Assembly (NCBI RefSeq): GCF_000758525.1
Contig: NZ_CP009241.1
Coordinates: 3,224,001 to 3,288,000, forward strand
Source of the DNA: Paenibacillus sp. FSL H7-0357
GTDB lineage: Bacteria > Bacillota > Bacilli > Paenibacillales > Paenibacillaceae
Direction: 5' to 3'
Length of the DNA: 64,000 bases
The notes beneath the pieces were generated by a model. The model searched no databases and had not been told where the DNA came from. It saw only the letters and a list, made by a program, of their open reading frames with translations. The translations under genes and the position numbers were made by a program. Below are positions 1 to 64,000 of the stretch, in pieces. The first letter of the stretch is position 1; every line of letters begins with the position of its first letter.

Positions 1-2
1 CC

Positions 3-299
3 GATCTAAGTTTTGAGCTTACATTATCCGCGCATTTTCTATTCATGTATAGTGACCGTCTGGACTATGATTTTCATCTCCAGAGTCTGCAGGAGCTGAT
101 GCGTGTGACAAGTGAAGAAATCCGCATCTTCCCACTGATCGATCTATCCGGCCGCAGATATGAAGAAATGGACCGTTTAATAGAATATATTCACACTCAG
201 GGCTGGAATACAGAAGAGCTTAAAGTCTCCTATGAATTCCAAAAAGGCGCAAACAGCATGCTGCGGATGACGAGGAGCAGAGGAATGCAGTCTGCATAG
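3..299 (+). CDS. Methyltransferase C-terminal fragment (cut by window edge)
   Basis: The frame is open from the left edge to the stop at 299, so the gene begins outside the window and the Met at 45 is internal. The 98 visible residues look like the last part of a class I SAM-dependent methyltransferase as found in Bacillales: a hydrophobic stretch around LTLSAHFLF, then a segment on serious amino-acid pattern EEIRIFPLIDLSGR, and a basic C-terminal tail. The SAM-binding motif I is not in the window, so the substrate cannot be told. The assignment is by resemblance only and could also be a related hypothetical protein. Confidence 0.5.
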   Translation, partial: DLSFELTLSAHFLFMYSDRLDYDFHLQSLQELMRVTSEEIRIFPLIDLSGRRYEEMDRLIEYIHTQGWNTEELKVSYEFQKGANSMLRMTRSRGMQSA

Positions 300-390
300 A
301 ATACAACTAATAAAGCAAACCATGGAACCGCCCGCATTGCTGTGAGGTTAAATTTCATTTCATATCAGCTGTTGCGATATTGCGGTAAAA

Positions 391-575
391 GTACCCGCTA
401 ATTTGAGCTGAAAACCCCTTTTTGGCATAATATAGGGAATTGTTACCGCTAACGTGGAGATAAACCCCAATGATCCCTGGTAACATAAAATTAGAGGGCG
501 GGATTCCCGTTAGTTGTTCATTTCTTGGAATAAGGGCTATATTAGCGGCAGCATTTCCCGTTAATGAGGATAGGC
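391..575. repeat. Degenerate interspersed repeat (CCCGYTA motif)
   Basis: Four similar segments in direct orientation start near 392, 444, 505 and 555, spaced about 50 to 60 bases. Each has a core like TACCCGCTAA or TTCCCGTTAATGAGG, and the spacer carries a GGG-rich arm with TTAGCGG that could pair with it. No reading frame is preserved through them. This is the kind of intergenic repeat seen between genes in Paenibacillus chromosomes, but that comparison is from memory. Confidence 0.55.
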
Positions 576-610
576 ATCAAAATGAAGCAAGGGTGCTCCC
601 GCATAACACA

Positions 611-655
611 CATAAACCTCTATCATTGATTGTTCATCAACAATAGAGGTTTATG
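611..655. terminator. 45-base hairpin, possible bidirectional terminator
   Basis: A perfect 13-base inverted repeat (CATAAACCTCTAT with its complement at 643-655) encloses a smaller TTGAT/ATCAA stem. The base lacks a long T run, so this may be an RNA or DNA structural element rather than an efficient terminator. Confidence 0.5.
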
Positions 656-781
656 TTGTAAGCACTATACCCATGTTCTTCTCAGACTCCTTATCCTATC
701 CTTTGTTCTCAGCCGGGTAGAAATCGTCCGAGGCGGCAGTGTATTTGCCTATCCTGACCGTTAAATCTTCTCTAATCATCC

Positions 782-1151
782 TCAGGTAACGATTGGATTG
801 ATGATCAACGTTTGAGCTTTAAGAAGCTCATACCATTTCGTTCCGGGATAAATTGAAAGCTTTATTGCCAGGATCAAAGATATAGTCTCAAGCTCAGGGA
901 TTACAGCTGCAAAAGATTGCTCACGGAGAGATTTTACCTGCCCGCATTAGCGTTCCTTCTAGCAGTGTATGGTTCCTTGAGTTGATGTCTATAGTATACC
1001 CTGATCCCCATAAGCAGTAAAAAGCCGTATCATTTGAATCTGGAACCATTATACATATAACCCTCTTGTAAGCGCTATTATCCTTGCTTATTCTTAGTTT
1101 TTTAACTAATATTCCATGGATAATTGCTGCTGCTCTTAATGTATAATTCAC
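782..1151 (-). pseudogene. Possible decayed ORF with one frameshift
   Basis: On the minus strand a 76-residue open frame (1151 to 921) ends at a TGA. Just before that stop, a shift into the neighbouring frame opens about 50 further protein-like residues (VKSLREQSFAAVIPELE and onward) to a stop at 782. Joined, they would give about 120 residues with ordinary amino-acid composition. I do not recognise a family, there is no clear ribosome site, and chance open frames cannot be excluded. The rest of the 300-1194 spacer holds only the repeat and hairpin listed separately. Confidence 0.22.
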
Positions 1152-1194
1152 TTATGGCGTAGGAGTTAGGAAGAATGGAAGGAGTAGAGCATAT

Positions 1195-1818
1195 ATGAAG
1201 CTGTTTCAGATGAAGACGGCGCCGCTTGGGATTGAGCGGATGACGGAGTTTGTGCAGGACAATTATGTTTGCGCCGGATATCCCGGCATCGGTGATTTGG
1301 AACAGGCAAGCCGCGAAGAAATCGCCAGACGGCTGCATCAGACCTCTGCCTACTACGGGCCGGAACTGGAAAAGGCGCTGGACAGCCTGGACATCTTTGT
1401 ACATACAATGCAGGACGGAGATTATGTATTGATCTCAGACGGGGAGTGGGCCTACCTTGGCGATCTGGGCGATTATTTCTATGAGGAAGCCTGTGACCAT
1501 CCGGAAGATGGCCGTTGTCACCGGAGAGGTGTAACCTGGCTGAAGAGCTTGATTAGTGCAGAGCTGAATCCTATGATGGGTGAACTGCTGGCAGATGCCC
1601 TGCCAGTCTCGCAGTATATAGGAACACTGCCGCCTGAAAGGCTGGACCTGTGGCTTGCGGATGCGGGTCTTGGAGGTATTGAGCAAACGAAACACACTGT
1701 TAAAGTTGATGCAGAGATAATTGCTGAAGCGCTGTCTGTTCTCACGGCTGCGCTGCATAGTGAAGATGCCGAGCGGCGGGAGCGGGCGGCTGCGGCTATT
1801 CTTCATTATGCGAAATGA
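1195..1818 (+). CDS. Hypothetical protein with PUA/EVE-like N-terminal module
   Basis: This 207-residue soluble protein follows a GGAAGGAG ribosome site. The N-terminal 100 residues have the pattern of small RNA/DNA-modification-reading modules often found at the start of Mrr-like restriction proteins: a MKxFxMKT opening, CAGYPGIGDL, then HTMQDGDYVLISDGEWAYLGDLGDYFY-type strands (motif at about 70-95). The C-terminal half is helical, ends in an Ala/Glu/Arg-rich helix, and has no nuclease motif that I can see. It stands alone between a long spacer and the alpha-galactosidase gene. The function is not known; the module assignment is an inference from pattern. Confidence 0.6.
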   Translation: MKLFQMKTAPLGIERMTEFVQDNYVCAGYPGIGDLEQASREEIARRLHQTSAYYGPELEKALDSLDIFVHTMQDGDYVLISDGEWAYLGDLGDYFYEEACDHPEDGRCHRRGVTWLKSLISAELNPMMGELLADALPVSQYIGTLPPERLDLWLADAGLGGIEQTKHTVKVDAEIIAEALSVLTAALHSEDAERRERAAAAILHYAK

Positions 1819-1986
1819 AAGCTAACCAGAAGTGAAATTAAAGCGATTTCACTATATAATAGAGTGATGTTGTACGAAGCCTATTAAGTAAGATGCTGCT
1901 CTACAAAACTAAGCTGATGCTTCCCAAGCGAGTTTGTACGATGCTAATCAAGGAAGCAGATGCTCACAAACTTTCAGGAGGTTCCA

Positions 1987-4176
1987 ATGGCAATTCAATA
2001 TTTTTCCGACGAACGCATCTTTCATCTTCAGAGCAAGGCAACCAGCTACGTGATTCAGTTGCTGCCGACCGGAGTTCCGGCGCATGTATATTGGGGCAGA
2101 AAAATCCGTTCAACCGGTCTGTCGTCCATCCTACAGCGGACTGAACGCTGCTCCTTCTCGCCAGCCCCATATCCTGAGGACATGTCTATCTCTTACGATA
2201 CGATAGCACAGGAGTACCCGGTTTATGGTGTGGGTGATTTCCGCCATCCAGCCTACCAGATCCAGGCTGAGAACGGAACTACGGCTTCCGAGGCGCTGTA
2301 TGACAAACACCGCATTTACCGGGGAAAGCCTGCTCTTGAGGGGCTGCCAGCTACATATACCGAGCATGAAGAGGAAGCCGATACACTGGAGATCGAGCTG
2401 CTCGATCCTGTGGCCGGGCTGCGGATTATCCTCTGCTATACCGTATTTAATGAATTGAACGCCATTACCCGTTCTGTGCGGTTTGTCAATGAAGGCAGCC
2501 AGTCGCTGAGGCTGCTGCGTGGACTCAGCATGAGTGTGGATTTCCGTGACTCGAATTACGATATGCTTCATTTGTCCGGGTCCTGGGCGAGGGAGCGATA
2601 TGTGGAACGCAGAGCACTTGCTTCCGGCATGCAGGGTATCGAGAGCCGCCGGGGAGCGAGCAGCCATGCACAGAATCCATTTATCGCCCTGCTGTCCAAA
2701 GGTGCGGATGAAGACCATGGCGAGGTATATGGCGTCAGCCTGGTTTACAGCGGCGGATTTAGCGCACAGGCTGAGGTTGAGCCGTACAAGACAACCCGCT
2801 TATCCATCGGGATTAATCCTTTCGACTTCAACTGGCTGCTGGAGCAGGGACAGGCGTTCCAGACTCCCGAAGCTGTACTGGTCTTCTCGGCGGATGGCAT
2901 CGGTTCGATGTCACGGACCTATCATAAGCTGTACCGTACCCGGCTGAGCCGCGGCACCCACCGCGACCGTACCCGGCCAGTACTCGTCAATAACTGGGAA
3001 GCGACTTATTTCAATTTCACCGCCGACAAGATTGAAGACATCGCCCGTGCCGGCAGCGAGCTTGGACTGGAGCTGTTTGTGCTGGATGACGGCTGGTTCG
3101 GTCGCCGCAATGATGACCGCAGCTCACTGGGGGACTGGTTCGTGGATGCGAATAAGCTGCCGGAGGGATTGGATGATCTGGCCAAGCGTGTAAACGGGCT
3201 GGGCCTGCAATTTGGCCTCTGGTTCGAACCGGAGATGATTTCGCCGGACAGCGAACTGTACACCCGGCATCCCGATTGGTGCCTGCATGTGCCGGACCGC
3301 CGCAGAACAGAAGGACGGATGCAGCTTGTGCTCGATTTCTCCCGTGAGGATGTCTGCCAGGCGATCGGCGACAGGATTGCCGATGTGCTGCGCAGCGCGC
3401 CAATCTCCTATGTGAAATGGGATATGAACCGCAATATGACCGAAATTGGCTCTGCGCTGCTGCCGCCGGAAAGACAGCGGGAAACGGCGCACCGTTATAT
3501 GCTCGGTCTTTATGGAGTGCTTGAACGGATTACCTCGGAGTTTCCGGATGTCCTGTTTGAGAGCTGCTCCGGCGGGGGAGGGCGCTTCGATCCGGGAATG
3601 CTCTATTATATGCCGCAGACCTGGACAAGCGATAATACCGATGCGATCAGCAGACTCAAAATCCAGTATGGAACGAGCATCGTCTATCCGCTTAGCTCCA
3701 TGGGCAGCCATGTCTCGGCCGTGCCGAACCATCAGGTACACCGCAATACTTCTCTTGAACTGCGCGGACATATCGCAATGTCAGGCAATTTCGGCTATGA
3801 GCTGGATCTGACAAAGTTTACGGAAGAAGAGAAGGAAACGGTAAAAGCACAGGTAGCGCTCTACAAGGAGCTGCGGCCGCTGGTGCAGTTCGGGGAGCAG
3901 TACAGACTGCTCAGCCCGTTTGAAGGCAACGAGACCGCATGGCTGATTGCGGCTGAAGATAAATCCGAGGCTGTCGTCGTGTATGCCCGGACACTGGCCG
4001 AGCCCAATGATTCACTGTATTATCTTCGCCTGAAAGGACTGGATCCCGAAGCGGATTATGAGTGGCTGGAAGGCGGAGGCGTGTATGGAGGAGATCATCT
4101 TATGTATGCGGGGCTGCCATTGCCGAATCTGCACGGTGATTTCCAGAGCGTGCTCTGGCGTTTCCGCAGAGTCTAG
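1987..4176 (+). CDS. Alpha-galactosidase, GH36
   Basis: The enzyme releases terminal alpha-galactose from raffinose-family sugars and galacto-oligosaccharides. It has 729 residues from the ATG at 1987, which sits behind AGGAGG; the upstream Met at 1960 has no such site and would include it. The N-terminal beta-supersandwich domain (about 1-330) precedes a TIM barrel. The nucleophile is Asp479 in KWDMNRN and the acid/base is Asp549 in WTSDNTDA, with SGGGGRFD between them. These positions are one residue off those of Geobacillus AgaA/AgaB (478, 548). No signal peptide is visible, so it should act in the cytoplasm on imported oligosaccharides. No transporter is adjacent and no dedicated regulator is seen. 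A strong hairpin terminator follows. Confidence 0.95.
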   Translation: MAIQYFSDERIFHLQSKATSYVIQLLPTGVPAHVYWGRKIRSTGLSSILQRTERCSFSPAPYPEDMSISYDTIAQEYPVYGVGDFRHPAYQIQAENGTTASEALYDKHRIYRGKPALEGLPATYTEHEEEADTLEIELLDPVAGLRIILCYTVFNELNAITRSVRFVNEGSQSLRLLRGLSMSVDFRDSNYDMLHLSGSWARERYVERRALASGMQGIESRRGASSHAQNPFIALLSKGADEDHGEVYGVSLVYSGGFSAQAEVEPYKTTRLSIGINPFDFNWLLEQGQAFQTPEAVLVFSADGIGSMSRTYHKLYRTRLSRGTHRDRTRPVLVNNWEATYFNFTADKIEDIARAGSELGLELFVLDDGWFGRRNDDRSSLGDWFVDANKLPEGLDDLAKRVNGLGLQFGLWFEPEMISPDSELYTRHPDWCLHVPDRRRTEGRMQLVLDFSREDVCQAIGDRIADVLRSAPISYVKWDMNRNMTEIGSALLPPERQRETAHRYMLGLYGVLERITSEFPDVLFESCSGGGGRFDPGMLYYMPQTWTSDNTDAISRLKIQYGTSIVYPLSSMGSHVSAVPNHQVHRNTSLELRGHIAMSGNFGYELDLTKFTEEEKETVKAQVALYKELRPLVQFGEQYRLLSPFEGNETAWLIAAEDKSEAVVVYARTLAEPNDSLYYLRLKGLDPEADYEWLEGGGVYGGDHLMYAGLPLPNLHGDFQSVLWRFRRV

Positions 4177-4200
4177 GATTTAACCGGTTGTTATTATCAC

Positions 4201-4237
4201 AAAAGGCCTTGCCGCGATACTGCGGCAAGGCCTTTTT
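4201..4237 (+). terminator. Rho-independent terminator after GH36 gene
   Basis: An inverted repeat AAAAGGCCTTGCCGC with its complement is followed by a T run. A-run and T-run symmetry means it can also serve the convergent nitroreductase gene. Confidence 0.9.
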
Positions 4238-4257
4238 GCAGGTTGCAAGGGTCCATC

Positions 4258-4875
4258 TCAGAAGAATTCAACAAACTCATTTACCGGCTTGCGGTAGCCG
4301 CGCGGTCTGATCTTGCGTTTGTAGTCTTTGCCGATGGTAATCATCAGAGCCGGCACAAGATGGTCCGGGATATTGAGGGTGGCCTTGATGGCTTCGGGAT
4401 CAAAGCCGATCATCGGGCAGGTATCCCAGCCTTTATCCTTGGCAATCAGCATGAACTGCATGGCGGACAGGGAGGCGTTGCGAATGGCTTCATCACGCTG
4501 GAAAGCATCATTTCCTTCGTAGGCATCGTTGATGGATTGAATGGTGTTGTCATATTCCTCCTGGCTCATAGCGCCAAGCAATTTCAGTCCGCTGTAAATT
4601 TCCGGTGCCTGCTGATAGGCAAGCTTATCTCCGAGCACAATAATAACGGCGGAAGCCGTGTGGATTTTATATTGGTCATAAGCACCTCTGCGGATTTCCT
4701 CCTTCAGTGCCGGATCGCTGATCACCTTGTAATGTGTATGCTGCAAATTGGAGCTTGAAGGGGCGAGCCGGGTGAGAGAGAACATGTCCTCCAGTTCGTT
4801 TTGCGGGATCTTGATCCCTTCCACGAAATTCATAGCTGATCTGCGGGATTGCACCAAATCTGTAAAAGTACTCAT
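4258..4875 (-). CDS. Nitroreductase family FMN protein (YodC-like)
   Basis: This 205-residue protein belongs to the NAD(P)H:FMN nitroreductase family, which reduces nitro compounds and quinones in the cytoplasm. Typical family features are the N-terminal SRRSAMNF segment (FMN phosphate binding), RLAPSSSNLQHTH in the next helix, and the C-terminal ITIGKDYKRKIRPRGYR. I chose ATG at 4875 because GGAGGT lies just upstream; the longer frame starts with TTG inside the ribosome site. It converges on the alpha-galactosidase gene and shares the hairpin between them. The divergent neighbour is yjlC-ndh. The physiological substrate is unknown. Confidence 0.88.
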   Translation of the reverse strand: MSTFTDLVQSRRSAMNFVEGIKIPQNELEDMFSLTRLAPSSSNLQHTHYKVISDPALKEEIRRGAYDQYKIHTASAVIIVLGDKLAYQQAPEIYSGLKLLGAMSQEEYDNTIQSINDAYEGNDAFQRDEAIRNASLSAMQFMLIAKDKGWDTCPMIGFDPEAIKATLNIPDHLVPALMITIGKDYKRKIRPRGYRKPVNEFVEFF

Positions 4876-5060
4876 GATAAATACCTCCAAATGGTTATAA
4901 ATTAATAGTTAATAAATATCAATAACTTATGTAAATAAACCTACTTACTAATGGTTACTTACTTAAGATAGCACGGCAATTGGGAATCGTCAATGATGAA
5001 TTACACTAAATCGTGAAATTAAGTTCAAATAGAAGGTAATTAATAAAAATGACAGAAAAG
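4876..5060. other. AT-rich divergent spacer, upstream part
   Basis: The spacer between the nitroreductase gene and yjlC is AT-rich and should hold the nitroreductase promoter. I see no confident promoter boxes or open frame in this part; the operator and promoter for yjlC-ndh lie just downstream and are listed separately. Confidence 0.5.
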
Positions 5061-5078
5061 AAGTGATTTTAATCACAA
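5061..5078 (+). promoter_or_regulatory. Rex-like operator upstream of yjlC-ndh
   Basis: The 18-base element AAGTGATTTTAATCACAA fits the Gram-positive Rex operator TTGTGA-N6-TCACAA at 10 of its 12 conserved half-site positions. It lies about 50 bases upstream of the -10 box. A second half-site-like TTGTGA is at 5103. In B. subtilis, Rex represses yjlC-ndh when NADH is low, so the gene order supports the reading. Whether Rex binds here is inferred. Confidence 0.6.
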
Positions 5079-5106
5079 AATAAGGTTATAGAGGCAAAAA
5101 GATTGT

Positions 5107-5135
5107 GACGTTTATTACATAATAGGTGTTATAAT
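5107..5135 (+). promoter_or_regulatory. Extended -10 promoter for yjlC-ndh
   Basis: A consensus TATAAT at 5130-5135 is preceded by TGT, an extended -10. The -35 region (around GACGTT at 5107) is poor, which an extended -10 can tolerate. The start codon lies 67 bases downstream. Confidence 0.6.
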
Positions 5136-5201
5136 AGACGCATGGGTTATTGAATTGACTATTATCAAGCGTTACAAGCTAATGCAGAGGAGAGTTCAAC
5201 A

Positions 5202-5639
5202 ATGTCAGAAACAATTACGCAAACCACTCCTGAACAGGAAGCACCGAAAGCCTCTTTAACCAAAGAGGATGTTCTGGATCAGCTTTTGAAGCCGGAAGTT
5301 CAGGAATCATTAACAACCTTGATAGAACAGCTGCCGCAGCTTACACAGCTTGTAGGTGTATTAACGAAGTCTATGGACTTTGTACAGTCGGTTGCATCCG
5401 ATGAAGTACTCAAGAATGATACGGTGGGCGCTATTAAAGAAATTGCCGAGCCGGTAGTAGGTTCCGTCAAGAATATGGCGGCTACTGTGATCGAGGCGAA
5501 AGACCGGGCAAATGAAAGCAGCGAGACGATCAGCGTGTTCGGAATGATGAAGATGATTAAGGATCCGCAGGTTCAGAAGCTTCTCCGTTTTATGAATGCT
5601 TACCTGCAAGTCAGCGGCGAACGCAGCCAGCAGAAATAA
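5202..5639 (+). CDS. yjlC: DUF1641 protein, YjlC-like
   Basis: This 145-residue protein matches the DUF1641 family, whose B. subtilis member YjlC is encoded directly before the type II NADH dehydrogenase. The first 20 residues are polar and probably disordered. The rest is helical with the family segment LLKPEVQESLTTLIEQLPQL and a C-terminal VFGMMKMIKDPQVQKLLRFMNAYL. It has no membrane span or known catalytic residues. A GAGGAG ribosome site precedes the ATG. It is followed by ndh after 40 bases and should be co-transcribed. The molecular role is unknown; a part in respiratory dehydrogenase function is inferred from the conserved pairing. Confidence 0.88.
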   Translation: MSETITQTTPEQEAPKASLTKEDVLDQLLKPEVQESLTTLIEQLPQLTQLVGVLTKSMDFVQSVASDEVLKNDTVGAIKEIAEPVVGSVKNMAATVIEAKDRANESSETISVFGMMKMIKDPQVQKLLRFMNAYLQVSGERSQQK

Positions 5640-5679
5640 TTAATTCTAATCTCATACGTAAGGACGGAGGAAACATCAT

Positions 5680-6858
5680 ATGTCAAAACATATTGTTATT
5701 CTAGGAGCAGGTTACGGCGGATTGCTGAGTGCCTTGACAGTGCGCAAATATATGAGCAAGGCTGAAGCAAAGATCACAGTTGTCAACCAGTATCCAACCC
5801 ACCAGATTATTACCGAATTGCATCGTCTTGCCGCAGGCAGCGTGGAAGAGAAAGCTGTTGCTATGCCGCTGGCGAAGCTTTTTGCCGGTAAAGACATTGA
5901 TCTTAAAATTGCCAAAGTAAAATCCTTCTCCGTTGAAAGCAAACAAATTGCGCTCTCGGATGGCACGAATCTTACTTACGACGCCCTTGTTGCGGGCCTT
6001 GGCAGCACGACGGCTTATTTTGGAATTCCGGGACTTGAACAATACAGCATGGTATTGAAATCGGCTGCCGACGCCAATAAAATTCACGGGCATATCGAAG
6101 ACCGGATCCGTGAGTACGCAAAAACCGGCAATGAAGCTGATGCGACGATTCTAATCGGCGGTGGCGGATTGACGGGTGTTGAGCTTGTAGGTGAAATTGC
6201 CGACGTGTTGCCGAAGCTCACCAAACGTTATGGGGTGGATCAAAAAGCGATCAAGCTGCTGCTCGTGGAAGCAGGTCCGAAGATTCTCCCGGTACTGCCC
6301 GATCACCTGATCGAACGCGCTACATCAAGTCTTGCTGCACGCGGCGTACAATTCCTGACCGGTCTAGCCGTTACCAATGTGGAGGGCAACACCATTGATC
6401 TGAAGGATGGCCAGAAAATTGTGGCCAACACATTCGTATGGACCGGTGGTGTACAAGGAAATCCGCTGATCGGTGAATCCGGTCTTGAAGTTAACCGTGG
6501 ACGTGCAACGGTAAATGAATTCCTGCAATCCACATCGCATCCTGATGTATTTGTTGCTGGTGACAGTGCTGTTGTATTTGCTCCGGACGGCCGTCCTTAT
6601 CCGCCGACTGCACAAATCGCCTGGCAGATGGGTGAGCTGATCGGCTATAATCTGTATGCTTACCTGAACAATAAATCGCTGGATACCTTTAGTCCGGTCA
6701 ATTCGGGCACACTCGCCAGCCTGGGCCGTAAAGACGGGGTTGCTATTATCGGCGGCAACTCAACGCCATTAAAAGGCTTGCCTGCAACGATGATGAAAGA
6801 AGCAAGCAACATCCGTTATCTGACACATATCAAAGGTTTGTTCAGTCTGGCGTATTAA
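5680..6858 (+). CDS. ndh: Type II NADH:quinone dehydrogenase
   Basis: This single-subunit flavoprotein of the respiratory chain oxidises NADH and reduces menaquinone at the inner face of the membrane without pumping protons. It has 392 residues, the usual length. The FAD-binding motif GAGYGG is at 9-14, the NADH-binding motif IGGGGLTGVELVGE at about 159-172, and the second FAD motif FVAGDSA ends at about 297. The C-terminal region gives the amphipathic membrane-contact helix expected for the family. A GGAGGAAA ribosome site precedes the ATG. It forms an operon with yjlC and is probably controlled by Rex, so NADH excess would raise its expression. A strong terminator follows. Confidence 0.95.
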   Translation: MSKHIVILGAGYGGLLSALTVRKYMSKAEAKITVVNQYPTHQIITELHRLAAGSVEEKAVAMPLAKLFAGKDIDLKIAKVKSFSVESKQIALSDGTNLTYDALVAGLGSTTAYFGIPGLEQYSMVLKSAADANKIHGHIEDRIREYAKTGNEADATILIGGGGLTGVELVGEIADVLPKLTKRYGVDQKAIKLLLVEAGPKILPVLPDHLIERATSSLAARGVQFLTGLAVTNVEGNTIDLKDGQKIVANTFVWTGGVQGNPLIGESGLEVNRGRATVNEFLQSTSHPDVFVAGDSAVVFAPDGRPYPPTAQIAWQMGELIGYNLYAYLNNKSLDTFSPVNSGTLASLGRKDGVAIIGGNSTPLKGLPATMMKEASNIRYLTHIKGLFSLAY

Positions 6859-6894
6859 TATTCATTAGCCGGTTTTGCTGGAAGTAGTTCATAG

Positions 6895-6965
6895 GATCCC
6901 CTTTTAGTTACCCGAAAACACCTGGTTTTTTCTTGAGGTGCGGGTGCTGGAAGGGGATCTTTTTT
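6895..6965 (+). terminator. Terminator after ndh
   Basis: GATCCCCTT at 6895-6903 pairs with AAGGGGATC at 6951-6959, an inner ACCCG/CGGGT and CACCT/AGGTG stem extends it, and a T run follows. Confidence 0.85.
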
Positions 6966-7059
6966 CTGTGCTGAATTACATAGTTAATAACTGGAAATTA
7001 ATTTAAACTGAATTTGTTTTTGGATGTATATTGAATACGTGTGGTAACAGGAGGCCGGT

Positions 7060-7803
7060 ATGATGCTGTTTTATAGATACACACAAAAAAGCGCACCGGC
7101 GGTTATTTTCATCTCCGGCTTGGGAGACGGGGGTGATTCCTGGAGTGGGGTACAGGATCGGATAGCGGCGTTAACGACAACCCTCTCCTATGACAGGGCC
7201 GGAATCGGTGCAAGCACAGCAGCATCGGGTCCCCGTACCTGTGATGACCTGGTTCAGGAACTGCATAGGTTACTGTCCAAGCTGGCAGTGGAGCCGCCGT
7301 ATATCTTGGTAGGACATTCTTTTGGCGGATTGGTCGCCAGACAGTTTTCTGCAAAATTTCGCTCATGCACAGCGGGACTTGTTCTGGTGGATGGCGTACC
7401 GGAGTATAAGGAGCTTGCTTATGAGGAGGTTCTGCCCGTGCATTTGATCCCGGCAAACAGGGCTTATCTGGAGAATCCTCTGCTGAACAGCGAGAACATT
7501 GACAAGCTGGCGAGTTATAGGCAGATAGCTGAAACTGAGCTCCAATGGCCGGGTACTCACCCGATGTCGATTATTACAAGAGGGCTCCCTGATGAAGGAG
7601 AAGGGGATTGGCCGTCGACTGCAATCCTCGAGCTGGAGCAGAAGCTGCAGAGGGGATTCTTGCGGTGGTCTGCGGCTGGCCGCCAGAGGATCGCGGGAGG
7701 CAGCGGGCACTATATTCACCATGATGAGCCGGAGATTGTCATTGAAGAGATTACGGCAATGATTGCACAATGTACCAATAGACCTGAAGGGGTGGAAGAA
7801 TGA
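7060..7803 (+). CDS. Alpha/beta hydrolase
   Basis: This 247-residue protein has the alpha/beta hydrolase fold. The nucleophile elbow GHSFGG places the catalytic serine at 87, LVLVDGVPE follows at about 108, and the likely catalytic histidine is His217 in SGHYIHH. The oxyanion region FISGLGDGGDSW is at 17-28. AGGAGG precedes the start; Met1 and Met2 are both possible. The stop overlaps the next start (ATGA), so it is translationally coupled with the DUF2785 gene. The substrate cannot be told: esterases, lactonases and haloperoxidase-like enzymes share this pattern. Confidence 0.85.
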   Translation: MMLFYRYTQKSAPAVIFISGLGDGGDSWSGVQDRIAALTTTLSYDRAGIGASTAASGPRTCDDLVQELHRLLSKLAVEPPYILVGHSFGGLVARQFSAKFRSCTAGLVLVDGVPEYKELAYEEVLPVHLIPANRAYLENPLLNSENIDKLASYRQIAETELQWPGTHPMSIITRGLPDEGEGDWPSTAILELEQKLQRGFLRWSAAGRQRIAGGSGHYIHHDEPEIVIEEITAMIAQCTNRPEGVEE

Positions 7804-8654
7804 CGGATACAAGAAACGGGCTAAAGCTGGATTTGCAAAGAATCGAGGAGGAACATTATCAGCTGCGTGATGGTGAAGTGGCAGGAGATTACATCAGCCG
7901 GATGCTGGAGTATATCGGCGACCCGGATCCGGAGCTTCGGGATCTGCTTATTTATCCGACATTTTATGAATGGATATCTGAGCAGCAGTTGTTCACCGCA
8001 GATGAGCTGCGCAGCTTGCTTGGAGTATTGACCGATGAGCGGCATTTGTTCTACGACATCGGCGGTTCAGGAGACCAAAGTGTATTCACGCGGACCTTCT
8101 CTGTGTTGCCGGCAGCTTTGATTATACAGCAGCACAGACTGCAGCCATTTCTGGAGGAAGCTGATTTCATGAGTTTGAAGGATTCGCTTCTCCGCTACTA
8201 CAGAACAGAGAAGGATTTACGCGGCTATCTGGAAGAAAACGGCTGGGCCCACGCTGCTGCCCACGCGGCAGATGCACTGGATGAACTGGTGAAGTGCCCG
8301 GAGAGTGATGCGGCGGTGCAGCTGGAAGTCCTGGATGCGGTACAGGGTATGCTCCAGAACGGCACGTACATTTTCAATGAAGAAGAGGATGAGCGGATAG
8401 CCACTATCGTCGACTCCATGGTATTCCATAGCCTGCTTCCGGAGGAACAGCTTGCCGGCTGGATTAGCGCTCTCGGGGAATGCGGTAGCCTGCCGAGGAC
8501 CCGCAGTGTGGATATTAACCGGATCAATTGCAAAAATTTCCTCCGGGCTCTCTATTTCAGACGGGGCAGCCATATCCGTGGACAACAGCTTGAGGAGGCT
8601 TTCATGTCTGCCGAAATAAATTTAAATAAGTTCACAATGCGAAGTGCGCTTTGA
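7800..8654 (+). CDS. DUF2785 family protein
   Basis: This 284-residue, helix-rich soluble protein matches the DUF2785 family: an acidic N-terminal helix, DPELRDLLIYPTFYEWI in the first third, LYYDIGG-type FYDIGGSGDQSVFTRTFSVL in the middle, and a C-terminal FRRGSHIRGQQLEEAFM. The repeated helical pairs suggest an alpha-solenoid scaffold, and I see no catalytic motif. It starts within the stop of the hydrolase gene. The function is unknown; no promoter is visible between the two genes. Confidence 0.75.
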   Translation: MTDTRNGLKLDLQRIEEEHYQLRDGEVAGDYISRMLEYIGDPDPELRDLLIYPTFYEWISEQQLFTADELRSLLGVLTDERHLFYDIGGSGDQSVFTRTFSVLPAALIIQQHRLQPFLEEADFMSLKDSLLRYYRTEKDLRGYLEENGWAHAAAHAADALDELVKCPESDAAVQLEVLDAVQGMLQNGTYIFNEEEDERIATIVDSMVFHSLLPEEQLAGWISALGECGSLPRTRSVDINRINCKNFLRALYFRRGSHIRGQQLEEAFMSAEINLNKFTMRSAL

Positions 8655-8747
8655 AATCCTGCCATAATTGAGGGTGTCCGGAGAAATTCTATTTGATATA
8701 ATGGAATATGTTTATACCATACAGTGGTTTTATAGGAGGATTTAAAC

Positions 8748-9377
8748 ATGGCGTTTAAAGAAAACGATATCATTTTGTTCCAGGGTGACAGTATCACTGA
8801 TTGCGGGCGCAATTATGAAGACGCTTCATCACTGGGCGTAGGTTATGCAATGATGGCCGCCGCACGTCTCGGGCTGCAGTATCCGGAGAAGAATCTGACG
8901 TTCATTAACCGGGGAATCAGCGGCAACCGCATTACGGATTTGCAGCAGCGCTGGGATAAGGATTGCCTGGACTTGAAGCCGACATGGGTGTCCATTTATA
9001 TCGGGATTAATGATACCTGGCGCCGCTTTGACTCAGGCCAGGAAACTACTGCTGCCGAGTTTGAAGCCGCTTACCGTGATTTGATCGAGCGTACAATGAG
9101 TGCGCTGGATGCCAAGCTGGTGCTGATTGAGCCGTTCGTACTACCTGTGCCGGAAGACCGCAAGAATTGGCGTCAGGATTTGGATCCCAAAATCCATGTT
9201 GTGCGTGAATTGGCACGTGAGTACGGTGCCCCGCTGGTTCCGCTCGACGGCCTGTTCGCTGCGGCTTCCGTTAAAGCGGAGCCGGCGTTCTGGGCAGGGG
9301 ATGGCGTGCATCCTTCTTCGGCCGGACATGCCCTCATTGCCGAAGCCTGGCTGAAAGCGGTAGGAGCAATTAACTAG
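8748..9377 (+). CDS. SGNH/GDSL hydrolase
   Basis: This 209-residue protein belongs to the SGNH hydrolase superfamily, esterases that often remove acetyl groups from sugars or act on lipids. All four blocks are present: block I GDSITD with Ser15, block II NRGISGN, block III GIND, and block V DGVHPS with Asp185 and His188. No signal peptide is seen, so it is probably cytoplasmic. TAGGAGG precedes the ATG, and a TATAAT-like box lies at about 8696. It is a single-gene unit closed by the terminator at 9425. Confidence 0.9.
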   Translation: MAFKENDIILFQGDSITDCGRNYEDASSLGVGYAMMAAARLGLQYPEKNLTFINRGISGNRITDLQQRWDKDCLDLKPTWVSIYIGINDTWRRFDSGQETTAAEFEAAYRDLIERTMSALDAKLVLIEPFVLPVPEDRKNWRQDLDPKIHVVRELAREYGAPLVPLDGLFAAASVKAEPAFWAGDGVHPSSAGHALIAEAWLKAVGAIN

Positions 9378-9424
9378 AGCGCCTAATGATTTTGTTAAAG
9401 CTATCCCATCTGAGTGTGTTCAGA

Positions 9425-9460
9425 GACCGGTCCGTTATTTTATAGCGGACCGGTCTTTTT
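9425..9460 (+). terminator. Terminator after GDSL hydrolase
   Basis: GACCGGTCCG at 9425-9434 pairs perfectly with CGGACCGGTC at 9446-9455, followed by five T. Confidence 0.92.
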
Positions 9461-9639
9461 GATGCGCGGAGCTGAAAATTGGATGAGGCAGACCAATGCA
9501 CGGACATTTCACTCTGCACCTGAAGACTGTTATAATTGTAGGGTACATATTACCGATACTTCATCTAACAAGCTCATGACTAAGCCTGAATAAACGGAAG
9601 GAATTCTCAGAGCCGCCGGGCGTCAGCACAAACCTCAAG

Positions 9640-9754
9640 ATGAAGCTAGTGTTCGGAGAAGCGTATCAGGAATACATTATTTATGAAGAAGTTAACAATC
9701 TATACCGAAATAATAAATATCGAGTACATCTTATAGAGCGAGAGGAATGTTAAA
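9640..9754 (+). CDS. Possible 37-residue peptide upstream of map
   Basis: A short open frame from ATG 9640 to TAA 9754 encodes a charged, Tyr-rich peptide beginning MKLVFGEAYQEYIIYEE. The frame is open back to 9580, and a GGAAGG sits at 9595-9600, too far upstream for this ATG. It may be the downstream end of an older gene or a real small protein; the stop lies 3 bases before the map start, which would allow coupling. I do not recognise it. The rest of the 9461-9757 spacer shows a TATAAT at about 9531 and nothing else. Confidence 0.3.
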
Positions 9755-9757
9755 AGA

Positions 9758-10504
9758 ATGACGAGCGATACAGCAGAGGATTTGCAAGGTCTGAAAGCAG
9801 CCGGCAAGGTGGTAGGTTACACTATCGCCGAGATGAAGAAACATGTAAAACCAGGTATGACGACTGCCGAGCTTGATGCGGTGGGGGCGAAGATCCTGGA
9901 GCAATTTGGTGCAAAATCGGCTCCGAAGGTTACCTATAATTTTCCGGGCAGCACCTGCATCAGCATTAATGAAGAGGTGGCTCACGGCATTCCCGGCTCA
10001 CGCGTCATTAACCCCGGTGATCTGATTAATATTGACGTATCGGCCGAGCTTAACGGTTATTACAGTGACTCCGGCGTTTCTTTTCAACTGCCGCCCTATA
10101 ACGAGAAGCTTGTACATCTGTGCCGCAGCACGGAGGAAACCATGATGAGCGTAATCAATCATCTTCGAGCAGGCATGAAGGTGAATGAGATTGGCAGAGT
10201 GATGGAGAGTGAAGCCCGCAAACGCGGCTACAAAATCGTACGCAATTTATGCAGCCACGGCATCGGCAAATCACTGCATGAGAAGCCTTTCGAAATTCTC
10301 CCGTTTTATAATCCGCGGGTAACTACGGTGCTTAAAGAAAATCAGGTCATTACGATTGAGCCGTTCCTGTCTACCGGGGCTGACTTTGTAGAACAGCAGT
10401 CGGACGGGTGGACACTGAGTGTGAAGGACAATAGCCGGGTAGCACAGTATGAGCACACCATTATAATTACTAAGGGCAAACCGATCATTCTGACAAGCGC
10501 ATAG
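9758..10504 (+). CDS. map: Methionine aminopeptidase, type I
   Basis: The enzyme removes the initiator methionine from new proteins in the cytoplasm. It has 248 residues, the length of the second Bacillus enzyme (YflG/MapB) and not fused to a linker domain. The metal ligands are all visible: Asp93 (NIDVSAEL), Asp104 (YYSDSG), His167 (LCSHGIG), Glu201 (TIEPFL) and Glu232 (AQYEHT); His76 in AHGIP contacts substrate. It is far from the ribosomal protein operon, where the main map gene usually lies, so this is probably the accessory copy. The start has only a weak upstream GAGAGGA. The DJ-1 gene follows after 32 bases. Confidence 0.93.
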   Translation: MTSDTAEDLQGLKAAGKVVGYTIAEMKKHVKPGMTTAELDAVGAKILEQFGAKSAPKVTYNFPGSTCISINEEVAHGIPGSRVINPGDLINIDVSAELNGYYSDSGVSFQLPPYNEKLVHLCRSTEETMMSVINHLRAGMKVNEIGRVMESEARKRGYKIVRNLCSHGIGKSLHEKPFEILPFYNPRVTTVLKENQVITIEPFLSTGADFVEQQSDGWTLSVKDNSRVAQYEHTIIITKGKPIILTSA

Positions 10505-10536
10505 AACCCTGCCGAGGGTGAGAGGAGCGAGCGAAG

Positions 10537-11121
10537 TTGAAAATGGCCTTTATTCTTTTTGATGGAATTACTTTTCTCGATTTTGCCGGATTCTATGATG
10601 TTATCTACCGGCTTGGACAATTTGCCCCAGGTGAAGGGCTGGAATGGGATATTTGCGGTGTTGCGGAAGAAGTGACCGATGAGCTGGGGCTTACGGTCAA
10701 GATCGGCACAGTATTGCCGGATCTGTCGCAATATGATTTAGTCTTCGTACCCGGCGGGATGGGAACGAGAAGGCTCCGGACCGATGAGTCCTTTATCTCT
10801 TGGCTGCGGGGAGCCGCCAATGTGCCTTATAAGGTTTCTGTATGCACAGGCTCACTGCTGCTGGGAGCCGCCGGATTTCTGGAGGGACGCAGTGCAACGA
10901 CGCATCCCGCTGCGTACGATCTGCTGGCGCCCTATTGTGGCAGTGTGGTGAAGACGCGGATTGTACAGGACGGCAGTATAATTACCGGTGGAGGGGTGTC
11001 TGCCTCCATTGATTTGGGGCTGCATGTCATGTCACTGCTTGCCGGTGAAGAGGCCATGCTCTCCGTGAAGAAACAAATTGATTATCCTTATGTGATGCAG
11101 GGCATTGTACAGCGGCAATAA
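10537..11121 (+). CDS. DJ-1/PfpI family protein
   Basis: This 194-residue protein has the DJ-1/PfpI class I glutamine-amidotransferase-like fold. The nucleophile elbow holds Cys103 in SVCTGSLLL, with VPGGMGTRRL at 71-80 and TTHPA after the elbow. This arrangement resembles the isonitrile-hydratase and stand-alone ThiJ subgroup rather than the protease PfpI. I use TTG at 10537 as start because GAGAGGAG lies 8 bases upstream; the next ATG is 6 bases later. No AraC-type DNA-binding domain is attached. The substrate is unknown. Confidence 0.85.
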   Translation: MKMAFILFDGITFLDFAGFYDVIYRLGQFAPGEGLEWDICGVAEEVTDELGLTVKIGTVLPDLSQYDLVFVPGGMGTRRLRTDESFISWLRGAANVPYKVSVCTGSLLLGAAGFLEGRSATTHPAAYDLLAPYCGSVVKTRIVQDGSIITGGGVSASIDLGLHVMSLLAGEEAMLSVKKQIDYPYVMQGIVQRQ

Positions 11122-11148
11122 ACTGTCCAGGAAAACGGGGGAATTAGG

Positions 11149-11964
11149 ATGACTGTAACTAAGACGGTGCCAGTGCCGATTCGGGAATGGATGGAGACGG
11201 AGGAGCAGTGGCCCCTGCTTGCCGGTTATATGCTGGACGGGAGCGGCCTGCCCGGACCACGGGCCAATCTGGAGCTGGCAGAGAGCTTCGCTATGTCTTT
11301 TGCCCGGCCTTCTGTAACGGAGACCTCATGGGCAATGCTTTCGTCATGGGCGCTTATTTCGGACCACGAGGCTGCTGCTAATGATCCCCGCGAGTTTCTG
11401 CCTTTTTGTGCTGTACAGGCCAGCTGTGCGCATTACGGGTATGCTGATGCAGTGCGGCGGACCCTGACAGAAGGCCTGCTGAAGACTGCCATGAATGATT
11501 CCAGATGGCGGCTGCGCGAGGCCGCGGCGATCGGTCTGCAGATCATTGGAGAATATGATTTTTCGCTTCTGCAGGGACTGCTGGATTCATGGAAAGCGGA
11601 GGCTACACTGTTGGAACAGCGCGCCTTTGTTGCCGCTTTAGCCCATCCGCCGCTGCTCAAGGAGCAGATCAACGCACGGTATAGCCTGGATCTGGCCGGC
11701 GGCATTATGGAAGGCATCCTCTCCTCTGAGCCGGGACAAGGCGATCGGGAGCATTATCGCGTGTTGTCCAAGGGTTTAGAATATAGTCTCAGTCTGTTTG
11801 TGGCCAGCGAGCCGGAAGCAGGTTTTGCTATGCTCCGCAGATTTGTACAGAGCGGCGATCCCCGGATGCTGAAGATTGTGAAGAGCAATCTGGGCAAAGC
11901 CCGGCTGAGTAAAAAATATCCGGACCAGGTTGCGGACCTCCTCACAGCATTGACAATGTGCTAA
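11149..11964 (+). CDS. HEAT-repeat-like protein
   Basis: The 271-residue protein is almost entirely helical, with repeated helix pairs such as SRWRLREAAAIGLQIIG and REFLPFCAVQASCAHYG that fit HEAT or PBS-lyase-type repeats. No catalytic residues are visible. It starts 27 bases after the DJ-1 gene behind GGGGGAATTAGG and is probably in the same transcript. Such proteins usually scaffold other proteins; the partner is unknown. Confidence 0.65.
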   Translation: MTVTKTVPVPIREWMETEEQWPLLAGYMLDGSGLPGPRANLELAESFAMSFARPSVTETSWAMLSSWALISDHEAAANDPREFLPFCAVQASCAHYGYADAVRRTLTEGLLKTAMNDSRWRLREAAAIGLQIIGEYDFSLLQGLLDSWKAEATLLEQRAFVAALAHPPLLKEQINARYSLDLAGGIMEGILSSEPGQGDREHYRVLSKGLEYSLSLFVASEPEAGFAMLRRFVQSGDPRMLKIVKSNLGKARLSKKYPDQVADLLTALTMC

Positions 11965-12028
11965 AATGTAACTATTATTGTTGCATCCAAAGCATTCTTT
12001 TGTTTAGGGCAATAAAGGAGAGATTTCC

Positions 12029-12451
12029 ATGAACATCAGCACCCGGTTTGCGGTGGCTATTCATATTCTTACGTTAATCGACAGCAACAAGGAAGGCAAA
12101 AGCACCTCCGAATGGATCGCTGGCAGTGTCAATACCAACCCGGTGGTCATACGCAGAATTACAGGCATGCTGAACAAAGCGGGACTGGTTGATGTCCGTC
12201 CCGGTGTGGCCGGAGCCAAGCTGAACCGCACTGCAGCTGAGATCACGCTGCTGGAGATTTATCGGGCGGTTAATGCGGTGGAGGAAGATTCTTTATTCTC
12301 CGTGCATGAGCACCCGAATCCCGATTGTCCGGTTGGCAAGAACATCGCCGGTGCCATCGTGCCTGTATTCTCCCTCGCCCAGAAAGCGATGGAGAATGTG
12401 CTGCAGGAGGTTACCTTGGACCAGATTATAAATCAGATCCCTGTTTACTGA
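12029..12451 (+). CDS. Rrf2-family transcriptional regulator
   Basis: This 140-residue protein has the Rrf2 winged helix at its N-terminus (MNISTRFAVAIHILTLI, then the recognition helix NPVVIRRITGMLNKAGLVDVRPG). It resembles the YwnA subgroup. Only one cysteine of the sensor region is present (PDCPVGKNI), so an Fe-S cluster of the IscR or NsrR type is unlikely. The target genes are not evident; it lies alone between the HEAT-like gene and a terminator. A ribosome site AAAGGAGAG precedes the ATG. Confidence 0.88.
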   Translation: MNISTRFAVAIHILTLIDSNKEGKSTSEWIAGSVNTNPVVIRRITGMLNKAGLVDVRPGVAGAKLNRTAAEITLLEIYRAVNAVEEDSLFSVHEHPNPDCPVGKNIAGAIVPVFSLAQKAMENVLQEVTLDQIINQIPVY

Positions 12452-12565
12452 GCAGGGAAGGGGATTAAGAGTAATTTAAGTAAACTTTTAGCAAAAACTT
12501 ATGTTTCTTTAAGGTTTCAGGAGTATATTAAAGATCTCCACCCCCCAGTGGATGCATTTTTGCTA

Positions 12566-12602
12566 GGAGCCTGCCGTGCCTCGGCAGGCTCCAATTTTTT
12601 TG
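12566..12602 (+). terminator. Terminator downstream of Rrf2 gene
   Basis: GGAGCCTGCCG at 12566-12576 pairs with CGGCAGGCTCC at 12582-12592, then AA and a T run. It lies 115 bases after the stop; the stretch between them shows nothing else. Confidence 0.85.
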
Positions 12603-12713
12603 GTTTGCTGCAATCCGATGATTCTACAAAATTCAGCAAACCTTTATTAAATTTTCATCCGGATTTAAGCTTTGCCGGTTATAGTAGTCACATGACCCCC
12701 TTATAATAGACCT

Positions 12714-12747
12714 TGACCCTGCCGGACGCTGGCAGGGTCACTTTTTT
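12714..12747 (+). terminator. Terminator-like hairpin, family member 1
   Basis: TGACCCTGCC at 12714-12723 pairs with GGCAGGGTCA at 12731-12740 and a T run follows. No gene on the plus strand ends just upstream, so it may end a short untranslated RNA started near the TATAAT at about 12703. The same hairpin recurs at 33822 and 37607. Confidence 0.7.
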
Positions 12748-12872
12748 GTTCCTGTATAAGGAAATGGAGAGCGCGATAACGTAGCGGGAGCTTTACACAA
12801 TATTCCAAATGAATTAGACTGACACAAGGCATACGAAATGGAATGATTTTTGTGAAAGAGGATGGGATTTGA

Positions 12873-13052
12873 ATGATGACCTTTCTGGCTGTGATTCTAG
12901 GTTTGTTAAGCCTCTTGGTATTTATGCTGATTATTAGAAAAGCGATAGATGATTCGAAAACTTCGCACAAACTGGATATTTTGATTCAGGAGATCAGGCT
13001 GCTGCGCAAAGAAATTAAAGAGAATAAGCATATTATTGATAAACGCCTGTAA
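12873..13052 (+). CDS. Small single-span membrane protein, 59 residues
   Basis: This short open frame begins with two Met codons (ATGATG) behind AGAGGAT and ends 16 bases before the acetyltransferase start. It encodes one N-terminal membrane helix (about residues 3-21, LAVILGLLSLLVFMLII) and a charged C-terminal coiled-coil-like helix rich in Lys and Glu. The architecture, spacing and ribosome site support a real gene. I do not recognise a family; small membrane-anchored coiled-coil proteins of this type are common in Bacillales. Confidence 0.72.
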   Translation: MMTFLAVILGLLSLLVFMLIIRKAIDDSKTSHKLDILIQEIRLLRKEIKENKHIIDKRL

Positions 13053-13068
13053 AAGGGGGAGCTTTGCA

Positions 13069-13620
13069 ATGATCTTATATCACAATCAGGAACTAAGCGT
13101 TAGAAGACTGGTGCCTCCCGATGCGGAGCTGCTTGTGAAATGGCTTTCCGATCCGTTTCTGTTGGAGTATTATGAAGGACGTGACCGTCCGCATACAATG
13201 GCGATGGTGCTGGAGCACTTTTATGAAGAGGAAGCCGGGGAAATCACGCGCGGGATTGTCTGTTATAAATCGCAGGATGTTGGATACATACAGTTCTATC
13301 CTATTGATGCTGAAGAGAAAGCGGAGTACGGGTATACGGATTTTGAAGGCAGAATTTACGGCATGGACCAGTTTATCGGCGAAACTGCATTCTGGAATCA
13401 AGGAATTGGTTCGCAGCTCGTGGGGGAGACAGTTAAATATCTTACCGAGTCGAAGCAGGCGGACAAGATTGTGATGGACCCGCAATGCTGGAATCACCGG
13501 GCGCTGAGAGTGTATGAGAAACTTGGTTTTGTGCGGAGGAAGCTGCTTGTAGAGCATGAATGGCATGAGGGAGAATTCAGGGACTGCTGGCTCATTGAAT
13601 ATGAGGGCAGTACGAAATAA
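13069..13620 (+). CDS. GNAT acetyltransferase, AAC(6')-like
   Basis: This 183-residue GNAT-fold enzyme transfers acetyl from acetyl-CoA. The pattern closely follows chromosomal aminoglycoside 6'-acetyltransferases: an N-terminal VRRLVPPDAELLVKWLSDP, then YGMDQFIGE, the acetyl-CoA loop WNQGIGSQLV, the segment DPQCWNHRALRVYEKLGF, and a C-terminal HEWHEGEFRDCWLIEY. I start at ATG 13069 because GGGGGAG lies just before it; the upstream Met at 13036 has none. Activity on aminoglycosides is an inference by resemblance; a different amine substrate is possible. Confidence 0.85.
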   Translation: MILYHNQELSVRRLVPPDAELLVKWLSDPFLLEYYEGRDRPHTMAMVLEHFYEEEAGEITRGIVCYKSQDVGYIQFYPIDAEEKAEYGYTDFEGRIYGMDQFIGETAFWNQGIGSQLVGETVKYLTESKQADKIVMDPQCWNHRALRVYEKLGFVRRKLLVEHEWHEGEFRDCWLIEYEGSTK

Positions 13621-13631
13621 GGGGATACTTT

Positions 13632-14018
13632 ATGAAAAATAACCATTTATCTATACTGGGGGCCAGCCTTATTCTTGGTGTTTGTTTTATTGTCGGCTGC
13701 CTGGTCATCAGCCATGAAAAGGCGGGTAGCAGCGGAAATGCTTTGCAAGCCCAGAATACTCTGCTGCAGCAACAGGACAAGGCATTAATGACGCTTCAGG
13801 AGGCCGCATATTTTCTGGGGCTGGAAGAAGAGCAGGTGCTCAATATTATGAAAGCGGAAAATGCAATTCTGAGCAATAATGGACCTTTTACAAAAGCAAA
13901 GCTTCCTTATATTAAAATTGATGACGAGTTCTTGTTCACCAGGGAGGACTTATTGAACTGGATTCGGACAGCTACCGCAGAGAAGAGAATATACAGCGGC
14001 ATTAAATTGCTGAAATGA
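13632..14018 (+). CDS. Membrane-anchored protein with excisionase-like HTH
   Basis: The 128-residue protein has an N-terminal membrane helix (about 8-26) followed by a Gln-rich linker and a cytoplasmic domain from about 50. That domain, LMTLQEAAYFLGLEEEQVLNIM and then IKIDDEFLFTREDLLNWI, has the layout of excisionase/MerR-type helix-turn-helix domains that read a short DNA site or a protein. An N-out topology is possible but the HTH suggests that the C-terminus faces the cytoplasm. It follows the acetyltransferase by 11 bases. The function is unknown. Confidence 0.7.
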   Translation: MKNNHLSILGASLILGVCFIVGCLVISHEKAGSSGNALQAQNTLLQQQDKALMTLQEAAYFLGLEEEQVLNIMKAENAILSNNGPFTKAKLPYIKIDDEFLFTREDLLNWIRTATAEKRIYSGIKLLK

Positions 14019-14059
14019 TTAAGCAAGACAATAAGAATGGACCAAACGGAGGAACTTCA

Positions 14060-14797
14060 GTGGAAAAAATTGCAATTATTTCTGATATTCATGGCAATGT
14101 GCCGGCTCTTGAAGCGGTACTCGCGGATATACACGGGCGTAACATCACCCGTATTTTTTGTCTTGGAGACATTGTCGGCAAAGGACCTAGCTCAGACCTG
14201 GCAGTTGATCTGGTGAAGAAGCATTGCGAAGAAGTTGTGATGGGCAACTGGGATGAATTCATCGGCCGGCCCAGCGAAATCGCCGTTGTACAATGGCATC
14301 GGGAGCTGCTCGGCCAAGACCGCCTGAATTATCTGAACTCCCTGCCGTTCTCGATTGAATTCTGGATGAGCGGAAAGTTCATCCGTTTATTCCATGCCTC
14401 ACCGCGCAGCTTAAATGAGCGGGTCCAGCCCTGGGATGATTACGAACAGCGTTTATCCCTGTTCCTATCCTCCGGATTGTGCAAGGAACCAATCATGGCG
14501 GATATAGCCGGATATGGGGATGTTCATAATGCGTACCTTCAGCATCTGGACGGAAGGACGTTACTGAATGTAGGCAGTGTAGGGAATCCGCTCGATCTTA
14601 CCCAGGCCTCGTATTTAGTAATGGAGGGAAGGTATCAAGATCGCGCAATGGCACCGTTAAATCTGCAGTTCGTCAGAGTTCCCTACGATATCGAACTGGC
14701 TGTGCAGCAGGCACAGGAATCTCATATGCCTGACTTGGAACCCTATATTAAGGAGCTTAGAACTGCTGAATATAGAGGCAAGGGCGTGGATCACTAA
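14060..14797 (+). CDS. Calcineurin-like metallophosphoesterase
   Basis: This 245-residue protein has the metallophosphoesterase signature: DIHGN (metal ligands Asp and His), GDIVGKGP, GNWD, FHASP, and GDVHNAY. The layout fits the YfcE/MJ0936-like group of small phosphodiesterases. I start at GTG 14060, which has GGAGGA upstream; the ATG at 14015 overlaps the previous stop but lacks a ribosome site. It probably shares a transcript with the upstream genes and ends at the hairpin at 14802. The substrate is unknown. Confidence 0.88.
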   Translation: MEKIAIISDIHGNVPALEAVLADIHGRNITRIFCLGDIVGKGPSSDLAVDLVKKHCEEVVMGNWDEFIGRPSEIAVVQWHRELLGQDRLNYLNSLPFSIEFWMSGKFIRLFHASPRSLNERVQPWDDYEQRLSLFLSSGLCKEPIMADIAGYGDVHNAYLQHLDGRTLLNVGSVGNPLDLTQASYLVMEGRYQDRAMAPLNLQFVRVPYDIELAVQQAQESHMPDLEPYIKELRTAEYRGKGVDH

Positions 14798-14801
14798 TGC
14801 T

Positions 14802-14834
14802 AAGCCAGACCTGACGGGTCTGGCTTTTCTTTTT
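14802..14834 (+). terminator. Terminator after phosphoesterase gene
   Basis: AAGCCAGACC pairs with GGTCTGGCTT around a 4 to 5 base loop, followed by a T-rich tail. Confidence 0.88.
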
Positions 14835-14842
14835 GAAAGTAA

Positions 14843-14871
14843 TTGACAAACTTATGGAGTGCTACTATACT
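14843..14871 (+). promoter_or_regulatory. Sigma-A promoter for the dioxygenase gene
   Basis: A perfect -35 TTGACA at 14843-14848 and a -10 TATACT at 14866-14871 are separated by 17 bases. The start codon is about 120 bases downstream, leaving a long leader. Confidence 0.85.
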
Positions 14872-14885
14872 AAAGTTAGTTAATG

Positions 14886-14904
14886 TGTAACGGAAACAGT
14901 TACA
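14886..14904 (+). promoter_or_regulatory. Inverted repeat just downstream of promoter, putative operator
   Basis: TGTAAC and GTTACA form a perfect 6-base inverted repeat around 7 bases, right after the expected transcription start. The position suits a repressor site for the downstream gene. In B. subtilis catE is under CatR (DUF24/MarR-like); identity of the binder here is unknown. Confidence 0.45.
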
Positions 14905-14993
14905 AGTGTGAATTGCAAAAATGGAAGTTGTAAAGACTAAGCTGCAATAAGCGGCTAGACACGGACACCAGCATTTATTCAGGAGGAGATATT

Positions 14994-15866
14994 ATGCCAA
15001 CAGCGACATTGCATGAGGGTGTGCAAATTGGTTTAGTGCAGATAAGAGTAAGCAATTTGGAGCGTTCGCTCGCTTTTTACCAGAATGTTGTGGGACTGAA
15101 GATCTTGCGCCAGACCGGGCGCCAGGTGGAGATGACGGCAGACGGGCAGCGTGTACTGCTCATCCTGCGGGAGATCGAAGGCGCGCAAATTCTGCGCCGG
15201 AATTCGGCAGCGGGCTTGTACCACTTCGCCATTCTCGTGCCTGACCGCCCCAGCCTGGGGCTCACGCTGCGCAATCTGATTGACTCTGGGATTCATATCG
15301 GCCAGGGGGATCATCTGGTAAGTGAAGCGCTGTACATTCAGGATCCGGATAATAACGGAATTGAGCTGTACCGGGACCGGCCGCGTGATACATGGAAACG
15401 TGATGCAGAAGGGGATTATATTATGACTACGGACCCGGTAGATGCCGACGGTCTGCTGGCCGCTGCTGAAGGCTTAACCTGGAACGGCCTGCCTGCCGGC
15501 ACCGTGATCGGACATGTGCATTTTCATGTAGGTGATCTTGACCAAGCGAAGAAATTTTATGTGGATGCATTGGGCTTTGAGCCAACAACCCATTATGGAG
15601 ACTCGGCACTGTTTATCTCGGCGGGAGGTTATCACCACCATATGGGCCTCAATATCTGGGCGGGGCAGGGTGCTCCGGCGGCTCCATCTGATGCACCCGG
15701 CATCGATTATTTTACACTGCTGCTATCAAGCAGACAGGAGCTGGCGGAAGTGTCTGAGCGTATGCGGGAGGCTGGTTATACAGTAACTGAGGCAGACGGC
15801 ATCCTTTCGCTCAAAGATCCATGGAACATCGGTTTGAAGCTGATGGTGAACTCGCAATCGGAATAA
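14994..15866 (+). CDS. catE: VOC-family extradiol dioxygenase, CatE-like
   Basis: This 290-residue protein has two vicinal-oxygen-chelate modules, like B. subtilis catechol-2,3-dioxygenase CatE, which opens aromatic rings and protects against catechol-type compounds. The first module ends in DPDNNGIELYRDRP; the second opens with GHVHFHVGDLDQAKKFYVDALGF and has GYHHHMGLNIW. Likely metal ligands are histidines in the HVHFHV and HHHMG segments, though the usual closing Glu in the second module reads GLKLMV, so the exact ligand set needs alignment. AGGAGGAG precedes the ATG. It has its own strong promoter and a putative operator. No CatR or CatD partner is adjacent. Confidence 0.82.
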   Translation: MPTATLHEGVQIGLVQIRVSNLERSLAFYQNVVGLKILRQTGRQVEMTADGQRVLLILREIEGAQILRRNSAAGLYHFAILVPDRPSLGLTLRNLIDSGIHIGQGDHLVSEALYIQDPDNNGIELYRDRPRDTWKRDAEGDYIMTTDPVDADGLLAAAEGLTWNGLPAGTVIGHVHFHVGDLDQAKKFYVDALGFEPTTHYGDSALFISAGGYHHHMGLNIWAGQGAPAAPSDAPGIDYFTLLLSSRQELAEVSERMREAGYTVTEADGILSLKDPWNIGLKLMVNSQSE

Positions 15867-15933
15867 TTTGCTTGTCCATCTTCACTCATTCCCCTATAAT
15901 ATTTGGAAATGAATGAGTGAAAGGGTGTAAATT

Positions 15934-16809
15934 TTGCAGAAATTCAAAATGGCATACGTAATCCTTTGTCATAAAAATCCTGAGCAGATCAATTTGCTGA
16001 TTGATCGTTTAAGTGATGAACATGTGGATTTTTTCCTGCATGTAGACAAGAAGAGCGGCATAGAAGAGCAAATTGTTCACCGTGAACATATTCATTTTGT
16101 AAAAGATCCTGTTGAAGTGCAGTGGGGACATTACAGCCAGATTGAATGCATTCTTAAAGGTTTTGAGCTGATTAAGCAGCATGGTTACTATAATTATATT
16201 CATATCATAAGCGGGCAGGATTTGCCCCTTGTCTCCAATGGAACGATTGTGGAGTTCTTCCAGAAGAACGAGGGGAAGGAATTTGTGAAGTATTTGCAAC
16301 TGCCTAATGAAGCGGAGATGTGGGGCTGCTACTATCGGGTTTCTGTCTATTATCCAAAATTTCTTGTATCGCGGGTAAAAGCAGTCTCCGAGGTGCGCAA
16401 CCGGTACATTAATCTGGTGATGTCGGTGCCTTGGCTTAAGCGGAGTCTGAAGCATCTCCCGGATAAACTATATAAAGGCTCAAACTGGATGTCGATTACC
16501 GGTGAGTGCATGGAGTATATTCTGGAATTCACCCGTACTTCTCCAGGTTATATCCGTTTGTTCAAGAACTCATTCTGCGGTGACGAAATATTCTTTCATT
16601 CGATTATTTTGAATAGTCCGTTTAAGGATAATGTAGTGAATGAAATCAAACGTTATACAGACTGGGAGACCGGACCGGAGTTCCCAAGAACGCTCAGGGC
16701 GGTGGATTACGAACGAATCCGCACACAAGGACAGGGATGCTTCTGGGGCCGCAAGTTTGACTTGGATGTAGACCGCAGTATTGTCGAGGATCTTCTGCAA
16801 AAGTGTTGA
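15934..16809 (+). CDS. Glycosyltransferase family 14 (core-2/I-branching-like)
   Basis: This 291-residue protein resembles bacterial GT14 enzymes, which add sugars in a beta-linked branch. Seen features are the opening MAYVILCHKNPEQINLLI, FFLHVDKKS, VQWGHYSQIECILKG, HIISGQDLPL, and the acceptor segment YKGSNWMSIT with FCGDEIFFHSI. It has no signal peptide or membrane span. The start TTG at 15934 has AAGGG about 9 bases upstream; the next Met is at 15949. It is a single gene, closed by a strong hairpin shared with the convergent gene. The acceptor is unknown, probably a surface polysaccharide. Confidence 0.82.
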   Translation: MQKFKMAYVILCHKNPEQINLLIDRLSDEHVDFFLHVDKKSGIEEQIVHREHIHFVKDPVEVQWGHYSQIECILKGFELIKQHGYYNYIHIISGQDLPLVSNGTIVEFFQKNEGKEFVKYLQLPNEAEMWGCYYRVSVYYPKFLVSRVKAVSEVRNRYINLVMSVPWLKRSLKHLPDKLYKGSNWMSITGECMEYILEFTRTSPGYIRLFKNSFCGDEIFFHSIILNSPFKDNVVNEIKRYTDWETGPEFPRTLRAVDYERIRTQGQGCFWGRKFDLDVDRSIVEDLLQKC

Positions 16810-16876
16810 ACCTTAGGACCACTGGGTCAAAAGCTCTTCAATCCTGATTTGATTACCGGGAGCGGTCGGGATTTCA

Positions 16877-16915
16877 GCAGGAGGCAAGGCCGGATCTACC
16901 GGCCTTGCCTCCTGC
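16877..16915. terminator. Hairpin between convergent genes
   Basis: A 17-base perfect stem (GCAGGAGGCAAGGCCGG at 16877-16893 and its complement at 16899-16915) lies between two converging genes. The T tail is short on both strands. Confidence 0.8.
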
Positions 16916-16930
16916 TTGTTCTGCAACCAG

Positions 16931-17686
16931 TTACGCTTCCCCCTGTGACAACGCGGCAATCCGGCGGCCTGCATCACCGCGGTACAATCCTCCGTGATAG
17001 CAAATCACCTGCCGGATCTCCAAATCGGCGAATTTCTGCAAAGAAGCAAGTGCGGTAGCCATGTCGGGTGTCGCCGCTGCATCTGGCCCGTACAGTTCTC
17101 CGCCGCGCACCGTGAGGGCATCAGCGGCAATCAGTGTGCAGCTAGCCTGATGATACAGGCTCAGATGCCCGGGGCTGTGGCCGGGCGTATGGATCACAGT
17201 TATTCCGCCGCCACAAGGAATCTGTTCACCGCCAATGAGCGTTTGGTCGACCCTTCCTTTTGGTGGATGGGCAAGCACGGAGAGAAAGGCATGCCGCCAT
17301 TCTTCCGGTACTGTAGGCGGCAGCATGGCTTCGGCGGCAGCCAACGCTTCCGGCGTATGCTTGAGCAGCATTTTATCGCCCTCAATATAGGGCTTCTCAA
17401 TTTCGTGCGCCAGTACGGTCAGCTCGGTTTCAGCCTGCTCCAGCAGAGCGGGCAGGCTCCCGATATGATCGAGATCCTGATGGGTAATCAGGATAGTGCG
17501 CAGCTGATTCCAGGGTACAGAGGCTTCTTCCACAGCCTTTCTAAATATGGACAGCAGCCCCGGGTAACCCGTATCTACGAGAGTGGCGGCTTGTCCGTCC
17601 CAAAGCAGGGTGGGGTAAATCGTTTCTTTTCCGCCCATAACTTGAACGGAAATCTCAAGCATGTCTATTCCTTTGGCGATATGCAT
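16931..17686 (-). CDS. MBL-fold metallohydrolase
   Basis: This 251-residue protein has the metallo-beta-lactamase fold. The metal motif reads THQDLDHIG, the H-Q-D-L-D-H variant of HxHxDH, followed by HTPGHSPGHLSLY (third metal ligand), ADAL (bridging Asp) and CYHGG. An AGGAGGAA ribosome site precedes the ATG. The Gln in place of the second His is seen in several quiescent or lactonase-like subfamilies and may mean a single-metal site. The substrate is unknown. Confidence 0.85.
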   Translation of the reverse strand: MHIAKGIDMLEISVQVMGGKETIYPTLLWDGQAATLVDTGYPGLLSIFRKAVEEASVPWNQLRTILITHQDLDHIGSLPALLEQAETELTVLAHEIEKPYIEGDKMLLKHTPEALAAAEAMLPPTVPEEWRHAFLSVLAHPPKGRVDQTLIGGEQIPCGGGITVIHTPGHSPGHLSLYHQASCTLIAADALTVRGGELYGPDAAATPDMATALASLQKFADLEIRQVICYHGGLYRGDAGRRIAALSQGEA

Positions 17687-17945
17687 AATGTTCCTCCTAA
17701 AAAGTTAGTGAGCCCGTGCTCCCATGCTTGATAAGATTCATGCTGTGAGGCTAATGCATATCATACTGAAAACAGAAATATAGCGCAATAGAAAAATAAT
17801 ATATTATAACACAAAAATAATTATTTGTCAATATATAAATTGGTGAACTTTTTCGGCTAAACATAAATATGAAAATTGCATTTTGCCCCTATATAAACGT
17901 TTAGGATATAATAAATGGGAAAATCATTTTTGGAGTTGATGCAGC
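17687..17945. other. AT-rich divergent promoter region
   Basis: The 259-base spacer between the MBL gene and nhaK is very AT-rich. A TATAAT at 17907-17912 with a weak TTGCCC 18 bases upstream is a candidate promoter for nhaK. No open frame is seen. Confidence 0.4.
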
Positions 17946-19967
17946 TTGGAGACTTTTCTTGCCGTACTGTTAATTCTGGGGCTGATCGCGGCCTCCAACA
18001 TCGTGAACCGGTTTATCCCGTTTGTGCCAATTCCGCTGATTCAGATTGGACTGGGCGTTATTGCTGCACTGATGCCCACGGGAATACATATGACCTTTGA
18101 GCCTGAGCTGTTTTTTGTATTATTTATTGCTCCGCTGCTGTTCAATGACGGCAAGCGGACACCCCGCGATGAACTTTGGAACCTTAGAGCGCCCATTCTG
18201 CTGCTGGCGCTGGGCCTTGTCTTTGTCACCGTCTTTGTTGCGGGATATGCGATCCATTGGATGATACCCTCGATTCCACTGGCGGCGTCGTTTGCGCTGG
18301 CGGCCATTCTCTCGCCGACCGATGCGGTGGCGGTAGGCGCCTTGGCCGGAAGGGTTCATTTGCCGAAGGGCATTCACCGGATTCTGGAGGGCGAGTCATT
18401 GATGAATGACGCCTCCGGTCTGGTAGCCTTTAAGTTTGCCATTGCTGCTGCGGTTACCGGGGTGTTCTCCCTGCCCAAAGCAACGTTCAGCTTTATCCTC
18501 ATCGCGGCGGGAGGGCTGCTGCTGGGGGCGCTGCTGTCATTTTTGCTTATCCGGCTCAGCGTGCTCATCCGCAGATTAGGCATGGAGGATGTTACCGTCC
18601 ATGTACTGCTGCAGATTCTTACTCCGTTCATTATTTATCTGATTAGTGAAGAAGTCGGCGTATCCGGAATTTTGGCCGTTGTTGCCGGCGGTATCGTATA
18701 TGCCATCGAGAAAGACCGGGCTGTATCTCCGCAATACAAGCTGCAGCTTGTGTCAGCGAGTACCTGGTCGGTGCTGCTGTTTATCCTGAACGGGATGGTC
18801 TTCCTCATTCTCGGCATCTCCGTTCCCGATGTTGTTGAAGTCATCTACCGGGATGAAACGCTGAATAACTTTATGGTGGCCGGCTATGTGCTGGCAATTA
18901 CGGCTCTGCTCATTGTACTGCGCTTCCTCTGGGTGTATGTCTATTCGCTAGTAGAGAGCCGCAGGCTGAAGACAGAGAAGTCACCGCTCAAAACACAGCT
19001 GATTATCTCGATCTCAGGCGTCCGCGGAGCTGTAACCTTGGCCGGGGCCTTCTCCATTCCGCTGGTTGTAGGAGATGGTTCCCTGTTTCCGGAACGGGAT
19101 TTAATCATTGCGCTCGCGGCAGGTGTTATTCTCATGTCGCTGGTGATTGCCAGTATCTTTCTGCCTATCCTTGCGGGAAAAGAAGAGGCCGTTGACGAAA
19201 CCGCCCAACCGCAGAACACGGAGCTTGCAGCCAGATCGGTGGTGATTGATGCAGGAATGACCATGCTGCGGAGCTTGGCGACGGAGAACCCCGGCTCCCC
19301 AACGCAGCCTGCATTGCTGGAGTTCACCGACAAGATCGACAGACTATGCGCTCCCCAACCGGAAAATGATGTGGCTACGGAGCGCTTCCGCCGGCTTGGC
19401 GTTGAAGCGCGGCTGAACGGCCTCGATGCGGAACGGGCAGCATTGCGGCGTATGCTGGAACAAGGTCAGATTGAATCTCCGGTAGCAGTGAAGATGGAAG
19501 AGCTGCTGGATCATACGCAGGCCGTTCTGTGCCGGCGGTTCGATACACAGGTCAAATTCTCCCTGACAGAGATTCAACGCTTATTCTCGGGATTGTTCAC
19601 CGACCGTTTTAACGGTGAGGAAGGAAGGCGGGCGGTTCAGAATGCCGAGAGTGCCCGGAAAGCGAAGATCGCGATGTGCCAGGCAGCCGTCTCAGCGGTC
19701 AGCGCCGAGATGAGCGAAGAAAATCGCCAGGCTTCGCAGCGGGTTATTGACAAATATGAGCGGCTGGAGTCACGGCTGGAGCAGGGGGAAGGCTGGAGCA
19801 AGGATGGCGTAATCGACGATGAGAAGCTGGAGCTGAAGCTGAAGGCGATTCAGGAGCAGCGCGACACGGTGCAGCAGATGTACCAAAACGGAGCGATTAA
19901 TCTCAAGGTAGCCGGCAAGCTGCGCCGGTTCGTGGATCAATTGGAAACATCAATCTGGGAGGATTAA
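17946..19967 (+). CDS. nhaK: Na+/H+ antiporter, CPA1 family (NhaK-like)
   Basis: This 673-residue membrane protein has about 12 membrane spans in the first 410 residues and a long cytoplasmic tail, the same size and layout as B. subtilis NhaK (670). Family motifs include FVLFIAPLLFNDGKR, AAILSPTDAVAVGAL (ion-binding region, with the conserved Asp), EGESLMNDASGLVAF and GVRGAVTLAGAFSIP. The tail from about 420 is a long charged coiled-coil region. It exchanges Na+ or K+ for H+ for pH and salt tolerance. The start TTG at 17946 has GGAG 9 bases upstream. The next gene begins 3 bases after its stop. Confidence 0.92.
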   Translation: METFLAVLLILGLIAASNIVNRFIPFVPIPLIQIGLGVIAALMPTGIHMTFEPELFFVLFIAPLLFNDGKRTPRDELWNLRAPILLLALGLVFVTVFVAGYAIHWMIPSIPLAASFALAAILSPTDAVAVGALAGRVHLPKGIHRILEGESLMNDASGLVAFKFAIAAAVTGVFSLPKATFSFILIAAGGLLLGALLSFLLIRLSVLIRRLGMEDVTVHVLLQILTPFIIYLISEEVGVSGILAVVAGGIVYAIEKDRAVSPQYKLQLVSASTWSVLLFILNGMVFLILGISVPDVVEVIYRDETLNNFMVAGYVLAITALLIVLRFLWVYVYSLVESRRLKTEKSPLKTQLIISISGVRGAVTLAGAFSIPLVVGDGSLFPERDLIIALAAGVILMSLVIASIFLPILAGKEEAVDETAQPQNTELAARSVVIDAGMTMLRSLATENPGSPTQPALLEFTDKIDRLCAPQPENDVATERFRRLGVEARLNGLDAERAALRRMLEQGQIESPVAVKMEELLDHTQAVLCRRFDTQVKFSLTEIQRLFSGLFTDRFNGEEGRRAVQNAESARKAKIAMCQAAVSAVSAEMSEENRQASQRVIDKYERLESRLEQGEGWSKDGVIDDEKLELKLKAIQEQRDTVQQMYQNGAINLKVAGKLRRFVDQLETSIWED

Positions 19968-19970
19968 CAA

Positions 19971-20492
19971 ATGGGCGAAATCACTGCGAGCGGGCTGTTG
20001 TTTGAAGAAATCGGGGAAGCGCATTTGGCTGAAGTGCTGGATATATATAATTATTACGTGTTGAACACTACAGTTTCTTTTCATACTGAGCCGCAGAGCC
20101 TGCCGGAAATGCGCCAGTCGGTGCTGAGCGGCGATCCGCGGTTCAAATCCTATGCCATTATGCAGGACGGCGAAATGGTGGGTTATGTGCTGATTGCCAG
20201 ACATAAGAATAAACAGGCCTATGATACCTCCGGTGAAATCAGCATCTACCTGAAGCCGGGCTGCGGCGGCCGGGGATTGGGCGGCCATGCGCTGCGCTTT
20301 ATCGAAGAGCGGGCCGTGGAGCTCCGGTTTCATGTACTGGTGGCTACGGTGTGCGCCGATAACGAGCCGAGCCGCCGGTTGTTCGTGAAGCATGGATACG
20401 AGCAGAGTGCCCTGTTCAAAGAGATCGGCAGCAAGTTCGGCAGATGGCTGGATATTGTCAGCTACCAGAAGATCATTGGCCAGCTGCAGTAA
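19971..20492 (+). CDS. GNAT acetyltransferase, phosphinothricin-acetyltransferase-like
   Basis: This 173-residue GNAT enzyme has the opening EEIGEAHLAEVLDIYNYYVLNTTVSF, the acetyl-CoA loop LKPGCGGRGLGGHAL, and NEPSRRLFVKHGYE of the PAT/YwnH type, which N-acetylate methionine sulfoximine, phosphinothricin or related amino acids. It starts 3 bases after the antiporter stop (stop overlaps the ribosome site GGGAGG), so it is co-transcribed. The true substrate is not known. Confidence 0.85.
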   Translation: MGEITASGLLFEEIGEAHLAEVLDIYNYYVLNTTVSFHTEPQSLPEMRQSVLSGDPRFKSYAIMQDGEMVGYVLIARHKNKQAYDTSGEISIYLKPGCGGRGLGGHALRFIEERAVELRFHVLVATVCADNEPSRRLFVKHGYEQSALFKEIGSKFGRWLDIVSYQKIIGQLQ

Positions 20493-20510
20493 ATATCCCC
20501 TATACCCAAA

Positions 20511-20558
20511 AGTCCGCCTGCGGCAAGGATGAATTCCTTGCCGCAGGCGGACTTTTTA
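20511..20558. terminator. Bidirectional terminator
   Basis: A 19-base perfect stem (20511-20529 with 20535-20553) begins AGTCCGCCTGCGG and ends in a T run; A residues on the left side serve the convergent exporter genes. Confidence 0.93.
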
Positions 20559-20647
20559 TGCGCTGCAGACCAAGCAGCTCTAGCCGAGGTGTCCCTGTAA
20601 TCATAGCTATAGGTGATCGGTAAGGGGAGGCTCTTTTCTGCGCGTGT

Positions 20648-21069
20648 CTACTTGTTCTTCCGGCGGAACATTTGTCCAAGCACTTCACTGAGCACAAGTC
20701 CCGTGGCGATCGCTCCAGAGAGCAGCAACGCCTGTACGGCGATCTGAATCGCCTGGTTATTGTCGTTCTCCACGAATTTGCGCATAGCGTCATATGCAAG
20801 TCCCCCGGGACAAGAGGAATAATCCCTCCGACGCTGAAGATAATGACCGGCATCTTGAAGGAACGGGCAAAGAATTGGCTGATGACGCCGACGACTACGG
20901 TTGCCGCAAAGGTGGCAATTACCGTATCCCATCTTTCATCAAGCTCCAAATACAGTATCCAGCCTACCATTCCGGCCAAGCCGCACTGCAGCAGCGCGCG
21001 CCGCGGGGCATTGAACAGAATGCAGAAGGATGCAGCGGCGATAAAGCTGGTTATCAGTTGCAAAATCAT
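20648..21069 (-). pseudogene. ThrE second subunit (DUF3815/YjjB-like), frameshifted
   Basis: Read with one added base, this gene gives about 140 residues of a five-span membrane protein, the C-terminal half of a split threonine/serine exporter. The N-terminal part (MILQLITSFIAAASFCILFN to SVGGIIPLVPG) is in one frame, and the C-terminal part (GLAYDAMRKFVENDNN to the end) is in the next. The break is at a C run (20802-20806 on the plus strand, five C); six would restore the frame. It lies 24 bases after its partner gene and is preceded by GAGGTAG. It could be a real mutation, slippage-based switching, or a sequencing error in a homopolymer. Confidence 0.85.
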
Positions 21070-21093
21070 GAATTGCTACCTCTTTCACATGGG

Positions 21094-21861
21094 TTAAAAA
21101 AGCGACAGCACAAGACCGATGCCAGTCCCGATCGCAAACGCGGTCAGGAAAGCATCGGCACCTTTGGAGAGGCCGGAAACCAGATGCCCGGCCATCAGGT
21201 CACGCACCGCATTGGTAATGAGCAGACCCGGGACCAGCGGCATAACGGAGCCGATGATAATCTTATCCATTTCCCGGCCAATGCCAAATTTGACGGAGAA
21301 GAACGCGAACAGTCCGATCAGGAATGAGGCGGTAAATTCTGCAAAGAATCGGATCTGTACGAGCCGGTGCAGATAGGTAGCAGCGGCGAATCCAAGCCCG
21401 GACACCAGCAAAGCCGGAAGGGCGTCCCACAGACTCCCCTTGAACATTACTGTGAAGCAGGCTCCGGTGAGGGCGGCTGCGGCGATCTGCAGCCATGCCG
21501 GATAGGCATGTGCGGCATCGTCCACGACGCCGAGGCGCTCGCGGGCTTCTGCCGCGCTGAGCTGTCGTTCGCTCAGCCGGCGCGAGATGTCGTTGACCTC
21601 CGACACTTTCTGCAAATCGGTCGTCCGCTCGGCAATCCGGAACAGCTTCACCGGTTCGGTTCTGCTGGTTGTGAACATGATGACCGTTGGCGTCACGTAG
21701 CTGTGCGCCCCGGGAAAACCGAGTGCCTCCGCCATACGCGTCATGGTATCCTCCACACGGTAAGTTTCCGCACCGCTCTGCAGCATGATTTTACCAGCCA
21801 GCAGGCAGAGATCGATAATTTCATGCGTGGAAGTATTGCTGTTATTGCTTGTGCTATCCAA
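21094..21861 (-). CDS. Threonine/serine exporter first subunit (ThrE/DUF1212)
   Basis: This 255-residue protein matches the N-terminal half of ThrE-type amino-acid exporters. A cytoplasmic domain of about 120 residues with LLAGKIMLQSGAETYRVEDTM and VTPTVIMFTTS is followed by about five membrane spans ending GIGLVLSLF. In Bacillales the exporter is split in two genes, and the partner lies just downstream. A GGGGAGGATC ribosome site precedes the ATG. The partner is frameshifted, so the exporter may be inactive. Confidence 0.88.
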   Translation of the reverse strand: MDSTSNNSNTSTHEIIDLCLLAGKIMLQSGAETYRVEDTMTRMAEALGFPGAHSYVTPTVIMFTTSRTEPVKLFRIAERTTDLQKVSEVNDISRRLSERQLSAAEARERLGVVDDAAHAYPAWLQIAAAALTGACFTVMFKGSLWDALPALLVSGLGFAAATYLHRLVQIRFFAEFTASFLIGLFAFFSVKFGIGREMDKIIIGSVMPLVPGLLITNAVRDLMAGHLVSGLSKGADAFLTAFAIGTGIGLVLSLF

Positions 21862-21990
21862 CTTCTTTCGATCCTCCCCGGGAATGTTATATATTCGATT
21901 GTCGCCGCAATACCTGAAAATATCAACCCTTATTCATTTAATTTATTTTTAAGTACTTTTCCCGTTCAGGCAGTGTAAAAGCAGTACCGT

Positions 21991-23253
21991 TTATTTGTAG
22001 TGTCCTCCGATTTTGCCGGCCCGATCCTTAATTTGTCCTGCATCGGTGAAAGACGCAGCCCGGCCGATAATCGTATCTCCATACTTGTTCTTGAGATTGT
22101 CAGTAGCCCGTTCAAGCTCGCGGTAGCGGGGGCGGGATTCGAACAGTGTCAGCTGGTACTCACTTTCGTCGGAGAGCGTGGAAAGACTGAGGTTGACCCT
22201 GCGTACGGGCTGGTTGTCCCAGTGCCGCTGGAAAAGCTCTACGGCTGCTTCGTAGACCAGATTGGTGGCATTGGTGGGGTCGTTCATTACGGTCTGGCGG
22301 GAGAAGCCGGTCGGCATCTCAAAGCTTGCACCCTGGCAGCCGACGGACAGGGCCGCGCCGTTCACCTTGAGGCTGCGACAGCGTCTGCACACCAGCTCGG
22401 ATAGCTCCAGCAGAATCGTCTTGATTTCCTTCAGTGTGCGGTAGTCCCGGGGCAGGGTCATCTGGTGCCCGACACTCTTGGGTGGAACCTCGTGGGTATG
22501 CGGGTTTACGGGACTGTCGTCAATGCCGTTGGCAATCCGCCAGTACAGCTCGGCGTCTATATCGCAGTTCTTGCGGAATTTCTCGCGCATGCGCCACTTC
22601 AGCTCGGCCAGCGGCAGCTGGGCCACATGGCCAATGGTCGTAAGCCCCATGCTATGGAAATGGGCGGACATCCGGCGGCCGACCATGAACAATTGCGAAA
22701 TCGGCAGCGGCCAGAGCAGGGTGGGCAGCTGTTCGCGGGTGAGTGTAAACCGGCCGCCTTCGTTCTTCTTGGCCCACAGATCGCAGGCCATCTTGGCAGT
22801 AACCTTGGAATAGCCGATGCCGATACGTACATACACGCCTGTCTCCTGGCGGACGGAATCCTGGATCGCGGCCGCGATGGACAGCGGACTGCCGAACAAG
22901 GCGGAGCTGCCCGTGACATCAATGAACTGCTCATCAATGGAATAAGGCTCTACGAGATCACTGAAGCTGCGCAGAATATCGGTGATTTGCGAGGAAACGT
23001 TGATGTAGTGCTGCATACGGGGACGGACGACCACAAGCTCAGGGCATTTCGCCAGCGCTTCCTTTAAGGTCTCGGCAGTGGTAACGCCATGCTCTTTGGC
23101 TAAGGGGCAAGCGGCGAGTACAATCCCGCTGCGTCTGGCCGGATCGCCGGCAACGACCAGCGGTTTATGGCTGTAGAGAGGATTGGCAGCCTTCTCGACC
23201 GAGGCATAGAAGCTCTGGCAATCGGATAGCATAATGACACGATCTCTGTTCAT
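21991..23253 (-). CDS. Y-family DNA polymerase (UvrX/YqjW-like)
   Basis: This 420-residue protein is a translesion polymerase of the DinB/UmuC superfamily, in the subgroup of B. subtilis UvrX and YqjW (PolY2). Catalytic acids are Asp11 (MLSDCQSFYASVE) and Asp107-Glu108 (SIDEQFID). GIGYSKVTAKMACDLWAKKNEGG and a helix-hairpin-helix region follow, then a little-finger domain. I start at ATG 23253, with GGAGAG upstream; the in-frame TTG 21 bases earlier has none. A LexA box lies about 50 bases upstream, so expression should rise on DNA damage. The small YqjX/YolD-like partner gene common in this family is not visible next to it. Confidence 0.92.
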   Translation of the reverse strand: MNRDRVIMLSDCQSFYASVEKAANPLYSHKPLVVAGDPARRSGIVLAACPLAKEHGVTTAETLKEALAKCPELVVVRPRMQHYINVSSQITDILRSFSDLVEPYSIDEQFIDVTGSSALFGSPLSIAAAIQDSVRQETGVYVRIGIGYSKVTAKMACDLWAKKNEGGRFTLTREQLPTLLWPLPISQLFMVGRRMSAHFHSMGLTTIGHVAQLPLAELKWRMREKFRKNCDIDAELYWRIANGIDDSPVNPHTHEVPPKSVGHQMTLPRDYRTLKEIKTILLELSELVCRRCRSLKVNGAALSVGCQGASFEMPTGFSRQTVMNDPTNATNLVYEAAVELFQRHWDNQPVRRVNLSLSTLSDESEYQLTLFESRPRYRELERATDNLKNKYGDTIIGRAASFTDAGQIKDRAGKIGGHYK

Positions 23254-23301
23254 AGGTTCACACTCTCCAGGCAAGCGGCTGAATTTGACCTTATTATAAT
23301 A

Positions 23302-23315
23302 CGAACATATGATCG
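23302..23315 (-). promoter_or_regulatory. LexA (SOS) box upstream of Y-family polymerase
   Basis: CGAACATATGATCG differs by one base in the core from the Gram-positive LexA site CGAAC-N4-GTTCG. It is just upstream of an ATTATA (TATAAT on the minus strand) at 23293-23298, so a bound repressor would block this promoter. Confidence 0.78.
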
Positions 23316-23351
23316 TGTATATGCATAGTTATTTCCATTCAGTCAAGAGGC

Positions 23352-23933
23352 TTATTTTTCGAGCGTACATAACCCCGTAGCGATTCCGCCCGAAAAGATC
23401 GTCAGAATCGAATGCAAGAAGGTTTCCTTGGAGATCAGCAGGCCACCCGCGCCGATAATCAGGAAATCCGTCAGAAAAATAATGACGCCGACATTGAGCG
23501 GAATATAGCGTTTCATAAACTTGGCGAGCAGATCTGTTCCGCCTGTGCTGGCCTTGAACCGCAGCATAATCCCGAAACCGCTCCCCATCAGAAAGCCGCC
23601 GAGAATGGCGCTGGAGATGGAGCCGAGCTCAATATAGTACAGAAAGTGGTACTGGAGCGGTCCGAGGACTTCAATGAAAAACGAGGAGGTGAGCAAACCC
23701 AGCACGCTGTTATAGAAGATGTCCCGTTCTTTAAGCCAGGCAAGCAAGAAAATCGGCAGGCTGCACAGGACAATGGCCAGTCCAATTTTTGCGCCGGATA
23801 TATAGTTGATGATGAGGGCGATGCCGATGACTCCCCCATCAAGAATTTTGTAGGGGACCAGAAAAAAATTAGTTCCTGCAGCAATCAGCAAACTTCCCAG
23901 CAAAATAATGGCGTACCTTACACTTGAGCGCAT
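23352..23933 (-). CDS. YitT-family membrane protein (short form)
   Basis: This 193-residue protein has about five membrane spans and the YitT family signatures VPYKILDGGVIGIALIINY and GFGIMLRFKASTGGTDLLAKF. It lacks the C-terminal cytoplasmic DUF2179 domain found in full YitT proteins (about 280 residues), so it belongs to the short subgroup. I start at ATG 23933, 9 bases after GGAG; an upstream ATG is too close to that site. The transported substrate is unknown. It ends about 100 bases from the polymerase gene promoter. Confidence 0.85.
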   Translation of the reverse strand: MRSSVRYAIILLGSLLIAAGTNFFLVPYKILDGGVIGIALIINYISGAKIGLAIVLCSLPIFLLAWLKERDIFYNSVLGLLTSSFFIEVLGPLQYHFLYYIELGSISSAILGGFLMGSGFGIMLRFKASTGGTDLLAKFMKRYIPLNVGVIIFLTDFLIIGAGGLLISKETFLHSILTIFSGGIATGLCTLEK

Positions 23934-24003
23934 ATTCAACATCTCCACATTTAGGCCTGTCTTAATGAATATGCTTGGAAATGGGAAAAAATAGCTATAC
24001 AGC

Positions 24004-24027
24004 AAAAAATCCTGCTTGCGCAGGATT
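24004..24027 (-). terminator. Terminator of the DUF3231 gene
   Basis: AATCCTGC and GCAGGATT form a stem with a short loop; on the minus strand a six-T run follows. Confidence 0.85.
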
Positions 24028-24046
24028 AGACGGGACGGGGATATTA

Positions 24047-24565
24047 CTAGACCAAAGCAGGCTCCGGCTTTTTGAGCTGCAGCGGCGGAGGTACGAGCCA
24101 GCCCTTCTTTTTATTCAATTTCAGCACAGCCATTCCTAAAGCGGCCATTTGCGCATGATTTTTCATAAACATGGCCCCGATATCCTCACGGATGGAAGTC
24201 CCCATAATCTGGCTGCATACGACTAGGCTCAGGGAAACTGCGCCAGCAAGGGAAGCGGCGATTTCCGGATCGGAGAAACGGGCTCCGGCAGGAATCTCAT
24301 CGAGCTTAACGGAGGGGCGGTCGGGCAGTGCAGGGGGCGGTGTGAAGCCATGGGTCTTCAGCAGCTTGTCGCAATCTTTTATTTCCTGCTGCGACTGGTC
24401 CATGAGATCATCAATTATTTTTTTCAGATCCTGATCGCCAGCGTGATAATGAAATGCCTGTAAGGTGGATAATGACATTTTGGCGGTAGCGGAAAATTGC
24501 CATAGATTAAATATTTCGCCATAGTGCAGCGGTTCGTCTTTGGGATTGCCGTTTAGAACTCCCAT
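24047..24565 (-). CDS. DUF3231 family protein
   Basis: This 172-residue helical protein matches one DUF3231 module; many Bacillales relatives have two in tandem (about 330 residues). The family segments LHYGEIFNLWQFSATAKMSL and a central QIMGTSIREDIGAMFMKNH are visible. The fold is thought to be ferritin-like, and members often occur with spore coat functions, but no metal-ligand set is clear here. No good ribosome site is visible beyond a GGAGTT. A strong terminator follows. Confidence 0.75.
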   Translation of the reverse strand: MGVLNGNPKDEPLHYGEIFNLWQFSATAKMSLSTLQAFHYHAGDQDLKKIIDDLMDQSQQEIKDCDKLLKTHGFTPPPALPDRPSVKLDEIPAGARFSDPEIAASLAGAVSLSLVVCSQIMGTSIREDIGAMFMKNHAQMAALGMAVLKLNKKKGWLVPPPLQLKKPEPALV

Positions 24566-24750
24566 CGTTGCAAAACTCCTTCACTGATAAGGTGGTGAAA
24601 CGTGAAGTTAGGTTGTCCGGCATCCTCTGTTTTATTCGAAGGAAGGGTTGATTTAAGCAATTAAGACTTGTACAGGACAGCCAAACAATATATATTAATA
24701 GTAAAGATTACGATTAAATGCATAAAGTCAGCAAGGCGGGTGAAGGTTGG

Positions 24751-24963
24751 ATGGACTATACATATAAAGTGCTGGAGAGCGATATTGATTTGCTGGCGGC
24801 CGCGCTGTCAGAAGTCAAAGTGGCGGTCGCCGTGAAAGAAATAAAAGATGATATTCTGGAGTTTGGCGGGCAGATTAGAGAATACACCCCTAATTGTGTC
24901 CGTATCGGGGAACTGTCCTACAGCCGGGAGTTGTATGAGTTTCGTGCTCTCGCTAATGAGTGA
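24751..24963 (+). CDS. Small hypothetical protein, 70 residues
   Basis: The frame from ATG 24751 has GGGTGAAGG just upstream and encodes 70 residues, beginning MDYTYKVLESDIDLLAAA, with two strands around VKVAVAVKEIKDD and a conserved-looking NCVRIGELSYSRELYEF. The longer frame from 24718 has no ribosome site. It is squeezed between two minus-strand genes, 6 bases from the end of the AraC gene. I do not recognise the family. Confidence 0.6.
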   Translation: MDYTYKVLESDIDLLAAALSEVKVAVAVKEIKDDILEFGGQIREYTPNCVRIGELSYSRELYEFRALANE

Positions 24964-24969
24964 TTCGGC

Positions 24970-25842
24970 TTACCGTGAATAACGCTTGCGGAAGCGCAGC
25001 GGTGAGATGCCGACTTTGCGGGCAAAACGCCGTGAGAAGTAGGCAGCGCTCTCGAAGCCTGTGCGCTCCGCAATCCCGGAAATGGGGATCTCTGTCTTGA
25101 GCAGCAGCAGCTTGGCCTGCTCCAGGCGGTAATCCGTCAAATATTCCATCGGCGTCAGCCCATAGACGCGCTTCATGCAGCGGGCGAGATAGTTATAGTG
25201 AAAATGGAGGGCATCCGCGAGCGAGCCATTGGTGAGCGCCTCTGCGTAATGGTTGCGGATGTAGGCTTCCGTCTGCTCCGCAATCTCGGCAGCATGGCTG
25301 CCTGCAGCGTCCTGCTGCGCAAGATCCATCATCCGCAGCATCTCCTCAAAGATCCGCTGTTGCTGCCATACCGCGCTTGACCGTCTGTCCCGGCTCAGCT
25401 GCAGGAGCAGCTCCGCCTGCCCGCTCCGCTCAAAGGGGTCCGGGAGCGGACCGAATTGCGGTACACGGATCGTGTACGGATGTGTGAGAAACTGCTGGAA
25501 ATGTGCTTCACGGCCGGCATACACCGGATCGCCCTCGGCTTCAATCCATTCCCCCACCGTGTGAAAATGGATCCATACAAACGTGGTGATCTCCTCGCAA
25601 GGTTTGACAGCGTAGTGATAACGGTCTGGCAGCAGCAGCAAAGTGTGCCCGGCCGCAACCTCCCATTCTTTCTCATCTTCGCCAATGAACAGGGTGCCCT
25701 GTTCTACAATAATCAGATCGAACTTCCCCATACGGTTGCGGTTCGGGTGCTGATCCCCCGGCTGATATACAGTGCGGTCGCATTCCAGAAAGTAGGGGAA
25801 CGGCGGAGCAGCCAGATGGATATAAGAAGGACTGAATGTCAT
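24970..25842 (-). CDS. AraC-family regulator of the GH127 locus
   Basis: This 290-residue protein has an N-terminal cupin-like sugar-sensing domain (about 1-150, with GTLFIGEDEKEWEVAAGHTLLLLP) and a C-terminal AraC HTH pair (about 190-285, ending GISPLRFRKRY). ATG 25842 follows AAAGGAG; the longer frame from 25920 has no such site. It is divergent from the GH127 gene with a shared 170-base control region, so it most likely activates that gene in response to an arabinose-containing sugar. The operator is not obvious to me; a TATAAT lies at 25965. Confidence 0.88.
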   Translation of the reverse strand: MTFSPSYIHLAAPPFPYFLECDRTVYQPGDQHPNRNRMGKFDLIIVEQGTLFIGEDEKEWEVAAGHTLLLLPDRYHYAVKPCEEITTFVWIHFHTVGEWIEAEGDPVYAGREAHFQQFLTHPYTIRVPQFGPLPDPFERSGQAELLLQLSRDRRSSAVWQQQRIFEEMLRMMDLAQQDAAGSHAAEIAEQTEAYIRNHYAEALTNGSLADALHFHYNYLARCMKRVYGLTPMEYLTDYRLEQAKLLLLKTEIPISGIAERTGFESAAYFSRRFARKVGISPLRFRKRYSR

Positions 25843-26012
25843 GATTACTCCTTTCAAAGCAAATTGTCGGCAGCCTGCAGTTCTGGTGTCATTCGTAATC
25901 TTGAGTGTGAAATAGTACAAAAACAGGGTTGCTTATGATTGTATTTTTTATTTATTCTACCCTCTATAATTGCTAATAGCGAGAATGAAATCTAGCGGAG
26001 GGGAAGAGGCAA

Positions 26013-27977
26013 ATGAGCAGAACTATTAAAACGCAGCAGACAGACAAGCAGCAATCGGTAAAGATTCAGGATGAATTCTGGGGACGTTACATCAGGCTGG
26101 CGCAGGATGTAGTCATTCCGTACCAATATGAGGCGCTGCATGACCGGGTACCGGACGCAGAGCCCAGTCATGCGATTGCCAATTTCGAGATTGCCGCAGG
26201 GAGAAAGGAAGGAGAGTTTCACGGCTGGGTGTTTCAGGATAGCGATGTGGCGAAGTGGCTGGAGGCAGTAGCTTACTCCCTGAGCCTTAAGCGTGATCCC
26301 ATACTGGAGCGGCAGGCAGATGAAGTTATCGACCTGATCGGCGAAGCGCAGCAGCCGGATGGATATCTCAATACCTATTTCACAATCAAGGAGCCGGGCA
26401 AACGCTGGACCAATCTGCAGGATTGCCATGAGCTGTACTGCGCCGGACATTTTATCGAGGCTGCGGTTGCGTATTACGAGGCTACAGGCAAAGACAAGCT
26501 GCTAAATATTATGCGCAGGATGGTCGATCATATCGACTCGGTCTTTGGACCGGAGGAAGGCAAGCTGAAAGGCTATGACGGGCATCAGGAGATTGAACTG
26601 GCACTGGTCAAGCTGTACCGTCTTACTGGTGAAGAGAAATATTTGAAGCTCAGCAGCTTTTTTATCGACGAGCGCGGCCAGGAACCGAATTTCCTGCGGC
26701 AGGAGTGGGAGAGCCGGGGGCGGATCACGCACTGGAGCGGGCAAACTGACCATCTCGATCCAGCCTATAATCAGGCGCATATTCCGGTCCGTGAGCAGAG
26801 CGAAGCGGTAGGGCATTCTGTACGTGCAGTCTATATGTATTCAGCAATGGCTGACCTCGCGAGACTTAAAGATGATGACGCGTTGCGCGATGCTTGTGTG
26901 AGGCTGTGGAACAACATGACAGATAAGCAGATGTATATTACAGGGGGAATCGGTTCCACCCATCACGGGGAGGCTTTCACCTTCGATTATGATCTGCCCA
27001 ACGATACTGTATATGCGGAAACCTGCGCTTCCATTGGCCTGATCTTTTTTGCCCGGCGGATGCTGGAGTTAGCCCCGGAAGCCCGGTATGCGGACGTGAT
27101 GGAGCGGGCGCTCTATAATAATGTGCTGGGGTCCATGGCGCAGGACGGCAAGCATTATTTCTATGTCAATCCGCTGGAGGTATGGCCGCAGGCCTGCAGC
27201 TGCAATCCGGGCAAACATCATGTGAAGGCGGAGCGGCAGGGCTGGTTCGGCTGCGCCTGCTGTCCGCCCAATGTAGCCCGGCTGCTGACTTCGCTGAACC
27301 AATATATTTACACGGTTCACGGGAACACACTGCACACTAATCTGTACATTGGCAGTGAATGGAAGGGTACGCTTGGCGGAACGGAGGTTAAGGTTAGCCA
27401 AGAGAGTAATTACCCATGGAAAGGCAAGGTATCGCTGAAGGTTAATCCGGCAGAAGCTGCAGAATTCGGCATTGCCTTGCGGGTCCCTTCCTGGAGCAGC
27501 AGCATGGAGATTAGCGTCAATGGCGAAGTGCTGGATCCTACAGCAGACCGGGAACTGGGATACCGGGTGATCCGCAGAGTGTGGTCTGCCGGGGATACCA
27601 TAGAGGTAAGCATTCCGATGGAAGCGCACCGAGTTTATGCCCATCCCGAGCTGCGGGCTGATGCGCAGAAAACTGCTATTCAGCGGGGACCGCTCGTCTA
27701 TTGCCTCGAGGCAACCGATAACAGTGAGCCGCTGAGCTCTATCTCCCTGAACGAGACAGGGGAGTTCGCAGAGGTCTTTAAGGACTCGCTGCTTGGCGGA
27801 GCCGTAGTCGTTGAAGGAACCGGCTTCCGTGTCAATCCGTCCGGCTGGAGCGGAGGGCTGTACAGCAGGGAGAAAGCACCGCTGGAATCCGTTAAGGTTA
27901 CAGCTGTCCCTTATTATCTGTGGGGCAACCGCGGCAGCGGAGAGATGAAGGTGTGGATACCGGAGGGCAAGGCTTAA
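26013..27977 (+). CDS. GH127 beta-L-arabinofuranosidase
   Basis: This 654-residue enzyme matches the GH127 family (formerly DUF1680), whose type member HypBA1 from Bifidobacterium (658) releases arabinofuranose from plant glycans. The zinc site is visible: Glu336 and Cys338 in YAETCAS, and Cys416-Cys417 in GCACCPPNVARLL. These align with Glu338, Cys340, Cys417 and Cys418 of HypBA1, where Cys417 is the nucleophile. An (alpha/alpha)6 barrel is followed by beta domains. No signal peptide is seen, so it works in the cytoplasm on imported oligosaccharides. It is divergent from the AraC regulator and ends at a terminator. Confidence 0.93.
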   Translation: MSRTIKTQQTDKQQSVKIQDEFWGRYIRLAQDVVIPYQYEALHDRVPDAEPSHAIANFEIAAGRKEGEFHGWVFQDSDVAKWLEAVAYSLSLKRDPILERQADEVIDLIGEAQQPDGYLNTYFTIKEPGKRWTNLQDCHELYCAGHFIEAAVAYYEATGKDKLLNIMRRMVDHIDSVFGPEEGKLKGYDGHQEIELALVKLYRLTGEEKYLKLSSFFIDERGQEPNFLRQEWESRGRITHWSGQTDHLDPAYNQAHIPVREQSEAVGHSVRAVYMYSAMADLARLKDDDALRDACVRLWNNMTDKQMYITGGIGSTHHGEAFTFDYDLPNDTVYAETCASIGLIFFARRMLELAPEARYADVMERALYNNVLGSMAQDGKHYFYVNPLEVWPQACSCNPGKHHVKAERQGWFGCACCPPNVARLLTSLNQYIYTVHGNTLHTNLYIGSEWKGTLGGTEVKVSQESNYPWKGKVSLKVNPAEAAEFGIALRVPSWSSSMEISVNGEVLDPTADRELGYRVIRRVWSAGDTIEVSIPMEAHRVYAHPELRADAQKTAIQRGPLVYCLEATDNSEPLSSISLNETGEFAEVFKDSLLGGAVVVEGTGFRVNPSGWSGGLYSREKAPLESVKVTAVPYYLWGNRGSGEMKVWIPEGKA

Positions 27978-28000
27978 GCTGCAGCACGTTATCTAAGAGG

Positions 28001-28056
28001 AAAGCAACCCAAATGCACCCCGCTAGTATGGCGGATGTATTGGGTTGCTTTTTTTT
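28001..28056. terminator. Terminator after GH127 gene
   Basis: GCAACCCAA at 28004-28012 pairs with TTGGGTTGC at 28040-28048, with a CGC/GCG inner stem and a run of eight T. A second hairpin with CGTCTTT/AAAGACG near 28142-28160 is a possible terminator for the convergent GH94 gene. Confidence 0.85.
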
Positions 28057-28206
28057 AGAACATTGTCCTTGGATTGGTGGTAACGGCATTACTGTATCTT
28101 TTTGTGAACCGGAAAGTGAGCTTCCCACAAAAAACAGGCCCCGTCTTTTTGCAAAGACGAGATCCGTTTAATAAACAAGCGGTTAAAATGTTGTCACGGC
28201 AGCTAT

Positions 28207-30642
28207 TTAGCCCAGCTCAACTACCACTTGGTGCACTGCACCGTCGCCAACAGGAGCGATGATGTTTCCTTCTACAGCGGCGCCGTCGAGAGTGAGGCTG
28301 GCTACGCCTTTAGAGACATGGTTAGGGTTCTTAATAGTGATTACATAAGTATCTCCACGGAAGACGCGGGTAATTTCGAATCCGTCCCACTCAGCAGGGA
28401 TACAAGGATCTACTTTCAGACCGGCGAAATCAGCCTGGATACCGAGAATGGATTGGGTAATGGCTACATAGTTCCAGGCAGCGGTACCCGTCAGCCAGGA
28501 GTTTTTCGCTTCCCCGTGGCGTACGGCATCTTTACCAGCGATCATTTGCGAGTACACATAAGGTTCCATCCGGTGAACTTCGCTGATGTCTTCCAGGTAA
28601 GCCGGAGCGATTTTCTTATAGATATCGAATGCTCTGTCTCCGTGTCCCAGTACCGTTTCAGCAATCATGATCCATGGGTTGTTGTGGCAGAAAATACCGG
28701 CATTTTCTTTGTAGCCCGGCGGATACGTAGAAATTTCACCCAGGTTCAGGTAGTACTTGGAGTATGGCGGCTGCTGCAGCACGATACCATAATCTGTGTC
28801 CAGACGTTCCTCAACGGAAGTCAAAGCTTTGGCCGCTTGACCGTCTTCCACGCCGATACCTGCCATTACGCAAATGCCTTGCGGTTCGATGAAGATTTGG
28901 CCTTCTTCGTTTTCTTTGCTGCCGATCTTGTCGCCGTAGTGGTCGTAAGCGCGCAGGAACCAGTCACCGTCGAAGCCATGGGTCAGCGTGATTTCACGCA
29001 TGTTGTCGATCTTGGCTACGGCATCCGCAGCAACATCGTTAAGTCCGCGCATGCGGCAAATTTCCGCATAGTCCGGTCCAACAAAGACGAACAGACCGGC
29101 GATAAAGACGGATTCCGCTACACGGCCTTCGATGTTGGCAGTCGTCTGGAACGATTCGCCTGGCTCGGTAGAGAAGCAGTTAAGATTCAGGCAGTCATTC
29201 CAGTCCGCGCGGCCGATCAGCGGCAGGCCATGAGGTCCGAGATTGTTGGTGACATGCTCGAAGGAGCGTTTCAAGTGCTCGAACAGGGTAGCAGTGTTGT
29301 CCGGGTTGCTGTCGAAAGGAACCTGCTCATCCAGAATGGAAGTGTCGCCGGTTTCCTTAATGTAGGCAGCCGTTCCCAGGATCAGCCAAAGCGGATCATC
29401 GTTAAAGCCTGTGCCGACTTCGTTGTTGCCTTTTTTGGTGAGCGGCTGGTACTGGTGATACGCGCTGCCGTCTTCGAACTGGGTAGCGGCGATATCCAGA
29501 ATACGCTCTTTGGCGCGCTCAGGAATTTGGTGTACAAATCCGAGCAAGTCCTGGTTGGAATCGCGGAAGCCCATACCGCGGCCAATCCCGGATTCGAAGT
29601 AGGAAGCGGAGCGGGACATGTTGAAGGTAACCATACATTGATATGGGTTCCAGATGTTAACCATACGGTTCAGCTTGTCGTCGCCGCTTGTGATCTGATA
29701 TTTGGACAGCAGGTTATCCCAGTGTGCAGCCAGAACAGCCAGAGCAGCATCCACTTGAGCGTCTGTAGCGAATTGCTCGATGACAGCCTGCGCCGGTTTT
29801 TTATTGATGACATTCAGGGATTCCCATTTCTCATCTTCCGGGTTCTCGATATAGCCGAGTACGAAGATGAAGCTTTGCTCTTCGCCTGGTTCCAGCGCGA
29901 TTTCCAGTGCATGAGAGCCGATTGGCGACCAGCCGCTGGCTACGGAGTTGGTTGCTTCCCCGGCAGCTACTGCTTGTGGAGCATCCAGACCATTATACAT
30001 ACCCACGAAGGATTCGCGGTCGGTATCAAAGCCGGCGATTTCTTTATTTACAGAATAGAAGGCATAGTGGTTTCTGCGCTCACGGTATTCTGTTTTGTGA
30101 TAGATTACGGAATCCTTGACTTCAACCTCACCAGTGCTCAGATTACGCTGGAAGTTGGTCATATCATCCTGGGCATTCCACAGACAGAACTCGGCAAAAG
30201 AGAACAGCTTCACCGATTTCTTAGCAGATCCGGTGTTCTTCACAACAAGGCGGTGAACTTCGGCATTGTGGCCCATCGGTACAAAAGCGAGCTGGTTCAC
30301 AGAAATACCGTTGCGTTCGCCGGTGATGGAAGTATAGCCAAGACCGTGGCGGCACTCGTAGAAATCGAGGTCGCGTTTGACCGGCATCCAGCCCGGGGTC
30401 CAGAAATCGCCGTCGTCATACAGATAGTAGTAACGTCCGCCTGTATCCAGCGGAATATTGTTATACCGGTAGCGGGTCAATCTTCTCATCCGGGCATCGC
30501 GATAGAAGGTGTAACCACCGGCAGTATTAGAGATAAGGCCGAAAAATTGCTCGTTACCGAGGTAGTTGATCCATGGATAAGGTGTTTTAGGGGTGTTGAT
30601 TACGTACTCTTTACGAGTGTCGTCAAAAGTTCCGAATTTCAT
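28207..30642 (-). CDS. Cellobiose phosphorylase, GH94
   Basis: The enzyme splits cellobiose with phosphate into glucose 1-phosphate and glucose, saving ATP. The 811-residue length equals that of clostridial cellobiose phosphorylases. Visible motifs are [15 protein letters not shown] near the N-terminus, [16 protein letters not shown] in the barrel, and the ADWNDCLNL motif with Asp480 and Asp483 where the family's general acid lies. It is cytoplasmic. I start at ATG 30642, about 11 bases after GGAG; the frame extends upstream to 30810 but through the operator. A LacI site overlaps the promoter region, and the LacI gene is divergently paired upstream in the same orientation. No cellobiose importer is adjacent. 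Related disaccharide phosphorylases cannot be fully ruled out. Confidence 0.92.
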
Positions 30643-30665
30643 AAGAGGAAAGTCTCCTTTCAATT

Positions 30666-30681
30666 GTGAACGCGCGTTTAT
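30666..30681. promoter_or_regulatory. LacI-type operator in front of the GH94 gene
   Basis: The element GTGAACGCGCGTTTAT differs at two positions from the perfect palindrome ATAAACGCGCGTTTAT in front of the lacI-type gene. It is 24 bases upstream of the GH94 start codon, so a bound repressor would block early transcription. Confidence 0.8.
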
Positions 30682-30823
30682 AGAGCTGAGAAAAAATTCC
30701 CTCGGGGCAAAGGGATTTTCCTGCATAACATTATAATAATGATTGCCACTCCTTAAAGAAATGCTGGTACATCCAGCGAAATGGTATACGCTGGACGGAT
30801 GATGCAGCATTCTTGCAGGAGCC

Positions 30824-31879
30824 TTACTTCTTCGGCGGCAGGCAGGAGTCTCTTTCGACCAGCCTGGCCGGGAAGCTGATGGTGCTAAAGGTCGGCTGAG
30901 CGGAATCGCACAGCTCGATCACTTTCTCGACAGCGGCCTTGGACATTTCGTAAATCGGCAGACGTACGGAGGTCAGCTTGGGATGAATGCGCGAGGCAAG
31001 CTGCACATCATCGAATCCGGCAATGGACATATCCTCAGGCACGGATACTCCGTGTTCGGAGAACGCTTCCATCGCTGAGATAGCCATGTCATCATTGGAC
31101 GAGAAGAAGGCTGTAGGCAATGGGCCGCCGGACTCCAGCAGCTTCTTAACCTCTTCGTAGGCCTTCTCCTTCAGGAAATCACCCTGCAGGATGAAGTTCT
31201 CATTGAGCTGCAATCCATGCCGCTTCAACGTATCCTCGTATGCCATATAGCGTTCCCGTCCGGAGTACGTGTTCATTCGTCCGCAGATCATGCCAACTTC
31301 TTCATGGCCAAGGCCGATCAAGTACTCGATGGCTTCGACAGTGCCCTCATAGTCCTTGGAGTTCACAATGGCCAGATGATTGCGGTCCAGATGCTCCGAC
31401 ATAATCTCCGAAATGTCATAATCGATCAGCACTAGCGGGGATTCAAGTCCAACCATTTCCCGTACGATATCAATATCCTTCTGGGTGCCGACGATAATGC
31501 CGCCGTCAATCCGTTTCTGCAGGAAAGCCTGCTTAACCTTCAGGAAATCGTCGGGAGAGTATACGGTATGAATCAGCACATAACAGCCGCGGGCATTCGA
31601 CGTGTCGACTACGGCATCGACGAAAGGCGCGAAGTAATTGTTCTGATAGATCCGGGTTGCATTCTCCTTCTCGTTCATGCTGATGGCGAAAAGGCCGATC
31701 GTATCGGTCTTCTTGCCGGCCAGAGCCCGGGCAAAGCTGTTTGGCTCGTATTGATGCTGTTCAATAACCTTCAGCACCTTGGCCCGGGTCTCTTCAGGGA
31801 CATTGGAATAGTTGTTGATCACGCGGGATACCGTACTACGGGATACCCCGGCGAGCTTAGCAATATCTTCGCTGCGCAT
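30824..31879 (-). CDS. LacI-family repressor of the GH94 gene
   Basis: This 351-residue protein has the LacI HTH at 1-50 ([32 protein letters not shown]) and a periplasmic-binding-protein-like effector domain with [16 protein letters not shown] and [14 protein letters not shown]. The effector is probably cellobiose or a derivative. ATG 31879 is preceded by AAAGGGGG. The frame extends further upstream but would include the operator. It lies 180 bases from the GH94 gene on the same strand. The perfect operator at 31894 predicts autoregulation. Confidence 0.93.
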
Positions 31880-31893
31880 AGTGCCCCCTTTAA

Positions 31894-31909
31894 ATAAACG
31901 CGCGTTTAT
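31894..31909. promoter_or_regulatory. Perfect 16-base LacI operator
   Basis: ATAAACGCGCGTTTAT is a perfect palindrome with the central CG typical of LacI-family sites. It lies 15 bases before the regulator's start codon. Confidence 0.85.
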
Positions 31910-32284
31910 GAGTTCATTGTAAAATAAATCGCTACAGAAATCAATCACCCGGTTAAAGAATTTTGCCTTGCGGGGAAGCTCTTTTTAAGCTAGAACTAAT
32001 TTGGCAGCTTCAATCAGGAGAATAGGGGGACAGCGAATGCTTTTTGAAGAGATGAATCACGAAAGAAGCGGTGCGAAAGCTGAAGTCGTCGATTCCGTTG
32101 GCCTGGTATGGTGTGAATCCAATCAGGCATAAAGTAGAGTTCGAATATTCGTTATTATAGGCGTAAACAGAGAAACATACGGATAAAACAAACTGGATCA
32201 ACCCCGAGGTTGCTCTATTTGTGTTCAGAATATGGATAGGATAGACAGTAAGTATCAAGAGGAAAAGCATCCTCAAAACATGTC
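31910..32284. other. Spacer without recognised gene
   Basis: Between the LacI gene and the Rpn promoter I find no supported open frame. The minus-strand frames here have no ribosome site and odd composition. Part of the region should carry the LacI promoter. Confidence 0.4.
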
Positions 32285-32313
32285 TTGATATACGAACGTT
32301 TGTTTGTTAGTAT
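32285..32313 (+). promoter_or_regulatory. SOS promoter with LexA box in the spacer
   Basis: A -35 TTGATA (32285-32290) and a -10 TAGTAT (32308-32313) are 17 bases apart. The spacer contains CGAACGTTTGTTTG (32293-32306), which fits the Gram-positive LexA consensus CGAACRNRYGTTYC at 12 of 14 positions and the whole GAAC-N4-GTTT core. LexA binding there would exclude RNA polymerase. The next start codon is 180 bases downstream at 32494. Confidence 0.75.
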
Positions 32314-32493
32314 CAAGGTTATATTATCTTTAAATCCTAAATCTGTAAAAAAGGGGGGGCTGAACGACCTGGAAGCTGCCGCCATTGAGGGAAGTAAGTA
32401 CAGGAACACATATGTGGAGATGGTCGGGGATTACATAGAACATACGCAACTGGAAGCGATAATGTTATAATGAACAAGAACGGAGATGTCAAG

Positions 32494-33390
32494 ATGGAGC
32501 TACTTGATCCGCGCAATGATTTTTTGTTCAAACGTATATTTGGCAGTGAAGAGAACCGTGATGTACTAATCGCTTTCCTTAACCGGACATTTGCTGAGGC
32601 TGGGAAGCCGCCACTAAGCGAGATCATTCTACTTAACCCGTACACTGACAAAGATTCTCCTCGCGATAAGCAGTCTATACTGGACATTCGTGCTAGAACA
32701 ACAGAAGGCGAAATCATTAATATCGAGATGCAATTGTTTAATAAATATGATACAGAGAAGAGAACTTTGTTCTATTGGAGTAAACAATACTCCAGCCAAT
32801 TACAGGAAAGCCAGTCTTATAGCCAATTGAAGCGTTGTGTGACTATTAATATCCTAAACTATACATTGCTGCCCAATGAGATGTATCATAACGTGTTTCA
32901 TCTGCGTGAAGACCGGACCGGAATTTCTCTGATTGAAGACATTGAAATTCATTTTTTGGAACTTCCGAAGCTAGATGAGCAAATCGTTTCGCTGGAGCAA
33001 GGCGGTCTTGCGAATTGGTTGCTCTTTTTGAAAGGCGCAGATCAATCCAAATGGGAGGTGCTGACAATGAATGAGCCTATACTAAAGAAGGCTATGAATA
33101 CGCTGGAGTTCTTAAGTCAGAATGAGGAAGCCCGCAGACAGTATGAAGATCGCCAAAAATATTTACATGATGAAGCTTCAATGTATGAAACGGCGAAGAC
33201 TAGAGGGTTCACTGAAGGTGTTGCTGAAGGAAAAGCAAAAGGAAAAGCTGAAGGAAAGGCTGAAGGTGAAGCTCAGGCGAAAAGAGAGATTGCGCGGAAG
33301 CTCCTTGGACTCGGCGTTGATCTGCCTGTAATCGCTGAAGCATCTGGCCTGACGGTAGAAGAAATTAAACAACTGAAGCCACTGCAATGA
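32494..33390 (+). CDS. Rpn/PD-(D/E)XK nuclease (transposase-like)
   Basis: This 298-residue protein matches the Rpn family of recombination-promoting nucleases (PD-(D/E)XK transposase-like, PF12784). The N-terminal LDPRNDFLFKRIFGSEENRDVLIAFLN is typical. Catalytic residues are Asp64 in SILDIRA and Glu78-x-Gln80 in NIEMQ. E. coli RpnA is a DNA endonuclease that promotes recA-independent recombination. The C-terminal part holds repeats of the EGKA type (about 241-262) and a closing HTH-like tail LPVIAEASGLTVEEI. I start at ATG 32494, 8 bases after CGGAG. It lies alone behind an SOS promoter and ends at a terminator. No transposon ends are visible. Confidence 0.9.
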   Translation: MELLDPRNDFLFKRIFGSEENRDVLIAFLNRTFAEAGKPPLSEIILLNPYTDKDSPRDKQSILDIRARTTEGEIINIEMQLFNKYDTEKRTLFYWSKQYSSQLQESQSYSQLKRCVTINILNYTLLPNEMYHNVFHLREDRTGISLIEDIEIHFLELPKLDEQIVSLEQGGLANWLLFLKGADQSKWEVLTMNEPILKKAMNTLEFLSQNEEARRQYEDRQKYLHDEASMYETAKTRGFTEGVAEGKAKGKAEGKAEGEAQAKREIARKLLGLGVDLPVIAEASGLTVEEIKQLKPLQ

Positions 33391-33410
33391 ACATCCGCCA
33401 TTGTTAGCTA

Positions 33411-33457
33411 CAAACCCAAGAAAGCCTCTCCAAACTACGGAGGGCTTTCTTGGTTTG
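33411..33457 (+). terminator. Terminator after Rpn gene
   Basis: A long stem (CAAACCCAAGAAAGCC with its complement) lies 20 bases after the stop. The tail has few T, so this could also work on the opposite strand, for the small gene at 33491. Confidence 0.75.
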
Positions 33458-33490
33458 AGGTCCGCTTAGAATTTATCGAATTTTTCAACC

Positions 33491-33655
33491 CTATATGGAT
33501 GCGACTTCTCCACACTGTGTGCAGAGGGTAAGGATAAGTTTAGAGCCAAAGGAAAAAGGTTTGTTCATGGGTCTGACAACAGCGTGCCCCTCCATTTGAC
33601 CTTTGGATAAAGAAGTACCCCCGCACACTTTGCACACTAACTCATCTTGATGCAT
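33491..33655 (-). CDS. Small zinc-ribbon protein, 54 residues
   Basis: A short minus-strand frame from ATG 33655 to TAG 33491 encodes MHQDELVCKVCGGTS and, after 34 residues, LCTQCGE. The two CxxC pairs are the knuckles of a zinc ribbon. A GGTGAG ribosome site lies 3 to 8 bases before the ATG. The frame is too short for usual ORF cut-offs and would be missed. Small one-ribbon proteins of this kind are common in Bacillales, and their function is unknown. It converges with the Rpn gene. Confidence 0.75.
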   Translation of the reverse strand: MHQDELVCKVCGGTSLSKGQMEGHAVVRPMNKPFSFGSKLILTLCTQCGEVASI

Positions 33656-34003
33656 ACGCTCACCCTGAATTCTATTTATAGTCTACTACGTTTGGTTAGA
33701 TTTAGAAGTTTAGAAGGATAATTTATCCATTCCATGATTTCTTCACACACTCTATTAACAATCAGGTGTTAAATTGAAGATATCCCCAGCTTGTATGTAG
33801 TATATACGTTCATGAACTCTTGACTCTGCCAGCTGCTGGCAGGGTCGTTTTTTAAATTATATGAATTTTTAGATGCTTCACGCTATAAATTATCCGTTTC
33901 AGCTTGTTCATAAGTTTGCAAATCGACGTGAGATACTATGCAATTTAGAAGTTTGTATAAGATTGCCGCAGAGAAAGTGCATTGAAAGCTGATGAAGACG
34001 TGC
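33656..34003. other. AT-rich spacer with one hairpin
   Basis: The spacer between the zinc-ribbon gene and the iron-uptake promoter contains the terminator-like hairpin listed at 33822 and no supported open frame. Confidence 0.4.
33822..33853 (+). terminator. Terminator-like hairpin, family member 2
   Basis: GACTCTGCCAGC at 33822-33833 pairs with GCTGGCAGGGTC at 33835-33846 with one G-T pair, then six T. It has no gene upstream on its strand, like the related hairpin at 12714. Both lie after a TTCATGA or similar sequence. Confidence 0.7.
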
Positions 34004-34025
34004 TACTATTGTCATTAGGATTATT

Positions 34026-34044
34026 GAGAATGATAATCAATAAC
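34026..34044 (+). promoter_or_regulatory. Fur box upstream of siderophore-binding lipoprotein gene
   Basis: The 19-base GAGAATGATAATCAATAAC matches the Fur consensus GATAATGATAATCATTATC at 16 of 19 positions. A weak promoter (TTGAAA at 33982, TACTAT at 34004) ends just upstream, so Fur would cover the transcription start region. Iron depletion should switch on the next gene. Confidence 0.88.
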
Positions 34045-34070
34045 AATGATGTATAGGAGTGAAGAGATCA

Positions 34071-35090
34071 ATGGCAAGTTGGGGTCGAAAATGTATTTGG
34101 ACAGCTGTACTTGTACTGGCAATGTCCGCTTTGGCGGCTTGCGGCACGAATAATAATGCTGCCGGAGGAAAAAACGTTCAAACAGAGAATGCGGCGAATC
34201 CAACCGCAGCAAGCAATACATCCACCGATGCAGGCACCGATACTTCAGCCGAAGATGGCACACGGACTGTCGTCGGGGAATTCGGAGAGGTTGAAATCCC
34301 CGTTAGTCCTAAGCGGGTGGCAGGGATCTATGTGGAGGATTATCTGAAGGCGTTAGGCGTTACCCCGGTCGTGCAATGGTATCATCCCAGCTGGGGCAAG
34401 CAGGATTATTTGAATCTGGATGTGCCGGAATACGATATTACCGGGAGCATTGAGGCATTGTTGGAAAAAAATCCGGACTTAATCATTGCCGACGGAGGAG
34501 CAGATGCAGCAAAATACGAACAATATTCCAAGGTAGCGCCAACCTTCCGTCTGCCGGAGAAAGTGCTGCAGGATTCAAGACAAATGCTCACAGCTATCGC
34601 AGAGGCGCTTGGCATTCCGGAAAAGGGCGAAGCTGTACTTGCGGAGTATGACCAGAAGGTGGCGGATGGAAAAGCCAAGCTGCAGCAGGCGTTGGGGCAG
34701 GAGAAGGTAGCTGTAATCCGGCTTAACGTTGCTGAGAAAACCTTTGCGCTATTTGGTGTCAAAAACCGCTTTACGGGTGTGATCTATGATCAATTTGGTC
34801 TGACTCCCGTCCCTATGGCTGCGGAGATGACTGAATTTCAGTCCATTATTTCCGAAGAAGTGATACCAGATCTTGAAGCGGATCATATCATTGTATTCCC
34901 TGACAACGGAGGATGGGACACTGCGGAGAACGAGGAAGCAATCAAAATTCTGGGTGGCCCGTTGTGGAAGAACCTGCCTGCGGTGAAGAACGGGAATATT
35001 TACAGAATGGAACGCTCCCACTGGCAGTCCGGCGCCATTACAGCCAATTCGATGAAGCTAGATGATCTGCTGAAAGCAATGGTGAAATAA
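34071..35090 (+). CDS. Iron-siderophore ABC transporter substrate-binding lipoprotein
   Basis: This 339-residue lipoprotein binds ferric siderophores outside the cell for an ABC importer. The signal peptide ends in the lipobox ALAAC, and a Thr/Ala/Asn-rich linker of about 50 residues follows. The class III binding-protein domain then has ISPKRVAGIYVEDYLKALGVTPV-like folding and ends with GNIYRMERSHWQSGAITANSMKLDDLL. It resembles FeuA-type proteins and the C-terminal half of the Btr regulator at 35965. I start at ATG 34071, 11 bases after AGGAG; GTG 34059 is too near that site. No permease or ATPase is adjacent, so the partner importer is elsewhere. Confidence 0.92.
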   Translation: MASWGRKCIWTAVLVLAMSALAACGTNNNAAGGKNVQTENAANPTAASNTSTDAGTDTSAEDGTRTVVGEFGEVEIPVSPKRVAGIYVEDYLKALGVTPVVQWYHPSWGKQDYLNLDVPEYDITGSIEALLEKNPDLIIADGGADAAKYEQYSKVAPTFRLPEKVLQDSRQMLTAIAEALGIPEKGEAVLAEYDQKVADGKAKLQQALGQEKVAVIRLNVAEKTFALFGVKNRFTGVIYDQFGLTPVPMAAEMTEFQSIISEEVIPDLEADHIIVFPDNGGWDTAENEEAIKILGGPLWKNLPAVKNGNIYRMERSHWQSGAITANSMKLDDLLKAMVK

Positions 35091-35132
35091 AACGCCAGGC
35101 AAACTGATAGACTAACCCCCCTAAAAGAAACC

Positions 35133-35177
35133 GCGGCAGCCATGGACGAGAATTAAAGTCCTGGACTGCCGCTTTTT
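35133..35177 (+). terminator. Terminator after binding-protein gene
   Basis: GCGGCAGCCA and TGGACTGCCGC form the stem, followed by six T. Confidence 0.85.
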
Positions 35178-35196
35178 TATTGAACTGTCGTTCCCG

Positions 35197-35586
35197 CTAG
35201 CGATACTTCTTACTCACTAAAAACTCAACAATAGGTAATGTAATCATTGCTAATCCTAATACCCCTAATAAAAAAATGTTCATTGTTTCATTTACGATTT
35301 CATCAGCAACTAAAGCTCCAAGTATAAAAAAAAGAAGAAGAAAGTAACTTATTTTCGAGCTTCTCTCCGTAATCTTTTTTCCTAACTCGTCATCCTCAAA
35401 TATACCATCTTTGTCTGCCTTGCTTCCCCAGGTGATCATAGGAAAAAACATCATTAATAGCGTTGCGATTGTTATTATTTCGTTAAATCCAACGTCTTTT
35501 CCAACAATGACCTTATAGATGGTAAAGGCCACCACTATTAGAGTGGCTGCCCCTACTGTGATTGCACCTATTTTTCGGGTGTTCAT
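35197..35586 (-). CDS. Four-span membrane protein paired with XRE regulator
   Basis: This 129-residue protein has four membrane helices in two hairpins (about 8-28, 38-55, 80-97 and 103-122) with a short acidic loop GIFEDDELGKKITERSSKIS between them, the DUF2178-like layout. Its start overlaps the stop of the HTH gene by 4 bases (ATGA type), so the two are translationally coupled. Such XRE plus membrane protein pairs are frequent in Firmicutes; the membrane partner may modulate the regulator. AT-rich base use differs from the iron genes on both sides. Confidence 0.75.
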   Translation of the reverse strand: MNTRKIGAITVGAATLIVVAFTIYKVIVGKDVGFNEIITIATLLMMFFPMITWGSKADKDGIFEDDELGKKITERSSKISYFLLLFFILGALVADEIVNETMNIFLLGVLGLAMITLPIVEFLVSKKYR

Positions 35587-35789
35587 ACCTCTTCTCTCCC
35601 TTCTTGTAAGAATAACTTATCGATTCTAACTCCTAAATGTTTGGCAATATCAAAGGCTAATTGCAAGCTTGGGTCATATTTGTTGTTTTCAATGGCATTT
35701 ATGGTCTGTCTGCTAACATTGCATAAATCTGCTAACTTGCCTTGTGATATATCTTTTTGCTCTCGAAATTTTTTGATATGATTTTGCAT
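35583..35789 (-). CDS. XRE-family helix-turn-helix regulator
   Basis: The 68-residue protein is a single Cro/C1-type HTH domain (KKFREQKDISQGKLADLCNVSRQTINAIENNKYDPSLQLAFDIAK). It resembles the small YgzD/YvaO-like regulators. It probably represses its own two-gene operon. GAAGGTGG precedes the ATG. Confidence 0.9.
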   Translation of the reverse strand: MQNHIKKFREQKDISQGKLADLCNVSRQTINAIENNKYDPSLQLAFDIAKHLGVRIDKLFLQEGREEV

Positions 35790-35931
35790 TTAATTCCACC
35801 TTCTTCGTTAGATGGGTGTAAAAAAAGTTTTTACATGTAGATTTTAAAATAACATGGGTGAAGTGTCAAACATCTTTTACATCTTTGAACAGCATGGTTG
35901 ATAGGCTTTCATTTTTGTTTTACACTAAGGA

Positions 35932-35950
35932 AATGAAAATGATTCTCAAT
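35932..35950 (+). promoter_or_regulatory. Fur box upstream of btr-like gene
   Basis: TGAAAATGATTCTCA at 35934-35948 matches the 7-1-7 Fur inverted repeat TGATAATNATTATCA at 13 of 15 positions. It is 15 to 30 bases before the btr start. Fur should repress the regulator in iron-rich cells. Confidence 0.82.
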
Positions 35951-35964
35951 TAGGGGGCGGGAGA

Positions 35965-37566
35965 ATGGCAGAGCAGCTCAGTGAAAGCACTGAAAAAAAG
36001 CTGTTATACAGCTTGACTAACATAGAAGCACTAGCCCAATCCCCTGCGGGAAACGGACAAATGGCTGTGTTTCAGGAGCACACATTAATCATAGTATCGG
36101 AAGGGCAGGGCTGGCTCGAAGCGGAGGAAAGACGTTATCCTTTAGACAAAGGCGCAGGCTTTCTGATTAAGGCTGGTTCTATGAACAGAATTCAGGCCGG
36201 AGAGCGGGGGCTTAGCTTTTACCGGCTTGCCTTTGAGGTTATCGGCACTGGGGATGGCAGACACCGCGGAAAGGAGAAATTGCCCGGGAATGCCATACTC
36301 CAGCCGGGTCTCTTAAGCTGCAGACCTTTTTCACAATGTGCACTGCTGCTGGATTCCATTTATCATAGCCGCAGGAGCCCCGATGACATCGAATGGTTCG
36401 CGGGTCATACCCGTTTTCAGGAGCTGCTGCTGCTGATCATGCGAGCCAATTCCCCGGCAGTTCAGACAAAGAATGATCATGAGGCGGTACAACGTTCCAT
36501 TCACTATATGCAGGAGCATTACAGTGAACCGGTATCCGTCGATCAATTGGCAGAGATTGCAGGCATTGGGCGCGCGCGTTACACACAGCTTTTTAAAGAG
36601 ATTACCGGCAAGATTCCCTTGGAGCATTTGAACGCCCTCCGTATCGAACGGGCGCAGCAGCAGCTGCTTCTGACCAAGGACCGTCTGCATGATATCGCAC
36701 TTACTGCCGGCTATAGCAATGAGTATTATTTTAACCGGCGTTTCAAGGGAGCGGTAGGTGTTACACCCGGTCAATACAGGAGCCTTCATCAGGATGGGGT
36801 CCGTGTATTCGCGCCTTTTCTGGAGGATTATCTGCTGGCTTTGGGCATTACTCCGGTGGCTCAATATTGTCATGCCCAGTGGGGCAAGCAGGAGTACCTG
36901 GGTCTGGAGCAGGTGCCAACGTTTGATATTTCCCGCGGAGATTGGTCGGAGCTTTCCCGTTACACGCCCGAGCTGATTATGCTGGATGACGGCTTTCAGC
37001 GCTGGCATTTAGGTGAGTGCCGCCGGATTGCTCCGCTGTTCAGACTCCCGTTTCACCAGGAAGACTGGCGTGCAACACTGCGCTCTGCAGCTGCTGTCTT
37101 CGGCAGAACGGAACATGTGCAGGAGGTCATCGGCCATTATGAGCAGCAGGCCCAGCAGGCGAAGCGGATCCTCAGCCGCAGCGTCCGGGGACAGACGGTA
37201 GCGTTACTCCGAATTTCTTCCTGCGGAGTTGCTCTCTATGGATGTGAGGGTCTGGGATATACAGCAAGCGTATTGCATGAGGATCTCGGGCTCCAGCGGC
37301 ATCCGTTGGTCCGGCAGCTCACCCGGGGACAGAAGCGTGTGAGCCTAACAAGTGAAGAGTTGTCAGGCCTGACGGCGGATCATTTGTTCATTACTTTTGA
37401 CCGGCAGGAAGGTGAAGGCCGGGAGCTGCTGGATACTCCGCTGTGGAGAAGCCTGCCCGCTGTGCGCAACCGCAACGTGTACGAGGTGGATTTTATGGCC
37501 TGGATGAATTATGGTGTGCTTTCGCATCAGAGGAAGATCGAGGATGTGCTGCGGGTACTGGCGTAA
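35965..37566 (+). CDS. btr: Btr-like AraC activator fused to siderophore-binding domain
   Basis: This 533-residue protein has the layout of B. subtilis Btr (YbbB, 529), which binds ferric bacillibactin and activates the feuABC uptake genes. An N-terminal cupin-like region (1-170) precedes an AraC HTH pair (about 178-275, ending VGVTPGQYRSLH). A class III periplasmic-binding-protein domain (about 280-533) then senses the siderophore in the cytoplasm. That last domain resembles the neighbouring lipoprotein, e.g. FLEDYLLALGITPVAQYCHAQWGKQEYL. The ATG follows GGGGGCGGGAG. A Fur box lies in front. The pair suggests a local regulon where Btr activates the binding-protein gene. Confidence 0.92.
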   Translation: MAEQLSESTEKKLLYSLTNIEALAQSPAGNGQMAVFQEHTLIIVSEGQGWLEAEERRYPLDKGAGFLIKAGSMNRIQAGERGLSFYRLAFEVIGTGDGRHRGKEKLPGNAILQPGLLSCRPFSQCALLLDSIYHSRRSPDDIEWFAGHTRFQELLLLIMRANSPAVQTKNDHEAVQRSIHYMQEHYSEPVSVDQLAEIAGIGRARYTQLFKEITGKIPLEHLNALRIERAQQQLLLTKDRLHDIALTAGYSNEYYFNRRFKGAVGVTPGQYRSLHQDGVRVFAPFLEDYLLALGITPVAQYCHAQWGKQEYLGLEQVPTFDISRGDWSELSRYTPELIMLDDGFQRWHLGECRRIAPLFRLPFHQEDWRATLRSAAAVFGRTEHVQEVIGHYEQQAQQAKRILSRSVRGQTVALLRISSCGVALYGCEGLGYTASVLHEDLGLQRHPLVRQLTRGQKRVSLTSEELSGLTADHLFITFDRQEGEGRELLDTPLWRSLPAVRNRNVYEVDFMAWMNYGVLSHQRKIEDVLRVLA

Positions 37567-37606
37567 AGAGCCGGTTACCTATGTGGGATAGGTTCATGAA
37601 TGATTT

Positions 37607-37637
37607 GACTCTGCCGGATGCGGCGGGGTCTTTTTTT
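37607..37637 (+). terminator. Terminator after btr, family member 3
   Basis: GACTCTGCC pairs with GGCGGGGTC through G-T pairs and seven T follow. It is preceded by GTTCATGAATGATTT, like the hairpin at 33822 (GTTCATGAACTCTT), so the two are copies of one element. Confidence 0.82.
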
Positions 37638-37787
37638 ATATCTAATTTTGATTGAATCTAGGCCATAGAAGATAGTTTCACCACTATTTAATAAAAGTAA
37701 AATGTATTTTATTACTGATTCACTTATCTATTACATTTATTCTTTGGAAGAATAGAATACTATATCTAGTTCTAGGAGGTGATTCTT

Positions 37788-38075
37788 ATGTCGATTCTCT
37801 TACCTCAGCAGTTTTACTCTCTGGCTACCAATGTTGGTAAATCTTATTTTGAAAACTTGAACAATGGAGCAAATGCTACAATTACCGTTAATAACAACGG
37901 TCCGTTTCCGATCCTTCTTGTAGTTACACGTGTTAATGCTCCTGTTATCACTTATGAAATACCTCCAGTCAATAGCCTCACGCTGGAAGTTGCTTTGCTG
38001 TTGGCAGCTGCTCTCCAGGCCACAGCTGCTGGTCCTGCTGCAGGTTCAATTCAAATTGCTACTGCAGATTTCTAG
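37788..38075 (+). CDS. Small beta-rich protein, candidate spore-appendage-like subunit
   Basis: The 95-residue protein starts at ATG 37788 after a near-perfect ribosome site (TAGGAGGTGAT), which implies strong translation. It has no signal peptide or cysteine. The middle has alternating strands, NATITVNNNGPFPILLVVTR, then VITYEIPPVNSLTLEV, and the C-terminus is Ala/Leu-rich and ends GSIQIATADF. This pattern of short strands with a P-P-V-N-S turn resembles the jelly-roll subunits of Bacillales endospore appendages (DUF3992 Ena family) without the cysteine connector. That comparison is an inference; I do not recognise a named family with certainty. A terminator follows. Confidence 0.7.
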   Translation: MSILLPQQFYSLATNVGKSYFENLNNGANATITVNNNGPFPILLVVTRVNAPVITYEIPPVNSLTLEVALLLAAALQATAAGPAAGSIQIATADF

Positions 38076-38123
38076 TTTTAAAAACAACAATAGATAGATT
38101 TGAATGTAGAGCATGTGTATCAT

Positions 38124-38160
38124 AACCCGCCGGGCTTGTCCTGACGGGTTTGTTTTTGTT
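38124..38160 (+). terminator. Terminator after the small protein gene
   Basis: AACCCGCC pairs with GACGGGTT (one mismatch) around CGGGCTTGTCCT and T-rich DNA follows. A very similar hairpin closes the next gene at 39660. Confidence 0.8.
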
Positions 38161-38373
38161 TATTCTTTGACGTATATTGGCACATTTTGTATGCTTATTG
38201 AACAATTAGGGGGAGGGAGCGCAAAATAAACGGATCAGAAAATATGAGGAGTCTTTGCGATATTATTTAGAAGTTGTATGAGCTGATCAATAGTGAACGA
38301 GAACCATACAAGCACTAGGCAAAATATTATACATACACATAGTCAATCATTTTGAAACAAAGGAGTTTTCGTA

Positions 38374-39585
38374 ATGAGAAATATAGTAAAAAGAATGCTA
38401 TTTATCATGTGTTTGATTTTGGCTTCAACTGGCACAGGTAGTTATGTGCACGCCGACATGAATCAGACAATCAAAGTAATGGTGAATGGTCAGCTTTTAA
38501 ATATGAACCAGCCAGCCGTTTATAAAAATGGCCGGGTAATGGTACCTATGCGTGCTGTCAGTGAAGCTTTAAATGCTACTATTAAATTCCAGTCTGCTAA
38601 GAAGCCAATTGTGATCGAAAGCGCTTCCTTCGAGGTTTCTTTTACTTTGGGGCAAAAAACGGCCTATACGAACGGGAAGAAGCTTGCTCTTGAGGTTCCG
38701 CCGCAGAACATCAACAATACCATGATGGTGCCCATTGAGTTAATTTCCAAAGGAATGAATACAGATGTGGTATGGAAAGATGTCTGGAAGACCGTAGCTA
38801 TCGAATCGAAGCATGCGGCTAGTGAGGTAGTTACAACGCAAGCTGAAGCATTACAAAAAGCTAAGTACCTTATAGATGGAGACAACAGCACAGCAAAAAT
38901 CAAGGGGCAGGAGCTTCTAAGATACTATAGCGTTAATCTGGACGGTTACAATAACGGTGTGTACCTTGTTGATAAGTACAACGGTGAAGTGCTTTATTAT
39001 TCTATTTCTGATGGAGCTTTTCAAAGTATATCTCGAAGTAATGCCCTTGAAGTTTTGGAAGCAAAGATAGAATCTCAGTCACAGGAACTAACTATTGACG
39101 ACAACGATGAGATTAAAATCATCAACGGGAACAAATACTACGCTTTTAATGTTGAAATAGGAGATGAAAAATATTTTAACTCTTATGTTGTTACCACTAT
39201 GTATGTCAGTGTAGATGGAGAAACTTTCCTCATGTTGAATAAAGACCATCAAGTTGTAGGTTTCTCTGACAAAGCTTTCTCAGAAAATATGAATGCTGTT
39301 TCTTTGAGAGTAAAAGCTTTAGAAGTTCTTGATAAAAAAGTTAGATCCCTTCTTGGAAATGAACCTAATCTTATGGATGATGGTGAGATTAAGACAATCA
39401 ATAAGCAAAATTACTATGTTATCGAAGTGTGTTTTGTAGGGGCAAATAATCCCTATTATTATGTGACTACTGCGTATGTAAGCGCGGGTGCTAAAAGCAT
39501 ATATATGCTGACGAAGGACAATAAGGTTGTTCTGTTCTCGGACAAATTGTTTGTTCAATATATAAATGATGCTCTCAATGGATAA
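38374..39585 (+). CDS. Secreted protein with copper-amine-oxidase N-domain and duplicated C-module
   Basis: This 403-residue protein has a signal peptide (cleavage near YVHADM, residue about 28). A copper amine oxidase N-terminal-like stalk domain of Paenibacillus type follows (about 30-150, with VMVNGQLLNMNQPAVYKNGRVMVPMRAVSE). The C-terminal half has two copies of an unrecognised module of about 90 residues: ALEVLEAKIESQ to FSDKAFSEN and ALEVLDKKVRSL to FSDKLFVQY. A PepSY-like region lies between them. The stalk domain is a wall or surface module, not an enzyme. AAAGGAG precedes the ATG. It lies upstream of the agr genes but has its own terminator. Confidence 0.8.
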   Translation: MRNIVKRMLFIMCLILASTGTGSYVHADMNQTIKVMVNGQLLNMNQPAVYKNGRVMVPMRAVSEALNATIKFQSAKKPIVIESASFEVSFTLGQKTAYTNGKKLALEVPPQNINNTMMVPIELISKGMNTDVVWKDVWKTVAIESKHAASEVVTTQAEALQKAKYLIDGDNSTAKIKGQELLRYYSVNLDGYNNGVYLVDKYNGEVLYYSISDGAFQSISRSNALEVLEAKIESQSQELTIDDNDEIKIINGNKYYAFNVEIGDEKYFNSYVVTTMYVSVDGETFLMLNKDHQVVGFSDKAFSENMNAVSLRVKALEVLDKKVRSLLGNEPNLMDDGEIKTINKQNYYVIEVCFVGANNPYYYVTTAYVSAGAKSIYMLTKDNKVVLFSDKLFVQYINDALNG

Positions 39586-39659
39586 ACGCCATTCTTGAAT
39601 GGATATTTGATGTTCAGCTTATCCGTCTTGGTTTTGTATGGTTGACCAAATGATATGAT

Positions 39660-39690
39660 AACCCGCCGGGCTTTTTGAGCTGGCGGGGTT
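39660..39690 (+). terminator. Terminator after secreted protein gene
   Basis: AACCCGCC at 39660 pairs with GGCGGGGTT at 39682-39690; a T-rich tail follows. It is a close relative of the hairpin at 38124 (shared ATAACCCGCCGGGCTT). Confidence 0.8.
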
Positions 39691-39859
39691 TCTTCGCTTC
39701 AGACGTGTATTCCAGGATATCTTGTAGGAGCGAGTATATTGTAACAATCAATTATCATGAGGAAGCGGACCTATTTCGTAGTAAATAAGTAGTATACGGT
39801 AACTCTATTTCGGATTTATAATTAATGCATTGAATGAAAATAATGTCAGGCGGTGTTGT

Positions 39860-40489
39860 GTGTTGCCATGGGAGCCAATGCTATTCATGTTCTTTTCTAC
39901 TATTGAACTCATGTCTATTTATTATTTGATTATGTCGCTCTTTAGATTCAAGTGGAAACATCATGCTTGGCAAGCCTTGTTTGTTACTTTAATTATAAAT
40001 TTGCAGAGCTATTTGGTGAGGAAAGAGCTTGATATGAGCAATATCGCACCTTTAATATTGATAGTAATATTCATATTATTCTTTGCTGCAGTTGTTAGGA
40101 TGCCCCTCATACTGTCCGTTATTGCAACTATATCAGGATATGCTATTTTTGCAGTCATACAAACTGTTATTGTACTTATCTTATTCGGTTCAATAGGAGC
40201 AATAGAAGGGAATAAAAGCAATGGATACATATTACAAGTACTCACCTCCGTAGTTATTTGCTCCTTTTTTTGGCACTACTACAGAAAAGGAAAAGGCTTT
40301 ACTTTTGACATAGAGAAACTTCGTTTTAAATTAGAAGATATTTTTTTAACGACGATCATCATAATTTTCTTAATTGGAATCTCAATTCTTTTATATTACA
40401 ACGAAATTTATTTGAATATATTGTTCTTTTTAATGATCTCAATTTTCTTCATCTATTACTCTACCGGGAAGGAAAAAGAAAATGATTGA
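39860..40489 (+). CDS. Agr-locus membrane protein (AgrC sensor-domain-like, no kinase)
   Basis: This protein of about 209 residues has six to seven membrane helices and a short charged tail. It resembles the N-terminal peptide-sensing half of AgrC receptors but has no histidine kinase domain. The frame is open from TTG 39830, but the likely ribosome site AGGCGGTG lies at 39848-39855, so GTG 39860 or TTG 39863 is the better start. The stop overlaps the agrB start by 8 bases (ATG inside GAAAATGATTGA), which implies coupling. A DUF-type accessory role in export or immunity is also possible. Confidence 0.6.
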   Translation: MLPWEPMLFMFFSTIELMSIYYLIMSLFRFKWKHHAWQALFVTLIINLQSYLVRKELDMSNIAPLILIVIFILFFAAVVRMPLILSVIATISGYAIFAVIQTVIVLILFGSIGAIEGNKSNGYILQVLTSVVICSFFWHYYRKGKGFTFDIEKLRFKLEDIFLTTIIIIFLIGISILLYYNEIYLNILFFLMISIFFIYYSTGKEKEND

Positions 40490-41006
40490 TCGTATATCTC
40501 AGAGGATAGCCTACAACATAAAAAAAGTTGTTCCTGATCACCCCGCATCGCAAGCGGTTCTAAAGTATGCATTAGAGGTTGTGCTAAATGTTGTTTTTAT
40601 CATCGTCATTACACTTGCTATATCTTTGCTCACAGGTAATTTTTCTGAAGCTTTAACGATATTAGTTTCTTTTGCATTACTACGGCAATCGTCGGGCGGT
40701 GTTCACCTTAAGTCGGGTGTAGCATGTGTCATATTTACTACGACGTTGTTTACTGTGCTATCGTTTATTAACGTAAATTTATTAGTTGTACAGGTTATGA
40801 ATGCAATCAGTTTTTTGATCATCTTGTGGTTAGCGCCTATTGGGATTGAAAAGCAGACTAGAATTCCCAAGCGTCACTATCCGAAGCTTAAAATAATCGG
40901 TCTGGTCTTGGTTGCTACAAATGTCATAATTTGTTCATCTGCTATAGCCGTGAGTTATTTTGCTCAATCTCTAAGTCTATTAATTGCCAGAAAGGAGGTG
41001 AAGTAA
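40482..41006 (+). CDS. agrB: AgrB-like autoinducer-processing protease
   Basis: This 174-residue membrane protease cuts the C-terminal leader of AgrD and closes its ring. It has the AgrB signature LRQSSGGVHLKSGVAC: His75 and Cys82 are the catalytic pair, seven apart as in S. aureus AgrB (77, 84). Four to six membrane spans follow, with a basic N-terminus (DRISQRIAYNIKK) facing the cytoplasm. The start overlaps the upstream gene, and the stop is 2 bases before the AgrD start, with the ribosome site of agrD inside its own end. Confidence 0.93.
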   Translation: MIDRISQRIAYNIKKVVPDHPASQAVLKYALEVVLNVVFIIVITLAISLLTGNFSEALTILVSFALLRQSSGGVHLKSGVACVIFTTTLFTVLSFINVNLLVVQVMNAISFLIILWLAPIGIEKQTRIPKRHYPKLKIIGLVLVATNVIICSSAIAVSYFAQSLSLLIARKEVK

Positions 41007-41008
41007 AA

Positions 41009-41143
41009 ATGTTGAAAAAAGCGAATGTTCGAATCGTGTCTGGTTTGGCGACATGCTTATCGATGGTAGCGTTATTCATTGCAAATACAAATAGTGCGTT
41101 GTATGTGCATCAACCTGAGGTTCCAGAAGAACTACTTAAATAA
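41009..41143 (+). CDS. agrD: AgrD-like cyclic-lactone autoinducer precursor
   Basis: The 44-residue peptide follows AAAGGAGGTGA and lies directly after agrB. It has an amphipathic N-terminal helix (MLKKANVRIVSGLATCLSM), a hydrophobic stretch, and a typical acidic C-terminal leader HQPEVPEELLK, as in S. aureus DEVEVPKEL. By alignment to that leader, the mature peptide ends at Val33. The ring-forming position is five residues from that end and is Ser29 (SALYV), not cysteine. A lactone ring rather than a thiolactone is therefore predicted. The only Cys (16) is in the leader helix. The exact N-terminus of the mature signal is unknown. Confidence 0.88.
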   Translation: MLKKANVRIVSGLATCLSMVALFIANTNSALYVHQPEVPEELLK

Positions 41144-41150
41144 TACTGGA

Positions 41151-41231
41151 GTGATCCGTTTGAGTATCATATCCGTGAATCAAGACCCAAAAGGCATTAC
41201 CGGGAGTCGAGCAAAAGTGTTTCCTTTCTGA
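41151..41231 (+). pseudogene. Possible remnant of a downstream agr-locus regulator
   Basis: A GTG at 41151 opens a frame of 26 residues (IRLSIISVNQDPKGITGSRAK), right after AgrD. Its opening has the look of the first strand of small LytTR-domain proteins that I remember beside agrD in Paenibacillus, cut after about 18 residues. A TTG at 41160 is the better spaced start after TGGAG. This is weak; it could equally be a chance frame. Confidence 0.25.
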
Positions 41232-41260
41232 AAAAGGATACAAAGAAGTCAATAAAATAT

Positions 41261-41300
41261 TATAAAAACAACCACTCTGACATGAGTGGTTGTTTTTATA
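41261..41300. terminator. Strong bidirectional terminator after agr cassette
   Basis: A 17-base perfect stem (TATAAAAACAACCACTC with its complement at 41284-41300) has A and T runs on both sides. Confidence 0.92.
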
Positions 41301-41343
41301 AGCGAAAAATTCCATCCCCAATGCGAGTGGGGGATAGAAAAAG

Positions 41344-41371
41344 AAAAACTCCTTATAAAATAAGGAGTTTT
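41344..41371 (-). terminator. Terminator of tRNA-Val
   Basis: AAAAACTCCTTAT and ATAAGGAGTTTT form a perfect stem just downstream of the tRNA; on the minus strand it ends in a T run. Confidence 0.88.
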
Positions 41372-41387
41372 ACGTAGTGATGCAGTA

Positions 41388-41459
41388 TAGGACGGATGGG
41401 GTTCGAACCCATGACCCCTACCCTGTCAAGATAGTGCTCTCCCGCTGAGCTACCGTCCT
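41388..41459 (-). tRNA. tRNA-Val (anticodon GAC)
   Basis: The minus strand folds into a full cloverleaf: acceptor AGGACGG with CCGTCCT, D-arm GCTC/GAGC, anticodon stem CTATC/GGTAG with loop TTGACAG (anticodon GAC, reading GUC), and T-arm ATGGG/CCCAT with TTCGAAC. The discriminator is A, and no CCA is encoded. It is a lone tRNA with its own terminator. Confidence 0.95.
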
Positions 41460-41595
41460 GCAACGAAATTTATAATACCACAGGATGTGAGGGGATGGCA
41501 ATGTTTTTTTCACGGGATATGAATTTACTCACTTACAACTTGCTCCATAGTCTCTATGCTCGGATTAAAATAACTTATGCGTAGGGAGTAATTCC

Positions 41596-42132
41596 ATGGC
41601 GACCATTTTCAATGAACAGAACATCTCTTTTAAACAAAGGCAGTCTCCGGTTCCGGAATTTGCTTGGCACACCAGCGAGAAGCTGGCGGGGATGGTAGGA
41701 TCGAAGCATTTGATTTTTGATATCCGGTCATTGGACCCGGGCAAGTACTCGTATCCGTATCACTTTCATAGAAATGCTGAAGAGCTGTTTGTGATTTTGA
41801 CGGGCAGTGCTATGTTAAGAACTCCCGACGGGTTACAGGAAGTCCATGAGGGGGATACGATATTTTTCGAAACCGGTCCATCAGGTGCGCATCAGCTGTT
41901 TAATCATACAGAGACGCCTTGCCGCTATCTCGATTTACGGACGAATAACGGCTTGGATGTTGCGGAATACCCTGACTCCGGGAAAATCAATATTTTGCCG
42001 TATGAGGAGCTGTATGAAACGGAGAATAGGGTGGACTATTATAAAGGTGAACATTTGACCCGGGAGATATGGGCGCAATTGAACGCTCAGGGCAAGGGTG
42101 AGGAGAAGCGGGGAGAAGACGGTGGTGAGTGA
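41596..42132 (+). CDS. Cupin-domain protein
   Basis: This 178-residue protein has one cupin barrel with the metal motif YPYHFHRNAEELFVILTGSAML (His-x-His and Glu) and a second motif with GPSGAHQLFNHT. A C-terminal helical tail rich in Lys and Glu follows. Similar proteins bind sugars or small acids or isomerise them. GGGAG precedes the ATG. It stands alone after the tRNA. The substrate is unknown. Confidence 0.85.
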   Translation: MATIFNEQNISFKQRQSPVPEFAWHTSEKLAGMVGSKHLIFDIRSLDPGKYSYPYHFHRNAEELFVILTGSAMLRTPDGLQEVHEGDTIFFETGPSGAHQLFNHTETPCRYLDLRTNNGLDVAEYPDSGKINILPYEELYETENRVDYYKGEHLTREIWAQLNAQGKGEEKRGEDGGE

Positions 42133-42299
42133 TTCTTTTCCCGACGGACTTATGAATGCTTCTATTATATAATGGATGAAGCTGTTGGGAAAAATATCAA
42201 GGGATTCTATACATAGTTTAAACCAGAGATAATAGGAACGTCACATCCGGTAATCCACCAAAACTCTATCGGTTTTGCCGTCTAAGGAGATGTTTGTGA

Positions 42300-42734
42300 A
42301 TGAAAGTTACTATACACGAGACGGGAATAAAGGAAGAAAATCTAACCTACGTCGTTATTATCGTTAGGCATAATAAGCAGTGGATATTAGCTCGGCAGCG
42401 TGGACAGACCACATGGGAATTTGCAGGTGGACATATTGACGAGAATGAAACGTCTGATGAAGCAGCGGCAAGAGAACTGTATGAAGAGACAGGAGCGGAA
42501 GACTATACGTTATTTCCAATAAGTATTTATTCGGTTACCGGAGAGTCAATGCCGGATAGTTTCGGAAAGCTCTACCTGGCCACCGTTAATAAGTTCGGAC
42601 AATTGCCGGCTTATGAAATGGAAGAAATATGCGGGTTCACGGAGGTACCGGAAGAGTTAACCTATCCGATGATCTATCCTGCGTTGCTGTCCAAAGTCAA
42701 TGAATTTGCTGAGCAGTGCAATATTCAATTATAA
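42300..42734 (+). CDS. Nudix hydrolase
   Basis: This 144-residue Nudix enzyme has a full Nudix box, GGHIDENETSDEAAARELYEETGA (GX5EX7REUXEEXGU), at about 45-68. It cleaves a nucleoside diphosphate linked to another group; MutT-type clean-up is typical. TAAGGAGATG lies upstream. It is followed within 21 bases by a second Nudix gene, so the two are probably one operon. Confidence 0.9.
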   Translation: MKVTIHETGIKEENLTYVVIIVRHNKQWILARQRGQTTWEFAGGHIDENETSDEAAARELYEETGAEDYTLFPISIYSVTGESMPDSFGKLYLATVNKFGQLPAYEMEEICGFTEVPEELTYPMIYPALLSKVNEFAEQCNIQL

Positions 42735-42755
42735 AGATCATGGGAGGTCAATAAC

Positions 42756-43238
42756 ATGGCTATGCCAACTCATATTGTGGCTGTCGGCGGGATCGTGGAG
42801 AATGAGCAGGGAGAAGTGCTTTTGGTCAAAACATTTCATGGTGGCTGGGTGTTCCCCGGGGGGCAAGTGGAGGCCGGAGAGAATCTGATGGATGCGCTCA
42901 TCCGGGAGATCCAGGAAGAAAGCGGAATAGATACCGAGGTCTCTCACCTGATCGGAGTGTATTCGAATACGGGAATGTACAAATGGCATGACGGCATCAC
43001 CGATGTTCCGACGAAAGTAATGCTGGATTATGTATGTAAGCCGGTGGGCGGAGAACTTGCCGTTTCAGAGGAAACGTCGGAAAGCTGCTGGGTGGCTAAG
43101 GAGCTTGTGTTGGATAAGATCACAAGCCCGGCGATCCGCACGCGTTATCAGGCTTATTTGGATTTTGCAGGGACAGTATCCTACATGGCCTATGAGACCA
43201 AACCGGAGTTTGCCGTCTCGCTGAAACGGAAGATATAG
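42756..43238 (+). CDS. Nudix hydrolase
   Basis: This 160-residue protein has the Nudix box GGQVEAGENLMDALIREIQEESG at about 35-57 and opens THIVAVGGIVENEQGEVLLVK. It is not a copy of the gene before it: only the box is shared. GGGAGG precedes the ATG. The C-terminal half has DVPTKVMLDYVCKPVGGEL. The substrate is not known. Confidence 0.9.
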   Translation: MAMPTHIVAVGGIVENEQGEVLLVKTFHGGWVFPGGQVEAGENLMDALIREIQEESGIDTEVSHLIGVYSNTGMYKWHDGITDVPTKVMLDYVCKPVGGELAVSEETSESCWVAKELVLDKITSPAIRTRYQAYLDFAGTVSYMAYETKPEFAVSLKRKI

Positions 43239-43306
43239 AACCAGCATAGAAATCCTATTATTCTTCACTTCGATGGCTGCAGCTAGCCTTCTTTTCTCGT
43301 TCAGGG

Positions 43307-43423
43307 TCAGATGTCGCTAAAGCGCTGTCTTCGTTTCTTGTTAAGGCTATAGATCAGGAAATCCAGAAGAAGGCCTGCGGCAAGAAAGGTTAGGAGGGGC
43401 AGCCACAATGAACATCTGCGCAT
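43307..43423 (-). CDS. Small single-span membrane protein, 38 residues
   Basis: A minus-strand frame from ATG 43423 to TGA 43307 encodes one hydrophobic helix (LWLPLLTFLAAGLLLDFLIY) between basic ends (MRRC and KKRRQR). AGGTG lies 8 bases before the start. The composition and the clear ribosome site argue for a real small membrane protein lying between the Nudix and creatininase genes. I do not recognise a family. Confidence 0.5.
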   Translation of the reverse strand: MRRCSLWLPLLTFLAAGLLLDFLIYSLNKKRRQRFSDI

Positions 43424-43478
43424 AAACAAACACCTCGCTTCGACTATTTACTATTAGACAACCTAAGGGGAAATTCAA

Positions 43479-44216
43479 ATGACAGTCGAATACGGAAAGC
43501 TCACCTTTTTGGAAATTAAAGAAAAAGCAGCGGAAGGTTATCTGGCAATTATTCCGACGGGCTGTACGGAGCAGCAGGGTCCACACTCCACCGTTGATTT
43601 TGATACATGGCTGGCCACAGAACTGTCCATTGAAGCAGCGCAGCAGGCCAAGCTGAGATATGGAGTCAAGTCCCTGGTGATACCGACAATTCCTTTTGGA
43701 CCTACGCCGGAGCACCGCAGCTTTGGATACGGCTTTATCGATATTCCGCAGAAGCTTTATGAAGATGTAATATACGCTGTTCTGACTTCCCTGGTGGACC
43801 AAGGCTTTAGACAGCTGGTTATTTTTCGCGGCTGCGGCGGTCACTTGCTGGGCAATGTGGCAGTAAGGTTCAATCAGGAATATGAGGGGAAAGCCAAGGT
43901 CGATATTCCCCACCATCCGTTTCATGAGATCTGGTGCAGGCATGCTGATCCCGACATTCCGGGTGGTCATGCAGACAGCTTCACTACTTCGCTGGGACTT
44001 TATAAACATCCTGAGGATATTAGGGAAGCGCAGATCTTTAATCCTGGCAGCAGTGAACCGGAATGGGATGATCCCAATCTGGATTTTGGCAAATACTCCA
44101 CAACAGGCGTTATAGGTGACCCAACCCATGCCAGTAGGGATCTTGGCGAGAAGCTGTGGAACGGCTCCGTTGAAGCCATTGCAGCAATGCTGCAGGAAAT
44201 TGCTCTAGCTCAGTAA
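43479..44216 (+). CDS. Creatininase-family amidohydrolase
   Basis: This 245-residue protein matches the creatininase family, binuclear metal amidohydrolases that include creatinine amidohydrolase, formamide hydrolases and mycofactocin protein MftE. Metal residues are visible in IPTGCTEQQGPHSTVDFDTW (Glu, His and Asp) and FRGCGGH; the Glu/His/Asp set continues in GGHADSFTTS. AAGGGGAAA precedes the ATG. The gene is single. The substrate is unknown; creatinine is unlikely for a soil Firmicute. Confidence 0.88.
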   Translation: MTVEYGKLTFLEIKEKAAEGYLAIIPTGCTEQQGPHSTVDFDTWLATELSIEAAQQAKLRYGVKSLVIPTIPFGPTPEHRSFGYGFIDIPQKLYEDVIYAVLTSLVDQGFRQLVIFRGCGGHLLGNVAVRFNQEYEGKAKVDIPHHPFHEIWCRHADPDIPGGHADSFTTSLGLYKHPEDIREAQIFNPGSSEPEWDDPNLDFGKYSTTGVIGDPTHASRDLGEKLWNGSVEAIAAMLQEIALAQ

Positions 44217-44421
44217 AAGTTGCACAAAAGTGTGTCCGCAGCAGTCGTGTTTATGACTGTTCGGGCACTTTTTTTATTCTGACGCTGTGGGGACACGTAA
44301 CGCGCAGGCTTGATCAATGATGAACATCCGTTTTAAGGGATAGCAAGCACGGACAAAGGTTTAAGTATGGAACATGTTAAGCTAAAATGGATCGTAATGA
44401 TTCAGTGAGAAGAGGTTGTGT

Positions 44422-45225
44422 ATGCTTAATGAGAATAGTAAAGCCAAAACGCTCGGCGATTATCTGAAATCGCGCCGAAACCGGCTTCAGCCGGAACAGG
44501 CAGGGCTTAAAGCATCCTATAGCCTACGAAGAACGCCGGGACTCCGAAGGGAAGAGGTTGCTATGCTGGCAGGTGTCAGTGCAACTTATTATACCTGGCT
44601 GGAGCAGGGCAGAGAAGTAACCGCGTCCAGAGATATCATCGAGAACATCGGGAGGGCGCTGCAGCTGACGCCGGATGAGCAGCAACATCTGTTCGAGCTT
44701 TGGAATCCACATGAGCGTGCAGCTGTTTCTTCTATTAGTACAACGCTTAATCCGCAGTGGAGGGAAATCATCGGGCAGCTGCCCTATCCGTCTTTCATCA
44801 GCAATGAAAGATCCGAGGTTCTTGCCTGGAATGAAGAGGCAGCGAAGATGCTGATTGATTTTGACGCAATACCTGATGCTGAACGGTTGATGATCCGGCT
44901 GCTGTTTCTGGATACCGGGCTTCGCCGCCGTATGATCAATTGGGAAGAGTTCACTCTGCATTCAGTTGCCGTGTTCAGAACCTACTATGATAAGCATCCG
45001 GAAGATCCATGGTTTCAGGATATCGTCGAGCAGTTGTGTGTGGAGAGCAGGGAGTTTGCGGACATATGGAAGCTGCACAACATCCAGCTCAAAACTGTAA
45101 ACCGGGTTTACATCCAAACTCCTGCTGGTGATGACAAGACGGTTGCCTACGACATTCATTCCTTTGCAAGTCCAACCGATCATCCCGATCTGCATGTGTG
45201 CGTGTATACACCGGTTAAGGATTGA
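44422..45225 (+). CDS. MmyB-type helix-turn-helix regulator
   Basis: This 267-residue regulator has an XRE HTH at the N-terminus (LGDYLKSRRNRLQPEQAG, then GLRREEVAMLAGVSATYYTWLEQGR) and a C-terminal MmyB-like ligand-binding domain with LPYPSFISNERSEVLAWNEEA, typical of a PAS-like lipid- or small-molecule-binding module. ATG 44422 follows GAAGAGG. In this family the target is often the adjacent oxidoreductase gene; here the adjacent aldo/keto reductase is a broken gene. Confidence 0.9.
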   Translation: MLNENSKAKTLGDYLKSRRNRLQPEQAGLKASYSLRRTPGLRREEVAMLAGVSATYYTWLEQGREVTASRDIIENIGRALQLTPDEQQHLFELWNPHERAAVSSISTTLNPQWREIIGQLPYPSFISNERSEVLAWNEEAAKMLIDFDAIPDAERLMIRLLFLDTGLRRRMINWEEFTLHSVAVFRTYYDKHPEDPWFQDIVEQLCVESREFADIWKLHNIQLKTVNRVYIQTPAGDDKTVAYDIHSFASPTDHPDLHVCVYTPVKD

Positions 45226-45338
45226 CAGCCTGGTAATGATCTTACTAGCATAAACATACTGTGGTTGCTTTTGTTAGGGCTGATTAGAATAAGTGCATGT
45301 TCATTTATTTTAATCTATAGAAAAGAGGGACTACATAT

Positions 45339-45738
45339 GTGACAAGAAAACTGGGAAACGAAGGGCTGGAAGTGTCAGCTCTGGGCCTCGGAACCATGAT
45401 GATGCCGGACAATGAAGAATCGGTAGATACGATCCGGGGATCGCTGGAGCTGGGTGTGACACTTTTTGATACAGCAGATCTTTATGGTGAGGAATACCTG
45501 CTGGGGCGTTTCGGAGGTAATGAGAAGCTGCTGGGGCGGGCGCTTAAAGGGCGCAGGGATAAGGCTGTAATTGCGACCAAATTCGGGGTGACGCATACTC
45601 ACTAAAAACCTTGAAGTCGTCTCCCTGATTGAAGCGATGGCTGTACAAAAAGGCTGCACGACTTCACAGCTTGCCCAAATCGAAAACATCTCACCGAAGG
45701 GGGCAGTAGCCGGCGGGCGGTTTCCTAGCCAGAATTAA
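45339..45738 (+). pseudogene. Aldo/keto reductase with internal deletion
   Basis: The first 86 residues ([18 protein letters not shown], then [10 protein letters not shown], ending [19 protein letters not shown]) are a normal aldo/keto reductase N-terminus with catalytic Asp and Tyr. The next 15 bases then introduce a stop (45603-45605). After it a stretch reading KNLEVVSLIEAMAVQKGCTTSQLA and a C-terminal IENISPKGAVAGGRFPSQN come from near the end of the same protein. About 180 of some 320 residues are missing, and a second join separates the last two pieces. The start is GTG 45339. It must be inactive. Confidence 0.88.
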
Positions 45739-45871
45739 CCTGGATAACCAGTAGAATTAGAGAAAGCATGAGGAATACAGTGGTCTTTTGCGGTACAGCC
45801 GTTTTTTTCTACAGCCTTACGATATCAACCGGGCTATAGAAAAATCGGCTTTTTTGGAGAGACGGTACCAG

Positions 45872-46375
45872 TTATTGTGTTCCTGCATTGATAGTTTCAA
45901 TGAATTCATAATCATAGTAGAACTGAGCCGCCGCCTCTGCTCCGAAATCGTTGTAAATGATCAGCCTCTTGTCGGGTAAATTCCAGTAATACCGTTGAAA
46001 ATTGGCATCATTGCTATACTGCCCTACACCGTAGATGCCCGCGTATTTCTCCGACAGCTTCCGGACGAGTGCTGCTCTGGCCTCTTGATCCTGTATATAA
46101 TAGATGTAACCGGCGCCGCCTAACTTGTGGTTCTGCTGTTCCGGGAACAAATAGTACACCCAAGCATCGTCAAATTCCGGTGACGGATATTTATATTGCA
46201 GAATCTTTAGAGTACCATCACCGAGCTCTTTAAAATCCAACGTTTCGCTTTCCCTCACCTCGGTAATGCTCATTCCCCAGTCGGCGCTACGAAAGGAATG
46301 CTTCATTAGAAAAGAAGAAGAAGGCAGAAAAAGCAATATACATAATATTGGAACTAGAGTTAGAGTTTTTCTCAT
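45872..46375 (-). CDS. Hypothetical secreted protein
   Basis: This 167-residue protein starts at ATG 46375 after AAAGGTGA. It has a signal peptide or membrane anchor (MRKTLTLVPILCILLFLPSSS). The mature part begins FRSADWGMSITEVRESE, a pattern of small exported proteins where W-G-M-S-xx-E-V opens a compact domain. It also carries AWVYYLFPEQQNHKLGGAGYIYYI. No cysteine lipobox is present. The function is unknown. It is convergent with the broken reductase. Confidence 0.65.
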   Translation of the reverse strand: MRKTLTLVPILCILLFLPSSSFLMKHSFRSADWGMSITEVRESETLDFKELGDGTLKILQYKYPSPEFDDAWVYYLFPEQQNHKLGGAGYIYYIQDQEARAALVRKLSEKYAGIYGVGQYSNDANFQRYYWNLPDKRLIIYNDFGAEAAAQFYYDYEFIETINAGTQ

Positions 46376-46493
46376 AGTTTCACCTTTAAATAGAATTGAA
46401 TTCATCCCGAATATAAGCGGAACTTACAGGCGGAGGCTGCCTCCTACATAATAAACTCATCCTCCGCCATATGGCCAGCAGGTATTATAAGGA

Positions 46494-48158
46494 TTAGTTA
46501 CTTAGCATCTGGCTCTCCAGCCGGGCTGTTTCCTCTTCAATCCGTACAGTATCAATGCGTTCGAAGAGCAGCTTCAGTTCATTGATGGTCTGTCCTGCCG
46601 GAACAGAGGACTGCTGCCATCCAGCCTCATCAAGGGACAAGAAGGTACGGAGCTCATCACAGGAAAAAGGAATGAACGGATTCAGCAGATTAGCCAGATT
46701 AGCAATGATCTGTACGCAGGTGTAGAGGGTATCTCCGCAGGCATTGCGGTCTTCTTTGATCTGCAGCCAGGGTTTCTGTTCATCAAAGTATTTATTGGCT
46801 TGGCGAATATAACCAAAGATAAACTCCAGACCCTCCTTAAAACGCCCGGATTCGATCAGCCTGCCGGCTTCGGTGTATAAGGTGTCGAAGTTCGCTCTCC
46901 ACTTAGGTTCCAGTATTCCGTCCGGCACACAACCCCCGAAGGCTTTATTTATGAAGGCCAGGCTGCGGTTTACAAAATTGCCGAAGGCGCCGAGCAGCTC
47001 GCCATTATGGCTGTGGATGAACTCCCTCCAGGAGAAGTCGGTATCACGTTTCTCGGGGCCGTTCGCAATCAGGAAGTACCGGATTGAATCCGGCTGATAG
47101 CGGCTGAGAATATCCGGTAACCAGACCGCCCAGTTGCGGCTGGTAGAGAATTTCTGACCTTCCAGCGTCATGTATTCGCAGGCAAACAGACGGTCAGGCA
47201 AATGCAGTCCGCCCACTCCCAATAGTATACCCGGCCAAATCAGACTATGAAAAGGCACGTTGTCTTTCCCATGCACATAATAAGCGGTTGTCTTGCCATC
47301 CTCATCGACGCTGTCGCGATTCTCCAGCCAGAAATCCTCCCAACGGTTTCCTGTCTCTGCGGCCCACTGCTTGCTGGCGGACAGATAGCCGCTGACCGCT
47401 TCGATCCATACATAGATTTTTTTGCCGGTAAATCCGTCTGCCGGCACATCCACGCCCCAATCGAGATCACGGGTAGCCGCGCGGTCTTGAAGTCCCTCTT
47501 GCAGATAACGCTGAGTCAACCGGACGGCATTATCCCTCCAGCCCCGAGATGATTCCGCATAGTCTGCCAGTTCCTTTTGATAGCTCGAAAGTGAAAGATA
47601 GTAATGCTCTGTAGGCCGCAGCACCGGAGGGGTTCCGCAGATTTTACAGGATCTGTCCAGCAGATCAGACGGGTCGAGCAGGGTGGAGCAGTAATCGCAC
47701 TGATCGCCGCGTGCCTGCTGCCCGCAGACCGGACACGTTCCCTCCACGTACCGGTCGGGTAGAAACCTCTGATCCTGCTCGCAGTAGCACTGGAGCGTTG
47801 TCTTTTTGTACAGGTGCCCGTTGTCCAGAAGTTTAAGAAACAGCTCACGAACGACCGTGTGGTGGGTTTCCTGATCTGTGCGCGTGTATAAATCGTAAGT
47901 AAAACCAAGCTTGCCGAAGCATTCCACAAATTCCTCATGATAGCAGTCGGCGAATTCGCCCGGCGTTACGCCCTGTTTGGCTGCCTGGACAGCAACCGGT
48001 GTTCCATGGCAATCGCTGCCGGACACATACAGCACCTGATCACCTTTAGCCCGGTGGTAGCGGGCCAGAATGTCACCGGGCAGAATGCTTGCCAGTCTTC
48101 CCAGATGCAGAGAGCCATTGGCGTAAGGCCACGCCCCTCCGATAAAGATATTGGACAT
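46494..48158 (-). CDS. metG: Methionyl-tRNA synthetase (zinc-knuckle type)
   Basis: The enzyme charges tRNA-Met. It has 554 residues from ATG 48158 after GGAGGAG; the longer frame upstream runs through noncoding repeats. The HIGH motif is HLGR at 18-21 and the KMSKS motif KFSTS at 336-340. The connective peptide has zinc-binding Cys142, 145, 154 and 157, plus a second knuckle with Cys124, 126, 171 and 174. The absence of the C-terminal EMAP-like dimer domain and the two-knuckle layout set it apart from the usual Bacillus MetS and suggest a second MetRS. Expression is controlled by a Met T-box leader upstream, followed by a triple repeat. Confidence 0.94.
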   Translation of the reverse strand: MSNIFIGGAWPYANGSLHLGRLASILPGDILARYHRAKGDQVLYVSGSDCHGTPVAVQAAKQGVTPGEFADCYHEEFVECFGKLGFTYDLYTRTDQETHHTVVRELFLKLLDNGHLYKKTTLQCYCEQDQRFLPDRYVEGTCPVCGQQARGDQCDYCSTLLDPSDLLDRSCKICGTPPVLRPTEHYYLSLSSYQKELADYAESSRGWRDNAVRLTQRYLQEGLQDRAATRDLDWGVDVPADGFTGKKIYVWIEAVSGYLSASKQWAAETGNRWEDFWLENRDSVDEDGKTTAYYVHGKDNVPFHSLIWPGILLGVGGLHLPDRLFACEYMTLEGQKFSTSRNWAVWLPDILSRYQPDSIRYFLIANGPEKRDTDFSWREFIHSHNGELLGAFGNFVNRSLAFINKAFGGCVPDGILEPKWRANFDTLYTEAGRLIESGRFKEGLEFIFGYIRQANKYFDEQKPWLQIKEDRNACGDTLYTCVQIIANLANLLNPFIPFSCDELRTFLSLDEAGWQQSSVPAGQTINELKLLFERIDTVRIEEETARLESQMLSN

Positions 48159-48172
48159 TTTATCTCCTCCTA

Positions 48173-48360
48173 AAGTTTTGTGAGCGTTACTCCCAGATTG
48201 TCCTTCGAACAAAACTCGCTTCGAAAGCATATGCTCAAGTTTTGTGAGCGTTACTCCCAGATTGTCCTTCGAACAAAACTCGCTTCGGAAGCATATGCTC
48301 AAGTTTTGTGAGTGTTACTCCCGGATTTCCCATCGAACAAAACTCGCTCCGGGAGCATTT
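48173..48360 (-). repeat. Three tandem 64-base repeats between T-box and metG
   Basis: Copies lie at 48173-48236, 48237-48300 and 48301-48360. The first two differ by one base; the third has several changes and ends in T-rich DNA. Each has an inverted repeat AGTTTTGT/ACAAAACT and a CGAA arm, so each could fold to a hairpin in the metG leader RNA. The unit is not a multiple of three, so it is not coding, although a long frame happens to cross it. Confidence 0.93.
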
Positions 48361-48368
48361 TTGGGCAA

Positions 48369-48668
48369 CAAAAAAGACTCCCGTCCCCAAAAGGGACGAG
48401 AGCCTGTGCTCACGTGTTACCACCCAACTTCATCAATGCCTTGCGGCATTCACCTCTTCAGGTACGTCCGCTGTTCGCGGGTATACCCTAGCACGATAAC
48501 GGATGCGGGTTCCGGCGCAGCCTACAACCCTCCTGGAGGGGTTCGATGCGCAGCTCAGAGACCATATTCCCTTGGATTTTCTTTGCTCCTTTTCAGCGGC
48601 TGGAGCTCTCTGTGAAAGATTGGCCAAGGTACTCTTTCTCTTCTTAGCTTTTGTGGTTATCCTAATTA
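48369..48668 (-). promoter_or_regulatory. T-box riboswitch for methionine (metG leader)
   Basis: On the minus strand the leader has stem I with AGAGAGCTCC and the GCTGAAA segment, a specifier ATG at 48563-48565 (Met codon, in ATATGGT), and the T-box TTGGGTGGTAACACG at about 48411-48427. A terminator of CTCTCGTCCCTTTTGGGGAC type with a T run follows at 48369-48404. Uncharged tRNA-Met would stabilise the antiterminator and turn on metG. The apparent tRNA-Met link is from the specifier only. Confidence 0.9.
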
Positions 48669-48674
48669 ATGGTT

Positions 48675-48704
48675 ATCTTACGTGAGGAACGCGGTAAAAG
48701 TCAA
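48675..48704 (-). promoter_or_regulatory. Sigma-A promoter of the metG leader
   Basis: On the minus strand, TTGACT (48699-48704) and TAAGAT (48675-48680) are 18 bases apart. Transcription would start near 48668, just before stem I of the T-box. Confidence 0.8.
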
Positions 48705-48812
48705 GCGTTTAATGTGGTTTTTGAATCTGGATTCACAAAGACCGCTAATCAGTTTAATAACCTCACGAATCGTCAAAGCTGTGTAGAGCAGAAGACGATA
48801 GGAGGGAAAGAG

Positions 48813-49028
48813 ATGCGCAGAATTAAGATATGGGAAGCGGTAGTGTGTTTAATGCTGCTCCTGACGGCAGTTGGATGTGCTTCGTCCTATCAGGCGCCGA
48901 GTGTTGTGGAGATCCAGAGCATGACTGGCTTGGATGGAAAGCCTGAAGGTTTAGACAGCCCTTTATCGCCTGTATTGGAGGATGTATACGACCGCTCGAT
49001 TTCCACTGAGGTCTATTCGGTCGAATAA
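48813..49028 (+). CDS. Small lipoprotein, 71 residues
   Basis: The frame from ATG 48813 follows GGAGGGAAA. It has a signal peptide with a lipobox LLTAVGC (Cys22 is the probable lipidation site), then a polar tail beginning SSYQAPSVVEIQS. The longer frame upstream to 48669 lacks a ribosome site. It is divergent from the metG leader. The function is unknown. Confidence 0.75.
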   Translation: MRRIKIWEAVVCLMLLLTAVGCASSYQAPSVVEIQSMTGLDGKPEGLDSPLSPVLEDVYDRSISTEVYSVE

Positions 49029-49110
49029 TGGCGCTCTTCACAGAGTAATGAAAATTCTGTATAATGGGTCAACTATCGTTTTTATATTAAGAGAGGAGAC
49101 CTGTGGAAGT

Positions 49111-49554
49111 ATGGCGGCGGAAATCGTACATGTAACGACAGATGAACAGCTCCAGATGGGACTGGACATCCGCAAAAAAGTATTTGTTGAAGAGCAAAAG
49201 GTACCGGAAGAAGAGGAAATTGATGAGTATGATGCAATCGGCGACAATGTGCATCATATCTTGCTGATGGATGAGGGTCTCCCGGTAGCTACCGGAAGAT
49301 TGATTTATTATAAAGCAGGCACTGCGAAAATGCAGCGTATCGCAGTCGACAAAGACTACCGCAGCAAGGGATACGGGCGTATCCTGCTGTTGGCGCTGGA
49401 GGAGCTTGCCCGTGAGCTGGGCCTCGAATCATCCATCCTTGATGGACAATGCCAGGCGGAAGCCTTTTATAACAAACTGGGGTATGAAGTGATCTCTCCA
49501 GAGCCATTCTATGATGCAGGTATTTTGCATGTGAGAATGCAGAAAACGCTGTAA
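49111..49554 (+). CDS. GNAT acetyltransferase, YjcF/ElaA-like
   Basis: This 147-residue enzyme matches small GNAT proteins such as B. subtilis YjcF: EIVHVTTDEQLQMGLDIRKKVFVEEQKVPEEEEIDEYDA, acetyl-CoA loop VDKDYRSKGYGRILLLAL, and LDGQCQAEAFYNKLGYEV. The start is ATG 49111, 12 bases after GGAG; the longer frame from 48982 overlaps the lipoprotein gene. The substrate is unknown. Confidence 0.88.
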   Translation: MAAEIVHVTTDEQLQMGLDIRKKVFVEEQKVPEEEEIDEYDAIGDNVHHILLMDEGLPVATGRLIYYKAGTAKMQRIAVDKDYRSKGYGRILLLALEELARELGLESSILDGQCQAEAFYNKLGYEVISPEPFYDAGILHVRMQKTL

Positions 49555-49639
49555 ACCTCAAAGTACATATTCTTTCGTTAGCGGGGCAAGCTAGAGTTGA
49601 GCCTAATGGCCAATCCAAGCGCGAAGGAGTAGATCCTAA

Positions 49640-49876
49640 GTGATGAACAATGAACGCGAACGGTTTACAGCGGCCCAAAGAAACGGTGACGGTGATCTGA
49701 TGAAGTTCCAGACCTCTTCAGGACGAGTACTGGACTACCAGCAGGCGCTGCAGGAGGTTCAAGCGGGAAGTATAGCCGGAGTGAATGTGTTCAAAGGCAG
49801 AGATGGCGAACTATACATCCGTGGCGATGCGGATGGCGATCCCACGAATAATCTGGATCAGCTGCCGCAGTTCTAA
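49640..49876 (+). CDS. DUF3892 small protein
   Basis: The 78-residue protein matches the DUF3892 family of small strand-rich proteins: FQTSSGRVLDYQQALQEVQAGSIAGVNVFKGRDGELYIRGDADGDPTNNLDQLPQF, where the DGD and NNLD parts may bind metal. GTG 49640 (10 bases after AAGGAG) or ATG 49643 are both possible starts. The function is unknown. A terminator follows. Confidence 0.85.
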   Translation: MMNNERERFTAAQRNGDGDLMKFQTSSGRVLDYQQALQEVQAGSIAGVNVFKGRDGELYIRGDADGDPTNNLDQLPQF

Positions 49877-49894
49877 AACCGCATAGATAAGAAC

Positions 49895-49939
49895 AGCCGG
49901 ACAGGCAGTGTCAGTTGACACTGCCCATCCGGCTTTTTT
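49895..49939 (+). terminator. Terminator after DUF3892 gene
   Basis: A stem of about 18 bases (AGCCGGACAGGCAGTGTCA with its near complement) and a seven-T run. Confidence 0.9.
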
Positions 49940-49991
49940 TGCAGCTTCAAGGTTATAAACTGCGGTTAATAAAGATACGGGAAACTGAACC

Positions 49992-50729
49992 TCAAAGCTC
50001 ATATATCTCATGCTGAACAAGAAACTCCATTTCTCCGGTCATCCCCTCAAATTCAGGCTTCCGGTCGCTGTAGTGCATTAAATAGATTAGCTTGCGTACA
50101 TCATCAGGCAAAGACATCAGTTCCCGGAGTGTAGTATGAACCTTACCCGATCCGCTGAGCTCACAGTCGTGAAAAATCTTCCGGACGCCATGCTTGCGGA
50201 CAAGCTTGATCAGCAGCTCAGGCTGGAAGGTCATATCGGCGCTGTAAAAGATATCGTCATTCAGCAGCAGCGAGTAGCTGTCCCGGCCGCGAATATGCGG
50301 GGTGCGAATCAATTGCAGTGTAATTTCCGGGGAAAGGGTATAAGACTCACCTGGACGCAGCGCAGTTACATTGAACATTTCTTCGAGGGAATCTGCACGG
50401 CCTTCCTTTGAGTGAGCGCTCTTGCGGATGTGATCCCACAGCGGTTTGACCAGTGTCTCCGACAACAGCAGCCGCATTTTCCGGTTATTATCCTGCATCA
50501 ACTCTAGTGCCAGCTCTTCCAGTCCGCCGACATGATCATTATGGATATGTGTGATTAGTGTCGCGTTCACCTCACGGAACGATCTCCCTAATTGATGCAT
50601 GGCGAGCGGGGCTGTAGCACCACAGTCTATGAGAAGCGAGAAGTTGCCATCCAGCAGCAGCCCGTTGTTATTATAGTAGTTATTGGAAAAAGCATCACCC
50701 GTACCTATCATTTGCAGTTGTATAGTCAT
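49992..50729 (-). CDS. MBL-fold hydrolase, RNase Z-like
   Basis: This 245-residue protein has the full metal set of the metallo-beta-lactamase fold: GTGDAFSNN opening, THIHNDHVGG, HIRGRDSY with a conserved His, SADMTF (bridging Asp) and LMHYSDRK. The layout is that of small RNase Z/arylsulfatase-like enzymes but without the exosite arm. The ATG has an AGGATT ribosome site. The substrate is unknown. Confidence 0.88.
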   Translation of the reverse strand: MTIQLQMIGTGDAFSNNYYNNNGLLLDGNFSLLIDCGATAPLAMHQLGRSFREVNATLITHIHNDHVGGLEELALELMQDNNRKMRLLLSETLVKPLWDHIRKSAHSKEGRADSLEEMFNVTALRPGESYTLSPEITLQLIRTPHIRGRDSYSLLLNDDIFYSADMTFQPELLIKLVRKHGVRKIFHDCELSGSGKVHTTLRELMSLPDDVRKLIYLMHYSDRKPEFEGMTGEMEFLVQHEIYEL

Positions 50730-50896
50730 ACCGAAAATCCTCCAGTTCTAATTGTTGCCAACACAGGTTAACGTTTTATTTTCAATATAGTAACATTTTG
50801 ATGACAGAAATGAAATTTTCATCTCACTTCGGCGCAACTTGTGTCACCCTTGGCAGTATATATTAACAGCATGAATTATTTGGAGGGTCTCTGCTT

Positions 50897-51448
50897 ATGA
50901 GGTGGAAAAAAGTTGCTCTGTGCGTAGTTGTATTTTCCCTGATGGGAAGTTCATTATTGTTCGCGGACGCTGTAAATCAGAAAATCAGGGTATGGAGCAA
51001 TGGGAAGGAAATGGCCGATGGCGGCTATTTGATTGATGGCAAGGCTTATATCCCGGCCAGGGAAGCTGGAGGCGTCGTGAACTGGGACGGTTCAGGCAAA
51101 GTGACCATTCTTAAGCCGAATGTACAGATTATTCTGTATAAGGGCGATGATGTATTTGGTAACGTGAATATCGGAAAACTCAAATTTAAGGTGTTGTCAC
51201 AGGTGGACAGCTTGACAGATAGCATCGCAGCAGTAAAAGTAGCCATTACCGATCCATCGGGAAATGTGAAGGACATTCAGTCGCAGGAGCTGGGCGGTTC
51301 GAAAAAAGAAGATTTCTGGTTCTCCACCTCGGAGTTCACCTATGATTTTAAAGAGTCCGGGAAGTACCGGGTGGGCTTCTATATTAAGGCCTCCAAGAAT
51401 GTAGATTACGTACTTGTGTCAGAGAAGGTAATCACTGCACTAGATTAG
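50897..51448 (+). CDS. Secreted protein with copper-amine-oxidase N-domain
   Basis: This 183-residue protein has a signal peptide (MRWKKVALCVVVFSLMGSSL, cleaved near FADA) and one stalk module, IRVWSNGKEMADGGYLIDGKAYIPAREAGGVVNW. The C-terminal part has Ig-like strands with WFSTSEFTYDFKESGKYRVGFYI. The module is a wall or surface domain frequent in Paenibacillus. TGGAGGGTC precedes the ATG. Confidence 0.8.
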   Translation: MRWKKVALCVVVFSLMGSSLLFADAVNQKIRVWSNGKEMADGGYLIDGKAYIPAREAGGVVNWDGSGKVTILKPNVQIILYKGDDVFGNVNIGKLKFKVLSQVDSLTDSIAAVKVAITDPSGNVKDIQSQELGGSKKEDFWFSTSEFTYDFKESGKYRVGFYIKASKNVDYVLVSEKVITALD

Positions 51449-51539
51449 GTATTTTGCACCTCCCTCAAATTGACCTGAACTTATCATACGTGTTACGATA
51501 CCAAATGTAGGATAATTCAATTCAAAGTGAGGTATTTCA

Positions 51540-51863
51540 ATGAGCGATCACAAACATGAGCATGGCCATGAACATGGTGAAGCATGCGGTTGCGGACATG
51601 ATCACGACCATGAGCACGAGGAGTTTGTGCTGACCTTGACGAACGAGCAGGGCGAAGATGTAGAAATGGTGCTGGTAGAAACGTTCGATGTGGGCGAGAA
51701 ATTATACGCGCTGTTGCTGGAACGCGAAAACCCTGAAGCGGATGGCATCATTCTGCGTATGGAAGAAGAAGATGAAGAAATGGTGCTTTACAACATTGAA
51801 GATGAAGCTGAATGGAAAGCCGTTGAAGAAGCTTACAACGAGCTGCTTGCCCAGCAAGAATAG
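51540..51863 (+). CDS. DUF1292 protein with His-rich N-terminus
   Basis: This 107-residue protein has the DUF1292 fold of B. subtilis YrzB (FVLTLTNEQGEDVEMVLVETFDVGEKLYALL, then WKAVEEAYNELL). It is preceded by a His/Cys-rich tail of 28 residues (HKHEHGHEHGEACGCGHDHD) not seen in plain family members. This tail may bind zinc, nickel or copper. The function of the family is unknown. AGTGAGG precedes the ATG. Confidence 0.9.
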   Translation: MSDHKHEHGHEHGEACGCGHDHDHEHEEFVLTLTNEQGEDVEMVLVETFDVGEKLYALLLERENPEADGIILRMEEEDEEMVLYNIEDEAEWKAVEEAYNELLAQQE

Positions 51864-51918
51864 ATTTCAGTGTAGCACAGCCTGAGGTTGCATGGATTCA
51901 GCACTGAGGCTTGCATGC

Positions 51919-51949
51919 AAAAACCCGATACCTAAAGTATCGGGTTTTT
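51919..51949. terminator. Bidirectional terminator
   Basis: AAAAACCCGATAC at 51919-51931 pairs perfectly with GTATCGGGTTTTT at 51937-51949. Confidence 0.93.
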
Positions 51950-51984
51950 GTATGAATGCCTATGTTTTGCGGAAGGCTGGCCGA

Positions 51985-53460
51985 TCAAGAGATCGGATCA
52001 GCTTCCACGACTACCTTGACAAAGTTGATGCTGCGGTCCTCCGGACCTTTGACCGGCAGCCCGATTTCCACATGGTCGATGATATAATCAATGTTATCCT
52101 GGGTAATTATTTCACCGGGGAGCAAAATTGGAATGCCCGGAGGATAAACATAGATGAACTCCGCAATGATATAACCTGCGGATTCGCGGAACGGAACAAC
52201 CTGAGTATCCGCATAAAAGGCATCTCTTGGAATAAGGGCAAGCTGCGGAATTTCCGGCACCTGCACCTTAAGCTCATAGATCTCACCTTTGCTGTAATGG
52301 ATGGCTGACAATACCCGCAGGGCGGAAAGCAGCTTATCTACGGAATCTTGGGTATCACCAGGCGTAATCAGGCAAAGAATATTATACATGTCGCTTAGTT
52401 CTACTTCGATGTTATACTTTTGGCGCAACCAGTTTTCTGTTTCATAACCGGTTATTCCCAAATGGCGGACATGAATGTTAAGCTTGGTTGGATCAATATT
52501 AAAGGTGGCCTCTGTGCCAAGAATCTCTTTGCCAAAGCTGTACAGACCGTCGATGTTATTGATGGCCTCCCGGGCATAATTGGACAAGGCTATCGTTCTC
52601 TCGGCCATTTCATGGCCGTTCAGAGCCAGATTGCGTCTGGAAGTATCCAGTGACGCAAGCAAAATATATGAGGTGGAAGTTGTTGTCAGCATACTGAGAA
52701 TCGTCTGTACCCGCTGCGGGTTGACCAGCCCGGTTTTGGCATTCACGTTAAGCACCGAGCTTTGCGTCATGGAGCCGCCCAGCTTGTGAACGCTGGTTGC
52801 CGCCATATCGGCACCGGCCTGCATGGCTGATACCGGAAGATCCTCATGAAAATGAATCAATACTCCATGTGCCTCGTCCACCAATACGGGAACCCCGTAG
52901 CTGTGGGCCAGGTCCACAATCGAACGCAGGTCAGCGCATACGCCAAAATACGTTGGATTGATTACTAGAACTCCTTTGGCGTCCGGATGACGCCTTAATG
53001 CTCGTTCCAGCGAGCTGGTGGTAATGCCGTGGTCTATCCCAAGATTCTCATCCTGAACAGGTGAGACGAAAACAGGCTTGGCTCCGGAGAAAATAATTGC
53101 CGACATCACGGATTTGTGAATGTTGCGCGGCACAATTATTTTGTCTCCTTCTGAGCAGACAGAGAGGATCATAGTCATGATGGCATTGCTCGTGCCCTGT
53201 ACGCTAAAATACGTATAGTCGGCGCCGAAAGCCTTCGCAGCCAGCTTCTGAGCTTCTTGTATTACGCCGGTAGGCTGATGAAGATCATCAAGCGGTGCGA
53301 TATTGATCAAATCTATGGATAGAGCGTTATCGCCGATAAACTCACGGAATTCGGCATCGGTTCCTAGCCCCTTCTTATGCCCGGGAATATGAAATTGAAC
53401 TGGGTTTCCAGCGGCATGCTTTTTGAGAGCAGTGAAGAGGGGAGTACGGTGTTGATCCAT
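51985..53460 (-). CDS. speA: Arginine decarboxylase (SpeA-like, PLP)
   Basis: This 491-residue enzyme belongs to fold type I Orn/Lys/Arg decarboxylases, the short form found as B. subtilis SpeA (490), which makes agmatine for polyamine synthesis. PLP is bound by Lys226 in ATSVHKLGGSMTQSS; VDEAHGV holds the PLP-nitrogen Asp; the N-terminus reads QFHIPGHKKG. The C-terminal YPPGIPILLPGE is the family's active-site part. No speE or speB is adjacent. A lysine decarboxylase role cannot be excluded from sequence alone. A weak AAAGG lies upstream of the ATG. Confidence 0.92.
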   Translation of the reverse strand: MDQHRTPLFTALKKHAAGNPVQFHIPGHKKGLGTDAEFREFIGDNALSIDLINIAPLDDLHQPTGVIQEAQKLAAKAFGADYTYFSVQGTSNAIMTMILSVCSEGDKIIVPRNIHKSVMSAIIFSGAKPVFVSPVQDENLGIDHGITTSSLERALRRHPDAKGVLVINPTYFGVCADLRSIVDLAHSYGVPVLVDEAHGVLIHFHEDLPVSAMQAGADMAATSVHKLGGSMTQSSVLNVNAKTGLVNPQRVQTILSMLTTTSTSYILLASLDTSRRNLALNGHEMAERTIALSNYAREAINNIDGLYSFGKEILGTEATFNIDPTKLNIHVRHLGITGYETENWLRQKYNIEVELSDMYNILCLITPGDTQDSVDKLLSALRVLSAIHYSKGEIYELKVQVPEIPQLALIPRDAFYADTQVVPFRESAGYIIAEFIYVYPPGIPILLPGEIITQDNIDYIIDHVEIGLPVKGPEDRSINFVKVVVEADPIS

Positions 53461-53550
53461 TTAATGCTGTCACAACCTTTCGCGAATAGTTTTTTTTCAA
53501 GCAAGCATCAGTATAACAAATCAATCAACATAATACTAGGATGTGATCTA

Positions 53551-54840
53551 ATGTCTGGCAAAGTAGCACAACGTATGCATATCAGCTTGGCCTCGCCCTT
53601 CATTATGGAAATGTGGGCTATTATCTTTTTGGTGGAATTTGTGAAAGGCTCGCTGCTTGTCGCCCTCCTGCCTGTGTATATGGAGAATATCCTTGGCTTG
53701 TCGGTAACAGTGGTAGGTTTTGCTTTTGCGTTGCAATATCTGGGGGACAACCTTTTCCGCAGCCCGTTCGGCTGGGTGATGGAGCGTATCGGCTACCGCT
53801 GGACAATGACGGGCGCCCTGCTGCTGCTGGTAGTAGCGGTAGGGATGATTGTCTATGCCAAAGATGCGGTCAGTTTATCCATAGCCTGCCTGATTCTGGG
53901 CATTGGAACATCGCCGCTGTGGCCTTGCACAATGACAGGGATTACGGAGCTGGCCGGTTCTACGAAGAGCGGAAGCAGCGGTGCGGCGATGGGTGCAGTA
54001 GAGATGGCCTCGCTGGCAGGAACCGGTATCGGGCCGATCACCATGAATTTTCTGATGGATCATGGCGGTCAAGGCTACCGTACGGTATTTCTTGTGCTTA
54101 TGGGATGCGCAGCTGCTGTTGCTGCCGTTGCCCTGCTGCTCCCGTCCAAAATCGGTGGCCATGCTCCCCATGTTGTGCGTGACCTCCACAGTGAAGAAGC
54201 TCCTGTGGAACAGCGCAGACCATTTCAGCCGCTGCAGAGCCTCAAGCGGACGATGCACGCGGTCAGAAGCTCGCTGAAGGTAAGCCGGCTGCTGTTCCCG
54301 GCATTATTTCTGCAGGCTTTCGCCATCGGCCTCATGACGCCGGTAGTTACGTTGTTTGCCCATTCGGAGCTGCATGTCACGCCGAATCAGTTCAGCATGC
54401 TGCTCATTGCCGGTGGGGGGATCACAGTGCTGGCGCTCATTCCCGCCGGGAAATTGGTGGACCGGATCGGGACTACGGTGTTTCTGAATATTGGATTTCT
54501 GCTGGCAGCCGGTTCACTGGCCTTCTTCTCCCAGGTGCGCTGGCTGCCGCTGGCCTTCTGCGCTGTTGCGCTGGTTGGTGTAAGTTATGCGCTTATTCTT
54601 CCGGCCTGGAACGCCTTTATTGCTTTGCAGGTGCCTAAGGGGGAGCGGGGCACCGTATGGGGCCTTTTCCTGACACTCCAAGGCTCCGGCATGGTCGCAG
54701 GCCCCGTGCTGTCAGGCAGACTGTGGGATTCAGTCAGCCATAGTGCTCCTTTTCTGGCCAGCTCATTTGTGATGGTGCTGCTGTTCGGACTGCATCTGCT
54801 TATTGTCCATCGGACAAAATTAAAGGCAGGAACTAGCTGA
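53551..54840 (+). CDS. MFS transporter
   Basis: This 429-residue protein has 12 membrane spans and the MFS loop motif GWVMERIGYRW between spans 2 and 3, with a second copy GKLVDRIGTTV in the C-terminal half. ATG 53551 follows AGGATG; the longer frame from 53377 overlaps the divergent speA gene. The central loop of about 40 residues is polar. A drug or metabolite exporter role is typical; the substrate is unknown. A strong terminator follows. Confidence 0.9.
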   Translation: MSGKVAQRMHISLASPFIMEMWAIIFLVEFVKGSLLVALLPVYMENILGLSVTVVGFAFALQYLGDNLFRSPFGWVMERIGYRWTMTGALLLLVVAVGMIVYAKDAVSLSIACLILGIGTSPLWPCTMTGITELAGSTKSGSSGAAMGAVEMASLAGTGIGPITMNFLMDHGGQGYRTVFLVLMGCAAAVAAVALLLPSKIGGHAPHVVRDLHSEEAPVEQRRPFQPLQSLKRTMHAVRSSLKVSRLLFPALFLQAFAIGLMTPVVTLFAHSELHVTPNQFSMLLIAGGGITVLALIPAGKLVDRIGTTVFLNIGFLLAAGSLAFFSQVRWLPLAFCAVALVGVSYALILPAWNAFIALQVPKGERGTVWGLFLTLQGSGMVAGPVLSGRLWDSVSHSAPFLASSFVMVLLFGLHLLIVHRTKLKAGTS

Positions 54841-54874
54841 TCTGGAGTCGATTGGGAACGATCGGTGACACCAA

Positions 54875-54925
54875 ATAAGCCGCAGGCAGACGGAATGAAT
54901 TCATCCGTCTGCCTGCGGCTTTATT
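54875..54925. terminator. Bidirectional terminator between MFS and yktB-like genes
   Basis: A 20-base stem (AATAAGCCGCAGGCAGACGG with its complement) surrounds an ATGAATTCAT loop. Confidence 0.92.
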
Positions 54926-54948
54926 GCAGCCATAGACTTTGTAGGTGT

Positions 54949-55572
54949 CTAAAAGGACATACGATACAGGGGCAGCAGCGTCTCGAAGGTCTGCTGAATA
55001 AGCTCCAGGAGCTTATCCTCATCCGACAGAATCGGATCATCCTTGTCGATCCGCAGACCGCACGTAATCTCGGCTTTCTTGACTTCCTTCAGCTTGCGGG
55101 CAAGCTCGGTGAACTGCCGGTCGTCCATGTCCGATTCCTGGATTCCCTTAGGATCCAAGTGGTCGGTCGACCAGAAATAGCTTCCCGGAAGCTCGGCGCG
55201 GATATCTGCGGATTGTTTCGCCAGCGCATTCGCAAAGAGCACCTTGTTGGAGCTCTCGTAGATAATGGCAAAAACAACAAACAAGTGGCTGTGGAACATA
55301 CCAACCTGGAAATGCGGCAGAGCCTTGTACCCGCGTTTATTCGGGCCCCAGGCCACCCATGTATCATTCGGGGCATGAACGGTGCGCCGGGCGTGCTTGG
55401 CTACATGCGGGAACATTTCTTCACCGCACAGCGCGGACAGGACTGGAGCAAGTTCGTTGCCAAGCTCATTCAATTTAGGCCGCACCCGGTCAATGAGGGC
55501 ATCCATTCTCGGCTCCAGCCCCACAATTTGAAATACTGCAAAATCATCATGTGTAAATCCTTGAAATGGCAT
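54949..55572 (-). CDS. DUF1054 protein, YktB-like (UPF0637)
   Basis: This 207-residue protein matches B. subtilis YktB (212): FTHDDFAVFQIVGLEPRMDALIDRVRPKL, HVAKHARRTVHAPNDTWVAWGPNKRGYKALPHFQ and GMFHSHLFVVFAIIYES. ATG 55572 has AAGGAGACG upstream. The frame continues to 55653 but without a ribosome site. The structure of the family is a small alpha/beta fold; the function is unknown. Confidence 0.92.
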   Translation of the reverse strand: MPFQGFTHDDFAVFQIVGLEPRMDALIDRVRPKLNELGNELAPVLSALCGEEMFPHVAKHARRTVHAPNDTWVAWGPNKRGYKALPHFQVGMFHSHLFVVFAIIYESSNKVLFANALAKQSADIRAELPGSYFWSTDHLDPKGIQESDMDDRQFTELARKLKEVKKAEITCGLRIDKDDPILSDEDKLLELIQQTFETLLPLYRMSF

Positions 55573-55881
55573 TCTAGCGTCTCCTTGTTCAAAAAATAGA
55601 TTCGCATGCATGTAAGCATTGCTGAAATTGCTGCCGCTGCCGCATATTTCCATCTCAAAGCCTCAAAATCCAGTAAAAACAGCGGGAAGCGTTTGGGATT
55701 AGCAGGAAACGGGTAAAAATAGTCAATAAACCAAGTTACCGCTACATAAAATGAAGTATAAAATAAGAGTAAGACGAACGCAAAGTAAAGATCGCAAGTG
55801 GAGGTCCGGCAGTCAATTTTACCTAGGAAAAAAGCTAATAAAGCTGGTTTTGCAGAAGCAAAGCTGTTAGGGGGGAGTGCC

Positions 55882-56478
55882 GTGAACAAAAATGACGAAG
55901 TGGAGTATTGCAATCTGGAGCTGCGGTTTGACCGACAGCATATACAGGATCTTATCAAGGACTTGATAAAGGATGGCTATTCCCTTTACTGGAGTGAGAA
56001 TGAAAGTGTTTTTTTGATTTCGGTGCGCACCGGCCGTAAGCTGGTAAAGCTCCGCTTCCAGCGGATTAAGGATGGCTACAAGCTGGTGGGCGATTATATG
56101 ATCCGTGATGCGCGCCTGTCCGAATGGATGGAGAAGCTGATTGGCGATATGCGAGGGCATGCCGTAGTCAAACGTTTCCGCGACCGCCAGATTATCATTG
56201 AGAATATTTTATTTGGTGAAGTGATCCGTCTGGTGGAAATTTCCGGGTATCAGCAGCGTGTCCTGTATCAGAAAGGGCCGATGCTCACGGATCAGGAGCT
56301 GACAAAGCTTTTTTACTCCGGTGAAGGAGAAGAGCGGATCCGCCAGCGGAGGATTGAGGTTGATGAACAGCTGGACCGCTTGAATGAGGCCCTTCGCAGT
56401 GAAGACGCCGAACTTGCAGAGTCCTGTATGGCGGAGCTCAGCTTTTTGCAGCGGGAACTAAATATGCTTGAATGGTAG
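55882..56478 (+). CDS. Hypothetical protein, 198 residues
   Basis: The protein starts at GTG 55882, 5 bases after GGGGGGAG; the longer frame from 55798 has no such site. The first 140 residues form alternating strands and helices (VEYCNLELRFDRQHIQDLIKDLIKDGYSLY, VKLRFQRIKDGYKLVGDYMI), and the C-terminal 60 are a long charged helix ending LSFLQRELNMLEW, likely coiled coil. I do not recognise a family. It is divergent from the yktB-like gene; the 310 bases between them are AT-rich. Confidence 0.7.
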   Translation: MNKNDEVEYCNLELRFDRQHIQDLIKDLIKDGYSLYWSENESVFLISVRTGRKLVKLRFQRIKDGYKLVGDYMIRDARLSEWMEKLIGDMRGHAVVKRFRDRQIIIENILFGEVIRLVEISGYQQRVLYQKGPMLTDQELTKLFYSGEGEERIRQRRIEVDEQLDRLNEALRSEDAELAESCMAELSFLQRELNMLEW

Positions 56479-56498
56479 CAAAGATCGGCTTCATTTGG

Positions 56499-56530
56499 TT
56501 AAGGGCATCCCTCAGCAGGGGTGCCCTTAA
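56499..56530 (+). terminator. Hairpin after the hypothetical gene
   Basis: TTAAGGGCA pairs with TGCCCTTAA, extended by ACC/GGT-type pairs inside. The T tail is weak. Confidence 0.65.
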
Positions 56531-56744
56531 CTTTGTATTTCAACTTGTGGACAGGGGTTCACTTCTGGCGGTAAAAACGTTAAAATAGTCATTGTGAGCA
56601 ATTTCCTGCAACTTAAGGACTTTGTCAATGAAATTGCTCTCTATTTCGCAGGCGGAACTTTGCTGTATCTGACAAAGGGTGGTATTCTTATACTGCGAGA
56701 AATGGATTTCACAAAAATATAGGATGCAAAGGGTGGAGGACCAG

Positions 56745-58157
56745 ATGGCAAAACAACAAATCGGCGTTATTGGCTTAGCGGTAATGGGTAAAAATTTGGC
56801 TCTTAACATCGAGAGCAGAGGCTTTACCGTATCGGTATTCAACCGTTCCCCGGAGAAGACACATGATCTTATTGCCGAAGCGGAAGGCAAAAATCTGGTG
56901 GGTACTTTTTCCATTGAAGAGTTTGTAGAATCACTTGAAGTACCGCGCAAAATTCTGATCATGGTTCAGGCGGGTAAAGCTACCGATGCCACAATTGAGC
57001 AGCTTTTGCCGCATCTTGACCAAGGCGATATTATTATCGACGGCGGCAACGCTTATTTCCCTGATACGGTTCGCCGCAGCAAAGAACTGGAAGAAAAAGG
57101 TTTCCGTTTCATCGGTACCGGAGTTTCCGGCGGTGAAGAAGGCGCGCTTAAAGGACCTTCCATTATGCCAGGCGGTCAAGAAAGTGCATATAAGCTTGTT
57201 GAACCTATCCTTACGGCAATTTCGGCCAAAGTGGACGGAGAGCCTTGCTGTACATATATCGGACCGGACGGTGCAGGACACTATGTAAAAATGGTGCACA
57301 ACGGCATCGAGTACGGCGACATGCAGCTGATCTGCGAAGCTTACCAGCTTTTGAAGGATGTGCTTGGTCTGGATGCCAAAGAACTGCACAGCATCTTCAA
57401 AGAGTGGAACAGCGGCGAGCTTGACAGCTATCTGATCGAAATCACAACGGATATTTTCGCACAATATGATGAAGAAACCGGCAAACCGATGGTTGACGTT
57501 ATCCTCGATGCCGCCGGCCAAAAGGGAACAGGCAAATGGACAAGCCAGAGCTCGCTCGATCTTGGCGTGCCGCTGTCCATGATCACCGAATCCGTATTCT
57601 CCCGCTTCCTGTCTGCAATGAAGGATGAGCGTGTAGAAGCCAGCAAAGTGCTGAGCGGACCGGAAACAGAGCCTTTCCAAGGGGACAAAGCAGAATTTAT
57701 CGAAAATGTGCGCAAAGCGTTGTTCGCGAGTAAAATCGTATCCTATGCGCAAGGTTTTGCGCAGCTGCGCGTAGCTTCCGACGAATACGGCTGGGATCTG
57801 AAATACGGCAGTCTGGCCAAAATCTGGCGCGGCGGCTGCATTATCCGCTCCCGTTTCCTCCAGAATATCACCGATGCCTATGAAACCAATCCAGAGCTGA
57901 AGAACCTGCTCTTGGATCCGTTCTTCAAAGACATCATGGGTTCGTACCAATCCGCATGGCGCAAGGTTGTTGCTGCTGCTGTAACTCAAGGGGTTCCGGT
58001 TCCGGGATTCGCAAGTGCACTGGCCTACTATGACAGCTACCGTACGGAACGCCTGCCTGCGAATCTGCTGCAAGCACAGCGTGACTACTTCGGCGCCCAT
58101 ACTTTCCAACGTGTGGACAAAGAAGGCGTCTTCCACCACAACTGGCTCGCTGAATAG
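56745..58157 (+). CDS. gnd: 6-phosphogluconate dehydrogenase (decarboxylating)
   Basis: The enzyme makes ribulose 5-phosphate, CO2 and NADPH in the oxidative pentose phosphate path. It has 470 residues, the length of the NADP-dependent B. subtilis GndA. The dinucleotide motif [12 protein letters not shown] is at 9-20, NRSPEKT follows, and the substrate segment [21 protein letters not shown] and [18 protein letters not shown] carry the catalytic Lys and Glu. The start is ATG 56745 after GGTGGAGGA; the longer frame to 56679 has none. It is a single gene with its own terminator. Confidence 0.97.
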
Positions 58158-58182
58158 GCTATTTGGCTTAGCTGCAAACAGC

Positions 58183-58229
58183 GGCCCGAACGGCTTCCCG
58201 CACGCGGGAGGCTTTCGGGCCTTTTTTTT
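58183..58229 (+). terminator. Terminator after gnd
   Basis: GGCCCGAA at 58183-58190 pairs with TTCGGGCC at 58214-58221, an inner GGCTTCCCG/CGGGAGGC stem lies within, and eight T follow. Confidence 0.93.
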
Positions 58230-58313
58230 CGGAATCTACAGGACGGGAATCGCATTGTGCAAAGTTTTCACCCTGTGTTATGATATGACAAATGTCGCGG
58301 TTGGAGGGTAGTC

Positions 58314-58856
58314 ATGACTGGGGAGTTAGAACAACAACAGAGTTTCAATACCTTGCATAAAAATATTATCCTTGTAGGAATGATGGCCACGGGCAAGTCA
58401 ACAGTGGGTGCCATGCTGGCGGAGGAACTGGGCTTTGAACTGGTTGATTTGGATCATGTCATTATAGAGAGTGAAGGCCGGAGCATTGCCGATATTTTTG
58501 CCGATGGCGGTGAAACGTATTTCCGGAAGGTTGAAACTGCAGTACTTCAGCGGATGCTTGAAGGAGAGGGCAGAATTATTTCGACAGGCGGAGGTGCAGC
58601 ACTGGCTCCAGGGAATGCCGAGATGATGTTGGAAAAGGGGCTTGTTGTGGCGCTTACGGCCACGGAAGAAGTCATCTTATCCCGCGTCAGTGGAGATCAG
58701 AACCGGCCACTGCTCGCTGGCAACGCGCAGGAAAGGGTCCGCACCATCATGGAGCAGCGCCGGGAGGCTTACCGTTTCGCGCATTGCACAGTCGATACTT
58801 CGGAGCTGAGTGCGGCAGAAGTGTCGCAGCATATTTTAATGCATTACCGCGGTTGA
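58314..58856 (+). CDS. aroK: Shikimate kinase
   Basis: The enzyme phosphorylates shikimate with ATP in aromatic amino-acid synthesis. This 180-residue protein has a Walker A GMMATGKST at 22-30, the substrate residues VDLDHVI (Asp45, Asp47), GGETYFRKVE and STGGGAAL, and the ADP-lid region RPLLAGNAQERV. The first 15 residues are an extra polar tail. GGAGGGTAG lies in front. It is followed, after a small minus-strand gene, by an aroA-type gene, so two steps of the shikimate path are close together. Confidence 0.93.
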   Translation: MTGELEQQQSFNTLHKNIILVGMMATGKSTVGAMLAEELGFELVDLDHVIIESEGRSIADIFADGGETYFRKVETAVLQRMLEGEGRIISTGGGAALAPGNAEMMLEKGLVVALTATEEVILSRVSGDQNRPLLAGNAQERVRTIMEQRREAYRFAHCTVDTSELSAAEVSQHILMHYRG

Positions 58857-58881
58857 GCTTTTAAGTATACTTGTGTGCGGC

Positions 58882-59190
58882 TTACGCCTCTGCACTTTCA
58901 TTCCATTCAATCATTCCGCCGCTGAGGTTGGAGCCTTTGAAGCCGAACTGCTGCAGATATTCGCAGACACGCTGGCTGCGGGCACCTGAGCGGCAAATAA
59001 AGACGATCTCGGTCTCTGCCGGGAGCTCTTCCGTGCGCTGCGGAATCTCGCCCATTGGGATATGCTGAGCGCCGGGAATCATCCCGAAGGCGACTTCATC
59101 ATCTTCACGTACGTCTATCAATACAAGGTCTTCGCCTGTCTCCAGACGTTTCCGCAATTCCTGCGGTGTAATTTGGGGGATCTCATTCAT
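58882..59190 (-). CDS. Rhodanese-like sulfurtransferase
   Basis: This 102-residue single-domain rhodanese has the active Cys in FICRSGARSQ, the six-residue active loop typical of small sulfurtransferases, and the N-terminal ITPQELRKRLETGEDLVLIDVRE. ATG 59190 follows AGAGGTC; the longer frame to 59265 lacks a site. It transfers sulfur to thiols or carriers in the cytoplasm. It lies on the opposite strand between aroK and aroA. Confidence 0.92.
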   Translation of the reverse strand: MNEIPQITPQELRKRLETGEDLVLIDVREDDEVAFGMIPGAQHIPMGEIPQRTEELPAETEIVFICRSGARSQRVCEYLQQFGFKGSNLSGGMIEWNESAEA

Positions 59191-59302
59191 GGTTGTGACC
59201 TCTTTTCTATCGGAAGATTGGTTTAATGATAACACAAGTGGAGAATAGCCTGTCAAACGAAGCACTATATATCAACTACATTAACTAAGGAGCGCTTATA
59301 TC

Positions 59303-60595
59303 ATGGACGTTATTGTTAGGCCGACGCCAGCTTTGCAAGGAGAATTTGGAGCTTTGTCTTCCAAAAATTACACTACACGCTACCTGCTTGTTGCCGCTCT
59401 ATCCGAGGGCGTCAGCACGATCTACTATCCTGCACATAGTGAGGACAGCGATGCGATCCGCAGATGTATTGCCGATCTTGGAGCAGTGCTTACGGAGGAT
59501 GAAGAGAAGATTGTCATTCAAGGCTTTGGCCGGCATCCCCGTGACGTCAAGGAACTTAATGTAGGGAATGCCGGGGCTGTCCTGCGCTTTCTGATGGCTG
59601 TAGCTGCGCTGAGCCCGGAGGTGACTTTCGTTAACACGTACCCGGATTCTCTGGGCAAACGCCCGCATGACGACCTCATTGCAGCGCTCGGCCAGATCGG
59701 TGTTCAAGTGGAGCATAATAATGGAAGACTTCCGATTACCATTCGCGGCGGCAAGCCGGTTGGCGGCCGGATTACCGTCTCCGGTGCAGTCAGCTCACAG
59801 TATCTTAGTGCGCTGCTCTTCCTGACGCCGCTGCTAGAAGAGGACAGCGAGATCGTCGTACTGGATGATCTGAAGTCGAAGGTTGTTGTCGGCCAGACGC
59901 TGGAGGTGCTGGAGCAGGCAGGAATCGTAGTTCATTCTGCTGACGATTATATGTCCTTTAAGGTGCCGGGGCGCCAGGCTTATGCGGCCAAGTCTTACAC
60001 CGTGCAGGGGGATTATCCGGGATCTGCGGCTGTGCTTGCGGCAGCGGCTGTCACCCAATCGGATGTGAAAATTCACCGGCTTGCCGAGAAGAGCAAGCAA
60101 GGGGAACGGGCAATTGTGGATGTGCTGCGTATGATGGAAGTACCGCTTACTCACGAAGACGGAACAGTACATGTGCAGGGGAACGGCATTCTAAAGGCTG
60201 TGGAATTCGACGGCGATGCGGCAACCGATGCCGTGCTGGCGATGGTGGCGGCGGCGGTATTTGCCGAAGGGACCTCGCGTTTCTACAACGTGGAGAATCT
60301 GCGTTATAAGGAATGCGACCGGATTACCGACTATCTGGCGGAGTTGACCCGTGCCGGAGCCAAGGTTGAGGAGCGCCGCGACGAGATCATCGTGCACGGC
60401 ATGCCTGAGGGTGTCGAAGGCGGAGTAACGATTAATGCGCATTATGATCACCGGGTAATCATGGCGCTGACGGTAGTGGGCCTTCGTGCCCGCAAGCCGC
60501 TGCTGATCAAGGACGCCCATCATGTCGCCAAGTCCTATCCGCAATATTTCGACCACCTGCGTGCGCTTGGAGCAAATGTGGAGTGGGTACAATAA
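59303..60595 (+). CDS. aroA: Divergent EPSP synthase
   Basis: This 430-residue protein has the two-domain EPSP synthase fold, which joins shikimate 3-phosphate and PEP. It keeps the catalytic residues: Lys21 and Arg26 in LSSKNYTTRYLL, Arg95, Arg in LGKRPHDDL, SSQYLSALL, the Asp of DGDAATDAV, RYKECDR, YDHRVIMAL and AKSYP. The usual lining is changed: DKSISHR reads SKNYTTR, GNAGT reads GNAGA (Ala92), and the following Pro is Phe96. The distance from consensus suggests a second AroA of its own subgroup. GGAGCGC precedes the ATG. Activity on the normal substrates is likely but not certain. Confidence 0.85.
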   Translation: MDVIVRPTPALQGEFGALSSKNYTTRYLLVAALSEGVSTIYYPAHSEDSDAIRRCIADLGAVLTEDEEKIVIQGFGRHPRDVKELNVGNAGAVLRFLMAVAALSPEVTFVNTYPDSLGKRPHDDLIAALGQIGVQVEHNNGRLPITIRGGKPVGGRITVSGAVSSQYLSALLFLTPLLEEDSEIVVLDDLKSKVVVGQTLEVLEQAGIVVHSADDYMSFKVPGRQAYAAKSYTVQGDYPGSAAVLAAAAVTQSDVKIHRLAEKSKQGERAIVDVLRMMEVPLTHEDGTVHVQGNGILKAVEFDGDAATDAVLAMVAAAVFAEGTSRFYNVENLRYKECDRITDYLAELTRAGAKVEERRDEIIVHGMPEGVEGGVTINAHYDHRVIMALTVVGLRARKPLLIKDAHHVAKSYPQYFDHLRALGANVEWVQ

Positions 60596-60689
60596 CAATA
60601 TAGGATGCTGATCCAGGCGAAGTCGGCTTATAATAGGAAGATTTGGTTTCACCTGCTGATTCGGCACTAAAGCGAAAGGGGTAACAAAC

Positions 60690-61124
60690 ATGAGCTTTGA
60701 GAACCCGACCCGGGAGCAAATCGGCGATATTCTTGCTTCCGCAGGTAATATTGCTGTTGTAGGTCTTTCCGACAAATCGGACCGTACCTCCTATATGGTG
60801 GCTTATGCGATGCAGAGCCGCGGATACCGGATCATTCCGGTTAATCCTACAGTAGACGGTGAGATTCTAGGGGAGAAATGCTACCATACGCTGGCTGAAA
60901 TACCGGAGCCGGTGGACATTGTCAATGTGTTCCGCCGCAGCGAATACTGCGCCGAAGTGGCGCAGGAGGCAGCTGATATCGGCGCACATGTGCTGTGGCT
61001 CCAGCAGGGCATTATCAGCAAGGAGGCTGCTGACATTGCCGCAGACCACGGCATGACGGCGATCATGGACCGCTGCATCAAGGTCGAGGAAGCAATCACG
61101 ATGCACGGGCGCAGCCGGCAGTAG
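60690..61124 (+). CDS. CoA-binding domain protein (YccU-like)
   Basis: This 144-residue protein is a single Rossmann-type CoA-binding domain (CoA_binding_2). Features are ILASAGNIAVVGLSDKSDRTSYMVAYAMQSRGYRIIPVNPT, EPVDIVNVFRRSEYCAEV, and LWLQQGIIS near the C-terminus. It lacks the ligase half of succinyl-CoA synthetase. The role of these stand-alone domains is unknown; redox-sensing or CoA-dependent regulation has been proposed for relatives. AAAGGGG lies upstream. Confidence 0.92.
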   Translation: MSFENPTREQIGDILASAGNIAVVGLSDKSDRTSYMVAYAMQSRGYRIIPVNPTVDGEILGEKCYHTLAEIPEPVDIVNVFRRSEYCAEVAQEAADIGAHVLWLQQGIISKEAADIAADHGMTAIMDRCIKVEEAITMHGRSRQ

Positions 61125-61275
61125 TATTCAGGGGAGTCTGGGAAGGATCCGGTACTCTCATAAATCCGGAACCCTTTAGCCTAGGTGGGGAAGGAAGGTA
61201 TACAGCAAGTTTTGCTGCTCTGATCCTGTTTCATCTAGAAATAGCCAGGTTGTGTTGCTATACTGGCATTAGGCG

Positions 61276-61328
61276 AAGAACGTCCATGTACCCGTGATTA
61301 TTTTGCGGGAGGTGGGCGTTCTTTTTTT
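61276..61328 (+). terminator. Hairpin with T run upstream of the nuclease-like gene
   Basis: AAGAACGTCCA pairs with TGGGCGTTCTT (one G-T pair) and seven T follow; the next ATG is 20 bases on. It may close the CoA-binding gene or attenuate the next one. The bases 61130-61275 carry no frame. Confidence 0.75.
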
Positions 61329-61348
61329 ATTTACCGGGAGGGGATCAG

Positions 61349-62017
61349 ATGGAGTTTGAGGCAGCACATCGTTTATTCATCGAGCAGCATACGTCGGAGA
61401 GAAGTGGGGAGCGTAAGGGTAGGCTGGTCAGAGGTCACAATTTTGCGGAGCGGCTGTTTTTGCAGAATGTGTGGTGGCCGTTGTTTGAATCGCTTGAGCA
61501 TTTGCATCCAGAATATGAAGTTTACGATTGGAACCGCAAATCGCAGTTTCTGGACTTCGCTTTTCTGCCGCAAAATGGGGGCCGGTTCGGGATCGAATGC
61601 GACGGCTTTCAAAGTCATGTCAAAGACATGGACCGCGAGAAGTTCAGCTATTCCTTGAACCGCGATAGTTTCCTCACCGGGATGGGCTGGAGGATGCTCC
61701 ACTTTTCCTTCGACGATGTTCAGCAGCGTCCTGAAGTATGCCGGATGCTCCTGCAGCTGGTGCTTGCGCCGCATTTAGCCAGAAAGACGCTAGCCGCAGA
61801 TATTTTGTCCGAAGAGAAAGAAGTGCTGCGCCTGGCCTGGCGTATCGCTAAACCGCTCCGTCCCAAGGATGTGTGCAACCATTTCCAGATTAACTATCGT
61901 ACGGGCCGGAGGCTGTTGCAGTCCCTCAGTGACAAAGGATTACTCAAACCGGTAAATTCAAAGCAGAGGGTGCGGTTCTACGAAGTAAAAGCAATGCAGG
62001 CTGATCAAATATGGTAA
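61349..62017 (+). CDS. PD-(D/E)XK (Vsr/DUF559-like) protein with winged helix
   Basis: This 222-residue protein has a nuclease-like core at about 60-130: SQFLDFAFLPQNGGRFGIECDGFQSH, where the Asp of LDFAF and Glu-x-Asp of IECDG fit the PD-(D/E)XK layout of Vsr/DUF559-type endonucleases, then GMGWRMLHFSFDDV, the typical closing strand. The C-terminal 70 residues form a winged helix (LRPKDVCNHFQINYRTGRRLLQSLSDKGLLKPV). GGGAGGGG precedes the ATG. No methylase or repair partner is adjacent. Whether it cuts DNA or is a DNA-binding regulator cannot be told. Confidence 0.8.
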   Translation: MEFEAAHRLFIEQHTSERSGERKGRLVRGHNFAERLFLQNVWWPLFESLEHLHPEYEVYDWNRKSQFLDFAFLPQNGGRFGIECDGFQSHVKDMDREKFSYSLNRDSFLTGMGWRMLHFSFDDVQQRPEVCRMLLQLVLAPHLARKTLAADILSEEKEVLRLAWRIAKPLRPKDVCNHFQINYRTGRRLLQSLSDKGLLKPVNSKQRVRFYEVKAMQADQIW

Positions 62018-62084
62018 GTGGATAGGGAAATGAAAAGCAAATTTAAGCACTCTTGCATGCAGTCTGATTGAGGTACAGGTGGAA

Positions 62085-62317
62085 TTAAGGAACTAAGTGA
62101 GGTTTGGTTGAATAGCAGGATGATAATAGAATAAATGTACTTCATGCAACTAAATGATGCTAAAAGTTCCTTTTTTGAAGTTTAGCTGCACTTGGTACAA
62201 CTAAAAGTTGCTAAATGGCTCCTTGGAGCAGAAAATGCGATTTGTAGATGTATAAAGTGCAGTTAAACTAATATTACTGTTTGAAAGTGCTGTTTTAGTT
62301 GTACAGAATACACTTAA
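62085..62317. repeat. Degenerate interspersed repeat (CAACTAAA family)
   Basis: Related segments recur about every 50 to 60 bases: TACTTCATGCAACTAAA at about 62135, CACTTGGTACAACTAAAAG at about 62190, AAAGTGCAGTTAAAC at about 62257, and TTTTAGTTGTACAGAATACA at about 62293. No frame is conserved. This is the second intergenic repeat type in the window, different from the one at 391. Confidence 0.6.
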
Positions 62318-62389
62318 GTAGCTGGAGTAGCTGGAGTAGCTGGAGTAGCTGGAGTAGCTGGAGTAGCTGGAGTAGCTGGAGTAGCTGGA
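62318..62389. repeat. Perfect tandem repeat, 8 x 9 bases
   Basis: Eight perfect copies of AGTAGCTGG run from 62318 to 62389. They are palindrome-poor and not flanked by coding DNA. The minus-strand frame that reads Ser-Ser-Tyr repeats has no ribosome site and is not a gene. Copy number should be variable between strains. Confidence 0.95.
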
Positions 62390-62617
62390 TTGATTCCCCA
62401 TGCCCACGCATGCTCACTAATGATCGTTGTAATGCCTTATAGGGCTTACTTCTCTGTTTCCTTCACAGCAGCGAACACCACATCCAGACCACACTAAATT
62501 ACGAATAAAGTTTCCCATAATCACGGGAACCGTGGTATCCTAATTCTTGCCGCATTCTTTTGACAAAAGCTGTCGCAGCGCGTACCATTCAATATAGAAT
62601 GAAAGGAGAGGGTCACC
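62390..62617. other. Leader of the PTS gene
   Basis: The spacer holds a TTGACA near 62561 and a TATAGA near 62594 but at a distance too long for one promoter. I see no antiterminator (RAT) hairpin with confidence and no open frame. Confidence 0.4.
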
Positions 62618-64000
62618 TTGAATTGGCTCGGATCATTGCAGCAGTTGGGCAGAGCCATAATGCTTCCTACCATGGTGCTTCCGGCGGCCGCCATCCTGCT
62701 TAGTCTGGGCAGCTTACCGTGGTCTGCATGGGGACTTTCTTCGGTATCCGAAGTGACTACATATGCGGGGCAGGGAATATTTTATTTCATGCCTTATTTG
62801 TTTGCTGTCGGCGTAGCGTGGGGGTTATCCAATCAGGCCGGACCTGCTGGGCTGGCTGCACTGGCTGGAATGTTCACTTATGACCGGATTGTTACCCATA
62901 TGGGGAACGGGGATGTTCAGCCTGCTACATTAATCGGAATCATACTCGGGATTGTCGCCGGCGTGGCGCATAACCGGTTTAAAAATATCAAGCTTCCAGA
63001 AGCCATACAATTCTTCGGAGGTTCGCGGTTTGTCCTGCTGTTCATGGGCCTGTTCTCGGCCTTATTCGCTTGGGTGATGCTCGGCGTTTCTCCGCTGCTT
63101 CAGCAAGGGCTGGACGTGCTTTTCCGGGATATACAGGCGACCGGCGGATATGGCGTGTTTGTCTACGGGGTGCTTTACAGGGTGCTTACGGCCTTTGGCC
63201 TCCATCATATTTTAAATAATTTGTTCTGGTTTCAGCTGGGGAGCTTTGCTACTCCTGACGGCAGCGCGGTCGTCCAGGGGGATTTGCCGCGGTTTTTTGC
63301 GGGAGATCCTACTGCGGGCATCTTTATGGCCGGACTTTTTCCGATCATGATGTTCGCATTGCCGGCGATTGCCTTAGCTATTATTCAGGAAGCGCGGGAG
63401 GATTTGAAGCCGAAGATCCGCAAAACTTTTTTGCGTGCCGCAATGGTCTGCTTTTTGACCGGCGTGTCGGAGCAAATTGAGTTCGCTTTCCTGTTCGCTT
63501 CGCCATATTTATTCGCGCTGCACGTAGTCATGTCCGGTCTTGCAATGGTGCTGACCTATTCACTTGGCATCCATCATGGATTCTCTTATTCGGCGGGGGT
63601 CATTGACTTTATCCTCAACCTGCATCTGTCGCAGCGCGCCTGGCTGCTGATCCCGATCGGGATCGGTTATGGGGTTGTGTATTATAACGTCTTCCGCTGG
63701 GCGATCCGCCGTTTCCAGATTCCGACACCGGGGCGTGAGGAAGGCTCTGAACTGGGCGACTGGGCAGGGAATATCCCGTATCAGGCTCCGCTTATTCTGG
63801 AGGCGCTGGGGGGCAAAGAGAACATCGTACAAGTTCAGGCTTGCATCACCCGTTTAAGATTAACTGTGCATAATGACCGATTCATTGATACCGGGGCGCT
63901 CAAGGGATTGGGCTCGGCCGGAATTATAAAGCTGGGCGGCGGGAACGTGCAGGTGGTATTCGGCACCTACTCAGAGCTGATCCGTGAGGAGATTGACAAG
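62618..64000 (+). CDS. PTS glucose/N-acetylglucosamine-family EIICB (cut by window edge)
   Basis: The open frame starts at TTG 62618 behind AAAGGAGAGGG and runs off the right edge, giving 461 residues so far. The first 360 are an EIIC permease of the Glc/GlcNAc family, with LGRAIMLPTMVLPAAAILLSLG, GVLYRVLTAFGLHHILNN, TGVSEQIEFAFLFASP and YSLGIHHGFSYSAG. After a linker an EIIB domain begins, with phosphorylated Cys409 in VQACITRLRLTV. It phosphorylates the sugar as it is taken in. The most likely substrate is GlcNAc or a glucoside (NagP/MalX-like); the C-terminus may add an EIIA domain. Confidence 0.93.
   Translation, partial: MNWLGSLQQLGRAIMLPTMVLPAAAILLSLGSLPWSAWGLSSVSEVTTYAGQGIFYFMPYLFAVGVAWGLSNQAGPAGLAALAGMFTYDRIVTHMGNGDVQPATLIGIILGIVAGVAHNRFKNIKLPEAIQFFGGSRFVLLFMGLFSALFAWVMLGVSPLLQQGLDVLFRDIQATGGYGVFVYGVLYRVLTAFGLHHILNNLFWFQLGSFATPDGSAVVQGDLPRFFAGDPTAGIFMAGLFPIMMFALPAIALAIIQEAREDLKPKIRKTFLRAAMVCFLTGVSEQIEFAFLFASPYLFALHVVMSGLAMVLTYSLGIHHGFSYSAGVIDFILNLHLSQRAWLLIPIGIGYGVVYYNVFRWAIRRFQIPTPGREEGSELGDWAGNIPYQAPLILEALGGKENIVQVQACITRLRLTVHNDRFIDTGALKGLGSAGIIKLGGGNVQVVFGTYSELIREEIDK

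Follow-up and report, generated by a model that had tools for sequence, protein, structure and literature searches.

Layout of the locus

The window (the whole stretch of DNA analysed here, 64,000 nucleotides in length) covers positions 3224001-3288000 of the 7.69 Mb, single-contig genome of Paenibacillus sp. FSL H7-0357. It contains a compact operon in which the genes of a membrane protein (hereafter MP), AgrB and AgrD follow one another on the plus strand, with the following features:

39792..39822, plus strand: promoter-like element 5' of the MP gene (GTATAC, 19 nt, TATAAT; the -35 is non-consensus)
39860..40489, plus strand: MP, 209 aa, by homology an AgrC-type sensing domain without a kinase, with seven long predicted helices
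40482..41006, plus strand: AgrB, membrane protease/cyclase, 174 aa; PF04647; His75/Cys82
41009..41143, plus strand: AgrD precursor, 44 aa; TIGR04223; predicted ring Ser29-Ala-Leu-Tyr-Val
41160..41204, plus strand: 5' piece of a LytTR pseudogene, from DNA identity to relatives L036/L037
41202..41250, plus strand: 3' piece of the LytTR pseudogene in a different frame, from DNA identity to L038/L037 and tblastn
41260..41301, no strand assigned: terminator-like inverted repeat of 18 pairs, listed on the minus strand only by the repeat/terminator scan

The compact order of membrane protein, AgrB and AgrD is the one given in a preliminary description of this DNA. Its statement that nothing but a terminator follows did not hold, as a stretch that aligns as a LytTR pseudogene lies between AgrD and the inverted repeat. 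For MP, a longer mechanical open reading frame begins at 39830. The promoter-like element is absent from the output of the consensus promoter scan; its (C/G)TATAC is kept in 18 of the 19 aligned upstream regions, and TATAAT or a close variant of it comes next (judged by eye). Ahead of the genes' promoter element, the same alignment of 19 upstream regions showed only partial conservation of an upstream element. In several of the loci L112-L145 and L037-L044, and in modules of both types, a AAAAGTGTC-like element is seen by eye ahead of the promoter, and it is a possible LytTR site. Upstream of the module, at 38374-39585 of the window, lies a gene whose product has a copper amine oxidase N-terminal domain and matches PepSY below the cut-off.

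A broken regulator gene after AgrD

The 26-residue remnant that the preliminary description had noted where a regulator could have been turned out, by DNA alignment and tblastn, to be the N-terminal end of the LytTR pseudogene. Over 44 bases, the 5' piece taken alone aligns with the beginnings of the L036 and L037 LytTR genes (75-77% DNA identity; E 2e-5 and 7e-6), and in tblastn it reaches E 0.001, or 1e-5 when the stretch overlapping AgrD is included. The 3' piece has 75-88% DNA identity with L037, L038, L049 and L056 (E 3e-5 to 4e-11; 82-88% for L038/L037) and E 5e-8 in tblastn. The two pieces stand in different frames, and relative to L037 approximately 245 bp are absent between them. On these alignments, the region after the window AgrD is a stand-alone LytTR pseudogene with an internal deletion, the deletion being known from one assembly. 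The LytTR proteins of intact relatives (about 109-162 aa) are too short for a receiver, and the window locus holds no AgrA-type receiver-LytTR response regulator, the LytTR pieces being all that was found there.

MP is a sensing domain without a kinase

MP had no match in Pfam, NCBIfam or the PDB (the latter searched by profile), and among 72 aligned MP relatives any single weak Pfam match was common to at most four. Structure prediction folds MP with confidence (pLDDT 90.8) into seven long helices packed as a bundle, for which the comparison with solved structures gave no clear match. The best named protein match comes from Paenibacillus sp. FSL M7-1046 (98% identity over 95% of the query). 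The assignment came from longer homologs: the MP profile A2 matches six proteins of 452-469 aa at L190-L192 (E 4e-25 to 7e-32) from three genomes that belong to a different family of the order, where the MP domain forms the N-terminal half and AgrB is nearby. HATPase_c was present in all five of these long proteins that were scanned, and two adjoining regulators combine a receiver with a weak GerE match below the cut-off. Because the same domain makes up the N-terminal half of AgrB-linked histidine kinases, MP is, by homology, the sensing half of an AgrC-type sensor without its kinase, as the preliminary description had proposed. These MP-domain histidine kinases occur up to three in tandem at L190-L192.

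The idea of a kinase lost in the window strain has to be abandoned, as the kinase-less form is the usual one in the genus and in the sampled order. No AgrC histidine kinase was found at the window locus, where MP stops at 209 aa, and none of the 108 full-length MP loci of the genus encodes an MP long enough to contain a kinase. With a profile made in this analysis, a kinase-like ORF was detected in one of the 110 genus regions (L091). Across the order, an MP profile built from 72 MPs matches 153 of the 246 sampled genomes and 34 of the 46 genera; among the matches listed, the open frames have 193-324 residues, except four of 456-477. PF14501 has 25 matches in the source genome and none at the window locus, and both MP-family members of this genome are short. 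A quick MP tree, with long branches and uneven support, gives no order of appearance for the kinase-bearing and kinase-less forms. Several tandem MP genes surround a single AgrB-LytTR set at L205, L206 and L207, and the genomes G102 and G110 have 12 MP matches each.

The cyclase and its peptide

The window AgrB matches PF04647 with 84.4 bits (cut-off 23; E 8e-24), and its His75 and Cys82 align with the catalytic His and Cys, conserved in 101/101 AgrBs counted (33/33 Lys-type and 68/68 Ser/Cys-type). The window AgrD scores 45.9 bits against TIGR04223 (cut-off 19) and 13 bits against Pfam PF05931, under the cut-off of the latter. Ser29 stands five residues ahead of the tail HQPEVPEELLK, which gives the predicted ring SALYV. 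Among 111 assigned AgrD peptides (118 AgrB loci, seven of them without an assigned AgrD; eight script picks were rejected by eye and eight peptides entered by hand), this ring position, five before the tail, holds Ser in 70, Cys in 6 and neither in 35. The comparison of position 29 across relatives thus bore out Ser29 as the ring residue; Ser, described beforehand as rare, is the commonest state in this group, Cys is restricted to the six, and Lys-type peptides occur besides. The Lys stands one position after the ring position in 33 of the 35 peptides without Ser or Cys, which is the fair count, since membership of the Lys class depends on that very residue. One of the six Cys-type peptides (L108_177) also carries a Lys at -4.

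Closure of a lactone by Ser is established for the peptides of Staphylococcus pseudintermedius and for GBAP in the passages of PMC3673130 that treat them. By analogy, we infer that the SALYV ring would be a lactone, and the window strain, judged from its genes, probably still makes it.

The complete module and its losses

A search with the single MP sequence found matches in 75 of 100 genus genomes, at 110 places, and all 110 regions were annotated with profiles built from them. These regions contain 111 MP ORFs, of which three short fragments were dropped, leaving 108 full-length loci. The complete form in relatives is MP-AgrB-AgrD-LytTR. AgrB and LytTR, the two genes that the locus tally scores (AgrD is outside it), are both intact in 83 of the 108 (82 by script plus L111, recounted as complete with its AgrB upstream of MP), a share that describes these loci and should not be read as a genus-wide rate, as the single-sequence search misses members that profile A2 finds. 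AgrB is present with no adjacent full LytTR in 15 (the window, L091 and 13 others), LytTR is intact with AgrB lost or broken in nine, and one locus has neither. The preliminary description had suggested comparing the genes downstream of AgrD across relatives: what stands there in relatives with the complete module is a stand-alone LytTR gene. Order-wide, AgrB and LytTR are intact for 13 of the 29 full-length MP ORFs in 20 regions; one of the complete modules, L208, is preceded by a GHKL kinase, a pointer to possible other receptors. On the MP tree, the fewest changes are five for LytTR presence and six for AgrB presence, a count that cannot separate gain from loss.

Two of the 15 LytTR-less genomes, G051 and G090, have a LytTR gene farther upstream on the same contig. 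The S-type LytTR profile A3, at E 1e-5, found nothing in 12 LytTR-less genomes and the window genome except for the stump of L091, and it matched in three control genomes. At L091, LytTR is reduced to this 37-residue stump, and a response-regulator-like ORF followed by a kinase-like ORF lies approximately 1.4 kb after AgrB, possibly a swap of output.

The nine loci in which MP and LytTR are intact and AgrB is lost or broken (L048, L049, L051, L054, L060, L073, L074, L075 and L077) are candidate eavesdroppers, with some of the broken AgrBs coming from draft genomes and the L048 genome being 71% complete. One of them, L049, shares with the window the order AraC gene, module, tRNA-Val(gac), cupin gene and start of a NUDIX gene; the AraC gene is also common to L036, where the module is complete. 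L049 has MP and LytTR without AgrB and AgrD, whereas the window has MP, AgrB and AgrD with a broken LytTR. Judged from this shared gene order, the window and L049 are the same chromosomal site with opposite losses.

The remaining genes of such loci were compared by dN/dS (NG86, rough at this divergence). In the listener-type L074, L075 and L077, values were 0.07-0.11 for MP and 0.05-0.14 for LytTR (six of 12 pairs scored, the others being saturated), and in six LytTR-less loci they were 0.08-0.20 for MP (13 of 15 pairs) and 0.12-0.21 for AgrB (10 of 15 pairs). From these values, each half looks constrained where the other half is missing. For the window, the absence of a kinase is ordinary for its group, and the loss of the regulator is what is unusual in this strain.

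A second module and related phage modules

The same genome contains a complete second module at 5414761-5416441 (L003:4762-6442), consisting of MP2, AgrB2, a 46-residue peptide ORF and a LytTR gene (L003:6077-6442; 47.3 bits). The second peptide has no Cys or Ser at the ring position and carries a Lys at the next position towards the cleavage site, and a genome search with TIGR04223 at E 1 did not list it. Lys-type peptides such as this one could be lactam or linear autoinducers.

The same four-gene order, with Lys-type peptides as judged by eye, is found in Abouo (L220), Harrison (L221) and Emery (L222), phages of Brevibacillus and Paenibacillus, Harrison being a Paenibacillus phage. The MP profile matches the MPs of all three at E 3e-23 to 8e-36. 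Downstream of AgrD, the next gene encodes a LytTR protein, over the Pfam cut-off in Abouo and Harrison and below it in Emery. In Abouo the module lies near an integrase gene; in Harrison, a serine recombinase gene is nearby.

Relation to known systems

Agr is the textbook peptide quorum-sensing system of Gram-positive bacteria and is described with a sensor kinase. In staphylococci (agrBDCA), this is the AgrC kinase, which works with a receiver-LytTR response regulator and a peptide with Cys in the ring. The present module resembles the staphylococcal one in the AgrB protease with its His/Cys, in an AgrD with a ring residue and a PEVPEEL-type tail, and in the AgrC-type sensing domain. It differs in that it lacks the kinase and the receiver-LytTR response regulator, the sensor gene comes first, and Ser replaces Cys. 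The peptides of S. intermedius/pseudintermedius and Enterococcus faecalis (GBAP) work via kinase receptors. As far as PMC3673130 covers them, they are Ser lactones rather than thiolactones, as is predicted for the present peptide, but in the present case an entire group commonly has Ser.

A second parallel is provided by the LytTR Regulatory Systems HdrRM and BrsRM, in which, according to the sections of PMC6193735 devoted to them, a membrane protein keeps a LytTR regulator inactive and direct repeats upstream of the operon promoter are a hallmark. Relatives with the full module, like the paralogous copy in this genome, similarly encode a stand-alone LytTR protein with a membrane protein and without a kinase, the LytTR gene being broken in the window. 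In contrast to HdrRM/BrsRM as presented there, the membrane protein gene lies upstream of the regulator gene, and the module includes its own peptide signal and AgrB. Against a simple transfer of that model stand the expected repeats, which the scan did not bring out, the MP-first order (the reverse of the Streptococcus mutans systems) and a group of species that keep MP-AgrB-AgrD and in which no related LytTR was found. As regards the repeats, a scan for LytTR half-site pairs upstream of MP stayed at the level of shuffled sequences, with a consensus that may not suit this clade.

A 2014 paper (PMC3901668) had already recorded AgrB and AgrD in the phages Davies, Emery and Abouo, together with AgrC-like membrane proteins that have no HATPase_c. 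Those cassettes are phage-borne, and the section of that paper on them names neither a LytTR partner nor the bacterial family of such modules. Our literature search, conducted chiefly outside subscription papers, found no description of the bacterial module. Kinase-less AgrC-like proteins were thus already known from phages, and the bacterial MP-AgrB-AgrD-LytTR module is a new variant of Agr.

Proposed mechanism and alternatives

We consider it probable that the intact module is a kinase-free form of Agr quorum sensing, in which the sensor MP controls LytTR, and that the window copy has lost its output in cis. In this scheme, which draws on knowledge of the families involved, AgrB would cut AgrD and close the five-residue lactone through Ser29, and in the intact module the peptide would bind MP. 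MP would then control the stand-alone LytTR protein without phosphorylation, the simplest way being to retain it at the membrane and then let it go, by analogy with the LytTR Regulatory Systems. In the window strain, the LytTR gene is destroyed by the internal deletion, so that the signal may be sent and perhaps bound with no output in cis. The retention of MP and LytTR together after AgrB loss in nine of the 108 loci was counted in favour of the pairing of these two proteins. Because six LytTR-less loci show constrained MP and AgrB, LytTR may not be the sole partner of MP.

Alternatively, the window cassette could be dead and decaying after the loss of its regulator, in line with the destroyed LytTR gene and the partly conserved element upstream of the promoter. 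This is unlikely, as the frames of MP, AgrB and AgrD are open with the catalytic and ring residues kept, an MP of 98% identity occurs intact in a close strain (P0001), and the MP and AgrB of the six LytTR-less relatives appear to be under constraint.

It is quite unlikely that an AgrC/AgrA-type two-component system encoded elsewhere reads the peptide in trans, with MP as an accessory. The search of the genome for AgrC/LytTR partners that the preliminary description had proposed was productive in one respect, with six GHKL kinases (open frames of 431-447 aa) that each adjoin a LytTR protein of response-regulator length (receivers judged by eye). None of the six, however, lies beside either AgrB or carries an MP-type sensor, the two MP-family members of the genome being short, and MP is kept with LytTR where AgrB is lost. 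Because such a kinase/regulator pair lies near the module of L091, where LytTR is a stump, this explanation gains slightly and the MP-LytTR scheme loses slightly.

Finally, the clade-specific LytTR profile has its top match within the genome in the LytTR protein of the second module (L003:6077-6442; E 8e-6, the next being a long response regulator at E 7e-4), but that this protein supplies the output for the window module is very unlikely, given the different peptide core and distant MP (21-24% identity) of its own module and the lack of any match to the S-type profile A3 in the window genome at E 1e-5.

Implications

Returning to the reading of MP as the controller of LytTR, a wider generalization seems conceivable, although we place it slightly short of an even chance: Agr in the Paenibacillus order may be mostly phosphorylation-free, with a kinase-free AgrC domain gating a LytTR activator, and with lineages losing either the sending or the responding half to become listeners or senders without output in cis, while a large Lys sub-group would use lactam or linear peptides. 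The widespread pairing of this sensing domain with a bare LytTR protein makes AgrC-type signalling without phosphate testable. Likewise, sender-only and listener-only natural alleles of what appears to be one chromosomal site would be useful for studies of cheating and eavesdropping.
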